This document shows positions 1 through 64,000 of a DNA stretch of 64,000 nt, piece after piece. The stretch comes from Bryum argenteum (Eukaryota > Streptophyta > Bryopsida > Bryales > Bryaceae), in assembly GCA_037043015.1 (NCBI GenBank), contig CM073328.1, positions 4,575,409 to 4,639,408 of the forward strand. The letters run 5' to 3'. The position numbers and the translations under genes were made by a program. The first letter of the stretch is position 1. Every line of letters starts with the position of its first letter. The notes under the pieces were generated by a model. That model was not told the origin of the DNA. It ran no database searches and saw nothing but the letters and a program-made list of their open reading frames with translations.

Positions 1-139
1 GAGAGGTTGGGAGGATAGTTTACTTGGACTGAACATCTTGCAGAAGTGGCGAGGTTGTCAGAATTGGTGATGTTTGCTGAAGCATACTGCACACTTCGGA
101 AGAGGACAGGAGGAACCCATCATTGCCAATTGCCTGAAC

Positions 140-1989
140 ATGGCGAGTGGCGCGCAGTCAATGAGACTTCAAGCTGCCATATTCTTGAATCTGTTCATCC
201 TGCTTACAAAACACTGCGGTAAGGGCCACATTCTGAACCAGCTACAGTTCAATTAGATTTCCTGGATTTTCTCTAACCATCGAACTTGTATTCAAACGCT
301 CTATCTTCATGATCACAAAGTTGTAGAATGTCATTAGAATTCTGCCAATTAAGAAGCATCGATGTGCATTAATTGCTTCCTGTTTGAGCCATGCAGCGTT
401 TACTGATGCAGCTCTAGGCCTCTTCGTCTTCGGAGATAGCTACACAGGTAACACCAGAACCTGAACAAAATGTCAACCGATTATCAGACATTCAATTATG
501 TGTTCATGGTTGCTAAACACTGCACAATTATTCTGGCAGATACTGGTGAAAATAATCCATACCCGTTTGGAATGACATGGACTGAAGATGGATATGCCCA
601 CCGTTCATCGGATGGGCGGAATTTAGCGGACTTCATTGGTAACTATGCTCTGAACTCAGACCTCGATGACATGCTTGATGTCCTCTTCTAAAGGCAGATG
701 TTCAAATGCTATTCCGGTCATGGATTCACTTATTTGAGTTGATGATACTCGTCAATGTGCTGTTGTAGCGGCCAAGTTCGGGGTGCCATCACCGTCTCCA
801 TGGCAGTACTTGGACGGACAAGGAAATCCGAACAACGGAGGTGCAAATTTCGGCGTGGGTGGTGCTGCTGTCACGTATAACGATGGACACCGGTCATTCG
901 AGCAGCAAGTGGATGCCTTTGAGGCTCTCGTGAAAGGCGGCACATGGACAGCGGATCACTTGGCATCATCGGTGGCTCTCGTCTCCATTGGTGTGAACGA
1001 CTACACACTGTACAATCAACAGGGCAATGGAATCGGGGTATGATCTCACTCCATAAGCCATTGACGGCATGTGCACCCCAACTTAGAAATAGCATATTAG
1101 ATTCAATTTCCTATCAGTTTGACCTTCTTCATCGAGCACTTTGCTTCAATAGTTGGTTCAATATGTTAATTTAATTGTGGATTCCAAGGTATAGTCCAAC
1201 ACAAGCCGATCTATAAAAACAGCTGGGACTGTAGAGAATAAAAATTACACCATCTTTGGTACGATTGTATGAGCAATGCCCGAACCTAAGTATGCAACTG
1301 CTATGGAAGTCCGACAGATTCTTTCGGGAAAGTAGTTTGCATGAACTTAACAGTCGAAGACGTACCTTATTCAGCTGTCTTCTTATGAGCTTGGAATGCC
1401 ACATTCAGGGAATCGGTGCATTTGTTGATACGGTGGTTTACAAAATGGGAGTTGGTTTAGAAAGGCTTCAGTGGCTCGGTATACCGAACATTCTGGTGGA
1501 CAATCTGGTGCCGATTTCCTGTATGCCATTTACCACACTTTGGGTGAACGGCGAGACGGGCTGCGCGACCGATGATCTGCGGGACACTGAAACGAGTTTA
1601 CACGACGAAAAGCTGCAAGGGAAGGTGTATGAACTGAACAAAGGTGGAGCCAACATTGTCATGTTAGATTTGACCAAGGCACTTCGTAACTTGTTCGAGA
1701 ATGGGCCATCATATGGTAAGCACAGTTTCGGGATAGCCAGAGTTTTGTGATAAGGACAGAGATGTTTGTTTTACTCACTGAACATTTTGGTGCAGGTTTT
1801 ACTGAAGCTTACAAACGATGTTGGCCGGATGGACAAGCCGTGTGTAAGAACCCGTCGAACCATGTCATCTTTGACAGCATACATCCAACTGATGCTGCAT
1901 GGAAAGCGGTGACTGACCTCTACACGTTCTCGGAGGGATACACCAAAGGGCCTACACTTGATTCATGGATCCAGAAGAACAATCTCTAG
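140..1989 (+). CDS. GDSL esterase/lipase (SGNH hydrolase), secreted; six exons
   Basis: Predicted secreted acyl-ester hydrolase of the plant GDSL family. Six exons with GT-AG borders and matching phases are visible: 140-218, 412-447, 540-638, 769-1037, 1409-1715 and 1796-1989, giving 327 residues, a usual family length. Exon 1 encodes a hydrophobic signal peptide (about residues 8-25), which is why I start at 140 rather than at the in-frame ATG at 74. Block I (FVFGDSYT-DTG, nucleophile Ser) spans the 36-nt exon 2 and exon 3. Block II is ANFGVGG, block III is SIGVNDY, and block V is DSIHPTD with the catalytic Asp and His. No stop interrupts the spliced frame, so the gene looks intact. The substrate cannot be read from sequence. 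The least certain border is the exon 5 acceptor, because the frame is also open upstream of it. Confidence 0.85.
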
Positions 1990-3265
1990 CTTAGATACGT
2001 ACCAGTTCCGAAAGCGCAATTTGATCATGGCAACGCAAAGTTGACAGCGACCTTTTGAAAATTGCGGAAATCCTGTAACAAATAGAAGTGAAACTTGAGC
2101 ATTACTAAGACGCTGAACAGAAAATCGCTCTGTTAATAAGCTCATAGCAGAATGGCAATGACGGCCGCAGATAGAACCTTAAGAATATCTATCTAGAATT
2201 TCAGATGCTGGTGCAAGGCTTTCCATCGATGAAGATCGGAGGTTATCATATGTTTCAATGACGGACAAGATTACCTGCTCATCAAAATTTCAATGTACGG
2301 AAACGAGGAAAGATAACACATCATACTCTGAGTTGCTTGAAGTATGAAGGATCGAAGGTCGCACAAATGAGTGGAATGACTGCGATCGAGAAAACTTCTT
2401 AATGCGGAAATAGGAAATGCTTCTCATACGTTCTTCTGTACCTTCTCACATGGAACGATCACAAGAATTAATTACAAGAATCGATCGCAAGAAAAGATTA
2501 CAAGAAAACATTACAAGCGCTAAGTGCGCCAAAATTCCGTTCTCTACACAGAATTCATGAAACTCGCTAAGAAATCCTTCTACTTAAAGATTGACTCTAC
2601 GTCATTAAAATTGAAGGCAAATTGCAATCTGCTTAATAAAACTACAAAACTTAATTAACTGGAAAAAAATACCTCGCATCGTCATAAACTTTCTTGAATT
2701 AACTACAGCCAATTTCTCGACAGACAAGAATCAAACAAACAGCCGATGCGCCGGATTACATTCATCATACAGTCGATCTCTGTTACGAATTCACTCAGGC
2801 CTTCCTTAGTACTATGTATGATTTTAAGCTCCTGTAGAATATATTTGCGATCACTGAAAAATCTATGACAAGCGATAAGCAATCTACTCATTGAACTTTA
2901 ATTCCATCGTCTCGAGAATAAAATCACTCAATCGCTCAGCTGCTTCCACAGGTCAAACTTTGGAAAAGCACCGCCTCCGTTCTCGGCAAACGACAAGAAT
3001 CAAACAAACAGCTAATAAGCCATATGACATTCATCAGACAAGCGATCTCCACTCAGGCCTTTCTTAACCCTTTAACGACCAGGAAGCCTGAATATGGTCG
3101 TTTTTGCACTTAACAATCAAACGAGGGCAATGCTCAAAGACACGACTCATGCAAAATGACATCAAAGCACATTTTATTCATTTCGGAGTAGCGAGTTGCT
3201 ACAATCCCATGACATGAGCAGAATCAGTAAAATCCTGCTCCATACAGTGCTACAGTGACTCAAAT
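1990..3265. other. Gene-free stretch with a short direct repeat
   Basis: I see no coding sequence here. Two diverged direct copies of an ~80-bp segment lie at 2723-2808 and 2992-3068. Both begin GACAAGAATCAAACAAACAG and end with ACTCAGGCCTT(T/C)CTTA. A loose repetition of ATTACAAGAA occurs at 2465-2515. The right part probably includes the 3' UTR of the minus-strand peptide gene. Confidence 0.5.
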
Positions 3266-3454
3266 TTAGTAGCAAAGTCCATCGCACCATCCGCTGCAGC
3301 AATCCTTGGCCTTCTTGCACGCATACTCGAGCGGCAAGCATTTTTTGCTCGAGAGTTCACGAGCCGCCTCCGCATCCAGCACGGCCATGGCCAGCAGTAG
3401 CACTACTGCAAGAATGGCCATAACGAACACAGAACTCATTTGATAGCGAGCCAT
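3266..3454 (-). CDS. Small secreted cysteine-rich peptide, inhibitor-cystine-knot (knottin) spacing
   Basis: A 62-residue single-exon protein. Residues ~7-30 form a strong signal peptide (hydrophobic AILAVVLLLAMAV, then a probable cleavage after DAEA). The mature part is only ~32 residues and holds six cysteines in the order C-x6-C-x5-CC-x3-C-x3-C, the textbook inhibitor cystine knot framework with expected pairing C1-C4, C2-C5, C3-C6. Plant knottins act as protease or amylase inhibitors, antimicrobial peptides or signals; the sequence does not say which. A weak TATA-like CTATAACA lies 60-70 bp upstream on the minus strand (3517-3524). The tight spacing together with the signal peptide makes a chance ORF unlikely. 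Expression is not shown. Confidence 0.72.
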   Translation of the reverse strand: MARYQMSSVFVMAILAVVLLLAMAVLDAEAARELSSKKCLPLEYACKKAKDCCSGWCDGLCY

Positions 3455-4007
3455 TGGTGATGTCGTGCTTGATCTCGAGCTTTGGAAGAGTGATGATGAT
3501 GGGGTTGGTTCGAGGATGTTATAGCAACTGATTGTACCTTATGATGCACTTGTTTGAATGCTTCCTGCCGTGATTTGACTTATGAGGCATCATCGATTCG
3601 AACATGCCACTTTCAAGCTTCTTATGAACCCAAATTGTTGAGGAATGTCAAAGATCTATGTGAGGCCGGTGCTAGCCTTACTTAGTGTAAAGTGTTTTGT
3701 TTTTAAGACTTGATGCTACTGTATGTTTGGGCAAAATCAAGTCAAAGTCAATGATGAGTGTATGTATTTGGTCAAATATAAAATTGTAGGTTCCTACATT
3801 GCATGATCGATGTTTTGACTTTTTGTTCGCGGGAGGTTAAATTTTCAAGGGAATATTAAGGAATTGACCCTCACAGATTGCATATCTACTGAAATGGCCC
3901 TGAAACTACTAAACCATCCTCCCAAACTCTTTTACCAATACAAGCCATTCTGCTCCAACATGACGAACTCTTCCGTCGAAAGCAGAACCCTAGAGCTCTC
4001 GGCTCTC
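3455..4007. promoter_or_regulatory. Presumed upstream region of the knottin gene
   Basis: No coding sequence is recognised. The stretch lies upstream of the minus-strand peptide gene and downstream-facing toward the Hint relic. It is AT-rich, with a TATA-like CTATAACA (minus) at 3517-3524. The promoter role is inferred from position only. Confidence 0.3.
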
Positions 4008-4082
4008 CATTTCACACCAGTATCAGCAGGTACATTTCGCACCAGTATCAGCAGGTACATTTCGCACCAGTATCAGCAGGTA
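4008..4082. repeat. 25-bp tandem repeat, three copies
   Basis: Three head-to-tail 25-bp units at 4008-4032, 4033-4057 and 4058-4082 (unit begins CATTTCGCACCAGTATCAGC). The first copy differs at one base and the other two are identical. The array ends just before the Hint-module relic. Confidence 0.95.
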
Positions 4083-4091
4083 TGTAATCAT

Positions 4092-4677
4092 GGACAGTAA
4101 CACAGTGTGCTCAACGATTCAGCCCTCAACGCCAAGATCTCACTGCCGAATGCCATGTGGTTTGGGGCTTGTCCAGGACCTGAGTATTTATGAGTCGGGG
4201 AAGACCTGTTCATGTCTACCGCTGGAGAAGTGTTGTACAAGCGCGGTCAGGACATCGCTGTCGGTGACAAAATGTGGGCGCGAGGATCACCGAAAGCAAT
4301 CATGTTGGTGGTGATCAGCGTTTCCAGAGTAGAGAAAGAAGGGCTGCACAATCCCTTTAAACACCCTCGCTGGCTGGCACCCTCATCGTCAATGGCGTGG
4401 CGGCATCAACTCACAGCGATCGATTGGTTCCTGGACACCACTTTCGAGTCTCTTGGCATCAGCACACATCGGCTCCCAGATGGTGCTGTTCCCCGTACGA
4501 ATGCTGTACCGCGTCTTGGGCAAGGATCTGTACGTGAGCATTTACAGTCGATTGGACGCTCTGGTCGACAGAGCCGAGGTCGGAACCACTCACGGTGGCA
4601 GCATCACCGCAACTTCTGCCATGATTGCAGCTTTTCTGCTCTCAAAACTAGTGGCAAACACCCATGGCCAAAAGTGA
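4092..4677 (+). pseudogene. Hint-module (hedgehog/intein C-terminal autoprocessing domain) relic, frameshifted
   Basis: Three overlapping reading frames together give the conserved tail of a Hint domain. In the first frame (4212 onward) the string RGQDIAVGDKMW matches the internal '..DvavGD.v' strand, followed by SVSRVEKEGLHNPF. At about 4360 the reading shifts to a frame giving GTLIVNGVAASTHSD, the hallmark end of the Hint module. A 4-bp duplication (CGATCGAT near 4425) then breaks the frame again. A third frame (4453-4677) continues with the post-Hint helical segment (PVRMLYRVLGKDLYVS). Two stops lie upstream (near 4098 and 4191), and no N-terminal catalytic Cys is visible. It is a decayed gene or a poorly resolved multi-exon one. 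Family assignment is moderately sure; loss of function is nearly sure. Confidence 0.62.
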
Positions 4678-4712
4678 GTGCCAATTGCGGAATGTATCGT
4701 AAACCTCGGTAG

Positions 4713-6403
4713 TCCCCACTGACAATCCCACTGAATTTGTACAGCTAGTGGCTAAAGATTCAAGTCCCTTTCTCATAACATGAAGTCGGGATTGGTCACA
4801 GCTGCTTTAAATGGTAGACTTGAAAATGGACAGCGGGATTGTCCAGCTTTACAGTTCGTGACTATGCAGCCGAGCTGAGCAGTCATGTGTAATACGACAT
4901 TATGAATACGATCTTTGCCCCCAACAACACATCGTTACTATGATCAACTTGGAGCAACGAATTGCTGGTTTTTCACATCTTTGTACTGAAAATGTGGGTC
5001 CCCATGAGAAATTCAAGAGTGATAGTCGATACCCTAATATTTTTGCGCATTTGATCAATTGAGTGATGTGGGTAAGAAACATAGGGTACCGCATCAGTGA
5101 CTACCGACAGAATGTTAGTGACTTCCCGCCACTATTCAATCTGTCACTTTTGAGTTGTTCAAGTGACAGCTTTGCAATTCAACAATATCATGTACTCATC
5201 ATAAACATTATAGAATGTCAAACCAAGGTAATATTTTACAAACTATAAGTCCACCTTCAAAAATTCATATCAAATTGTAGAAGAGTCCAAAAATGATGAA
5301 TCCACTTGGACTATCCTTCCATTGACTTTCCCATGCACAAAAATTGCTTACACTAGTAACTTCACTATAGATTTCACATGTCGCAATTATTGAGGACTCT
5401 CCCCTCCCATAAGGTATCAAGTCTTGCAAACAAAAACAAAAAAAAGGGCAACGCTTCTAGAATATCAAGAGAGAAAGAAGACGTATCCTCACCTTGGTCA
5501 CCTTGAAACAATTGACGGGCCATAACATATCCATCCTTTACTGAACTTCAGATTATTCAAGAACACAAAAACTAAAGAAAAACAGGTTCAACAAGAAAAA
5601 CGTATGTACACAATGATGTTGCACAAATGGAGTGCATTCTATACACAAATATATACAAGATTGGGACCTTCGCAGAACCACAACCCAGCTCATGGAGATC
5701 TACACTATTTAGCATCAAATTTTTTTTCTGCTTTTCTTGTCATTAGCATAACTTCTTCAAATTTAAACACATACAAATTTCGTGATCAAGCACTTTAGCC
5801 TCCCATCCAGCTTATTATTCGATCAACCTTGAATTACCTCAAATTACCTGTGCGGCTTGCTTTTTTTTTTCCCTCTTTTTTTGATTCCTGTTACTACAAC
5901 CAAGGAAGGAGGTTGGCTAGCTTGCATTTTATTTTACACCCAACAAAGTAGAATAATCACTCCACTGCCAAAATGCCGCAACTCCATCATCATCTTCATT
6001 GCTGTCAGATCTTCTTCAAGTCCCCAATTTTCCACCTGCTCACGTATCTTCGGCCACCTTGAAATAGAGGCGCCTCACAAGTACTGTTTGTCAATATCCA
6101 AACGACAGTTTTGGTCTCAAAAAAGGCATACAGCCTGCAAAGTCAAAATATGATATCGATGGGAGCATCTTTTGCCCAAGGACAATTTACTGGATACTTC
6201 GAGCCTGGCGGATAATGAACAGGCCAGAATGGAAGCACATTCCCCAGCTTAGCAATCTGCAGAATCAGATTTCAAAAGCAATCGTTAGAGAGACAATGTT
6301 GGTGAGCCTCCAAGTGATATCAGATATTGACTTTCAGGTTTACAGAAGAGCAAAAGAGTAAAATACTTTTAGGCAAGATGTTCATGTTAAGAAGACTCGG
6401 TTT
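4713..6403. other. Intergenic stretch, no gene recognised
   Basis: No ORF here looks real. The right part (about 6140-6400) is probably the 3' UTR of the ATG18-like gene. A minus-strand block at 6141-6258, preceded by an acceptor-like TTCTGCAG, can be read as 37 open codons, but the phase does not join to the last ATG18 exon. Confidence 0.4.
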
Positions 6404-9400
6404 TCAAGTATGAGGCGCACCTTCTTCACAGAATGGAAACATTGAGCCCTCCCAAACGTCGACATCTCCTGGCTCTGCGTTTTCGTTCTCTTCACTTTTA
6501 CTGTGAGCACCTTCTGTATCCTCACTCTCAGCATCCTCAGCTGTTCCATGGCCAGGACTTCCGTCCGAGGGGCTATCGCTCATCACATGGTTTCGGTTGC
6601 GGTCGATAACGAATGCAGGGTCGAAGTCAGAAGAGTTATTGGCAGTTCCACTCCCAGAGCCATTCGTTACTACCTGACCATATTGATCACCGGTCAAACC
6701 CTCAGATATTATGTGCCTGGTTGCTGCAGCCACATAGTCATCGTTCACGAAAGTGGTACCAATTCCTGCATGTAGCTGACCATCAGGAAGCTCTGGCGAT
6801 CCTTCGTTGTCGCTTGCACTATTATGATCAGAAGCTCCACCCACGCCAGAATTAGCTGAAGGCGACACACCAGGCTTCACGAACATTCCAATTGCGACCC
6901 TCGGTTCTGCCATCGGTATATTAATAGGTGACCCTTTCAGCTCTGGCTGGGTTTGATGGAAGTATGGCGGTGACCCAAATGACGATGGAGGTGTATCTGC
7001 ATCAATGAATAAACTGATGAGCGAAGGTAGATTCTACTACACTCGAGAACGTGAGAGTAAGGAGATGTGAAGTAGATCGCCTGACAGCATCAAGGCGTTA
7101 CTATGCTTTGACTCCATCAATAGCAATCTACACATCGAAAGAATGAGCGAGCTTCCACTGCAGTGAGAAAAAGCCTTATGAGTAATCAATGAAAGTGCCT
7201 GAGGTTATCTCAACGAACTTTCTCCACACGAGACTTTCTTATGCCATAGTCTAGAGGAAGTTCTAAGTATGAGTCTTTAAATTCTTTGTGTAGAAAATGA
7301 AGTGAAATTTCTCTCCGAATCAGAACCGCTCTAAAAAATTTGAGCCATAAAGGAGTTTCTTAGTCCACCATTGATAGACATTCAAACTCTTGTTACGAGA
7401 AAAGCGGTATGGTATCAAACCTTGATAGTTATGGTGATGATGGTAACCATTCAAACCACCTCCATTGGCAGCAGCATAAGGAGCACCTTCGGAACCAAAG
7501 CTACTGCAACTACTGGTGCGTTGAATAGGCATGCCCCTTAAATTATTTTCCTCTTGTTGACCCTCATCTCCAAGAAGCTGGCCGTGAGCATTGGACACAG
7601 CAGGCAAAGCATCTGATACCATGATGTCCCTGCACAAAAGAAGGTTGGTAAGAAAACCCGTTGAACACTCACATTGATATACGCAACCACGATACTCTTC
7701 GTGATTAATGATAAGCAGCAAAGAACAACCATCCCATTGCAGAGAAACAGAATCATACCTAGCACCCTGCGCTTTCGTAAATTTCTGAAGCCTTTCAATA
7801 ACAGGAACCAAGTCTTTCCTTCGTACTTCAACAATCCGCGTAGAAATTCTTTCAATCTCCATTTCTCCAGCCTCATCTTCACAGGTGTAATCATCAGCCT
7901 CGGGCTCCTTCGGCGTCCCCGAAAGCATCACATGAAATTGTATCTGAAACACGGTCCTAGTCAGATTCTACTTTGAATGACCAGGAATCGAGGTGACTTT
8001 CCTTCTATGAATATTGCAAGTGTAAAAGGTTGCTGAAATGCTTACCTTGGGCTTTGCCCAGATGGGCACGGGTCTAGCCTGATGCATCTGAACTTCAGCA
8101 TTCGACATAAACCAGCGTTGCATCTCTTCAGTTGCAGTGATATCCTTGGCGGTAGAAACGGTGCTTCCAGAATTTTCCAGTGCTACTACACTATCGTCAT
8201 GAGCTCCATCTTCAGCCTCAACTCTCTCTTCTCTCTCAACCCAGTTCGGTCGACGCGCAATATCCCATTTCTGTACAGGTTCAGCAACTACTTTCAACTC
8301 TTGTGGTTGTTGGCCAGGCATCTGTGGTAAGCCATTGACCGTTGTATAACCACCGTCACCTCCAATAGAAGGACGCAGCAAGTACCGAAGTAAATGCCCT
8401 GTAGGGAACAAAATCCAAAGTTGGTCCTTCAATGTCCCATTACCTATATCTGACTCCACACCTGCTAAACCACCGTCGTGAAAAACAGCAGCCACAGCTC
8501 CTGCGGTCATATTCGGTCTACCAGTTGCCGTTACTGCAGCACTCGTTACAGTACCTCGCCATCCACCATTCCCATTCTTTATTCTACTAACTACATTCAG
8601 GGTTATGGCAGGAGGAGGAGGGTAAAGAGCTAGCTGATTCAGGCTTAAAGATCCTGTACTAGACCACCAGGGGAACACTGGGGACGGTGTCAATGTCGGC
8701 CCTATCAACCCATCAACAGGTACTGTTGCGTGTGTCTGCGGTCCTACTGGTCCTCCGAATGGAGATATTGCGAACAAGTGATTGGTTCCCCTTGAAGAAC
8801 TCACAGAAATCCAACGACTATCGCTACTGAAACCGATGTCCTGAATTACCTGTAACAATTGCAACAAAACGTTGTAAACCGGTCTCAACAGAAACCAAAG
8901 TCATACAGAGTTCTTAGATCACTTACTGCATTGGTGACTCCACGAGAGAGTTTGTACAGATGTGCGAAAGTAGCGCTCGAGTCACCAACAATCCCATTAA
9001 CACCAACATTTGCAGATGGAGGAGTAAGACGAAACACGTTCAGGTTGTGACCATATACAGATGCAGTAACCAAGAGGGTGCCACTTGGATCAAAAGCAAG
9101 CGCAGACAATGGGCTTGAATGTGCCCTGAACTGTGCTACAACACTTTTGCTTACAACATCTCGAATAATCACCTGAAATTCAATAAACCACATGCATCAG
9201 TAATGAAAATAGAACGTAGGTAGAGTGCAGGGAGTAATACAACGTGGTATGCTGCAACTTACAGTGCCAGCAAACTCTGGTTCAAGAGGAGGGCTGCCTT
9301 GCCAAGGGCTGTGACCATTCCTGTAACCAATGGGACTACCGACTCCTGGAGAAGCATTGCCACCATCAGGCATAAGCTCGGAGCAATACTTCGAGATTGT

Positions 9401-10525
9401 CTTATATCCCATATCACTTAAAGTCACCACTCCTGCCACGAGATGTTTGCTGGATTCCTTGGCATAATGAGCTACGAAACTTCCGTTCGCAGGCGAGGTT
9501 GATGGGCTTGCCCCTGGTGATAAAGTTAAATGCTGTGGGGAGACACGACCAGATATTGCCGCAAGTGGAGTATTCGCTGCATATGCTAACCATCGAGGTC
9601 CAACTGCCATTGCGCCATATCCATAATGATTCGACCCTGGGGCTGGTGCTGGAGATGGATACGTAAGCACACTATACATATTCTGAAGCGTACCTGCATC
9701 AAAGCAATATATCTGCAAACAATGAAGCTTCACATTATCAGTCCATCCCCAGATTGGAAAAACCTCGAAACAAAGAGTGAAAAAAGCAGTCAATTACCTG
9801 AGTAGACAATGCCACAGCAACAACACGAGGACTACAGCGAACTGCATGAATTCCCCGGCTGAATCTCAAGGTGTGCACGTAGGTATGATTCCGAAGTGAA
9901 TAGAATCGGACAAAAGTTGGAACGGAGTGCGCAGTGACTCCTGTAGCACCTGGACTTCCAGAGCCTGGTCCATCAGAAGAGACAACCAAAAGCAACGGCC
10001 GAGCTCCATTAAAGTTCGCCACTCCTTCAATCGACTCTTGAAGTATTGGTTTTGGCGGTAGTCGCAGAAATGCCACGGGTCCGTCACGACGTGATACCAG
10101 TTCATGCACATTACTCGCATCTTGTACATCCCATACTTGGAATCCATTTGCATATGTCAATAAGAGCACTTCCCGAATCTCGCCTGAACCAAGCTCTAGC
10201 TTGTCAAAGTTTGACCACTGAACCTGCACAGCTCCAAAAAAATCAATCAATGCAACAACACCCTAAATGCTTCGTAATCTCCTTTACAAGGTAAGGAACG
10301 GGATGGAGTGAATGACAATATTGTCGTTACCTGCTCGCGCTGGCGTTCGTCTTCATGGTTGAGGGATCCATTAGGAGCTGCAGATACAGCAGCCTTTGCG
10401 GCGATAGAGCTCGCATTTGCAGAGACGCTCCGGAGTAAGTTGGAGATTGTGCGGATCGAAGAAGGAAGTGAGCTGAATTTGCCCCCACGGGGACTACGCA
10501 CATGATAGTCGGCATCGTTCCTCAT
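6404..10525 (-). CDS. ATG18: ATG18f/g/h-like autophagy protein: PROPPIN beta-propeller plus BCAS3 domain
   Basis: Predicted phosphoinositide-binding autophagy factor, cytosolic and recruited to PI3P membranes. The eight minus-strand exons I can place, with joined phases, are 10331-10525, 9798-10223, 9263-9712, 8927-9172, 8046-8849, 7759-7943, an exon starting at 7629, and 6404-6996. That gives about 1,000 residues, as in the large plant ATG18f/g/h group. Exon 1 has the basic-helical LRSVSANASSIAAKA start; exons 2-5 give WD40 blades (LLLTYANGFQVWDV, ALAFDPSGTLLVTAS). The exon 4/5 joint yields KLSRG-VTNA-VIQDIGFS, the FRRG-loop position, here degenerate as in this plant subgroup. Exons 6-8 give the BCAS3 part (EIERISTRIVE; PMAEPRVAIGMFVKPG) and the tail WEGSMFPFCEEG. 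The donor of exon 7 (somewhere in 7385-7500) is not resolved. No stop interrupts the model. Confidence 0.85.
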
Positions 10526-11479
10526 CCCAATTTTTGATTAAATTTGTTCGCAATTTTATTCGCATGCCCAAAATTCGGTCCTGAGAGACCACAAATCACG
10601 GTAACTAACGAGCTACGGAATTGAGACTCGTAGACACAAAACGCCAATAACATGATCGATGACTCGCAAGAATATGAAACCATTCTGCTTGTTTCAGTTT
10701 ACGGCAATTCTTTAGTGTGAGCACTAAAGAGAAACATTCTTAACTACTTACTAATCTAACCTAATTACACATTGCGGAAAGTGAAGTCTGACTCGGTGCC
10801 AGCAAATACCTGGCAAAGACTGACGAAATTTGTCAGCCCATTGCCTCCTTAGAAACCTGCGGTAACCATCACACGCTCTCCACTGATTTCCAAGTGCGTT
10901 TTACCAATTGAAGAAACTCTCTACCCTGAAACAAGAGAAGTATTCAACCGATATTCAGTCGTCCGTCCGTAACCCTGGAGAATCAAAACGATCCACAAGT
11001 CTCTACAACTTCTCTCACGATTTCTCAAACCTCAAGAGAAACAAATTCGCGCACAAATCAGAAATAAGAAGATCAGCCGCTCCGTTCAAAACTGGAACCA
11101 CCCGAATCGTGTAGTGACGACATGCACACGCCTCCCATTCACGCTTCTTTCTAAGAAACAACAATTACTCTACGCTACGCTAAAGCCACATCGACCACGA
11201 GAATTTCGCACCAATCAAGCAACCCAAATTCCATTTCCATCTCCGTCATCGCCTACCATACCTCCACACGCCAACCGCTGCGACGCATGAGCTAATCTTC
11301 TCTCTCTCTCTCGCTCTCTCTCTCTCTCACACACACACGATCGAGGCAAGGCAAGAACACAATTAAACAATAAGAAAAAAGGAAAGAAAAGAAAGCTATT
11401 CTGTTACCGTGGAAGGAAGGAAGAAGGGGGAAAAAAAAATTGGTTGCAGCAGATAGCGATGCGAGACGAGAACCGCGCC
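10526..11479 (-). promoter_or_regulatory. 5' UTR / leader region of the ATG18-like gene
   Basis: A ~950-bp stretch between the start codon and an upstream TATA box on the minus strand. It contains a CT/AC microsatellite at 11299-11338, and I see no coding sequence. A 5' UTR intron is possible but cannot be defined. Confidence 0.4.
11299..11338. repeat. (CT)n/(AC)n microsatellite
   Basis: About 30 bp of CT dinucleotides with one interruption, running into (AC)5. On the transcribed (minus) strand of the neighbouring gene this is a GA-rich tract, common in plant 5' leaders. Confidence 0.9.
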
Positions 11480-11485
11480 TTTATA
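11480..11485 (-). promoter_or_regulatory. TATA box, probable ATG18-like promoter
   Basis: TATAAA on the minus strand, followed by GGCGCGG. It sits ~950 bp upstream of the ATG with a GA-rich leader between. It is the best core promoter signal in the region; assignment is by position. Confidence 0.4.
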
Positions 11486-12220
11486 GTTAATCTCTCGTTG
11501 TGGGCCACAGGACAGGGCAGCACGAGTGGATGGTAGCGTACACCTTGCTCTTTCTCACCACACTAATAAACAACCAATTTCAGAATTGGGGCGGCATTTC
11601 TATGAGGTGCGAGATGGGGTCGGTGAGTGAGTGCGAGATCGAGAGTATCGACACGACGAATTGGGTGGCGATAAAGGAGGCTTTGCCCGCTTCGCTTTCT
11701 TTATAAAGGAGTTTTCATTTCGCGAGAAGCAGGGCCGGCTCTCATTTGTTGATGCTGATGGTTTTGTTTCTTCTTCGTGCACGCTTCCGTTTCTTTTTCT
11801 TCCATCGCTGGAGATGGGCTTGCTTTCTGCTGCTGCTGCTGATGCTCTTTCCACTTGCCGCTCACGTTACTCTCGGCTACTGCAAATTTGGCTTCTCCCC
11901 TGCGTCCGTCAACGAACAACCTTTCATCCATGTCGAAATACGTTCATCCAACGATCTTATCATCATTCGTTCGTGTAATCTATCATCCAAATCGCAGTTG
12001 CTATGGCGACACATTTCATCCAATAATCATGAATGGCGACATAGTGTCCATAAATAATGGATGAAAGTGTTCATCCAGGGGCATCCGTTTTCTGGATCCT
12101 AGTGGGGAATTGAATGTCACTTTCGACTGTAGAGGGGCAGAAATTGGGTGCATGATTTGTGGGTGAGCAAATGCACATGCCTAGATTTCCATTCATGAAT
12201 ACCCTAATTATATTCTGCAT
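11486..12220. other. Upstream flank, no convincing gene
   Basis: Several overlapping ORFs of 70-115 codons occur on both strands at 11500-12060. They shadow each other, have no recognisable domain and are rich in CTG/CAG-like runs (11828-11845). I treat the stretch as promoter or intergenic DNA. Confidence 0.4.
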
Positions 12221-12706
12221 AGATTTGTGCAGGGACCGTAGGAGGGGGTAATTTAGTGTAGCTTCACATTTACTCTTGATCCTGCTTACAGGGACGTGAG
12301 ATGTACTACACTAAATAGGAAGTTAGTGTTAGATTTTTATAAGTTTTTACTCTTGATAAAAAAAAATTACCAAGAGCATTGATTCCAGATTTTTGAAAGG
12401 ATCCCCCATATTGGCCGATAGAAAAGGTAAAAATATTGACCAACAGTAAAAACGTACATCATGTTTATGTAAATTAGTGTATCTAACACTAATCTACCTA
12501 TTTAGTGTAGCGAATAGGATTGTGGAGGGAACGTGGGAGGGGGTAATTTAGTGTAGCTTTACATTTACTTTTGATCATGCATATTCAGGGACTTGAGATG
12601 TACTGGCGGATAGGGCGGCATAGATTTGTGAAGGGACCGTGAGAGGGGGTAATTTAGTGTAGCGCCACATTTAGTCTTGATCCTCCTTACAAGACGTGAG
12701 ATGTAT
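12221..12706. repeat. Three dispersed direct copies of a ~90-bp unit
   Basis: Copies at about 12221-12309, 12517-12606 and 12621-12706 share AGGGACCGTGAGAGGGGGTA, then ATTTAGTGTAGC, a variable part, and GACGTGAGATGTA. Short TAGTGT motifs recur between them. There is no coding capacity. Confidence 0.75.
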
Positions 12707-12714
12707 TAGGGAGT

Positions 12715-13640
12715 AGGTTAGCATAGTTTGTACGTGTTGTAGGTCTCACACTCTTTGTTTGACCAAAGATTGCTTATGGTGCAAAATATTTGGGTAGGGG
12801 CCTGTCGTTCACGTTGAATGGAGTATCGACAGAGTTGTGACATAAGTTGACATTGGAGGCTAGATTAGCATATTTTGTATGAGACTGTGTTGTAGGTCTT
12901 ACCCTCTTGGCTCCACCAAAGATTGCTTAGCATATTTTGTACGAGTCTGTGTTGTAGGTCTTACCTTCTCAGCTCCACCAAAGATTACTTACGGTGCAAA
13001 ATAGTTGGGTAAAGGCCTGGCGTTCACGTTGAATGGAGTATCGACATATATGTGACTGAAACTGACATTGGAGGCTTTGTGTCGTAGGTCTCACCCTCTT
13101 GGCTCCACCAAAGATTGCTTATGGTGCAAAATAGTTGGGCAGAAACTTGTTATTCAGGTTGAATGCAGTATCAACATATATGTGACTGAAATTGACATTG
13201 GAGGCTACATTAGAATATTCTGTATGAGTGCGTGTGGTAGGTCTCACCCTCTTGGCTCCACCAAAGATTGTTTACGGTGCAAAATAGTTGGGTGGAGGCA
13301 TGTCGTTCAGGTTGAATGTAATATCGACACATATGTAACTGAAACTGACATTGGAGGCTACATTAGCATATTTTGTATAAGTTTGTGTCGTAGGTCTCAC
13401 CCTCTTGACTCCACCAAAGAGTGCCTACTCTGCAAAATAGTTGGGTAGAGACCTGTAGTTCAGGTTGAATGCAATATGACACATTTGTGACTGAAATTGA
13501 TATTGGAGGCTAAATTAGCACATTCTTTATGAGTTCGTGTGATAGGTCTCACCCTTTTGGCTCAACCAAAGATTGCTTACGATGCAAAATATTTGGGTAG
13601 GGGCGTGTAATTGAGGTTGAATGCAATATCGACAGAAACC
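12715..13640. repeat. ~150-bp satellite-like tandem array, about six to seven units
   Basis: Head-to-tail copies share GTAGGTCTCACCCTCTTGGC, then TCCACCAAAGATTGCTTA, GTGCAAAATAGTTGGGTAG and GACTGAAACTGACATTGGAG. The ACCAAAGATTG core recurs near 12763, 12917, 12977, 13105, 13261, 13411 and 13565. Spacing is close to 150 bp except for one truncated ~60-bp unit and one ~130-bp unit. Copies are diverged by roughly 10-20 percent by eye. The 126-codon ORF at 13068-13448 is an artefact of the array. Confidence 0.85.
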
Positions 13641-14634
13641 GACATTGGAGGCTAAATTTTGGATTTTCAATATGGTTTTAATTGGGCCTCAGTGTGCCAC
13701 ACATCCATTTTAACCCACATTGGAGGCTGAAATTTGCATTTTTAATGTGGTTTTGATTGGACCTAAGGGCGTCAAGGTCAATTTCTATGTGTTCCCTCTT
13801 CTACATTGAATGTTGATGATCGCTAACTGAAACCTATCCTACACCAAAGACCGCTTATGATGTAGGGATAGGCGAGGAGCGGCTTATTCCATGACATTAG
13901 ATGCAACATTCACACGTTTGTGGCAAAATCAACACTAGAGGCTGAACTTGCGTTTCAGTGGGCCTAAGTGTGCCACACATGCAATTAATGTGATGATGTT
14001 CCTTCTTCTACATTGAATGCTCATCATTGCTAATTGGAACCTACCCAATATCGATCACTTTGTGTGCAAATAAAAAAAGGTTGTCTAATTTTCTCAAAGA
14101 GAAATCAATTACATGGTCATCCATGTACTAACTTCTTGTCAAGGCTCTAGATTCAACACATAGGAGGAAGTTGGTTTCCGTGCATGCAAATTGAAAGACA
14201 AGGGCATTATTTGGTGTAGGGGCACAAGACATACTACGTTCTAGGGGAAAGTTGCTATGCTATGCTATGCACAAATTGCGCCCCTTAAAGTGTTTCCGAT
14301 AATAGGTAATGATGCTCTAACCACCCAAAGCTTAAAAAAGACATAGAACTTAACTTGAAGTCTTATTTTTGCTACCTTGCAAGAAGCTCTACAAAGCTTA
14401 TTGTTCTTTGGTAATTAATCCCCTTGTTGTCCCTCTTCCAAACAAAAAGAAGGAATTAGCTTGATTCCTTGTATGTACTTGTTGACTTCTCTTGCTTCTA
14501 ACTTGGAATCTCACAATCTAAATTTGATCTATGTTTCTACCACGATCCAAAGCCATGTACTTGAGGCAATCACTTGGAAACATAATCGGAACAACTTGGG
14601 TAAGAAAAGAAGGAAAAGAAAAAGAATGGAGGCC
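13641..14634. other. Repeat-flanking DNA, no gene
   Basis: Contains two diverged copies of a segment ending TTGGAGGCT...TTTTGATTGG(A/G)CCTAAG (about 13650-13710 and 13722-13770), plus a third related piece near 13930-13980. No gene is recognised. Confidence 0.5.
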
Positions 14635-14893
14635 TAAACCCCTAAAGATCCTTGATACAAAATTGTCTAAATTATCAAAAAGGATCTTCTTCTACTTCAG
14701 GCCCCAAAAAACTCCATCCTAAGCATTAATCAAAACTTGAAGTTAACTTGACCCTTCACTCAAATATCAAATTTGAACCGTTAATATATTTCCGATTTTG
14801 AGATTATAATGGTCAAAACTAGCTGAAAGCTTTCATTGTGAAAATCCCAAAAAGCCATTTCACCTTACTTAAATCTTCCAAGGTTAAAACCAA
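14635..14893. mobile_element. MITE-like element, copy 1 (CCCCTAAAGATCC family)
   Basis: Starts AACCCCTAAAGATCCTTGAT. It shares an internal run with the copies at 15721-15990 and 47667-47940 (inverted): CTTCTACTTCAGG, GAAGTTAACTTGACCC, GAGATTATAATGGTCAAA and the AAAAAGC near the end. Its right end is decayed. It is a short non-coding dispersed repeat with inverted termini. Confidence 0.7.
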
Positions 14894-15720
14894 CGTTGAG
14901 AGAGCGCCAATTTTGCACCTAATTCTATACACAATGACCACCATTCATAGGCCTTGGGTAACAAGTTCAAATCCTCTAGGGTAAAAAGGTATACAAAGTT
15001 CAAATTGTCTAGTACTTCTCATTCCTAATTAGAATTTTTTTTTCTATTACATTCTATTAAAAAAAAAATTGCACGTCTATTACGGTAAAGATGAAGTCTT
15101 GGGCAAGGCTTTAATTTCATTTACAAATAGTGTAAGAATTTGATACCAACATGACTTGTGCATGAAGGCCTAGTCACATGGAGTTTAGGGGCTGCCATGC
15201 CGACTTGCCGTCAGTCTTGCTATAAACAACTATTTCATAAACTAGAGATTCCATCAATGCGTCTACCATTTCATTGATGAACTTGAAAGTACCCCAATTT
15301 CAATTTGAAAGTACCTGGTCAGCTCAATGAAAGTGGCGAAGTGAATAATATTTTGATAGATGTGCAAAGGGTTTAGGAGGTTGAACTAATTGGAATCATT
15401 GAATTTGGATGAAAACTGAATTAGTTATGAATTTTGGAAGTGGAACCCATAAGTGTACCTAAAACGGTTCAGCCTAAAATGTACACCGTGAGTACATCAA
15501 AATTCGAAGTTAGAAGCTTGAATATATTTTCTGTTTGAATAGACCTAGTGAGTTATTTGTAGTGTTGTGTGGGATTTGAGCCACTTACCATAGTTATTGC
15601 ACTTAAGAACATAAATACGCAACCAAATGAACTTGAAGCCATCAAATTTACATTTGTCCTTCAAATGATTAAAGTCAACATTGTACATTCGTTGATAACT
15701 TTAACATAGATGAGGAGGTT
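14894..15720. other. Intergenic, no gene seen
   Basis: AT-rich DNA with poly-T/poly-A runs near 15038-15070. No ORF of interest. Confidence 0.5.
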
Positions 15721-15990
15721 TAACCTCTAAAGGTCCTTAATACAAAACTGTTTAAATTATCAACTGAAAGAACCTTCTTCTACTTCAGGTGCAAAGAAAC
15801 TCAATCTAAGCATTGATTAGAAAATCCAACCGTAGGATCTTGAAGTTAACTTGACCCTTTTCTCGAATGTCAAATTTGAACCGTTCATTTTTCTCCAATT
15901 TTGAGATTATAATGGTCAAAGTTGGCTGAATTTTCTCCCTCCGGAAATTCCAAAAAGCAATTTCCGCTTTCTTGGACCTTTAGGGGTTTA
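15721..15990. mobile_element. MITE-like element, copy 2, with inverted termini
   Basis: A ~270-bp unit. The left end TAACCTCTAAAGGTCC is matched in inverse by the right end GGACCTTTAGGGGTTTA. The interior matches copies 1 and 3 over most of its length (CAACCGTAGGATCTTGAAGT, GAGATTATAATGGTCAAA). It has no coding capacity, consistent with a MITE. Confidence 0.75.
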
Positions 15991-16256
15991 AAAACCACAT
16001 AACATCAAAACTGCACACTAGAGGCATCCAAACATGTAATCACATCATAATCTCCAATTTTGCATATTAGTGTACATTACAAAGTGATTTTCCATTCCCT
16101 TGGCCACTCCCCAATGAGCTTGCAATTCAAATTTTGTGTTATTATCAAGCTTCTATCTTAGTATAACTTGAGTTCCAAGCTGAGGAATGTCATAAATAAC
16201 AGAAATTTTAAATCATGAATAAAAATTCTACCATCAACTTGCAAGTTACATTACCC

Positions 16257-16537
16257 TATGGTGAAACCACCTATTGTCGTGCACTTAAGGAAAATTGAGG
16301 GAATCTTTATACCTGGAGTGATTGGGTTACTATTTTTCAGGGATAGGGAATAGGAAAAGACGAGCTAACCCTATTTATGTGCTTTTTTAAAGCACACACA
16401 TAATTAAATACAAATTTTAGAAGGAGAAGCCTAAAGGCGGGCACCCTGGATATGTACGCATGAGGTACATGCAAGGGAGGTGAGATCTTTATAAAGGCAA
16501 GAATCTTGGGTGCCCGCCTTTAGGTGGTTTCACCATA
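16257..16537. mobile_element. MITE with exact 17-bp terminal inverted repeats, split by an insertion
   Basis: The termini TATGGTGAAACCACCTA (16257-16273) and TAGGTGGTTTCACCATA (16521-16537) are exact inverse complements. The inverse repeat continues inward on the right (GGGTGCCCGCCTTTAGG, from 16508), but its left partner, CCTAAAGGCGGGCACCC, lies only at ~16430. So ~155 bp interrupt the left arm, bordered by CTA on both sides. The original element was probably only ~125 bp. Confidence 0.75.
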
Positions 16538-17994
16538 CTAAGTTATTTACTAATGAAATTGTCTGCACTTGGTAAACCTCTGCAAAAATTTGTCAGGTAC
16601 CACAAAACAAAAGAATTATATGTCAGGAGACAGAGTTGAAGTACAGAGCATATTACTAAAAGATTCCATAAAACTAAACGGAATGATTCCAACAATTTTT
16701 TTTAAAATTATTAATAAAAGAATCATAATGTTGTCATGATAGTGGTTCAGCTTTAAGATATCTCATCAAGGGGCCCCAAATGGCCATTGGTCGTCTTTTT
16801 CATGGTAGACCAGTGAGAAGCCATTTGTGGGTATGATTCTTATAAAGGATGATCCATTGTGATCGTGATAGAAGGAAAGATGAATCAGTCGTGTTGGCAT
16901 TTTTAAGTCTTTTTCAAATGCACTTTTCTTTAGTGAGTTACGATTGTACCTAAAATTTGTAAGAGCATGCCTAGCCTTGTGCGTTAGATTGGGATGCCAT
17001 GTTGCGTCAAACCCTCCCGAACGCCGCTGAGTTGGGGATGAGAATGCCACGTGAGACGGGAAGACATGCCAAGTGAAGGCCATTAGCTAATCACAATCAT
17101 GACAAGCAAGTTATAGTAGAAACTAGTTTCTGCTAATGAAAATTCTACTACGTGGCACTTGGATATTGATTGAAGGGAAGGCTACAATGTGAGTGGAGGC
17201 ACGAGATGCCTTGGAATTGTGGGGTGCTAGAATTAAGGGGACTTAAGCCCTCTTACCTTAAATATAGTATGTTTGGGATGGGCTTCCTTGCATTCCAAAC
17301 CGGGCTCCTCACTGTGGCCTACAACATGGTGGGCATGCTCTAAGTTGTGATAATCTAAGGGTCCCTTTGGACTATGTACCAAGAGCCATGACCTAGAAAA
17401 TTCATATCATTTTCATTCTCTTGGCTCTCGGCCCAAGAGCCGTGACCATGATAAATTCAAAAATAATTTTATGAGTGGCTTGGTCACTCTTGTAGTGTAA
17501 AGTGGATTTGGACCACGACAATCAATTCCCTAATATAAATCGTCGTCATTCTCTCGTTTACCCTCTCCGTCTTTTTCCTTCCAAATAATTCTAATTTTCT
17601 TGGTCATGGCTCTTGGTCCATAGTTTAAAGGGACTGTGAGTCCGAAGTTTTTGCTTCGACTCAATTAAAATCAAGGAAACCATGAAAACATTATCCATTA
17701 TGGACACTTTAGCACACTTTGGGTAATTTCCATGGTGTAAAGCGACCCTCTAATTAATTATAAATCACCCAATCAATTTGTATAATTAATTTATTGTATG
17801 TACACGGGACTTGCAGTTGACCAGATAGAGTGACTAGGGTACCAGTCAGAAATGATGACGTGGAAATTCACGGTTTAAGGGGTGAGTGCCACATAAGGGA
17901 CAAGGATAACATTGTTCATGAAAATGCTTGCAACGGGTGTCAGTGCGCCTGAGATGCAGGTGTACTTACCACGGCCAACGTTGGATTGAGCTCA
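16538..17994. other. Intergenic, no gene
   Basis: Both strands hold only short ORFs. The 105-codon minus ORF at 16766-17083 has no recognisable domain. Confidence 0.45.
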
Positions 17995-18342
17995 GGTAGC
18001 TACCAGGGAGGCACCCTATAACCGTGGCTACCCCCCTAAGACCATGACTTTGAATTCAGAAATGGGGTGTGCGGTCTCGAATTATGATGTGGGCATACTC
18101 CTTGGCAGTTTGAACCAATGGATCAAAAACTATGGGGACTCCTTTACCCCTCCCTCATCCTCCTTGGTAGCTACCTGGGAGGCGCCCTATAACCGTGGAG
18201 ACTCCCAAGGTCATTTTTGATGATTTTGAATTCAGAAATGGGGTGTGCGGTCTGTAGTTATTCCATGGGCATACTTCTTGGCAGTTTGAACCAATGGATC
18301 AAAAACTATGGGGGGTTCTTTTATCCCTCCCTCATTCTTTTT
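17995..18342. repeat. Tandem duplication, two ~175-bp units
   Basis: Unit 1 is 17995-18165 and unit 2 is 18166-18342. Both start GGTAGCTACC and GGGAGGC(A/G)CCCTATAACC, and contain GAATTCAGAAATGGGGTGTG and GTTTGAACCAATGGATCAAA. A third partial unit begins at 18343. Confidence 0.9.
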
Positions 18343-20454
18343 GGTAGTTGCTACAAACGCTTAACCCACCGGATTATAACTTCGGGGATTGCTTCTCTTA
18401 TTCATCTTATTCTCTAGAAAGTTTTTTCTTTCAAGCATTTTTATACTTTAAGTCTAGTTGGTGCACCCAAAAAGTGTCACGGAGGGAGGCTTTACTCTAG
18501 AGGCGAGAAGTTTTGAAGAGGAAACTTTTTGCCAATGGGAGGACTTGAATATCTTGTTTTCATATACATATAGAGAGAAATTTGTGCTTGTAAATTAATG
18601 TAGGCTATGATAATGAAGGGTGGATTAAATTTTGTGATAAAAGAATAAAATTATGACATTCACAAAGCGATATATATATATTTTTTATTTTTATTTTTAT
18701 TTTTATTTTTATGTATGCACTCTACGATCAAAGTCATATTTTTTAAGGTCAATCGATCCATAGTATAGTCCTAGTGATTGCATGCACATGAAGCGACCGG
18801 AAACCCCTATTCCCTCATCCAAGTTGTAGAGTTTCCTACAACTAAATGTCGCATAGCTCATGAAGAGGTATATTGTATGTTGAGTAGTTGTATCAATGGC
18901 CCTTTGTCGTGTGGGCACCGGCTCATTGTCAAGACAAATATATACTTTATTCAAGCTGGCCTAAAAAGAGGACCTGAGTTTTTATTTATTTGTTCAGTTG
19001 TGTTGTTGAAGAGAAACTACTACTCGCAAGTTATTTTTGGCCAAAGTAAAATAAGAAATGTGGCAATTTAGAGTCAGAGATGTTGCTAACGAGTGCTCGA
19101 TGAATTTCATCCCTGTGCGAGCTACACTTACCTACAAAACCACATGTGAAAGACATTGTAAGTTACACTTTAAAACTATCACAAACCCCTTACCTCTTAT
19201 CTAGGTCAACAACTCTCTTCTTCGTGTTCCAAAACACCTCATTGTTTCCAAACATGTATAACCTACTTACACTCCTATCACCTCATAGGCAAATGTGTTT
19301 CTATATATAGAATCTTGATCCTATATTAGGGGGCACAGAATGGAATATGGGGCAATCTTGAGTATATGCAAATGGCGTGGACCTAGTGTGATAAGCATTT
19401 GAATACTTATTTCCAGATATTCCTTCAAGCAACCAATTGCACCATTTCCAATGAATTCTTCCAATTACAAGAAAGTGTGCATGCTCTCACATTTCGTCTT
19501 ATGCTTTGACAATTAGTGTTGTATAACTACAACAACGTATAACATTTTGCAATTAACCATTTGTAACACTAATAACAACTTTTGTGTTTTTTTTTTTTTT
19601 TCTTCCTTTCCTTTTTTTTTTTTTTACCCAATTGGTGTAACAAGTAATTGAGTAGTAGTCCAAAATTCACAACCAACCCCCACAAACAAGTCCTGTAAGG
19701 TCACAGTGAATCACTGCCACACAGTCACTTATAAGAAAAAGATGAGAAATGATACAAGCCATGTGACCCAAGCATCTTTGTGAATCTACTGTGGACATTC
19801 TATTTTCAGTTACGAAGATGCTTCACAAGGTACCGTGCATAAATATGTTTGATTTTATTTTTATTTTATTTTTATTTTTAAGAAAACGATGGTAGTTTTT
19901 TCAGAAATGCATGCCAAGTAATCATAATTTATTAAATGGATATGCAATTTGAAGACTAAAATTAGCATTGATATGGGATCCACTTTGGCAATTCCGAAAT
20001 GAAGAAGTTATTTGCTATTCAAAGTTTTAGCCCTTCATCCAAAAAATTTGAATCTCTACATTGAGGAAGTTTTGGGGAGAAAATATAAGAAGATTAAGTT
20101 TGACACTTTTTGCATCACATAAATGATTAATTTAGGACTTATGCCTTTGGCGAACGTATTTTCACATCCATCATATTGAGTACAAATACAACCCATTTTG
20201 AAAGCTTCATGAATGAAAAACAAGGTAAGATATTCAAATCTTAATTGCACAATTTTGTTATAGAATTATAAAAGATCATGTGGAGCAGATTTGGAGTCAC
20301 GGAGCCTTATAGATTGCGAGATCGAAATGTCTTTGTACTCAAAAACGATTACGAAATTTCAACAGTTTCACTTTGAAGTGAAAATACTATCAACAAACCA
20401 ATTGCAATCAAATATTCATCAACAAGAAAGTGGTTTACCTTCATCTCAAACAAT

Positions 20455-20493
<39 letters not shown>

Positions 20494-21477
20494 TCTCCAA
20501 ATGAGCAAGTTGGCATCTAAATTAGAGGTCCATAAGGCGATTGTAAGATCCAATGGCTGCCAACAACAGTGCTGCATGACACAAGCAGTGGCTGTGGCTC
20601 CTTTCATTTCTCATTTTGAACCAAGTGCAAGTAAAAGGGGGGTCCTGAAGAAGAAACCAAAACATTCAACATTCCTTCTTGAAATATGCTCCTCGGAAAA
20701 CCAATTTGCAAACATTCATTCCAATGTGGGGAACTTGATCGAAGTAGTGGAGGACAGCAAATTGCTTTGCCTTACTGGAAAGTGTACATACATTGGACCA
20801 TTTCTAACACCCGTACAATGATACTCTAGTGGTGTTCCGACTAGCAACAAGACATGGTGTCAAGGGTCACCACTCGTGTGTGGGCATGCCATCGTGGGTA
20901 GGTCGAATGGACACTATATTCACGTCAAGTCATAGGGGTCTACATTCTTCTTCTTGTTCTTCAGGCGTACGTAGTGAGAGTTGAAATATTACATGAAAAT
21001 ATGAGAGTGAGTTTTGGAGAGGTGTAACTCGCAAATGCTCACGTGAGATTCATAGAGTTCATGTTGCTTTAGCTTGTGCAGTAAACAAACATGTTCTCTT
21101 TTAGTTAAGTACATGACAACATGGTTGGTTTTGTTGTTTCTGGTTAATTTAACCCCTAATTGCTAGCGGGAGGTACTTGTTGAATAGGAAAAGCTATTTT
21201 TGTGTAGCATAGTTAAACACCCATGTTGGGTATCTCTAAGGCACTCGTGGCTAGGTAGGAATAGTAGTCCCGCCATTGGTATGATGACCTCCAGGCATAC
21301 ATCCAATGACGTACGAACACTCTATTCACACCGGCCTCTAAATAGGTTGGAGTTTTTCAAAAAATCCGAATGATCACCTATGAAAGTATTGGTTATGACC
21401 TTCCTACCATCATTTTTGTTATCACTTGCTAGTTAATTCTTAAGTGTGCTAAATACAAAAACGGCATGAACCGCATG
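18343..21477. other. Gene-free repeat-derived DNA
   Basis: Contains T-rich runs (19588-19625), ATTTTT repeats (18678-18712, 19855-19880) and a 31-nt A-tract (20460-20490). The segment 20283-20450 resembles 25528-25700 (both have CATAGATTGCGAGAT and CTACCAACAAAC-like strings), so it is a dispersed repeat. The 176-codon ORF across the A-tract (20291-20821) is not convincing. Confidence 0.5.
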
Positions 21478-21837
21478 TGTTGCTTTCAACTACAATATTT
21501 CATAAAACTCAAGATTCCTTGCATAGATATCAATACTATCTCCCTATCGCCTTGATATCCGGACCCTGCAGCGAGGCTGATAACCGGCAGTGGGAATGGC
21601 CCGCCGTGAAGAGATTTGAACAAAACAAGGAAGGGCGGGCTAGGGGGGCGAGATGGAGACGGCGCTTTCTTTGTTGCGGCATATGGCCCCTTGCTTGCTT
21701 TAGTTTCGCAATCGCAAGCTTAGGGTTCGCCATCGCCATCAAGCTTTTCCGTATCGATTTCCGTTTCACACCGAGATTTCTAGGTTAGAATCGAAAAAAC
21801 GAGTGAGAGAGCGAGTAGATCGGTGGATCTGACGGCA

Positions 21838-22579
21838 ATGGCGTACAACGAAGACAAGAGCGAGGACTATCTCTTCAAGGTGGTGCTCATTGGCGATTCC
21901 GCAGTCGGGAAGTCCAATCTTCTCTCCAGATACGCCCGAAACGAATTCAATCTTAACTCCAAGGCGACAATCGGAGTGGAGTTTCAGACTCAGAGTATGG
22001 AGATCGACGGGAAGGAAATCAAGGCACAGATCTGGGATACGGCTGGGCAAGAGCGGTTCAGGGCTGTGACTTCCGCATACTACAGAGGCGCCGTTGGTGC
22101 GCTTATAGTTTACGACATTTCCCGAAAAGCTACATTCGAAAATGTTGGCCGTTGGTTAGATGAGTTGCGAGGTACGTGAGATTGTGCGTTCGTACGCTCT
22201 TTTCTGGGGAATATGGATTTGGTGTTGATGTGATGGAACGGTGTTTGCAGTGCACTCGGACGCTAGTGTTGTCGTGATGCTGGTAGGCAACAAATGCGAT
22301 CTGGACAATATCAGGGAAGTCTCCCAAGAAGAAGCGACGTTATTGGCGCAGAACGAGAAAATGTCGTTCATCGAGACGTCGGCTATGGACGCTACGAACG
22401 TCACGACCGCATTTCAGTCTGTTGTGAAGGAGATTTATAGAGTAGTCAGCAAGAAGCCATTGACATCATCACTTTCGATGAAGTCGAATACGGTGCTGGG
22501 CAGTAGTCAACGATTGGCGGGCATCGAGGTTGGAATTAGTGGAGAAGCTCCTAAGAGGACTTGCTGCTCAACAGGTTGA
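21838..22579 (+). CDS. RabA-type (Rab11) small GTPase, two exons
   Basis: Membrane-traffic GTPase of the trans-Golgi/recycling route, cytosolic face. Exons 21838-22171 and 22251-22579 join in phase 1 to give 220 residues, the normal Rab size. G1 is GDSAVGKS, switch I contains TIGVEF, G3 is WDTAGQE, G4 is NKCD and G5 is ETSAMD. The C terminus, KRTCCSTG, carries the twin Cys for geranylgeranylation. The intron lies in WLDELR-(V)HSD, the position conserved in plant RabA genes. [14 protein letters not shown] suggests a RABA4/RABA6-like subclass. I start at MAYNEDKS (21838) rather than at the in-frame codon at 21823, by family comparison. No damage is seen. A polyadenylation-like AATAAA follows at 22731. 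Confidence 0.93.
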
Positions 22580-22730
22580 TGACTCTCCACATTCGTGCGC
22601 TGCTTTTTTTCTTCAACATCTTCATTCATAAACACAAAAAAAAGAACTTTAGTGTAACTAGATCCTAATTAAGATAGAGATTCTCTGAATAGAAACTACT
22701 GAATCGTTTGATTGTGTTACATCCTTAGGC

Positions 22731-22736
22731 AATAAA
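22731..22736 (+). terminator. Possible polyadenylation signal of the RabA gene
   Basis: AATAAA about 150 bp after the stop codon, a normal plant 3' UTR distance. Confidence 0.4.
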
Positions 22737-22739
22737 TGT

Positions 22740-26883
<4,144 letters not shown>

Positions 26884-28035
26884 AAACGATATTTTTCATT
26901 ACAGAAGAGGTGGCTGCCCGAGGAAACGATCCCATTGAATTTAGAGAGGTTTCAGAAGTGAACGACTTTCATCGCAACTCTGAGCAAATATGTTGGGACT
27001 GAGATGACAACAACAATGATTATGTCATCACAAATATTGTCGCCTTGGGAGTGGAGGACTATGTTGCGACAGGGTTCGACCAGAGTATAAATGCTACGCA
27101 ACCAACTAGTTTGAACGGTGTCAAGAACTCAATTTCTAACATGCCAATGGGTACAATTGTGGAGGCCAAGCACGTAAAAGAAGTAATTGTGGTTGAGGAG
27201 GACTTGACAGAGGAGGTTGGAGACGAGGTGACCTTGCAGAGGAGGTCTCAACAGAGAAGGCTGATCACAAGTAAGTTTCGGTGGAGAAGGCCAAGTACGA
27301 TCAGATCTTGGTGGAGCAGGAAGCTCCACAGGAGGTCTCGTTGGAGAAGGCTGCTCAGGAAGAGGGCTTGTCTTGGTGGAGGAGGAAGCTGCACAAGAGG
27401 TCTCGTTGGAAGAGGCCGCTCAGGAAGAGTGCTTGCCTAATGACAAAGTCGCTCAAGAGGAGGCGGCGCTCGAGATTGGGAAGTTGTCGCGGTCGTAACG
27501 AGAGAGGGCGCAACACCCGAGGACATAGCGCAAAAGAACGTAGCGCGAGAGGGCATAGCGCAAGAGGGCGTAGCGCAAAAGGCCGTATGACGAGAAGATG
27601 TAGCGCGAGAGGACGTAGTGCGATAGGCCGTAGCGCACGAATGTGAAGCGCGAGAAGGCGTAGCGCGAGAGAGGGTAGGGCAAGAGAGTGTAGCGCAAAA
27701 GGTCGTAACACGAGAAGGCGTAGCGCAAAAGGTCGTAACACGAGAAGGCGTAGCGCGATAGGCTATAGCACGCAAATGTGTAGCGCGAGAAGGGGTAGCA
27801 CGCTAGAGCGTAGCGCGAGACAACGTAGCGCACAAGGGCGTAGCGTAAGACAACGTAGCGCACAAGGGCGTAGCGTGAGACAATGTAGCGCACAAGGGTG
27901 TAGGGCGAGAGGGAGTAGGGGGAGAAGGTGTAGCGCGAGAGGTCGTAGCGCGAGAGGTTGTCCCGCGTGAGCTTGTAGCGGAGGAGGTTGCCGCAAATGA
28001 GGTTGCCATGGCGGAGGAGATTCGGCCGGAAGAAC
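26884..28035 (+). pseudogene. Decayed coding relic with Glu/Val-rich pentapeptide repeats
   Basis: Patchy plus-strand coding signal: REVSEVNDFHRNSEQICWD, a stop, then DYVITNIVALGVEDYVATGF (about 26905-27080), then Glu/Ala-rich pieces such as APQEVSLEKAAQEE. In the minisatellite the + frame reads V-A-R-E-G type pentapeptides, and it ends with EEVAANEVAMAEEIRPEELL, cut exactly where the retroelement LTR begins (28036). There are several stops and frame changes. I do not recognise the protein. It may be the remains of a gene broken by the LTR retrotransposon. Confidence 0.4.
27489..27970. repeat. 15-bp minisatellite, about 32 degenerate copies
   Basis: Unit GTAGCGCGAGAGGGC and variants (GTAGCGCAAAAGGTC, GTAGCGCACAAGGGC). 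Because 15 is a multiple of three, every frame stays open and long ORFs appear on both strands. Only the + frame with V-A-(R/Q)-(E/K)-x joins flanking coding-like sequence. Confidence 0.93.
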
Positions 28036-28798
28036 TGTTAGCCGGGGTTACGGGTATGGAGATGCCCGAGGTGCGAGGAGAAGGTAAGGACAGGGGGGAG
28101 GGGGTAAGATACCCGGACTCACGGCGTGTAGCCACGGAGATCCCTGGCGGGTCAGGGTAGGCCTGACCGGACGTTGACCAGTCACGGGGAATGATTGGTC
28201 GGGGTGAGTCAACTTTGCGAGGCCGGGGTTAAGCTCGAACAGCCCAAGTCCCGGAGTGTAGTTCCACGACGTCGCTCTTCTGTCGGGGTTTCCACGGTCC
28301 AATTGTTTACTCCGCAGGAACTGTCTTTTGGTGCGGCGGGGTTGGTAACATCAGCCTTGCAATCACGTTGCGGGTCTGAGAGACAAGTATTTCGGCCCCA
28401 GGAGTCCACGGTGCCACAGATTGCGCAGGAGATTGGAACAACGAGTAGCGGAGAAGGATTTAGAGAGCAGATAGATAATAAAGTAGAATCAGGGCGAGTC
28501 CTGTTGTATTAAATCAGTGAATGCCGAATGGCTACATAAGTGTATTGCAAAATGCTCGTGGCTATCACTATTCGTGAGATTCAGGAACTGGCAAATGTGT
28601 AATTCCATTCTCTTCTTATAATAAAATCCTACTTCCTCGCGCTGGCTTTTGCCTTAATTGTTCTGCGTCCGTGGTCTCGATCCGTGGTTCTGTCAATGCA
28701 CCCTCGGCCTCGAGCCCCGTAGTCGCTGTTATGTCTTGGTCTCCCCGTGGCTCTCCTGGTCTTCGGTAATGATATCCGCGGTGCCGTGGCGAGTAACA
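28036..28798 (-). repeat. 3' LTR of relic A (763 bp)
   Basis: On the minus strand it starts TGTTACTCGCC and ends CCGGCTAACA, so the termini are TGTTA...TAACA. It aligns along its length with the plus-strand LTRs at 32407-33183 and 34178-38470, including AGGATTTTATTATAAG (TATA/R region). The neighbouring 28799-28815 is purine-rich on the minus strand (AAAGAAGGCCAAAA), a polypurine-tract candidate. Confidence 0.9.
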
Positions 28799-28844
28799 TT
28801 TTGGCCTTCTTTGCAGAGTGCAATTCGTCCTCGAATTGCTGGGG

Positions 28845-30277
28845 TTAACGGTGCGTGGGTGCGTGCCTCCTGTTCGGTCGGGCTTGCTCCCGAGGAAGTT
28901 GTCGACCGCTGCGAGGGGGTTCTTCGCCATTGTAAATTCGCCGAAGTTCCTCGGCCACTGCTCTGTGTACCAAGACGTGGTTTCCACGGAAATTTAGGGC
29001 ATGAGTGTATACGTCAAACACTGTGCCCCCCAACGTCTTGTTGCATGCTGGGCATTGTCTCCCCGTGGCCTCAGGATCGGTGAAGTGCGTGGTGAGATCG
29101 GGGTGTTCGTGGAAGTACTGAAGCACGAAGTGCATCGACTCCGAGGCCTCGACCCCTCCCTCGTCTGCGTCCTCGACGTTCCACCCTTCATGTTCCTCCT
29201 TCTCGAGCATGGCCTGTTTGTGCCTGGCGAAAGGCAGCGGTGAGGGTCTTGTCTTCAATGGAGAAAACGTAGGTAGCGGATCCTCGTGTGCGATCGGGGA
29301 TTCAGCTCGCCTTGGCCAGGAATACGTTCCATCAACGTTCTGCCTGACCGGGGACTCATACTGCCGTGGTGGTGATAGGACCGGGAGGTGGAACTGGGGT
29401 GAATTCGCCGAGGTGTATGGTCGTCGAGATTGGTGCGGCGTCTGCTTCTGCTCTGCAAACCCCTCCAGTATGTCCACCCTCTCCTCTCCTATCTGTGTGT
29501 CGAATTGATACAACCCCTCCCCGGAATCTTCCGTTGCCATGTCCTCGGTGTGGGCGTGGGTTTGTTGCTCGTGGGGGTGTTCCTCTGGAGCGGGTGTGAG
29601 TCCGTGGCTGTGTGAGTTCTGGCTCGTCCATGGGCTGCGGTTGTGTCCCCTCCTCGTCCTCCCTGAGGAAGGCCTCTCCTTGGCTGCCCAGTTGTTGTCC
29701 GAGCCTTCCAAGTCTAAAGCCATCAGTGCATCACCTGTGCACTGGTCGAGGAACACCGTGGGGGGTTCTTCTGACGTGGGTGGCAAGGACCGCAACATTT
29801 GATATGTTGTAATTGCTATCACCCTGGCCGCGTGATTCGGCCAAGCCACCTTGTTGGCTTCGAAGTTCTCCCGGGCGTTCTCCACCTCCTGGCAATGCCG
29901 TTGCCCGTTTTGACAAGATACCCTTGGGTGTAAATCGTGGTGTCGGGCTGCGGAAAGCTGCTGGTCTGTGGCGACCAGCTGGTAACTCATGTGCCGTCCT
30001 AGCCAAAAAATTGATAGAGATACCTCAGGGAGTATTGCACGAGGACTCCTTCCACGACCCCGACCACCTCCATGTTGCGGGGATCCTCTTGCTGCCTTTC
30101 TCGCATAGATGCGATGAACGCCCTGCAGCGCCCAAGGTCAATGTTTCCGCGAAGATGGTTCGCGTACTGGAACAGCCCTGCGTCGGTAAGCCACTCCACG
30201 TCCGGGTACTTTTTCCACTCTGCGATCTGCCGCGGAATGTACAACGGCTTGCGTTCCCGGGAAGCACTGCGCGCCAT
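28845..30277 (-). pseudogene. Retrotransposon ORF3 with SGS3-type zf-XS-like zinc finger (relic A copy)
   Basis: Extra ORF between pol and the 3' LTR. The N-terminal part (start 30277, RERKPLYIPRQIAEWKKYPD) matches the other copy at 56361. Two stops near 30000 and one frame change separate it from the long C-terminal part (28845-29990, 381 codons). That part is acidic and proline-rich in the middle and ends with C-P-A-C, then 13 residues, H-x11-H, then R-AVAEEL (29054-28932). SGS3 proteins carry the same C-x2-C...H-x11-HR-(x)-AE-x-L arrangement in their zf-XS domain. SGS3 stabilises RNA for RDR6 in RNA silencing. A similar role here is only inference, and this copy is broken. Confidence 0.6.
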
Positions 30278-30702
30278 AGCCGCTGAGACCTGCAACGGGG
30301 TTTGGACACAAGGAAAAGCTGAGATGCAAGTGCTCGAGGTGTGTGGAATCGCCGAAAAGCAGAAGGTCCTGAGTTGCAACGGCGGTGGTGAGAGAATGAG
30401 GTCGCGCCCCGGTGACTCCCACGGTATATGAGCTCTCACTGACTGCTGGGAGAGAGGAGTGGGAATGATTATGGAGCTGCCCGTGGCGGCGGTTCATTTT
30501 AAAAGATAGAGTGATGATGTCTCGGGGGTCAGATTCGGTGATGATGCCTCGGGCGGATCCAGGGGGGTAATTATGGCATTGATTGGTCACTCCTCGAGAC
30601 TGTGACTCCCTGGGATTTTGCCATGGGTGACATGGAAAAGGTTGTTGTATGCACATGAGATGTGCATGGGCATGGCCGAGGCCGGAAAGCTCCGAGCTGC
30701 GG

Positions 30703-31208
30703 CTAAATCCCAGGGGCTGACATTGAGGTCTTCTGACGAGGCCCCCCGTGTCCCTGAGTCTGTCCCCCGGTGGTCTGTGTGTGTTCCTCGGGGTTTGTGC
30801 TCATCCGCTTGTGCTTCTCTCCGCGGGGTTTTGCCTGGTGTTGCCTGATGCCTGGGCTGCTGACTGCCTCGAGAGGTGTGTCCACGGTCTCCGCGGGTTG
30901 TGTCTTTTTGTCGTTTATGCCTACGTTGTTTCCTTCCATGTCTCGGGCCTCGGCCGCCAACGTTGTGTCGATGTCTTGCAGGGTAATGCTCTCGTGAGTC
31001 GGGGCGCTGTGGCGTGGTATTGTTTTAGTTTTGCCGAGTTAACAATCGTGGCGTGGGGGTCGTAGTGGGTGCTGTTGACGAGGAGTACCGTGTTGTTAGG
31101 TAACGCTAAGTGCACTGTGTAGGGACCATGCCATATTGATTCAAATGTGGACCGTTTGAGTTTTGGGTCTCGGGGGCACCAGAACACTTGGTCCCCCTTC
31201 TGAAACAC
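30703..31208 (-). pseudogene. Integrase C-terminal (GPY/F) domain and linker, relic A
   Basis: FQKGDQVFWCPRDPK and ESIWHGPYTVHLALPNN give the GPY/F module. The frame then shifts near 30985 and continues as EARDMEGNNVG...GGQTQGHGG. No chromodomain follows. Around 30728 the sequence CGTCAGAAGACCTCAATG is the unoccupied version of the site where the other copy carries the large CACTA element. Confidence 0.85.
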
Positions 31209-31226
31209 TTGTGGGGGCTGCGTACC

Positions 31227-31904
31227 TTAGAAGTGTCGGGCAGCCAAAGTTTGTTTGTGAAGTATGTGCTGAGTTGCGGAGGCCCGAATTTCTTCGAGGT
31301 GATGTAGATCTCCGAGGCGGGCTGCCAGTACCCTGTGAGGTGCGTAATCCCTTGGCTGAAGGGTTTGAAATGTTGGTACGATGTACTCCGTGGGTAGCAG
31401 TGTTTGGGTGCTGTAGACCATTTCAAACAGGCTGGCATTCGTGGCGGTTTTGATGGCTACGCGGTACGCCCATAGCGCGGCTGGTAAGCAATCTTCCCAG
31501 TCTGCTTGGTTTGCGTGCACGAATAATTTCAGCATGTTAATCAATGTCTTGTTTGTCGACTCACCTTGCCCATTTCCTTGTGGATAATACACTGTGCTGG
31601 TTCGGTGTTTGATAATGTGGTTGACGAGGAGGTCTTGTATGACTGCGTTCACAAAATGTGTGCCTTGGTCTGAGACTATCTCTAATGGGCATCCGAACCT
31701 CGTGATTATGTTTTCATAAATAAACGAGGCCGTGACAACCGCAGTGTTGGTTTGCAATGGTTTAGCCTCAATCCATTTCGTGGTATAGTCCGTAGCCACG
31801 AGGATGTACTTGTACCCCTGGCGTGTCACTTGCTTGATTGGGCCCACAAAGTCTAAACCCCATCGTTGAAAAGGTCCCAGGGGTGGTATTGATTTCAACG
31901 GCAC
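31227..31904 (-). pseudogene. Integrase catalytic core (rve), relic A
   Basis: Contains the D,D-35-E residues in [19 protein letters not shown] and [11 protein letters not shown], followed by the conserved [12 protein letters not shown] stop (near 31916) separates it from the zinc-finger part upstream and another stop follows ARHF. It would insert retroelement cDNA if intact, but it is not. Confidence 0.92.
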
Positions 31905-31916
31905 CCTGCCTTGGTG

Positions 31917-32406
31917 CTAGAAGTACGTCGTGGAGATTTGGCAGGCGTGGCAATTCTTGACGTACTGAATTACAACCTTGTGAATTGTTGGCCACCAATA
32001 TTTAGCGGAGAGGATCTTTTTTATCGTGGTATCAGGGCCCTCGTGTCCTCCCGCGGTCCTATCGTGGAGGTGTTCGATAATTTGTTGCTGCTGTTTAGCT
32101 GGTACGCACAGCCGGATCTCTTGATACGGCCCCCGTTTATACATCTCCCCTCGTACCACGGTATACGGCAATGTTGTTTGTACGAAGCTGATTCGGCGCG
32201 TCCCTATGAGGTCCACGGGAGTAATGCCCGTGGTGAGATAATGTATGATGTCGGCCCTCCAGTCTTCCTTGTGTACCCCGGGGTCCCTGGCTATTAGTGC
32301 GGTTTGTACATAGGCCTCGTTGAACGAGTCGTCTATCCCTTCCGCGGTGGTGTTAGTATCTCTGGATAGGTAATCTGCCACAATGTGTCGTTTTCTGGGG
32401 ACATAT
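31917..32406 (-). pseudogene. RNase H end and integrase HHCC zinc finger, relic A
   Basis: [10 protein letters not shown] is the usual end of the Ty3 RNase H region. HLHDRTAGGHEG...CHACQ supplies the integrase HHCC finger. The sequence breaks off at 32406, directly against the TGTTA of the next LTR. Confidence 0.9.
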
Positions 32407-33183
32407 TGTTACCCGCCACAACACCGCGGGTATCATCACCAAAGACCAGCAGCCACAGGGAGACCAGGAATTAACGGCGACCACGGGGCTCGAGGCCAAG
32501 GACACAGTGACTAGAGGACCACGAGGATCGAGACCGTGGACACAGGCAGTAAAGCCAAAGGGCAGCGCAAGGGATTAGGTTTTATTATAAATAGAGATAG
32601 AATTATACAATAACCAACTCTTTGTATTGCAAGAATATAGTGTTAGCCACGAGCGCGTTGTCGCAAGCTTTTGTAGCCCTTCGGCATTCACCGATTCAAT
32701 GCAAACACGAGACTCAGTCCAATTCTACTCTACCCCTGCTTCTATCTGTTTTCTAGTGCCTTCACTCTAAACGCTCTACTCTTTGTGGAAACCTTGGCAC
32801 CGTGGTAGTCTCTAAGTCGGAGCGGCTGTGTCTCAACATACTATGTAGTTTTGCAGTTGCCGTCGCAAACACCGTCGCCCCGAGGATCCGCCCCGCTCGA
32901 GCAAGCACCGTGGCCGTGGAAGTGACTCAAAGAAGAAACACCATAGGAGACTGTAACCCTGGGCCTCGACACCCTCGATCATACCCCGGTCTCTCTGGAT
33001 TGACTCACCCGACCGAATTAATCACTAAGTGATTACGGCCCGGTCAACGACAGTCATACCCTACCCCGACCCTGGGGTTAACCGTGGCCGACACCTCCAA
33101 GCCCTGGTTCTCTCACTGCCTCCTACCCTTACGTCCCCTTTTCCCATACCTTGGGCATCTCCATACCCGTACACCGGCTAACA
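32407..33183 (+). repeat. LTR copy 1 (777 bp), plus strand
   Basis: TGTTACCCGCC...CCGGCTAACA. Contains TTATTATAAATAG (TATA) about 190 bp in. It is followed at once by a primer-binding site, so it is a 5' LTR. No target duplication can be paired, because the far side of this element is not in place. Confidence 0.9.
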
Positions 33184-33205
33184 TTTTGGCGACCATGCTG
33201 GGGAT
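33184..33205 (+). other. Primer-binding site, probably tRNA-Arg type
   Basis: TTT, then TGGCGACCATGCTGGGG, immediately after the LTR. The same string follows LTR copy 2 (38471). TGGCGACC complements a tRNA ending GGTCG-CCA. The tRNA-Arg assignment is from memory of plant tRNA ends. Confidence 0.6.
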
Positions 33206-33218
33206 GGAATGCTGAGGT

Positions 33219-33220
33219 AG

Positions 33221-33255
<35 letters not shown>

Positions 33256-33275
33256 AGAGAGAGAAAAAAAAAAGA
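33219..33275 (+). repeat. A-tract and GA repeat in the retroelement leader
   Basis: About 30 A's followed by (GA)n and more A's, between the PBS and gag. The same purine-only leader occurs at 38508-38555 in the second copy, so it is a family feature rather than noise. Confidence 0.85.
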
Positions 33276-33311
33276 GATCTGGCTACGAGCCTCTAGGGAG
33301 GAAAAAGTGCC

Positions 33312-34177
33312 CCTGAAAAGAAATGCCGTGGAGAATATTGTTGCAGATATGGAAGAAATAGTGCAACACAAAGATGAGACCAGGGAGATACTCCAGTGGA
33401 TGAAGCAATAGATGACGGATCTGTTTGCTAAGAACGATGGCATCCCCGGCACCAGTAGCGGTACCCACGGGAATCCCAACTGTGTCACACCCCCCCGAAA
33501 ACCTTGATGCCCAGGCTAAGTTACCCAAGATACCTACCCCGTGTTGGACGAGTCTGGAGATCCGGACTGGCACATCAGGAGATTTAAGGTGATCGCACGC
33601 AAGAACGGCATTTTTCATGCCACGGACTTGCAGAACATTTTTGGTACCACGCTCCAAGGAAATCGTATTAACTGGTACATTGACTTCGAATCAGAACACA
33701 ACAATGCTAGTTGGGAAGATATGAGGCGTAGTTTTTTACACAAGTTTCGAAAACTTAAAACAAGTTCGGAAGTCCTCCGAGCATTGGGATCAATTACTCA
33801 ATCCAGAAACGAGCCTGTGGATAAGTTCTATGATAGATTTAAGCAGTTGGCGGATAAACTTAGCCAACGACCTGAAGAGGTGTATATATGTGAGTGGTTT
33901 AAAAAGGGGCTACTTCCGTGGATACAACAGGGCATCGTTGTCCGTGGCGTAAAAACGTTGCCAGACATTCTCTCTGCAGCAAACAACATCAGTCGAGAGC
34001 TCACGGCCCTGAAGCGGACACAAGCCCCATTTTACCACTGCCCTCGACACGACAAGATGCCAGGTTGATACCCCCGTTGTGCGAGACCTGCGGAAAAACA
34101 CACCATGGAAGATGCTGGTACTCCGCCAATGCAACCCCGTCTCAGGACCTCAGGCGTCCCAGAAATACCATGGCCGC
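33312..34177 (+). pseudogene. gag fragment of Ty3/gypsy copy B1, truncated
   Basis: Matches gag of the second copy (38623-39660): ENIVADMEEIVQH, GDPDWHIRRFKVIAR, SEVLRALGSITQS and the zinc knuckle CETCGKTHHGRCW. A TAG stop (33409) and internal deletions interrupt it. It stops after RRPRNTMAA at 34177, where LTR copy 2 starts. The continuous ORF part is 33541-34068. Confidence 0.85.
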
Positions 34178-34780
34178 TGATACCCGCCATGGCACGTGGG
34201 TATCATTACCGAAGACCAAGCCACGGGGAGACCAACGAGTAACAGCAGCCACGGGGCTCAAGGCCGAGGGTGCAGAGACACAGTACCACGGGGATCGAGA
34301 CCACGGACGCAGAAGCAGTTAAGACAAAGCCAGCGCAAGAGATTAGGTTTTATTATAAATAGGGATAGAATTACACAAGAACCAGTTCTCAGTATCGCAT
34401 GAATAGGGATAGTCACGAGTGCATTACCGCAAATCCTTTGTAGCCATTTGGCAGCCCACTGATTCAAGCAATACGGACTCAGTCCAATTCTATTCTATCT
34501 TGTCTACGCTCTAAACCCTCCTCCTTCTGTCTTCTCTTCCTAACTCCTGCACACGCCGAGGCCCGCGGAAAACCCTCGGATCGCTTATGTCTCAGGCTGA
34601 AGGACGCACCATGGCCGCGAGTTAGCTGTTACCACACCCGGTTGCGCCACGGAGTTGTAGCATCACGAACTAGAGCATAGGCCGTGGAAGCCAAACCCGA
34701 GAAGCCCCGCGACGAGGTTGTAACCCTGGGACTCCGTCCGTTCGGACACACCCCTCAGCCTCCTGCAGGTTGACACACCC
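34178..34780 (+). repeat. LTR copy 2, left part (5' LTR of copy B2)
   Basis: Begins TGATACCCGCC (one change from TGTTACCCGCC) and follows LTR copy 1 through the TTATTATAAATAGGG promoter region. It is interrupted at 34780 by a 3.44-kb insertion and resumes at 38222. Confidence 0.88.
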
Positions 34781-35778
34781 TGTCGGATGCCATGTATTCA
34801 CTTTATCTTCCCTTACACGTTTATTGGTGTAAAACCCGTGTTCAGGTGACTCGTGTATCGTTCCAGGGATTCTGTGAAGTGACCAAGGCAAGTAGTGCTA
34901 AAACAACCAAACCCACAAACGTTTCTAGTCCCAACTTATGTTTTAGCCTTGCAGGGCAAGGGTATCCCTTTGCAAGAGGGGATGCACAAAGACTCTTTCC
35001 CTTATGTTTATCGTGGCGGAAACTTCCACACTTAGACTCTACACACACACACATACTAAGGCACACATTACGTCCTCACAACTAATCCGTCCTATCCGTC
35101 CGAATTAGCAGGTCACGCAGGCCGTCCTGGTTACCCTATCACCCTTACTACAATGACGGACTCCAAGAGCTCCGAATCCGGCTAGAAGACGTCTACACGT
35201 ATTCTGGTCACGTACTGCGCTTAATCCGTCCTCTGAGACTACAGAGGAACCCAAGTCTGTGGCAGCTGGAGGCCGGATTGGAATCCGTCCTCACACACTG
35301 TACTCCCAGAACCTCCCAGACCGTAAGTGTTTACCACAGCAGTTTCCCTCTCTCAGACGCCTAGACCAGTTCAAGACACAAGGCACTCAAGAATACGCCC
35401 AACCCGACTTCAATTCCACAGAAACGATCTAACAAAGAATCCGGATTCCTAACTCCCAACTCACAACACACAAAGTAGATCCGGCTTTCCAAGCACTCAA
35501 CTGAAAAGGAGACAGGGAAATGATCACACCGAATATGCGCGTAAGAAGGTTTGATTAACACTCAAGCAAGGAATGTTTTGGTGGACAAAACTCCCACCTA
35601 TAAGTACTTCTAAGTCAACGACTTAGATCCCTAACTGGATTGCGGCGCCGGCCTACCAGGCCTACTCCTCAAAAAGCGGCACGCATTCCCAAAAAGAAAA
35701 CACTATACTGGCCTAGGACGGATACCAATCCGACCTCCTAACCCTGGCCGTCCTTTGACTGCCGGCCTCTAAGACGTC

Positions 35779-36950
35779 CTACCTCTTTCTTCGCGAACTA
35801 ACTCCGTGCTTCGGTCGCTTCAGTGGCGTCGCTGCGATACGTCCTGCCTTCACTCTCTTGCCCGTGTCGGTGATCACGTACTCGTCCTCGCTGGAGTTAG
35901 TCTCGTCCCCGCTCTTCAACTCTTCTTCTTCGGAATGCTCGAGGCCGATGTCGTGAAGCTTCCGCGCCCCGGGGGACTTCTCGTATTCCTCGGCCGTGAG
36001 CTTCCTCTTCGCGGTGCGCGTGTTCTTGGCCGGCGAGTCTGCTGGGGCGGGTGCATCCGACTCCGTCTTCACCTTTGCCTTGCCCTTCGTGTCGGTCGGA
36101 CTGGAGGGCCCAGCATCCGTCCTCGCTGTTCCCGGCCGCGGGGTCTTGGCCGGAGTAGAAGTGAAGGCCGGCATTACTACCTCCTTCATCTGCTCCCTGA
36201 CGGCGTCGAGCAGTACCTTAACCTCGGCGTTGCTCTTCTCTACTTTCGTGGCGTACGTCTTCGCCGCCAAGAGGAATTTCTTGAATGCCTCCGCCTTGAA
36301 AACCTCCGACTCCAGGATTCCGGCCTCGAACAGGTTCGCCCTCTGCAGCACCTCGGCCGGAACCTCGCAGATTTCCACGAGCTTTACGACCTGCTCGTTT
36401 GCCGTGATTACGGCCTGCCTTCCGACCAAGAGTTCCTCCTCCCTTCTCCTGACCGTCTCGCGAAGACGTCTATTCTCCAGGATTAGCTTGGTCACTTGCT
36501 TCTCCATCTGTCGGAACTGCTCCTCGTCCGGTTTGGAGTCCCACTTCTGTTTGACCTCCAGCAACGTCTTCACTCCAAATTCTTGGCATAGCTTCGCCAG
36601 GAGTTCTTGGTAGAGGAAGTACTGGCACCTGGCTTCCGTGAAGTGGTGCCATGCTCGCCTCATGGGATCCGGGTGATTGGCGGACGGACTGAGAGGTGGG
36701 GGGAGTCGGGGGTCGTTCGGATTCATGGGGTTCTCCCAATCGGCCGTAACTTCCCCTTCATCCACCGGCCTCGAGGGTTGTCCCCTCTCAGTCTGAGTTC
36801 CGGCCTCGGTCGGATTCGTGGGAGGGGACGGGGACGGAAGGATGATTACCTCTGGACCCGTCCGCGGTGGGGTTGCCTCCGGAGCCGGTTCCTCTGGTGC
36901 GTCGGGTGGAACGTCCCCTTCGCCCTCGATCCGACCTCGTCCTCCTCCTC
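35779..36950 (-). CDS. Unrecognised coiled-coil, basic-tailed protein (inside the 3.44-kb element)
   Basis: The ORF from the first ATG is 35779-36765 (328 codons). The same frame is open and protein-like upstream to about 36950 (GEGDVPPDAPEEPAPE, VIILPSPSPPTNPTEAGTQT), so the real N terminus lies in an upstream exon or beyond a frameshift. Residues ~75-200 are rich in charged and Leu residues in coiled-coil style (QMEKQVTKLILENRRLRETV). The rest is Lys/Ser/Pro-rich with an acidic patch (HSEEEELKSGDE) and ends with the basic cluster SSRRKR. No family is recognised. A nuclear or nucleic-acid-associated protein is a guess from composition. Its GC-rich codon use differs from the AT-rich flanks. 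Confidence 0.5.
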
Positions 36951-37216
36951 TTCCGAAGACACGGCCTTGCTATCAGTACTCTCCTCCGACTCGAACACGC
37001 CGTTGTTTTGCGACGACAGTAGCGATCTCATAGTTCGACTCCTCCTCATCCGTCAAGACCTCCTCCTTCTTCAGACGGTGGTAAAGAAAAGGAGAAATGG
37101 GGCTAGGACGGGTTTTACCTACGTTTTTTTCGTAAGCCGGGCGACCAAATCGCGGATGATCATCCCCGATCCGTCTCCCGTTCTCGCGCAAGGAGCCCAG
37201 GGACGGTGTTGCATAC

Positions 37217-37792
37217 CGTGACGGTGATCCGGTGCGGCTTCTCTCCGTGAATAATCGGCGCCAAAAACTTGATGACGGCGCGCTCCTCGGATTCCCCGCA
37301 ATCCTCGATCGAGTAGCCATTGTGCTTGTGCGGATCCCCGTAACGGAACGCCTTCTTCGCCCACTTGTGTTTTCGGCCGCACAACCCTACTCCGTTGTTT
37401 ACGGTCGGCCGTAAATGACTCTCTCGATCTTCGGCCGTCCCGGAAGCCGGCTTCCCTCTAACCGTCCCCTCGAATCGGTTTGGCGCGCCGACCTTGATCT
37501 CGCGTACCACCATCTCGCGTCGCGCAATAATCCCGGGCGTATCCAAGCAGCCGGCTAACCCCATCCTCTCGAGGTCTTCCGTCAAGGACTTCTTCTCATT
37601 CTCCTCGATCGGAATACACGGCGACACGAGTTTGATGGAAATCTTGACTCCTCTTGCTCCCGAGCGGAAGTGGACGCCGTTCTCGCCATCGGAAAGAAGT
37701 GCGCAAGGAAATAGAGAGTCGCCGGCCGAGATCGGCCATGTGGGCGGATCGCGGCTAAGGACGGAAAGCGAAAGACGGAGGCGGGAGCGCAA
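37217..37792 (-). CDS. Unrecognised ORF, probable first exon(s) of the element's antisense gene
   Basis: Minus-strand frame from ATG at 37792, open to 37160. A good donor (CACG|GTATGC) ends a 576-nt, phase-0 exon at 37217. The protein contains VKISIKLVSPCIPIEENEK and RREMVVREIKVGAPNRFEG and ends VIKFLAPIIHGEKPHRITV. No domain is recognised. An acidic stretch further down (36900-37050, EESTDSKAVSSEEEEDE) may be another exon in a different frame. It is probably one gene with the 35779-36950 ORF, either split by introns or decayed. Confidence 0.4.
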
Positions 37793-37848
37793 GACGACAA
37801 GGGGCGCAGAAATCGAGGAGGCGGTGACGTCAAGGGCGGACGGGTTGC

Positions 37849-37856
37849 CTTATATC
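37849..37856 (-). promoter_or_regulatory. TATA box for the antisense gene in the inserted element
   Basis: TATAAGGC on the minus strand about 60 bp upstream of the ATG at 37792, a plausible core-promoter spacing. Confidence 0.4.
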
Positions 37857-38221
37857 GAGGGGCGGAGTTAAGTCCGACCATCATGACATGGTCCGCCGCC
37901 ATAAATTATCCTCCCCGCACGGAGTCGCTTCTAGATTTCTCGCCATTATTAAATTCTTCGCCACTCCGTCCTTCACCTACCATCATAACTCCTAATCCGT
38001 CCTCTGACAGCACGTCCTAGCCGTACGGGGACAGAGTACGGATTGGCAAATCCGTCCTACTTAACATAAACTAGAGTTTAACGAATTCCTTTATTTGTAA
38101 AAACGTAATTGCCTTATACTATACGGCTTAGCAAATACATAGGTCGGATTCTAGACACTATACTTATTCTTAATGCGCATTAGAACATAATGGCCAAAAA
38201 TCGAAAAAACGGGGTCCGACA

Positions 38222-38470
38222 CACCCCGCACGACGCTAATCACCGAAGTGATTATGCCAAGTCAACGGCCACTGTAGTCTACCCGGACCCGTGGATAACC
38301 GGGCCTTGATACCACGGACCTCCGTGCCCCGACTTCTCTCCCAAAACCATACTCTGATCCCCGGGACTGACCGTGGTATAAACCCACGCCCGGCCTAATC
38401 ACGTTCCCTGCCCCCCTTATTTCACCCTCCTTGCACCTCGGACACCTCCATACCTCAACCCCGGCTAACA
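38222..38470 (+). repeat. LTR copy 2, right part
   Basis: Starts with the duplicated CACCC, then follows LTR copy 1 (ATCACCGAAGTGATTA, CCATACC...CCGGCTAACA). The PBS TGGCGACCATGCTGGGG follows at 38474. Confidence 0.85.
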
Positions 38471-38590
38471 TTTTGGCGACCATGCTGGGGATGGAGTGTT
38501 GAGGTTGAAAAAAAAAAAAAAAAAAAAAAAAAAAGAGAGAGAGAGAGAGAAAAAGAGATCTTTAGGCTACGAGCTACTGCAGGAAGGAAA

Positions 38591-39132
38591 ATGCCTCGAA
38601 AAGACACGCCGCGGAAAAAGCCGTGGAAAATATAGTTGCAGATATGGAAGAAATAGTGCAACACGAAGATGAGACCAGAGAGTTACTACAATGGATGAAG
38701 CAGCAAATGACGGATTTAGCTGCTCAGAATGAGGCCACGAATGCTAAGCTAGAATTGCTCAGCTTGAAATATCAAGACATCCAGGGTAATGTTGCCTCCG
38801 AGGTTATTGCTTCTACGCCAAGGAGTGTGGGAGAACCAGCAGAAGCGGTGCGGTCGGCAACCATACCCCAAGGGAACAACACCGCGGCCAGCTCAAGTAC
38901 CTCGGGAATGCCATCACCGGCACCAGTGGCGGTACCCACGGGATTACCCAGTGTGTCACACACCCCCGGGAGCCTCGACGCCCATGCCAAGTTGCCAAAG
39001 ATACCTTATCTCGTGTTTGACGAATCTGGAGACCCAGATTGGCATATCAGAAGGTTCAAAGTGATAGCACGCACGAACGGCATCTATCACGCTACGGACC
39101 TACAGAACATCTTCGGCACCACACTCCAATAA
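38591..39132 (+). pseudogene. gag N-terminal part, copy B2
   Basis: Frame open from an in-frame start at 38623 to a TAA at 39130, where relic B1 has a Gly codon, so the stop is a mutation. Contains a coiled-coil start (MEEIVQHEDETRELLQWMKQ) and the capsid-like DPDWHIRRFKVIARTNG. Confidence 0.85.
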
Positions 39133-41808
39133 AACCACATTAACTGGTACATTGACTTTGAATCCGAACACAGCAATGCCAGTTGGGAGGACATGGAGCG
39201 CAGTTTTTTACACAAGTTTAGAAAACTGAAAACAAGCTCGGAAGTCCTCCGAGCGTTAGGTTCGATTACGCAATCCACGATTGAGCATGTGGATAAATTT
39301 TACGACAGATTTAAGCAATTGGCTGACAAACTTAGCCAACGACCCGAGGAAGAATATATGTGTGAATGGTTTAAAAAGGGGTTACTTCCGTGGATACAGC
39401 AAGGTATTGTTATCTGTGGTATGAAGACATTACCAGACATTCTTTCCGCGGCCAACGACATCAGCCGAAAACTCACGGCCCTGAAACAAACACAACATCC
39501 TCTGTTACCCCTACCCGCGGCACGACAAGATGCCAGGTTAGCACCTCCGCTGTGCGAGACCTGTGGGAAAACACACCACGGGAGGTGTTGGTACTCCACA
39601 AGTACAACCCCATCTCAGGACTCCAGGCGCCCTAGGAACACAATGGCCGCGGTATACCCCGAGGAAGTCAGCGTAGATGCTTTCCAACCCGGCCGCACGG
39701 ATGCATGCTGGGAATGCGGAGGCCTGCACCATAGACGGAGCCAATGCCCCGTACTCAAACAGAGATGGGCACAGAACCGAACCAGTAATGCCCCGGGGGC
39801 CCCGAACACAAACACCACGGCGCCCAGGAGAGGAGGGGTAACACTTACCGAAGTACATGGACCGGAAACCAATGTTTCCACGATATCAGCCTCCGCGGTA
39901 ACCACGAGGTCAAAAGCGAGCTCACCAAACCATGTGGTGGAGCACCGGAAGCCCTTCCCAGAAAATCACTGGGAACGGCTGCATAACATGCGGACGGATC
40001 TGCAGAGAGACCTGGAAACAATAACCACGAATCAAGGGTGCGCCACTGACCACGCCCTGCAGCAGATACTAGATACGACCAACGTAACCATTGCCCTGTC
40101 AAAACTAATACAAATCAGCCCCGAATTACAACAATACTTACAACGGACCGGGATACCCGAGTCAAAACCAGATCCCACGTTCATTGAGGTCAATGCCACT
40201 ACGCTGGACCCAGACGTTGCGGTAATACATGTTCAGCTTGGAGGGCAAACATTAACCAATGTCCTCGTTGATGGAGGTTCTAGTATAAATGTGATGAGCA
40301 ACCACGTACGACAGGCACTAGGATTGCCACAACCCCGAAGTGCCCGCTTCATATTACGTATGGCAAACGACGCCCCGGTCACACCCCTCGGAATCCTTCC
40401 CATGGTTGGGATTACGATACACGGGGTATCCACACGAGCAACATTCGTGATAATTGCCATGCCGCACAACAGTGGTTTTCCTGTCATCTTGGGAAGGCCG
40501 TGGTTACGGGACATGCAGGCCATCCACGACTGGACCAAGAACCAGATACACATCCAACGCCAAGGGAGAACCGTGGTCATTCCAGTAGATAGCTGTCTTA
40601 CTCGTGCCAAGATGAGCCAAATCAGGACCTCGGCAGGAACGGACTGGCCGGAAGAACTCACTAACGAGCAGGAGGCCTTGGTACTCCACGTTCATCCAAA
40701 CCTGGTAGCCGTGGCGGAAATTCATTTGGCCAGTTTGGTACAAGAAGAGGAAAAATTAGACATTCCTGAGCATTTCACCCGGGAGATAGCCGAGGAAGTA
40801 GTAGTAAATGCTGTCACAGCAAAGGCGGCGTTACACCACGAGACCGTCACAGGGTGGACACACGGAGCCAAGGAAAGGGTGCAGTTAGTCAACCTCGGTA
40901 CAACAGAGAAGCGCAAGTATATCAAGATTAATACTGACGCACCCCCGGCCATCAAACAGGCTGCCATTGCCATGTTCCATGAATACCGGGACATATTCGT
41001 TTGGAACCACGAGGACCTAAAAGGCATCCCCAACGCCCTGGCAGAGCACACTATAGACCTTGTCCCTGGAGCAACCCCGGTACAACAGCGGCGATACCGA
41101 ATGAATCCGAATTACGCCGCTCGATTCAAAGCCGAACTTGACAAATTACTCCACGCCAAGTTCATCTCACCCATGGATGCCGCACCGTGGCTCTCACCCA
41201 TGGTGATCATTCCCAAGAAAAACAGCACGTTGCGCATTTGTGTAGATTTCAGAAAACTCAACGCAGCAACCAAAAAAAGCCACTATCCTTTGCCGTACAT
41301 GGAGGAAATTAAAGATGAAGTAGCTGGACACGAGATGTACTCATTCTTGGATTGCTTTTCGGGATACTACCAAGTGGCCATGGCAGAACAAGACAAAGGC
41401 AAAACAACCTTCTCTACGGAGTGGGGGCCTTACCAGTTTGAACGAATGCCTTTCGGGGCCAAAAACGCACCCATGACATTCCAACGGGTCATGGAGCTCA
41501 TTTTTAGGCCATACCTGAAACGGTTCTTCAGAATCTATTTGGATGATGGAACTGTTTACGGGAAAATGAGAGACCACGTCTCACACCTCAGGCAAATTTT
41601 CCACGCATGCCGAGCCAACGAGGTAAGCCTCAACGCGGATAAGTGCATGTTCATGTACTTCGCCGGAGTCATCCTCGGCTACATCGTGTGCAAACATGGC
41701 AAGCTCCCCGACCCCGAGAAAATCAAGGATATCCTGGATATAACACCACCCGTAAATCAGAAGGGTGTACAAAGGCTCTTGGGTTTGGCCCAATTCAACC
41801 GCATTTAA
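39133..41808 (+). pseudogene. gag C terminus, protease and reverse transcriptase, copy B2
   Basis: Long frame after the gag stop (ATG at 39193). In order: capsid C-terminal part (SEVLRALGSITQST), zinc knuckles CETCGKTHHGRC and CWECGGLHHRRSQC, aspartic protease with NVLVDGGSSINVM (Asp-Gly-Gly-Ser in place of the usual Asp-Ser/Thr-Gly), and reverse transcriptase with LRICVDFRKLNAAT, ERMPFGAKNAPMTFQ and the catalytic IYLDDGTVYG. It ends at TAA 41806-41808, with a second TAA ten bases further, both in codons that should encode Tyr by family comparison. The same frame continues to the CACTA insertion at 41906. Confidence 0.93.
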
Positions 41809-41906
41809 ATCGAAAAATAAGCCCACATTACCGCCCCGATCACAACCTTGAACCATGCCAAGTACGCCTACCCCCGGGATTGGACACCAGAAGCACAAGC
41901 AGCATT

Positions 41907-42984
41907 CACTACAAGGAAATGGGGCCCGAGATGACAAATAGTTGACAAAAAAATGTCCGAAATGACGAAGTCAGCATCTCGCAGCCCAACTCTGTCACTT
42001 TGGACATTATTAATATTTTTGTCAACTTCTTGTCAAATTCTAGTCAACTTCTTGTCAATTTTTTTTATTTACGACAAGCATGGAATTGCTAAAACTTTTT
42101 GTAGACTTTAACCGTAGGATCTTGTAATTTACTTGTTTTTGAGCTACCGCTGAAATTTTCAACTGTTGGATCTTCTCCATTTGTGAGATCATAACGTTCA
42201 AAGTTGATGCAAAATGCCAAAATACGACATTTTGCATGAAGGGCGTAAACTTTGAAGAACTATAACTTCTTCATCCGGACTCCGTTTTGGACAAAATCAC
42301 TTGGGTTGGTTTTCATATAGAAAAATACCTGCATGAAATAGTGCAAAAAAAATTTTGAAAAAAAAAGTTTTTTTACATCGTGAAAAATATTCAAAGTCTA
42401 CTCGGTAGTAAAAAAAAGGCCCTAGCATAAAAAAAAAAATTTAAAAAAATTGAAATTTTTATACATATAAAAAATACCTGCATAGAATATTTCAAAAAAA
42501 AATTTTGAATTTTTTTTTTTTTTTACATCGTGAAAAATATTCAAAGTCTACTGTACTTGTACTTAAAGCATATATATAAAAAAAAAAACGTATCTTCGGA
42601 CATGAAATTGGATAGTAGGTGAGTTGGCTAGTCACTTGGACTACACCCGTGAGGTCAAGGGATCGAATCCCCTAACATACCACTTGTGAGCCTCCACCGG
42701 TAGGGCTCGCATTGCCCGCGGTAGGGCCCTCGCTACCCCCTTGATGGGGCCCGCGCTATTTTTCGTTGTGCCAACGCTGCTGCCCGGCGTGCCCAGGCAG
42801 AGAAATGTTTCCTCAAAATTTCCGAATTTTTAATTTTTTTGCATTGTGGAACTTCGTCCAAATTGACAAATGAATGATAGAATTCTGTCAATTGAGTGAC
42901 CGAATCAGGGTCTCCTAATTGACGGAACAATTGGCAGGTTTCTGTCAAAATTTCGTCAATTAGGATACTATTCTCCTTGTAGTG
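41907..42984. mobile_element. Non-autonomous CACTA element, 1,078 bp, TSD ATT
   Basis: Starts CACTACAAGGAAATGG and ends TATTCTCCTTGTAGTG; the 11-bp inverse termini are CACTACAAGGA. ATT is duplicated at 41904-41906 and 42985-42987. Removing the element and one ATT rejoins the retrotransposon RNase H frame without any change. The interior is AT-rich with repeated GTCAACTTCTTGTCAA and no transposase. Confidence 0.95.
42610..42682 (+). other. tRNA-like sequence inside the small CACTA element
   Basis: Contains a D-arm-like GGTGAGTTGGCTAGTCAC, with GTGA/TCAC able to pair, and a B-box-like GGGATCGAATCCCC as in a T-arm. The acceptor stem pairs poorly and no clean anticodon arm forms, so it is not a functional tRNA. 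It looks like a tRNA or SINE-head relic with Pol III A/B-box remnants. Confidence 0.35.
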
Positions 42985-44545
42985 ATTGGAGAAAATAAAG
43001 CATGCATACTCAAACGCCCCCATTCTCATCGCCCCGGATTGGTCCAAACCTTTCCACGTACACACGGACGCGTCCAACATTGCCGTGGGGGTGATGCTAG
43101 CTCAAAATATCAATGGTAAACACGATCAACCCGTGGCATATGCCAGCCGGTTACTCAACCAAGCTGAGCGCAATTACTCTACCACGGAACGCGAGGCCTT
43201 GGCCATGATCTATGCTGTCAAAAAATTCCGGCATTACCTCCTCGGGAAGAAATTCCGGTTCATGGTCGACCATCACAGCTTGTCGTACCTCGTGAATCAG
43301 ACCCTGGTCACGGGGAGAGTTGCTCGATGGATCATGATACTCCTGGAATACGACTTTGAAGTAGTATACGTTCCCGGGAAACGACATATCGTGGCAGATT
43401 ACTTATCCAGGGACACTAACACCACCGCGGAAGGGATTGACGACTCATTCAATGAAGCCTATGTACAAACCGCACACATAGCCACGGACCTCCGGGAACT
43501 TGAGAAGGACTGGAGGACCGACATCATACATTATCTCACCACGGGCATCACACCCACGGATCTCACAGAGACGCGGCGAATGAGCTTTGTACAAACAACA
43601 TTACCATATACCGTGGTCCGGGGAAAGTTATATAAGCGGGGACCGGATCAAGAGATCCGGCTGTGCGTACCAACAAAGCAGCAGCAACACATCATCACAT
43701 ACCTTCATGATGGGCCCGCGGGAGGACACCAAGGCGCCGACACAACAATAAAAAAGATTCTCTCTGCCAAGTACTGGTGGCCGACAATGCACAAGGATGT
43801 AATCCAGCATGTTAAGAATTGCCACGCCTGCCAAATTTCCATGACGAACTTTCAGCATCAAGGCAAGGTGCCATTAAAATCAATACCACCCCTGGGGCCC
43901 TTTCAACGATGGGGACTAGACTTCGTAGGCCCAATCAAGCTAGTGACACGCGAAGGATACAAGTACATCCTCGTGGCCACAAACTATACCACGAAATGGG
44001 TCGAGGCTAAACCAGTACGAACCAATACCGCGGTGGTCACAGCCTCGTTCATTTATGAAAACATAATCACAAGATTCGGATGCCCCTTGGAAATAGTATC
44101 AGACCAAGGCACACATTTTGTAAACGCAGTCATACAAGACCTCCTCGACAACCACGTTATCAAACACCGAACCAGCACAGTATATTACCCACAAGGAAAT
44201 GGGCAAGCTGAGTCAACTAAGAAAACGTTGATCAACATGTTGAAAAGATTCGTGCAAGCAGACCGGGATGATTGCTTACCAGCTGCGTTGTGGGCATACC
44301 GCGTAGCCATCAAAACCTCCACGAATGCCAGCCCATTCGAAATGGTTTACGGCACCCAGCCACTGCTACCTACGGAGTACATCGTCCCAACGTTTCAAAC
44401 TCTGCAGCCCAGGGATTATGCACCTCACAGGGTACTGGCAGCTCGCCTCGGAGACCTACACCACCTCGAAGAAATTCGCGCCTTAGCAACCAAAAACATA
44501 CTCCACAAACAAACACTGGCTGCCAGACATTTTCAAGGAACGTAG
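42985..44545 (+). pseudogene. RNase H, integrase zinc finger and core, copy B2
   Basis: Continues the interrupted pol frame. RNase H residues lie in [28 protein letters not shown] and [11 protein letters not shown]. The integrase finger is H-D-GPAGGH...NCHACQ. The core D,D-35-E is in [19 protein letters not shown] and [10 protein letters not shown]. It ends in a TAG (44543) where the frame should run on. Confidence 0.93.
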
Positions 44546-45033
44546 CCCCCACGAGTATTTCAGAAGGGGGACCAAGTGCTCTGGTGTCCCCGGGACCCCA
44601 AGCTCAAACGGTCCAAATTTGAATCGATATGGCATGTCCCCTATACAGTGCAACTGGCGTTACCTAACAACACCATACCCCTCGTCAACAACACTAACTA
44701 CGACCCACATGCCACGATTGTGAACTCGGCAAAATTAAAACAATACCATGCCACGGCACCACAAATTACAACGGCGTTTACCCTGCAGGACATCCACACA
44801 ACATTGGCGGCCGAGGCCCGAGACGTGGAGGGAAACAACGAAGATACAAACACCCAGGGCACACAACCCAAGGAACCCGTTGACACACCATCCGACACAC
44901 TAAGCAGTCAAGGCATCGGGGACTGCCAAGGAAAACCCCGGGGGGAAAAGCACGCACGACTGAGCCCAAACTCCGAGGAAAACACCCACATCACCGGGGG
45001 ACAGACTCAGGGACACGGAGGGGTTTCGTCAGA
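44546..45033 (+). pseudogene. Integrase C-terminal GPY/F region and linker, copy B2
   Basis: In frame after the TAG: VLWCPRDPKLKRS, ESIWHVPYTVQLAL, then the hydrophilic EARDVEGNNEDTN...GGQTQGHGG tail. The CACTA insertion follows the CAGA at 45033. Confidence 0.85.
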
Positions 45034-46346
45034 CACTATAAGAAACCTGCGTTTTTAATGATGTTGTAAATGATGTCTAAAAAGACATCGTAGACATTAA
45101 TTCGGATGTCTTATAGACGATAAGACATCCTAGACAGCTCAGATGTCTAAGCAGGCGTCTAAAAAGACAGAAAAATGTCTTAAGATCGAAGATGTCTTAA
45201 GGTAATTTTGGAAGGGTAAAAAGTATGCCACGTAGGTGCCACGTAGATGACACATCAGCTTGAATTCAACGGACAGTGCCACATGGGGATGAAATTCATC
45301 ATGATGTGGAATTTTACATGGTCCCACGAAAGATGACATGGCGGTGCCAGAATCCCACGTGGACCCGAGAAAATCCGACGTGGCACCCGGGAAAAGTTGA
45401 CGTGGACTTGGAAAAATGACATGGCATGCCACGTCAGCATATTGCGGAGGTTTTATGCTCCTATCATGATAGTTTTAGACATCAGTTAAGATGACTTAAA
45501 TGTCTTGCAAGACATCTTAGATGTTGTACAAGATGTCTTGGAAGACGTATGCAATATCTTACAAAATATCTTAGAAGACAATTTTTATGCCTTATAAGAT
45601 GTTTCCAGTGCGTAGAATGATGTTTAGGATGATGTCCTTATTAAGTTTGTAATGTTTGCTCGGATGTTTGTAGCGACATCTCCTAGGATATCGATGTGAA
45701 AGTTTTGTGTTAAACATGATGTTTGCAACAGTGTTACTATTGATGTTTTTTGGGCATATGAAAGGACATCTAGGATGACATTTTTAGATGTTAATATAGT
45801 CATCAGATCTGTAATCCACAGACGTCTCACATAACATCAACTGTAAACACTGTCACATCAAAAAGTATGAATCAAACATATATTGCTTAGGTCATTAAAA
45901 CCTCAGATAACACAAAGTAGAATATTTACTAATACGCCTGTCAACAACTACGATATACTATGCACCCACAATTTGAACTCCGTAAGTCCCTCCACTTCCA
46001 TCACTTGCTGTCGATACCCGTCTGGTCATGTGCATGTCCCGCCGCTACACATATTCAATAAGCCAATATCAACTGCATTTAAAAAAGGGTTTGTAAAGGT
46101 AAAAAAATTCTGATTTAATTCCATTTAATTGCACTACCTAGGTTGAGATGGTTTACTTCCTAACCTCAAGATATCGAAACAGTTAGACATTCTTGCAAAC
46201 ATCTGCTTAGACATTTCTTCAGACATCCTTCTAGACATCATTAAAAACAACCTTATAGACATCTATACATACATCTGTTCCACTCACCTGCAAGCACGCA
46301 TGTCGCTTCGCGGCCTCAGATCGTGCTCGCTGCCCCGACCCCTTAT
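45034..46346. repeat. Left subterminal repeat region of the large CACTA element
   Basis: Dozens of GATGTCT/AGACATC motifs (for example 45076-45190, 45478-45600, 46185-46265). No gene. Its counterpart on the right is 53688-55902. Confidence 0.85.
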
Positions 46347-46379
46347 GTCCCACCCAGGGTTGTCAAATCGGTCGACATT

Positions 46380-46830
46380 CGGGGTAAACCTAGTCCGCGG
46401 ACGTAGTCCGGACTATGTCGACCGGGACCATAGTCCGGACCATGGTCCGGGGGGGTAAATGGGAGTTACCCCGGTCCCTGGTAACTTCTGGGGCCGTTGG
46501 ATCATCCACCTGGCTACATCTCAGCCGTCAAAATTTGATCCCCGGTCTGGCCGACCGACCTCCGGTCGCTCCGTCAGATCGGACGGCGGCCGACCGCAGT
46601 AGATCATGGCCGTCGGATCAATTCCAGGCGCTTGCGGGCCGTTGGATCGGGCCGCCGTCCGCATGCCCGACGGCCGTCGGATCCGGGCGCGGCCGACAGA
46701 TCGGGGGGTCGGGCTGGCCGTCGCCATGGCGGTCGGGGGTCGGGCTGGCCGTCGCCGTGGCGGTCCGGGGGTCGGACCGGCGGTCGGCAAGGCCGTCGGA
46801 TCGGTCGGTGGTCGATCTGACTGCCTGCAG
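46380..46830. repeat. GC-rich left subterminal region of the hAT-like element
   Basis: Recurring CGGTCGG, GGCCGTCGGATC and TAGTCCGGACTATG-type palindromes. Overlapping ORFs on both strands (46415-46858, 46606-47121) are compositional artefacts. Confidence 0.75.
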
Positions 46831-46844
46831 TGGCTCTTTAAACT

Positions 46845-47137
46845 TCAAATGCCCATAACTTCGTCAAAAATTATCCGAATCGCTTATTTAAGATGTTTTT
46901 TGACATCTGCAAAACATGTAGATGCCAAAAAACATCTTAAATGCACAATTTGGATTAGTTTTGACAAAGTTATAGGCCTTCAAAGGCCGTCAAACCTTCA
47001 AAGGTTTATAACTTCGTCAAAACGTATCCAAATTGGATGTTTAAGATGTTTTTTGGCATGTACATGTTCTGTAGATGTCAAAAAACATCTTAAATGTTTG
47101 ATTCGGATAAGTTTTGACTAAGTTAGGGGCATTTCAA
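46845..47137. repeat. ~290-bp imperfect palindrome, copy A
   Basis: The left half (AAATGCCCATAACTTCGTCA...) and right half (...AAGTTAGGGGCATTT) are inverse complements around the centre near 46993. Each half contains its own hairpin, AAGATGTTTTTTGACATCT...AAAAAACATCTT. Confidence 0.88.
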
Positions 47138-47439
47138 GTTTCAGCAGGCAGTCACATCGGTCGCCGACCGATTTGCCGACCGATCCTACGGCCCACACCC
47201 GGTCGGCCTCTAGCACTCCCCTCTCTCCCTCTCCCCTCTCTCACTCACAAGCCCTTCCTCTCCTCTTCTTCCTCTCCTTCAACGCATTTATGAACTTTCT
47301 ATTTTGGGGATCAGACATTAAATTCTTTGCCTAATTCAAGGCATGGACCCACGTGCCATATTCTTTGGGGAATGTTAAGAAGATTTCATTGTAATCTATG
47401 AGAATGTTTTATTTGAATAATCATATGGCCTTAGAGATA

Positions 47440-47600
47440 TATGAAAGGTTGAAATTTGACATGTGACCTTAAGATCCTACGGTTGAGTCTTCTATATAAT
47501 GCTTGAATTGAGGCTTTTTAGGCCTCAAGTAGAAGAATATTATTGTGGAGAATATAGGCAATTTTGCATCAAGGATCTTTAGGAATTAAAGTCTCTCTAT
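47440..47600. mobile_element. Partial MITE-like copy (CCCCTAAAGATCC family), inverted
   Basis: Ends CAAGGATCTTTAGG and contains GATCCTACGGTTGA and CTCAAGTAGAAGAA, matching the right half of the 47667-47940 copy. The left half is decayed. Confidence 0.5.
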
Positions 47601-47666
47601 TTGAACTAAGACATAAACTAGACTCAAGCCACTTTTGCTAATTTCTCAATAATTCACATACTCTAA

Positions 47667-47940
47667 TAACCCCTAAAGATCCAAGAAAGCCAAAATGGCT
47701 TTTTGGGATTTCCGCAGGGAAAAAATTCAGCCAACTTTGACCATTATAATCTCAAAATTGGAGAAATATCAATGGTTCAAATTCGACATTCGAGTAAAGG
47801 GTCAAGTTAACTTCAAGATCCTACGGTTGGATCTTCTTATTAATCCTTATTGAGTTTCTTTGGGCCTGAAGTAGAAGAAGGTTCTTCTTGATAATTTAGA
47901 CAATTTTGTATCAAGGATCTTTAGGGGATAATGAAGATCA
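47667..47940. mobile_element. MITE-like element, copy 3, inverted relative to copies 1 and 2
   Basis: Starts TAACCCCTAAAGATCC and ends GGATCTTTAGGGGATA. Inside it carries the inverse of the shared core: TTTGACCATTATAATCTC, GGGTCAAGTTAACTTC and CCTGAAGTAGAAG. It is nested within the hAT-like element. Confidence 0.78.
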
Positions 47941-49500
47941 ATAAGATGTTACTTACTATTTAACGCATATTATAGTTTTACAACTGTAAAAAGAAAATAT
48001 AAAGATCTTTACATTTTGTGTATTTGAAATTACCTTTTCTTTCCTTTTGTCCAAAGAAGGAATTTTAGGAACATGCCTCATATTCAAATTCAACCCGGGG
48101 GGCATTTAGTATTTGAGTGTAAGTTTTTAAGTCCTTTGACAAAAATGCTTAATATTATAGGGGTCGAACAAGATGAATAGAAAGTATCTAATTGAGGCTA
48201 AGAAGAGGCTTCTACAAAGAATATTCTTATTCAATACAAATTTGATCGCCATATCAATCAATTGAAGTTAATATTATCCAATTGCGTATTAAAATAACAT
48301 ATGAGTCTACAACTATAGGAACAAGTATACTAATATTCCAATGCTATATATTATAAAACTAGTAGTTTTTTGAAATTTTATTTGGCTTGGTTAAAATTAT
48401 TATTATTTATTATCATGGAATAATAGACAATAGAAACAAATTCTTATTTGCTTTGTATAAGTCATTTAAAAAGTATTCTAATTATAATGTGAAGAGAAAT
48501 CATACTAGAGAAGATAAAAATTATTATGTACGCAATATAAATAGAAAACCTTACACTTAGATAAAACTCAAGTTTAATCATAATCCAAGAATGCTAACAA
48601 AATTATATTATAAAAAAAAATTATAGGGTACATGATGTACATTAATAAAGTAATGTAGGATTAGAATTTTATATGAAAGAATATTACAAGGTGCAATATA
48701 TTGAACGTTTAAAATATAATCCGTAAGTTGTCTTTGTCAAATATTTCCAATATACATGTAAATTATGTCAAAATGGAGTTTCTTGTAATAACAAGAATTG
48801 ATAAAATAAAAACTCAAAAATAGATCATTTTATACATAAACAAAAAAAATAACATAGGCCATAAATGTGGAAAAGAATCATTCTTGTGTGGAACTTATGA
48901 ACATTGACCAAAAACTATAAATGCATAGTCTAAGTTTACACATTGCCACTATGTAACTTGTTATACATATAGGAAAGTCTTATAGAAATGTAATCTTTGA
49001 ATCCTATTAGGCACTCGAAAAACAAATATTAGCATATACTAGTTTATACACATGTCTATTGAATTTGGGTTATACGAATTTACATTGGAAGTTTTATTTT
49101 ATATATCTATTTATTTCACACAATTGTATGAATGCTATTAGCCTTCCAATTTAGTGCATGCTTAAATTTATTCCATACGTTTCATAGAATTTACTTCAAG
49201 TTGCTACTGAAAGGTGAAGTAACATAATTTTGGAATACTACAATTTTTCTTCACCAATACATGTTCACTCCAACCCTTAAAAAAAGAATGACCCATTACG
49301 AGGCAAACAAAAGATGGTTAAATTTGTAAAAAAATAAAGACCACATTCTTTTTCATTATCATATGTCAATATGAAGAAATTGCAAATTCTATGAAAACAT
49401 GTGGACATTTTACTCGTTGAGCATGTCGAATGGTTCATGAATAGTGAAAACTAAAATTCATATGAACAAAGTGGACCTATACATAAAAAGTTCTATTTTT
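47941..49500. other. AT-rich loop between inverted repeats, no gene
   Basis: Very AT-rich, with no ORF of note. It lies between the arms 47146-47430 and 49510-49830. Confidence 0.6.
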
Positions 49501-49833
49501 CATATCCAAGCCCATAAGATTATTCAAATAAAACATTCTCATAGATTACAATAAAATCTTCTTGACATTCCCCAAAGCATATGGCACGTGGGTCCATGCC
49601 TTGAATTAGGCTGAGAATATGATGTCAGGTCCTCGAAATAAAAAGTTCTTAAATACATTGAAGAGGAGGAATACATTGAAGAAGAGGAGAGGAAGGGCTC
49701 GTGAGTGAGAGAGGGGAGAGGGAGAGAGGGGAGTGCTAGAGGCCGACCGGGTGTGGGCCGTAGGATCGGTCGGCGGTCGTTGGATCGGTCGGCAAATCGG
49801 TCGGCGGCCGATGTGATTGCCTGCAGAAACTTG

Positions 49834-50122
49834 AAATGCCCCTAACTTAGTCAAAACTTATCCGAATCGAACATTTAAGATGTTTTTTGACATCTACAGA
49901 ACATGTACATGCCAAAAAACATCTTAAACGTCCAATTTGAATACGTTTTCACAACGTTATAAGCCTTTGAAGGTTGAACGGCCTTTGAAGGCCTATAACT
50001 TTGTCAAAACTAATCCAAATTGTGCATTTAAGATGTTTTTTGGCATCTACATGTTTTGCAGATGTCAAAAAACATCTTAAATATGCAATTCGGATAATTT
50101 TTGACTAAGTTAGGGGCATTTG
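49834..50122. repeat. ~290-bp imperfect palindrome, copy B
   Basis: Same hierarchical palindrome as copy A (AAATGCCCCTAACTTAGTCA ... AAGTTAGGGGCATTT), with the two inner AAGATGTTTTTT hairpins. Confidence 0.88.
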
Positions 50123-52816
50123 AAGTTTGAAGAGCCAATGCAGGCAATCAGATCGGCCTCCGACCGATGTGCCGACCGATTCAACGGCCGGCGACCGATT
50201 CGACGGCCACACCCGGTCGGCCCACCCAACCTTCTTCTTTCAATACCCCTTCTCTTCCTAACTTCCCTTCCTCCCTCCCCCTCCCAAATGCTTGACTTTC
50301 GTGACAAATGAAAGGATCGTTGAGACTTACTGTTTTAGGACGTACAATCTAACATATATAGGCCTAATTGGGAAATTTCTGATACTTGTATTAATAGTCA
50401 AAAGAATGTCCGAAAGATTCTCTTGCAAGAAGGACCATATCCCTAAAGGAGAAGCTCTAGAGTGCCCTCCAAGACGGCCATATCTCAAATCTGCAAACAA
50501 TTCTTTTTTTTTTTTTTTTTTTTAAATTTGATTTTGGGAAATCCAACCGTAGGATCTTGTTCCCAACGGTTGAATTAGTCTACCCATCAATTTTTATTAG
50601 ATTTCACTGTACGGATCTTGAGATATATTGAGTCAAAGTTTCAGTTTTTGTAAAAAACATCATATCTTTTTCAAGCAAATCGACCCGATTCGGGTCAAAC
50701 TCTCCTTTAGGGGTTAAGGGGTATACTTATGGGTATACATATAAACTATTGAACTTAATAGTTTCATTTTTGAGTTTTTAATTTTAGTTTTTGGAGAGTG
50801 GTGCGAAATTAAGTTGTTAGAGTGAAACAAAGGAATGAAATTTGGGGGAAGGGGGCGGTAGATGTAAATTACAAAGGAAAGAAAAAACATTAATATCTAA
50901 TAGGAAGATACTTGCAAATTCAAAAAATTAAATAAATTGGGAATTTAAGAAGATAATTAAGGCAAGAAGACAAACTTTTGAAATTAAAGTTTTAAGTAAA
51001 ATAGCATACAAATTTACATTATATAGGAGGGTTACATGTTAATTAAAATTGAAAGGCAATAAATCAAAATTAGAAGTTGAGGTTCTTAGGACAAGATTTA
51101 AAATACTAGCGTTGGTAGATAGAAATTAAAACACAAGGTAGGGATAGAGTAGGAATTAAACAAATCTAATTTGCTATCTTGTTTGGATTTTCTCCTCTTC
51201 TTCCTCATCTATGTCAAGAAGGACCCGACGCAATTCTATCTAATTTTTGTAGGTTGTGACTAATGTGACTAATGCCCTTTTGTACCTTATTCACACAAGT
51301 CGTAATTACTAAATCACCTCCATCTCTCATACGTAGACCACATAGTATTTTGGGTTTTTTATAGATTATAGACTACGTAAACCACGTTCCAGTAAATGTT
51401 TGTGCCTAGTGGACAATTTGACAATTTATTACAATTATTAGATTGCATTAACTTCCAACTTTCTCAAAAGTAAAATAGAATGTATATTATCCACATATGT
51501 ATGTTAAAGTATCCATTTAGTACAATTTAAAATTATTCACGGTTTAAATTAAGATTTTAAATGCTTCCATTTAATTATTGAATTTTTTTACTTTAATTTG
51601 ATATGTGAAATTTAGTTATCAATCAAGCTTTAGAAGTATCAATTTAAATAAAATAAGACCAAGATTAAGAAATCTTGGGGGGTGATATGTTCATTAAAAT
51701 TGAAAAATAATAAATTAAAATTGAGAGTAAGAGATTGTGAACAAGATTTAAAATACGAGGGATAGTAGATAGATATTTGAATATACAAGTTGGTGGTATC
51801 GTAGGATTCATATAGTACTAATTTTCTATCCAATTAGTACCATTTAAAGCTTATTAATGCTTTTGATAATGTTTTCAGTTAACATATGAGAGTTGGGAGC
51901 ATTTAACCCCTAAAAGCCCGAGGGGTTTGGATAAAAACTTAGATGTGTTATGAAATGTGAGTTCCCTAACCCTTATGAAGTTTTTCTCTAAGAACAATAT
52001 GAAGACTTTAATGTTTAAATTAGATCGATACGGTTGAATTTCTTAAAATAGTAAATATTCATTTTGTAATGAATTAAAAAAGGTAAAACTTTAAAAATCA
52101 ATAGAAATGACACTTTCTATTATTAGTACTTGAAATTTGATATGATTGGCTAATATTATATGTTATATAATAAAATAGAAAAAGGCTACTAATAACTCAA
52201 GAAGAATACTAATAGTTTCCCCTAATAGTAAGTTTTCTAACACTAAGAAACTTTGCCACGTTTGTGTTTGAAGGCTTGGTGTGAACAATCTATGATTCCA
52301 AATGAGGTTTTGTAAATTGGATGTGGTTCCTAACTCACCAAACTTCTAGAAAGTAAAAATTCAACCGTTGGACATAAACTAATTCAACCGTTATGAACAA
52401 GATCCTACGGTTGGATATTCGAAAATCAAATTCAAAAAAATTTGTTCGCAGATTTGAGATATGGCCGTCTTGGAGGTCACTCTAGAGCTTCTCCTTTAGG
52501 GATATGATCCTTCTTGCAAGAGAATCTTTCGGACATTCTTTTGACTATTAATACAAGTATCAGAAATTTCCCGATTAGGCCTATATATGTTAGATTGTAC
52601 GTCCTAAAACAGTAAGTCTCAACGATCCTTTCATTTGTCACGAAAGTCAAGCATTTGGGAGGGGGAGGGAGGAAGGGAAGTTAGGAAGAGAAGGGGTATT
52701 GAAAGAAGAAGGTTGGGTGGGCCGACCGGGTATGGCCGTCGAATCGGTCGCCGGCCGTTGAATCGGTCGGCACATCGGTCGGAGGCCGATCTGATTGCCT
52801 GCATTGGCTCTTCAAA
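50123..52816. repeat. Long inverted repeat 2 (arms ~50123-50545 and ~52395-52816)
   Basis: The left arm (AAATGCTTGACTTTCGTGAC, AACATATATAGGCCTAATTG, GATTCTCTTGCAAGAAGGA) is matched in inverse by the right arm (GTCACGAAAGTCAAGCATTT, TAGGCCTATATATGTT, TCCTTCTTGCAAGAGAATC). Identity is above 90 percent by eye. The ~1.85-kb loop is AT-rich with no gene. Confidence 0.9.
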
Positions 52817-52819
52817 CTT

Positions 52820-53106
52820 CAAATGCCCATAAGTTCGTCAAAAATTATCCGAATTTCTTATTTAAGATGTTTTTTGACATCTGCAAAACATGTAGATGCC
52901 AAAAAACATCTTAAATGCACAATTTGGATTAGTTTTGACAAAGTTATAGGCCTTCAAAGGCCGTTCAACCTTCAAAGGCCTATAACTTTGTCAAAACGTA
53001 TTCAAATTGGACGTTTAAGATGTTTTTTGGCATGTACATGTTCTGTAGATGTCAAAAAACATCTTAAATGTTTGATTCGGATAAGTTTTGACTAAGTTAG
53101 GAGCAT
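52820..53106. repeat. ~290-bp imperfect palindrome, copy C
   Basis: Third copy of the A/B palindrome (AAATGCCCATAAGTTCGTCA ... AAGTTAGGAGCATTT). Confidence 0.88.
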
Positions 53107-53109
53107 TTG

Positions 53110-53425
53110 ACCTCGCCGGACGCCACAGCGGTCGGCGGCCGACCTCGCCAGTCGCCACAGCGGTCGGCGGCCGACCTCGCCGGTCGCCACAGCGGTCGGC
53201 GGCCGACCTCGCCGGTCGCCACAGCGGTCGGCGGCCGACCTCGCCGGTCGCCACAGCGGTCGGCGGCCGACCTCGCCGGTCGTCACCCCGGTCGGCGGCC
53301 GACCTTGACGGTAGTCACCCCGGTCGGCGGCCGACCTCGCCGGTCCGCTAACGGGTCGGTGGCCGACCTCGCCGGTCGTCACCCCGGTCGGCGGCCGACC
53401 TCGCCGGTCCGCACACCGGTCGGGT
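53110..53425. repeat. 32-bp GC-rich minisatellite, about ten copies
   Basis: Unit CGGTCGGCGGCCGACCTCGC + CGGTCGCCACAG, exactly 32 bp in the first five copies (period ends at 53128, 53160, 53192...), with CACCCCGG and CGCTAACGGG variants later. It contains the palindrome GGTCGGCGGCCGACC. A 32-bp period opens all frames over 96 bp, so long ORFs here are artefacts. Confidence 0.95.
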
Positions 53426-53687
53426 TTAGGGAACGCCTGTCCCCAGACCGGTCGGCACGGTCAAGCGTCTTGACGGGTGCGGTCGGCGATCAAACGGCTT
53501 GACGGGGGTGCGGTTTTTGGTCAAGGATCGGACGGGGTGCGGTCGGCCATCGGTCGGACGGTAATTTACCCTGCGTAAATTATAAAAACCCGTTATGTCA
53601 CCGACAGGTCCTAGGGGCTGAGGACGACCGGACCATGGTCGACCGGTCGCCCCCTGGTCCGGTCGTCCTGACAACCCTGGTCCCACC

Positions 53688-55902
53688 TTCCAAAATAGAA
53701 TTCCATCAACACATTTAGACATCTTCATAGACATGCTCTAAGACATCTTGCAGACATCATCATAGACATCTTCTACAACAATCAAATACTACAAGTACTA
53801 GGGTTTCCTTCACAACAAATCAAATTCTACAAGTCCTAGGGTTTCTTGTACAAGATGCTTTTGAAATCCAGTACCTCTTAAGTAGCAAATCTTAGCCACA
53901 TGAAGAAGGAAACCTACTCTTGAGAGCTATTGGATTTCTACAAATACTATTCTCTTATTGTAGTTAACAATCATTCTGAAACTGAATGGAAACAATTTCG
54001 AAATCCTCTATACTTTAAACACAAACTCTTTGGAAAAACTAAGGCAAAAATGAGCTTTGTAATTCCATTTGAAGATCTCATGACCTAACTATGGCGTCGG
54101 CAACAAACCCTAGCCACATGAAGAAGCAAACCTTAGCCTCTACACTCCAAACACTAACTCTTTGAAAAAATGAAGGCAAAAATGAGCTTTGTGCGGCCTC
54201 TAATTCTACTTAAAGGTCTCATGACCTAACTATGGCGGCGGCAGCAAACCCTAGCCGCCTCTATTCATCCATTGAAGTCAATGAAAATCATCCCTGTAGA
54301 TGGTTCTGGATGCTGTCATAGATGTCATCTTCGACATCTTCATAGACATCATGTCAAACATTTTCATGAACGTCATCTTAGACATCCCTGCAGACATTAT
54401 CATAAACATCTGATGACATCTTCAGGGTTTCAATCACAACATATTGACTCTAAAAGGTCTTTTGTTTTCCCTCACAACAAATCAAATACCAGATGCTATA
54501 AAGTTCTTTCCACAACAAAGCACATATTGTAAGTCTTAGAGTTTCTTCCACAACAAATCAAATAAACTTTATTGATAGAAAAAGTGTGGAATTACAATCA
54601 TGAGACTATTTATAGTCTTCCATGGTGATAGGCTCTCTTTTCCTAAACTGTATTAAATAGCTACTTTCATAAATTCATATTTCTTGTAAATTTGCTTTAA
54701 TTTGTATAATATTGGTTGTTAATGATAGGGTAATGTATAGTCTTGCCATTAGACTATAATAATCTAATCTATAAGTAATCAATAATATTTAATTCCTTCT
54801 TGAAGTAAGCCAAAAAACACTGTTTATTGTTTTTATTTTCTTTTTATATTTTCTTTAAGTATTTGAGGATTACCCCAATCAGAGACTCGCGGTCTCGCGC
54901 CAATGGAGAACAAGCAGTAAGAGAAAAAGTTGATATTGTTCTTTAAAAGACTCTTAAGTACTGCCGCTTTTTAGTAAATGACGTCTAGGAGGATGTCGTG
55001 CAAAACATCTTCATAGACATCCAAGTAGATGTCTATGCGGACATTCATGCCTGACTGTAGTTATCGTAAGTAGGACATCCTGTTAGACATTCGACTAGAT
55101 GTTGAATGACTTGTCAACTGGTCTGACGTGGAGTTTTTGTTGCCATGTAGATAAAGCGCTGTAAATAACTTTATTAATCTATGTCCACGTGTTTTTTGAG
55201 GAGTAAATATCCACGAAATTACTTTTACTTTTTTTTTGGCACCATTGTTATCTTATAGATATTATATTTTTTATATAATATTTTTTAATATTTAAATATT
55301 TTTTAATCATAAAAATTTACAGAATTATAATATTCTAATTTATTTGAATATAATAAAAATTTACAAATTATATTTTTTATTGAAATAATTATATATTTTA
55401 ATATTTTTTTAAAAAAATAGACCAATGAAAAAATAGTGAGAATAGCCTGAAATTAGTATTTTCAGTATTGCCACGTCACATAATGTTTTAGCAATAATGT
55501 TTTAGCAAGAAAGAAAGAAAAAAAAAAAAAAAAAAAAAAAAAAACCAAAGTGATGTTTTTTTTCTACTTTTGAAAACCGCTGCCCATTCACCTACTCTTT
55601 TAACATTAGAAATGCTTTTTACCTTGTCTACCAGTAAATTTTGGTCGTTTTTACCTTGCTCGTCCAAAATCCGTTGCCAACGTGACAGTTTGATGTCTAT
55701 CAAGATGTCTTCAAAGACATCCATGTCTTCACCAACATCTTTTTGTTTGGTGATGTCTTCATGCCCCCTCCAATCCAAAATGTGCCCGTTAGACGTACAG
55801 ACATCCTCCCGTCTTCGAAGACATCTTTTAAGACAGTAAGACATCACAAAATACATTACACATTACACAAGACATCACAAAAAACATGGTTTTCTTATAG
55901 TG
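53688..55902. repeat. Right subterminal repeat region of the large CACTA element
   Basis: AGACATC/GATGTCT motifs cluster at 53716-53770, 54315-54415, 54985-55100 and 55690-55870. Also present: a duplicated segment (see 54009-54255), an A-tract (55517-55544) and a very AT-rich piece (55240-55430). No intact gene. Confidence 0.85.
54009..54255 (+). repeat. Duplicated gene-start-like segment in the CACTA element
   Basis: Two direct copies share AACTCTTTG, AAGGCAAAAATGAGCTTTGT, then CTCATGACCTAACTATGGCG and GCAAACCCTAGCC. Each has an ATGGCG(T/G)CGGC start followed by AAACCCTAGCC, resembling the 5' end of a plant gene (AAACCCTA is the telo-box). Possibly a captured fragment; no long ORF follows. 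Confidence 0.4.
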
Positions 55903-55905
55903 AGA

Positions 55906-56360
55906 AGACCACAATGTCAGTCCCTGGGACTTAGCTGCACAGGGACGCCCCCCCCACCCCGGCCATGCCCATGCACATCCCATGTGCATACATCAACCAC
56001 ATACATGCCACCCATGGAAACACCCCAAGGAGTCAGAATCACCATCATACTACCGAGGCATGGCCAATCAATGCCATAATTACCCCCCTGGATCCGCCCG
56101 AGGCACCATCGACCCCCGAGGCATCATCACCACATCCTTTAAAAAGGACCGCTGCCACGGACAGGGTCATTATCATTCCCACTTCCTACTCTCCGCGGCG
56201 AGTGAGAGCTCAAATATCTTGGAGTGCCCCGGGGAGCGACCTCACTCTCACACCGCCGCGGTCACAGCTTTGTGCTTGCTTTTCGTTGTTTTTACACACC
56301 GCTCTCACTTGCATTTCTCTGCCCCCTCGTCCGGATCCCTCGGCGCAGGTCTGCGAAGCT
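55906..56360 (+). other. Retrotransposon region between pol and ORF3, copy B2
   Basis: Resumes after the CACTA TSD and matches relic A (inverse of about 30280-30725). Contains TTTAAAAAGGACC (56139-56151), a TATA-like element about 215 bp before the ORF3 start, and CTCGGCGCAG|GTCTGCG just before the ATG, which resembles a splice acceptor. ORF3 may be made from its own promoter or a spliced RNA; this is inference. Confidence 0.5.
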
Positions 56361-56864
56361 ATGGCACGTGGTGGACCCCGGGAACGCAAGCCGTTGTACA
56401 TTCCGCGGCAGATTGCAGAATGGAAGAAATATCCGGACGTGGAGTGGCTCACAGAGGCGGGGTTGCTCCGCTATGCGAACCACCTCCGCGAGAACATCGA
56501 CCTCGGGCGCAGCAAGGCCTTCATCGCGTCGATGCGGGAGAGACAACGAGAGGATCTCCGCAACATGGAAGTGGCCGGGGTCGTGGAAGGAGTCCTCGTT
56601 CGGTACTCCCCAAGGAACCTACACCAGTTCTTTGGCTGGGACGGCACCGGAGTCACGAGTTGGTCACCGCAGACCAGCACCCTCCCGCAGCCCGACACAA
56701 CGATCTACACCGACGGGTACTCCGTGAAGGGGGGTAACAAGTTCGACGTATACGACATCACGAGGAACAATCCCAACATGCCGGACCCATGGTTCGGACG
56801 CATCCGCGGGATCCTCAGCCAGGTGTTCTTCTGGAACGACTGCAATGCAGTGCACCCGGAGTAG
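56361..56864 (+). pseudogene. Retrotransposon ORF3, N-terminal part, copy B2 (3' truncated)
   Basis: ATG at 56361 begins MARGGPRERKPLYIPRQIAE. The frame matches relic A's ORF3 up to TTIYTDGYSVKGGN (about 56735). Beyond that point the sequence is unrelated (NNPNMPDPWFGRIRGIL) and stops at 56862-56864. The zf-XS-like C terminus known from relic A is therefore missing. The new tail reads like a piece of another transposon protein; I cannot name it. Confidence 0.65.
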
Positions 56865-58620
56865 ATTGCTGTTAGCTGGGATTTCCAAGAGTAGTGCTTT
56901 ACGTAGTCTCCCAAGTCGACCTGTGTAGAGAAAGGAAGAGGTATACGCTTTAGTTGTAAAAGGAGAGAGAGGGGGAGAACAGGAGTCCTTACTTTGACTG
57001 ACCGAGGTAAGTTGGGCAGCGTTGACTATGGTGGTCCGAAGGGCAGGGGGAAGTCTGAGGGGGGTTCAGGAAGAGCGGGGGAATCACTCGGGTCACTCGC
57101 TCGGGAGTGACGAGTTCGAAGAGCCAGCAGAGGAAGGTGAATCAAGAAGATTTCACCCGCATGAAATCGATTGAGTGCTTCTGTTGATCCGGTAATCACA
57201 GTTGGGGCCGTAGACTGTGCTGGCTTTGGTGGCTTGGCACCCTGGGCGGGGTTGTCACCCTTCCGTGGTGCGTGTGCGAGGCAGCGAGAGGCATCAAGGG
57301 GTTACCCTCAATGTTGCCATTGCGCGAGACGTATGAGGGGTGGTAGGATTAGACAGAATACAGGGAGGCGAAGCAATACAGAGTGGGAGAAGGAGTATGC
57401 GGAGAATCAGAGAGTTTAGAGAAAAGGACCGGTTCTCAGACCGTTGTATTCATAAGCAAAAACAATACAATCGCAGCGTGCTGCTCCATGTTGACATTGG
57501 TTGACTAAGAAGTGCCTAATCTCTGTTTTCTACTTCTTAAGTAATCCTTGCTGCCGAAGAATCCTACTGACTAACGGTGGCCTTATCCTGATTGCGTCCT
57601 TGGGCTGACGTCGCGGCCTTCGTGACTCCATAGCCGCATCTGACGTTGCCTTCTGATGTCTTCCTCCGAAAAGGGCGTGCCTTCAGCTGACAGCGTTGGC
57701 TCGGTAACAATTGCACTGTGTATCATAGCAGGCCGCGGCGAAAAAATTAACTGGGGCAAGCTCGTGGATAGGAATGCAGTCAACCAAATCCAAGGGCACG
57801 TACAGAGTGGCGAGGGGAATGCAGGGGCATGAGCGGAGAGCGGTGAGCAGAGAGCGGTGAGCGGCGAGCGGAGAGCGGAAAGTTGACATTTGTTAATAAA
57901 AATTTGGACAAATTTTTTGTTGAATTATGTAATTATCGGGACTCTCAGTCCGCAATTTTACAAGTAATAAATTCTAAATTTAATCCATGAATACCCTATT
58001 CCCGTGGATAGTATGTGGGACCGACAATAACAAGTTCACGTAGATGACATCAAGGCAACATTTATCATTCGTGAATATCATCCACTTGCAAAATTATATT
58101 TTATTATAGGGTTTAGGGAAATTAGGGCTGATGTCATCATTTTTAAAAACAAAATAGAGGTTGACTAACCTTTGGGATCTACAAGTTAGAATTAAAGGTT
58201 AGATTTTAGTGCTAAATAGAAAGTGAGTGCCAAACTGTGGATGTATGTAAAACACAAGAGTGGATGGAACACTAGACACTTATTGGAAATCAAAATCAAA
58301 ATCCAATCCAACATATTAATGTATGAATGTCAAAGCCACACACATATATGAGAAAAGGTGAGTGAACACCTTTCTACAAACATAATATAACAAGTAGCAT
58401 ATCAAATACTATGTGTTAGTGCTATCACACCGATCCGCTTCGTAATCTAGATATCAAGTACTCCCGGACTAAAGACCACCCCCCTTTGTTGTCACAAAGA
58501 ATCGGAGAAGGTCTTTGCGATGAAGTCTTGAGCAAGGCCTTCGGCATAAGAAGGTAGGCGGAATGATTGAGGTGGACTAGCAAATAAGTTGGGAGTTAGG
58601 GACGCGTTGTCGAGTCGTAC
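56865..58620. other. Intergenic; possible minus-strand LTR remnant and short tandem repeat
   Basis: Bases 57182-57709 start TGTTGATCC and end GGCTCGGTAACA, an LTR-like TGTT...AACA unit, but there is no TSD, PBS or partner, so I leave it as a possibility. At 57828-57885 a GAGCGGAGAGCGGTGAGC-type short repeat occurs. Downstream is AT-rich with no gene. About 58420-58620 is the 3' flank of the next gene. Confidence 0.35.
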
Positions 58621-61600
58621 CTAAGGACCTAGAAATACAAAGGAGTTAGTGGATGAATAAAATTAAAACAAGCCAATTAACATGTTCAAGCAAACAAATT
58701 AATACAATCAAGTTGAATAACGCACCCAACCCATATTTCCTCTTCCTTGAAGGCCCACGCTTGCTGTCACTGTTGTCACTGTCAGAACTGTCGCTAATGG
58801 GAATAGAAGCTCTAGCTGGTGGCGCTTGAGAACGTTCCGGCGGGATTATCGGTTTCAGAAGGGCGTCAAAGAGGGCACGGTCTTTCTCAACAGCAATAAG
58901 GTGGCGACCGGCAATTCTACAGGCATGTATGGAAGCACCTGTGTATCAAAATATTAGCACATGGTTTTTGAAATAATATCATAGTACGGAAGTCAGTAGA
59001 TAGGACTTATACATGTAGATGCGGTCCAGTCAAATACGATGTCTCCCTCGTCGGTGAGGGACTCAATGATACATTGGAGAAAGTCAGGGTGCTTCTCCTT
59101 GGCTCCCCTCCAAGGCACGGTGCCGCGCATCGCCTGGCTCAGCGGGTCTACTTGATTCTGAACAAGTAAAGTCTCTTCGGGGAGAAGGTCTAAGTCCTTC
59201 CAACGTTTTGGCTGCCTCGTGTAGAACACAGCATCCTGTCGTGCATATACTTTTATGTCGAACAACGCAGTCTACAGGAAAGAAACTCGAAACAATTAAT
59301 CATATAACTTTTTAAAGCCACTGGAAATAACGCATTGAAAATGAAAAATGGGTGAGTAAATACCGTAGGAAACTCTGGGTTAGTAGATGCTAACTTGAGA
59401 CGGTTGCCTCCAACCCATTTACGAACAAGTTTGAATCTGTAAGTAGCGGCCTTGGCTTCGAGCCGCTTCTCCAATCGTTCATCTTGGCCATGTGTAATCA
59501 TGATCAGGCCATTATCGTGTAGATTAGCCTCAGCAAATACGAAAAAGAGTTCAACAAATGCTCTTCCACGTGCGTTCCAAGGTGGGACATCCCGAGGAGA
59601 TACAACAGGAACTGGTAGGTTGTCTGGCACATCACAAATGATGAGATCGATGCCAGTATGGGTATCACGCATCACCGTTTTGGACATTATCTCCGTAGAT
59701 CGAGTACGACCCTGACCAACCTGAACATTATGCACACGAGTGTAAGAGGTCAAAATAAGTGATACAAAATTGAATGGGAGTTTGATAAAAAGAAGAGAAT
59801 GTGGTTGATCAAATGAGGCTACAGGAAGTGCGATAGTACCTTTGTAATAAATTCCATGATCTTGTAGTATTGAGGGTCGAACACTCTCTCATCGCTAGTG
59901 GCGCGTGTCATAACCTCTAACATGTCAACACACTCAATGTATTGTGGCAAGAATGTAACAGGATAGTCCAAAGAGGTCAACACCGACCGGTATGGTAGCT
60001 TGGTAAGAGAAGCCGCGACAACAGATAGAGGATGACGATGTGCTTGAGTCACTGAATCGATAACATCGTAATCGTCTCTATCTTGAAGAGTACTTGGTGC
60101 ATCGTTGGACCGCTGCGACGGAGCCACTCTAGACGCCAATGGTGCAGGAGTAACGCTCGTCGGGGTAGGAGCAACGTCTGGAGGTGGAGGAGCATCCTCA
60201 TCAGTTGGTGAAGGGACAACATTCTTAGAACAATTAGTTCGTCCTCGCTTTTTCTTCAGCTTTGGTGCCACTTCCTCTTCAAAATCGTCATTCTCACCAT
60301 TGTGGACACCATTGGCTTGAGGAGGTGCAACAGGATCGGGAGGGGGTGCACCCTCGATCGACGTGAATAAAGCCTTCTCGATGCGGGACATAACCAACCA
60401 AACAATCGAGGTACCAACCTCGACTTGAAGATGAACATCCGAGAAACGCGATCGATGGTGTTTGGCATAAATCGTGTTCTGATGTGGTGTCCAACGAGGT
60501 ACTGAAGTACTTTGGAAGTTTGTCTGACTGAACCGCATCTTTCTCCACGAGTTCACGATGGATGTACCTATGAAATGTATCTATTAGGTAAACGAATTGT
60601 GGGATACGAGATACCAAACTCAAAACAGAAATAAAGAAACAAATATACCTGTATAAAACTCGTTTTGCCAGCATCTTTCCAACAGTGAGAGACTTCAACT
60701 CTGTGCTTTTCATAAACCGTTGGCTTCCCTTTGCGGTATAAACCTCGAGAAACGCCTTATCCATCAATGTCTTCCTCCAAGTGTCAATGTATTCTTTTGG
60801 ATGGAGAACTCCTTCTTTCCAGTCAACCGTGATTGTTTTGGCTAGAACCATATCTTGAAATAAATTGTCCACTTCCACTTCCAACTGCAAATGTAGAACA
60901 CGGAAGGAATAGAAACATTGAAATTTATAAATCGAGCATAACCAAGGAGAATTAAAATGTGGTAGTAAAATTAATGGAAAATTAAAAGAATAACATTAAA
61001 TAGATTGGAATTGTACCTGGGCCCATAACGACGCTCTTTGAAGCCATGGATCAAGCACCTTCTCTCTCATTGGTCTTTCTCCAGGAAATCCAACGTCGGC
61101 ACGAACTGCGGATGATGCGTTCCACCATGACAACCATTTGCATTTGTACTCAGGAGTAACACAACATGTAGAAACTTTGTAAATTCGCTCGATTGACAGG
61201 TCGGGCTTTAAAAACAAAGAGTAGTGTTTTGAAATCTGCGAATGACATGAGTGAGTTAGTATGAGGCACAGATAGAAATATGGATAGTAAATGAAGTTTA
61301 ATGGTAGAAGAAACTTACTTCTTTCAAGAAATCTTCGCCGTTTAAAGATTTGATTGATCGGGGTTGGCAAGTCCAACAACCTTGTCAAAGCCACTACCTC
61401 GAATCTCCTTGATTCTCTTCAATTGGGCATCCCGCATGATTTGCCACACTCTCGGACTTTTCCAATTGTCTGAACCCGTTGAAGCAAAATATTGTTTGGC
61501 AGCTGAGTCTGCTGCTTTGGACAGTTCTTGCTGCAAGAATGACGCATTCGAAGGATGAATAAATATCAACTTTGTCTTGAACTAAATTCAGGTGAGGTAT

Positions 61601-62672
61601 GAAGTTCAAACCTTATAGAGAAATGCGACGAAGACGTCGGTAGTCAAAGCAAACCACGTCGACTTGTGCTTTGGTTTCTCCTCCCTGCAGATATCAAGGT
61701 CCTCAGATGGGATCAAACCCTCGAACTCATGGAGCTTGAGTTTTCCAAACGTTTGTATCCGTTGAAGTTTAGAAGGGGTGCTTTCTTTCACATGATCGTT
61801 TTCCTTGGACCTGCAACATAAAATTATATCATGTATTAGTCAAATCAAGGATAAGCATTAAAATCAACCTTGAGAAAATGAGAAGTGTTAGTAACTTACC
61901 AATTCAGGTCGTTCATCGCGTTAATAACCATGCTGTTATTGATTCGGGTATCAAGCAGGATACAATCCACAGATATGTGCCAGGAAGGCTCCATCATGTG
62001 ATGTTGATCCACGTGTCGCCTCCAAGCAGTCAATCGATGATTGCCCTCGTACACATAGAACATCTTGCCAGCAAATTGCACAAGGTCCGGATCCGCAAGC
62101 AATTGACTTTCAAACTCTGAATTTGCCGCAACCCAATATGGTCCCCATTTTGCCGAAATATCAGGCGTAAGAGGCATAGAATTTTGCTTGTCATTGTGAA
62201 CAGACACGTACATGACAGTATCCCCTTCTCTGTATCCGTTGACAAATTCATTCTCGAGCTTTTGAACGTCAAACTCATTGATAGGGCGCACAAGGGGAAG
62301 TGGTTCCAATCGACATAATGGAATCACAAGTCTACATTTGGATAGGGGACGATACCGAAACCTGTTGATAACGGCAATCGTATCTGTCTTTTGAAGTTTG
62401 CGAAACGCGACCTCACTTGCCCGTGCATCTCCGAAAGACTCAGGCATCTTCAACATGGCAATTTGCACATCTCCATCTTCAAGAGTATCTTCCTCACTAT
62501 GGGTTTGAGTCTGGGGATCCATCTGGGTACCTTGTGATGTAGCAAGCATACTTGGGGAACCTTGATCAGCTTGACCTCCAGGTGGCATTGATCTGGAAGG
62601 TTGACTTGCCAACCTCGTTCTCTCGGGAACAGCTGATGGAGTAACTTGAGCCAATGGAATTGAATGGACCAT
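58621..62672 (-). CDS. ParB/sulfiredoxin-like domain fused to a beta-class DNA methyltransferase-like domain; about eleven exons
   Basis: Exon model (minus): 61900-62672, 61612-61810, 61398-61530, 61319-61332, 61017-61235, 60649-60884, 59840-60567, 59364-59720, 59013-59271, 58726-58938, 58621-58628; about 1,045 residues. Exon 1 has a Gln/Pro-rich start, then a ParB-like block: VIPLCRLEPLPLVRPINEFD ... FYVYEGNHRLTAWRRH (the G-N-H-R-L core). Exon 7 ends a low-complexity Pro-rich linker with KLKKKRGR (NLS-like). Exon 8 has DLIICDVPDN at the DPPY (motif IV) position and GLIMITHG. Exons 9-10 give GDIVFDWTAST-CASIHACRIAGR and HLIAVEKDRALFDALL, the motif I/X end of beta-class N6A/N4C methyltransferases. 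DPPY and DPFxGSG are both degenerate, so catalysis is doubtful. The exon 6/7 phase does not match by one base (alternative acceptor, error or frameshift). Exon 4 (14 nt) and exon 11 (8 nt) are tentative. Confidence 0.68.
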
Positions 62673-63414
62673 CTGTTGGTCAAAAGTTATCAAGTTTAAG
62701 TTCAATAGAAATCCAATTCACGAAAGTCAACACAACAAAACAAATTTCAATGAACAGTATTAATGTATATGACAACCAAATCATAATATGATGAATCTTA
62801 GAACACTAAAAGGTGTCAACGGAAAGGCATATCGTGATCAACTCTCTAAGCGAATTTAGTAGTTGGCCAAGGGGAACGCCTAGGGATACGAGGGGCATCA
62901 TTGCACGAAGTCAGAGAGGTCGATAATATCAAGAGGGAATTCACTTCAATCTCCCTGCAAAACAAAAACAATCATAAAGATTAGAATCATATCCAAATGT
63001 AGAAATTCGTAATCAACATTGCTCACATTACCTCTAGGTCTAATAAAGCCAATCTTCAAATCAATTTTCCAAACATCCCATTACAATGGGCATCTGATTA
63101 AAAATTACAGGCAACAAGGACATCAAATCCCGCCCTCATTATGTCCCAACCGGATGTCACAAACATTGTCATAAGCAAGCTCAAAGAGAACTTTCCCCTC
63201 CTCCAAAAGTATCCCGAGCTCATTGTATAAAACGAGAGCCTATATGTCGAAAACGGAGAAGTAGTTATTCAAAACTGTATGTCCATTTTAACCAAATCGA
63301 AATGCAGGAACAGAGATCAATATCCCACCCATCTGTCAATAACATGAGCCCCAGTACCAAAGCAGTACCAACGAAATTTGAATAAGTAGCAAAAAGATAA
63401 TAATAATGCTAAAT
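62673..63414. other. Upstream flank of the ParB-MTase-like gene
   Basis: The start codon at 62672 directly follows an acceptor-like CCAACAG, so an untranslated or short coding exon may lie upstream. No further coding exon is convincing. The region is AT-rich with short ORFs. Confidence 0.4.
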
Positions 63415-63942
63415 TTTGGAGAACATTCGCCCGCGAAAGATGTCCCAAACTCGGCACTTGCTTCCAGAAATAATCATTTTAACCAACATGCTCATTACCC
63501 GCTGCCCAGATCTCCTTCATCAGATCTTGAAGACAAATTGAAAAGCAAGATCAAAGCTCGAATCCCCTCCATCTGATAATAAGCCCCACTACCAAAGAAG
63601 TTGAGCCAGTGTGGATGCTCAGATTCTGCAATAGAGAGTTCAAAGGCAAGAAATGCTCGAAGCAAAAGCGGACATGTATCAATCGGATTTGAATAGCGCT
63701 GGATTTTGGAGAACTTTCGCCCACGAAAGATGTCCTCAACTTGGTTTTTCTAAGGAAGCTGCAGGATTTGAGAAAGAACTTTCGCCCACGAAAGATCTCC
63801 CCAACTCGGCATAACAAATAAGACTGTTGGTATTCGGAGAACTTTCACCCACGAAAGATGTCCCAAACTCGACATGGCTAATCAGGTTGCTGGATTCTGG
63901 AGAACTTTCACCAATGAAAGTTCTCCCGAACAAGGCACTCAT
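63415..63942 (-). repeat. 63-65-bp repeat with a 21-residue open frame
   Basis: Copies of GGAGAACTTTCGCCCACGAA + AGATGTCCCAAACTCG begin near 63419, 63709, 63774, 63837 and 63900; the last four are tandem with 63-65-bp spacing. Each has the palindrome CTTTCG-CCCA-CGAAAG. On the minus strand the array reads as repeats of F-G-T-S-F-V-G-E-S-S-P. Whether it is translated is unknown; the array runs toward the window edge. Confidence 0.8.
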
Positions 63943-64000
63943 ATCGAAATATTTTCAGTCTAACTATTAGTTGCATCAAATTCCTCACCAGTTCTATCAT

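Follow-up and report, generated by a model that had tools for sequence, protein, structure and literature searches.

A ParB- and methyltransferase-like gene carried by a two-gene DNA transposon of the moss Bryum argenteum

Closest described systems

VANC, a protein of the Mutator-like VANDAL elements of Arabidopsis, is described in the excerpts considered of PMC5735166, PMC10398659 and PMC13317346 as binding motifs in tandem repeats that its own transposons carry and as removing their silencing. The gene that we describe here lies in a window of 64,000 nucleotides of the Bryum argenteum genome (the whole stretch of DNA analysed), and its product resembles VANC in being an accessory protein of a DNA transposon. 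According to the excerpts of PMC5735166 and PMC10398659, VANC targets non-coding tandem repeats of its own elements, and the palindrome array beside the moss gene may be alike. Anti-silencing has been demonstrated for VANC, whereas for the moss protein it would be a role assigned by analogy. The same excerpts (PMC5735166, PMC10398659) mention neither a ParB nor a methyltransferase (MTase) fold, and the likeness to the moss protein drawn here concerns the role.

The combination of domains itself occurs in Bce_0392 of Bacillus cereus, which carries ParB and adenine-methylase domains in one protein (PMC5512222, in the part considered). The ParB-methylase fusions of prokaryotes and phages thus have the same two domains as the moss protein, which differs from them in belonging to a plant transposon, in being encoded by nine exons, in its altered motifs IV and I, and in its length of about 1,050-1,090 residues. 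The beta-class MTases CcrM, M.MboIIA, M.BceJIV and Adineta vaga N4CMT have the same fold as that predicted for the moss protein and the same order of motif IV followed by motif I; in the moss family, in contrast, DPPY has mostly become D-V/A-P-E/D, and DPFxGSG has become DWSxSTG in 7 of 11 readable rows.

Other mobile elements also carry DNA-modification genes, and the portions considered of PMC12730594 and PMC5890265 describe TET/JBP genes in fungal DNA transposons, C5-MTases in retrotransposons of dinoflagellates and charophytes, and Dam-like MTases in DIRS elements. The likeness to the moss element is that of mobile elements with DNA-modification enzymes, whereas the enzyme families and element classes are different ones, and the same portions (PMC12730594, PMC5890265) mention neither a ParB domain nor a moss. 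In Mutator-like elements (MULEs), target duplications measure 8-11 bp and the ends 14-500 bp (PMC6446971, in the part considered). The moss element falls within this range, since its target duplications are 10 bp long and its inverted ends, which match imperfectly, span a few tens of bases, but departs from MULEs in that PF10551 is unmatched at its copies and no other Pfam or NCBIfam transposase model matches. Among the matches listed from titles and abstracts of the open-access literature, a scope outside which most subscription journals fall, the gene is not described, nor is it in the parts considered of PMC6446971, PMC5735166, PMC10398659, PMC5512222, PMC5890265, PMC12695648, PMC3627910, PMC13317346 and PMC12730594.

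The transposon and its two genes

The ParB-MTase gene is the second gene of a DNA transposon of about 14 kb that bears two divergent genes. The features found in the window, with the evidence for each, are as follows.

57814..64000, no strand assigned: portion of the transposon within the window, from copy alignment; the element continues to C8:4647046, and the part beyond the window includes its right end and the divergently oriented transposase gene
57814..57879, plus strand: left end, an imperfect terminal inverted repeat with GAGCGGN heptamer repeats; border common to six copies, inverted counterpart at the right end
62672 to about 58646, minus strand: gene of nine exons, the ParB-type half followed by the MTase-type half; GT-AG exon borders
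61900..62672, minus strand: exon 1, predicted ParB/sulfiredoxin-fold domain with the EGNHR motif; AlphaFold model m28d2a021367e, fold search and weak phrog_1033 matches in family members
61612..61810, minus strand: exon 2; splice borders
61319..61530, minus strand: exon 3, middle region; 14 extra bp inserted in the window copy; copy comparison
61017..61235, minus strand: exon 4, middle region; a Pfam search of the spliced protein gave no domain here
60649..60884, minus strand: exon 5, middle region, likewise no Pfam domain found in the spliced protein
59840..60567, minus strand: exon 6, encoding a basic linker rich in Pro and the first part of the MTase half, with a frameshift in the window copy; copy comparison
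59364..59720, minus strand: exon 7, motif IV variant DLIICDVPDN and subsequent strands; motif and exon alignment
59013..59271, minus strand: exon 8, MTase part with GDIVFDWTAST at its end (variant of motif I DPFxGSG); sub-threshold PF01555
58646..58938, minus strand: exon 9, remainder of motif I, motif II region and basic tail; 3' end of the gene approximate
63424..63920, no strand assigned: palindromic repeats CTTTCG-CCCA-CGAAAG and variants at 63424, 63714, 63779, 63842 and 63905; the array runs past the window end

A 1-kb probe compared with the genome located six places, the window and five others at 96-99% identity. The alignment of the copies and their flanks stops at a sharp left border, at window position 57814; on the right, the window copy ends beyond the window, at C8:4647046. 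The first 20 bases of the left end occur six times in exact form in the genome, one in each copy, and at both ends the element has inverted repeats that are imperfect and contain many GAGCGGN heptamers. The element measures 13.8-14.3 kb where both ends are in hand, and 19.0 kb in the C1 copy, which has an internal insertion of about 4.6 kb. Perfect 10-bp direct repeats, representing target duplications, are present in three of the four copies with both ends (C6, C8b and C1), and none is found at the fourth, the window copy. The C3 copy is broken at about C3:27673690 by a sequence opening with CACTATAAGAAA, which we presume to be a CACTA transposon; a ParB hit, palindromes and a transposase hit about 15 kb further on (C3:27.688-27.698 Mb) seem to be the other half of this copy. 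Left-end sequences with two mismatches were also observed at C1:33869170, C1:41254869, C2:2117056, C2:22827067 and C7:12572327, and are perhaps the ends of related families.

A first-pass annotation, made from the letters of the window alone, had placed a GNHRL core, DLIICDVPDN, GDIVFDWTAST and HLIAVEKDR on one strand, and all four are found on the minus strand at the stated place, the first of them as EGNHRL. It had also joined the exons into one ParB and MTase gene, in agreement with the GT-AG borders and with the single frame of 1,088 residues that results from joining exons 1-2 of the window to exons 3-9 of the C3 copy, which are uninterrupted. The gene is intron-rich, as annotated, but the window copy is not intact and the gene belongs to a transposon, not to the ordinary plant complement: exon 3 is shifted in frame by a 14-bp insertion that is missing in the five other copies, and in exon 6 its frame is shifted with respect to copies C3 and C6. 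The clusters of small indels among near-identical copies may partly be assembly errors. The Pro-rich linker and basic region of the annotation are seen in exon 6. Exon 9 is readable in L043, L044 and L046 and contains a stop in L045; its remainder of motif I and motif II region read GASIHACRIAGRHLIAVEKDR in the C3 copy. Pfam scans of single exons and sequence searches of the PDB gave nothing useful.

The partner gene has several exons and runs on the other strand, close to the element's right end. Its candidate D1 is in WTTMACHVY...CCDFQSED and its candidate D2, 36 residues after D1, in FMADSAQANWNA; the Cys of RTCLFHW follows 29 residues beyond D2, and we take this D..D..CxxH pattern to be MULE-like. 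The C-terminus has a SWIM-like C-x-C...C-x3-H arrangement (12.6 bits, E 0.1, against a cut-off of 19.6). No transposase domain is named in the partner gene by Pfam or NCBIfam models, and none of the 74 matches of PF10551 across the genome falls at the element copies; two transposase ORFs likewise gave no PF10551 match. The 10-bp duplications and the layout suggest that the partner gene is a divergent Mutator-like transposase; a firm Mutator assignment is not made because PF10551 is without a match, and the element may belong to another or a new transposon superfamily. Ordinary Mutator transposases, with PF10551 at 74 places, coexist in the genome and are separate from the transposase family of the element. 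In addition, a further member of this transposase family, divergent and with 44-51% identity, lies in the flank of the C4 copy (L016:7666-9825).

Relatives, predicted folds and active site

Of 7,989 candidates scored with the full-length protein, none was a match at E <= 1, and separate profiles of the ParB and MTase halves subsequently found relatives. With the exon-1 profile, 136 proteins were found at E <= 1 among 2,667 candidates, and the only species-named relative among the 120 of 136 listed is from Ceratodon purpureus, a moss. The exon-1 homologue P0005 has no match at E <= 1 in 50,697 phage records, and 48 pattern stretches in viral contigs include no relatives. Among proteins in which an MTase domain is recognised, P0164 comes nearest (E 0.0077). 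When it was followed in genome contigs, none of 291 stretches was confirmed, and neither phages (8 records) nor plasmids (484 records) gave an origin for the plant gene.

The annotation had expected a ParB/Srx fold and a DNA MTase fold, and this expectation is borne out, since AlphaFold models and PDB fold searches recover both as predicted structures, the latter of the beta class. In exon 1, model m28d2a021367e and the PDB fold search indicate an alpha+beta ParB/sulfiredoxin fold. The GxxR motif is present, and across 58 sequences the conservation of G210, N211, H212 and R213 is 90% or higher at every one of these positions. PF02195 (ParB_N) matches none of 10 family members and nothing in the genome at E <= 0.001, and phrog_1033 gives only weak matches, in 14 of the 58 members (best E 0.0027).

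The C-terminal half is predicted to adopt a class I, beta-class N6-adenine/N4-cytosine DNA MTase fold, according to the PDB fold search with the model of the homologue P0122 (mean pLDDT 66, pTM 0.65), and motif IV precedes motif I in the spliced protein. PF01555 reaches 19.6 and 21.5 bits on the window-family protein, below its cut-off of 26.7, and has no match on P0122. In beta-class MTases, motif IV is (D/N/S)PP(Y/F/W) and motif I is DPFxGSG. Our fold alignment has 39 rows, including P0164, and motif IV is readable in 33 of them; P0164 is outside the 33, its DPPY lying off these columns. Of these 33 sequences, 31 keep the Asp and 30 keep the second Pro. The first Pro has given way in all of them to V, A, I, L or T, and the position of the aromatic residue is occupied by E (23), D (5), S (3), R (1) or V (1), never by an aromatic. 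In motif I, DPFxGSG is found in none of the readable rows. The catalytic motifs had been called degenerate: DPPY and DPFxGSG are indeed altered, but, with E or D for the aromatic in 28 of 33 sequences, the alignment indicates a conserved change and not decay.

The dN/dS of the ParB exon has a median of 0.06 (range 0.026-0.17, 52 of 120 pairs) and that of MTase exon 7 is 0.05-0.17 (3 of 15 pairs; 0.05 for L047 vs L048), values from non-independent pairs of sequences drawn from the best matches, which favours intact copies. As judged from these ratios, of about 0.06, the gene family is under strong purifying selection. Between L047 and L048, silent sites diverge by a dS of 0.40 in exon 7 and are saturated in exon 2, a contrast that suggests the exchange of gene parts between families.

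Our leading reading, a plausible one, is that the product binds DNA and does not methylate it; by analogy with known enzymes, the loss of the aromatic residue of DPPY would be a sign of inactivity. We consider it unlikely that the protein is instead an active N6-adenine/N4-cytosine MTase with an unusual active site, with which the element would mark its own copies for host silencing or the transposase to distinguish. The kept Asp and second Pro of motif IV, the D and last Gly retained in DWSxSTG (7 of 11 readable rows), the purifying selection on exon 7 and the closeness of the predicted fold to active enzymes, among them the rotifer N4CMT of Adineta vaga, all speak for such an activity. So does P0164, which has PF01555 above the cut-off, a normal DPPY and likewise ASTG, in a motif I that reads DPMASTG; because of this pairing, the STG form alone is no mark of inactivity. 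Against it stand the replacement of the aromatic by E or D, the first Pro lost in 33 of 33 (P0164 being outside this set), and the PF01555 score below the cut-off.

Palindromic array, family distribution and possible role

At up to three mismatches to CTTTCG-CCCA-CGAAAG, the spacer between the two genes has nine sites in the window copy and ten in each of three copies, and both strands of 58.7 kb of flanks have none. Most of the sites are within a wider near-dyad, GGAGAA...ATGTCC. In 259 Mb the 16-mer is found in exact form 28 times, always inside the six copies, whereas the reversed 16-mer used as a control is absent. Three other families have their own arrays in the equivalent spacer, in which a dyad count found no repeated palindrome of this type; this count argues against a palindrome general to the whole family, and the arrays of the other families are only suggestive because arrays abound in other parts of the window too. 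The latter include two arrays of 153-bp units (49843-50131 and 52811-53099), a GC-rich 32-bp tandem array of 9.8 copies that adjoins the second of them (53109-53423), and an array of 15-bp units in about 29 copies (27494-27980), which could encode a repetitive peptide.

On balance we lean, by analogy, towards an accessory second gene whose product would act in the plant nucleus on the element's own DNA. The product would bind the palindromes of the spacer, and its two domains, ParB-like and MTase-like, would protect the element from silencing or regulate transposition. Its methylation activity would have been lost, and its role would resemble that of VANC for the VANDAL elements of Arabidopsis.

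It seems rather improbable that excision or replication is aided by nicking or NTPase activity of the ParB-like domain, with the MTase fold serving merely as a DNA-binding platform. ParB domains of the Bacillus ParB-methylase and of other proteins do nick nonspecifically or act as NTPases (PMC5512222, in the part considered). The Arg of the superfamily is also retained in GNHR, but a palindrome array is not called for by a nonspecific nuclease. The strand cutting would be expected from the transposase itself. A further proposal, which we regard as speculative and doubtful, is that of an element-specific clamp: a ParB-MTase of prokaryotic type would load at the palindromes, as bacterial ParB loads at parS, and spread over the element, and the pseudo-MTase would read modified bases or displace the host methylation machinery, keeping one transposon family active in mosses.

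The exon-1 search of the genome matched all of the 148 scored candidates (out of 1,123 at first look) at E <= 3.3e-58, the MTase-half search gave 229 matches from 150 scored of 1,828 candidates, and the transposase-core search gave 150 matches, 70-100% identical (150 scored of 1,111). Among the matches listed, on which the linkage counts rest, 44 of 133 motif-IV-exon matches are within 6 kb of a ParB-exon match, on the same strand in all 44 pairs and with the MTase downstream in 43 and upstream in one. In a first set of 111 motif-IV-exon matches 42 are paired, against a mean of 0.9 and a maximum of 4 under random placement of the 111 (200 trials), and the other 22 matches add 2 pairs. Of 149 transposase matches (one of 150 omitted), 49 have a ParB match within 20 kb, and 48 of these pairs are in divergent orientation, at distances of 5.3-17.4 kb, where random placement would give 4.5 pairs, 1.0 of them divergent. 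From both linkages it follows that the two-gene layout is common in the genome. The sole same-strand pair with the MTase-exon match upstream, at C2:34513185 and C2:34515495, perhaps represents two neighbouring elements.

The annotation had suggested an ancient transfer as one origin of the plant gene, and had proposed a copy-number count; that count gives six near-identical copies and an exon-1 family of 148 out of 148 scored, and the gene is instead part of a mobile element, located beside a transposase. A passenger host gene, captured by chance in one transposon, or a domesticated host gene is very improbable in the scored sample (148 of 1,123 exon-1 candidates): Mutator-like elements tend to pick up fragments of host genes (PMC6446971, in the part considered), but the same gene stands beside divergent members of the transposase family in 48 divergent pairs and is under strong purifying selection. 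The annotation's other suggestion, a domesticated mobile-element protein, is rejected because of the terminal repeats and target duplications, the copies and the linkage to the transposase.

To our knowledge, few DNA-transposon accessory proteins that act against plant silencing have been described. If the protein does bind the palindromes of its own element and counter silencing, an anti-silencing accessory protein with prokaryotic-type folds would be present at at least 148 places in one genome, and its action is directly testable, since the element provides a defined candidate target array. The gene also provides a case of a predicted beta-class MTase fold with a rebuilt active site that strong selection maintains in a land plant.
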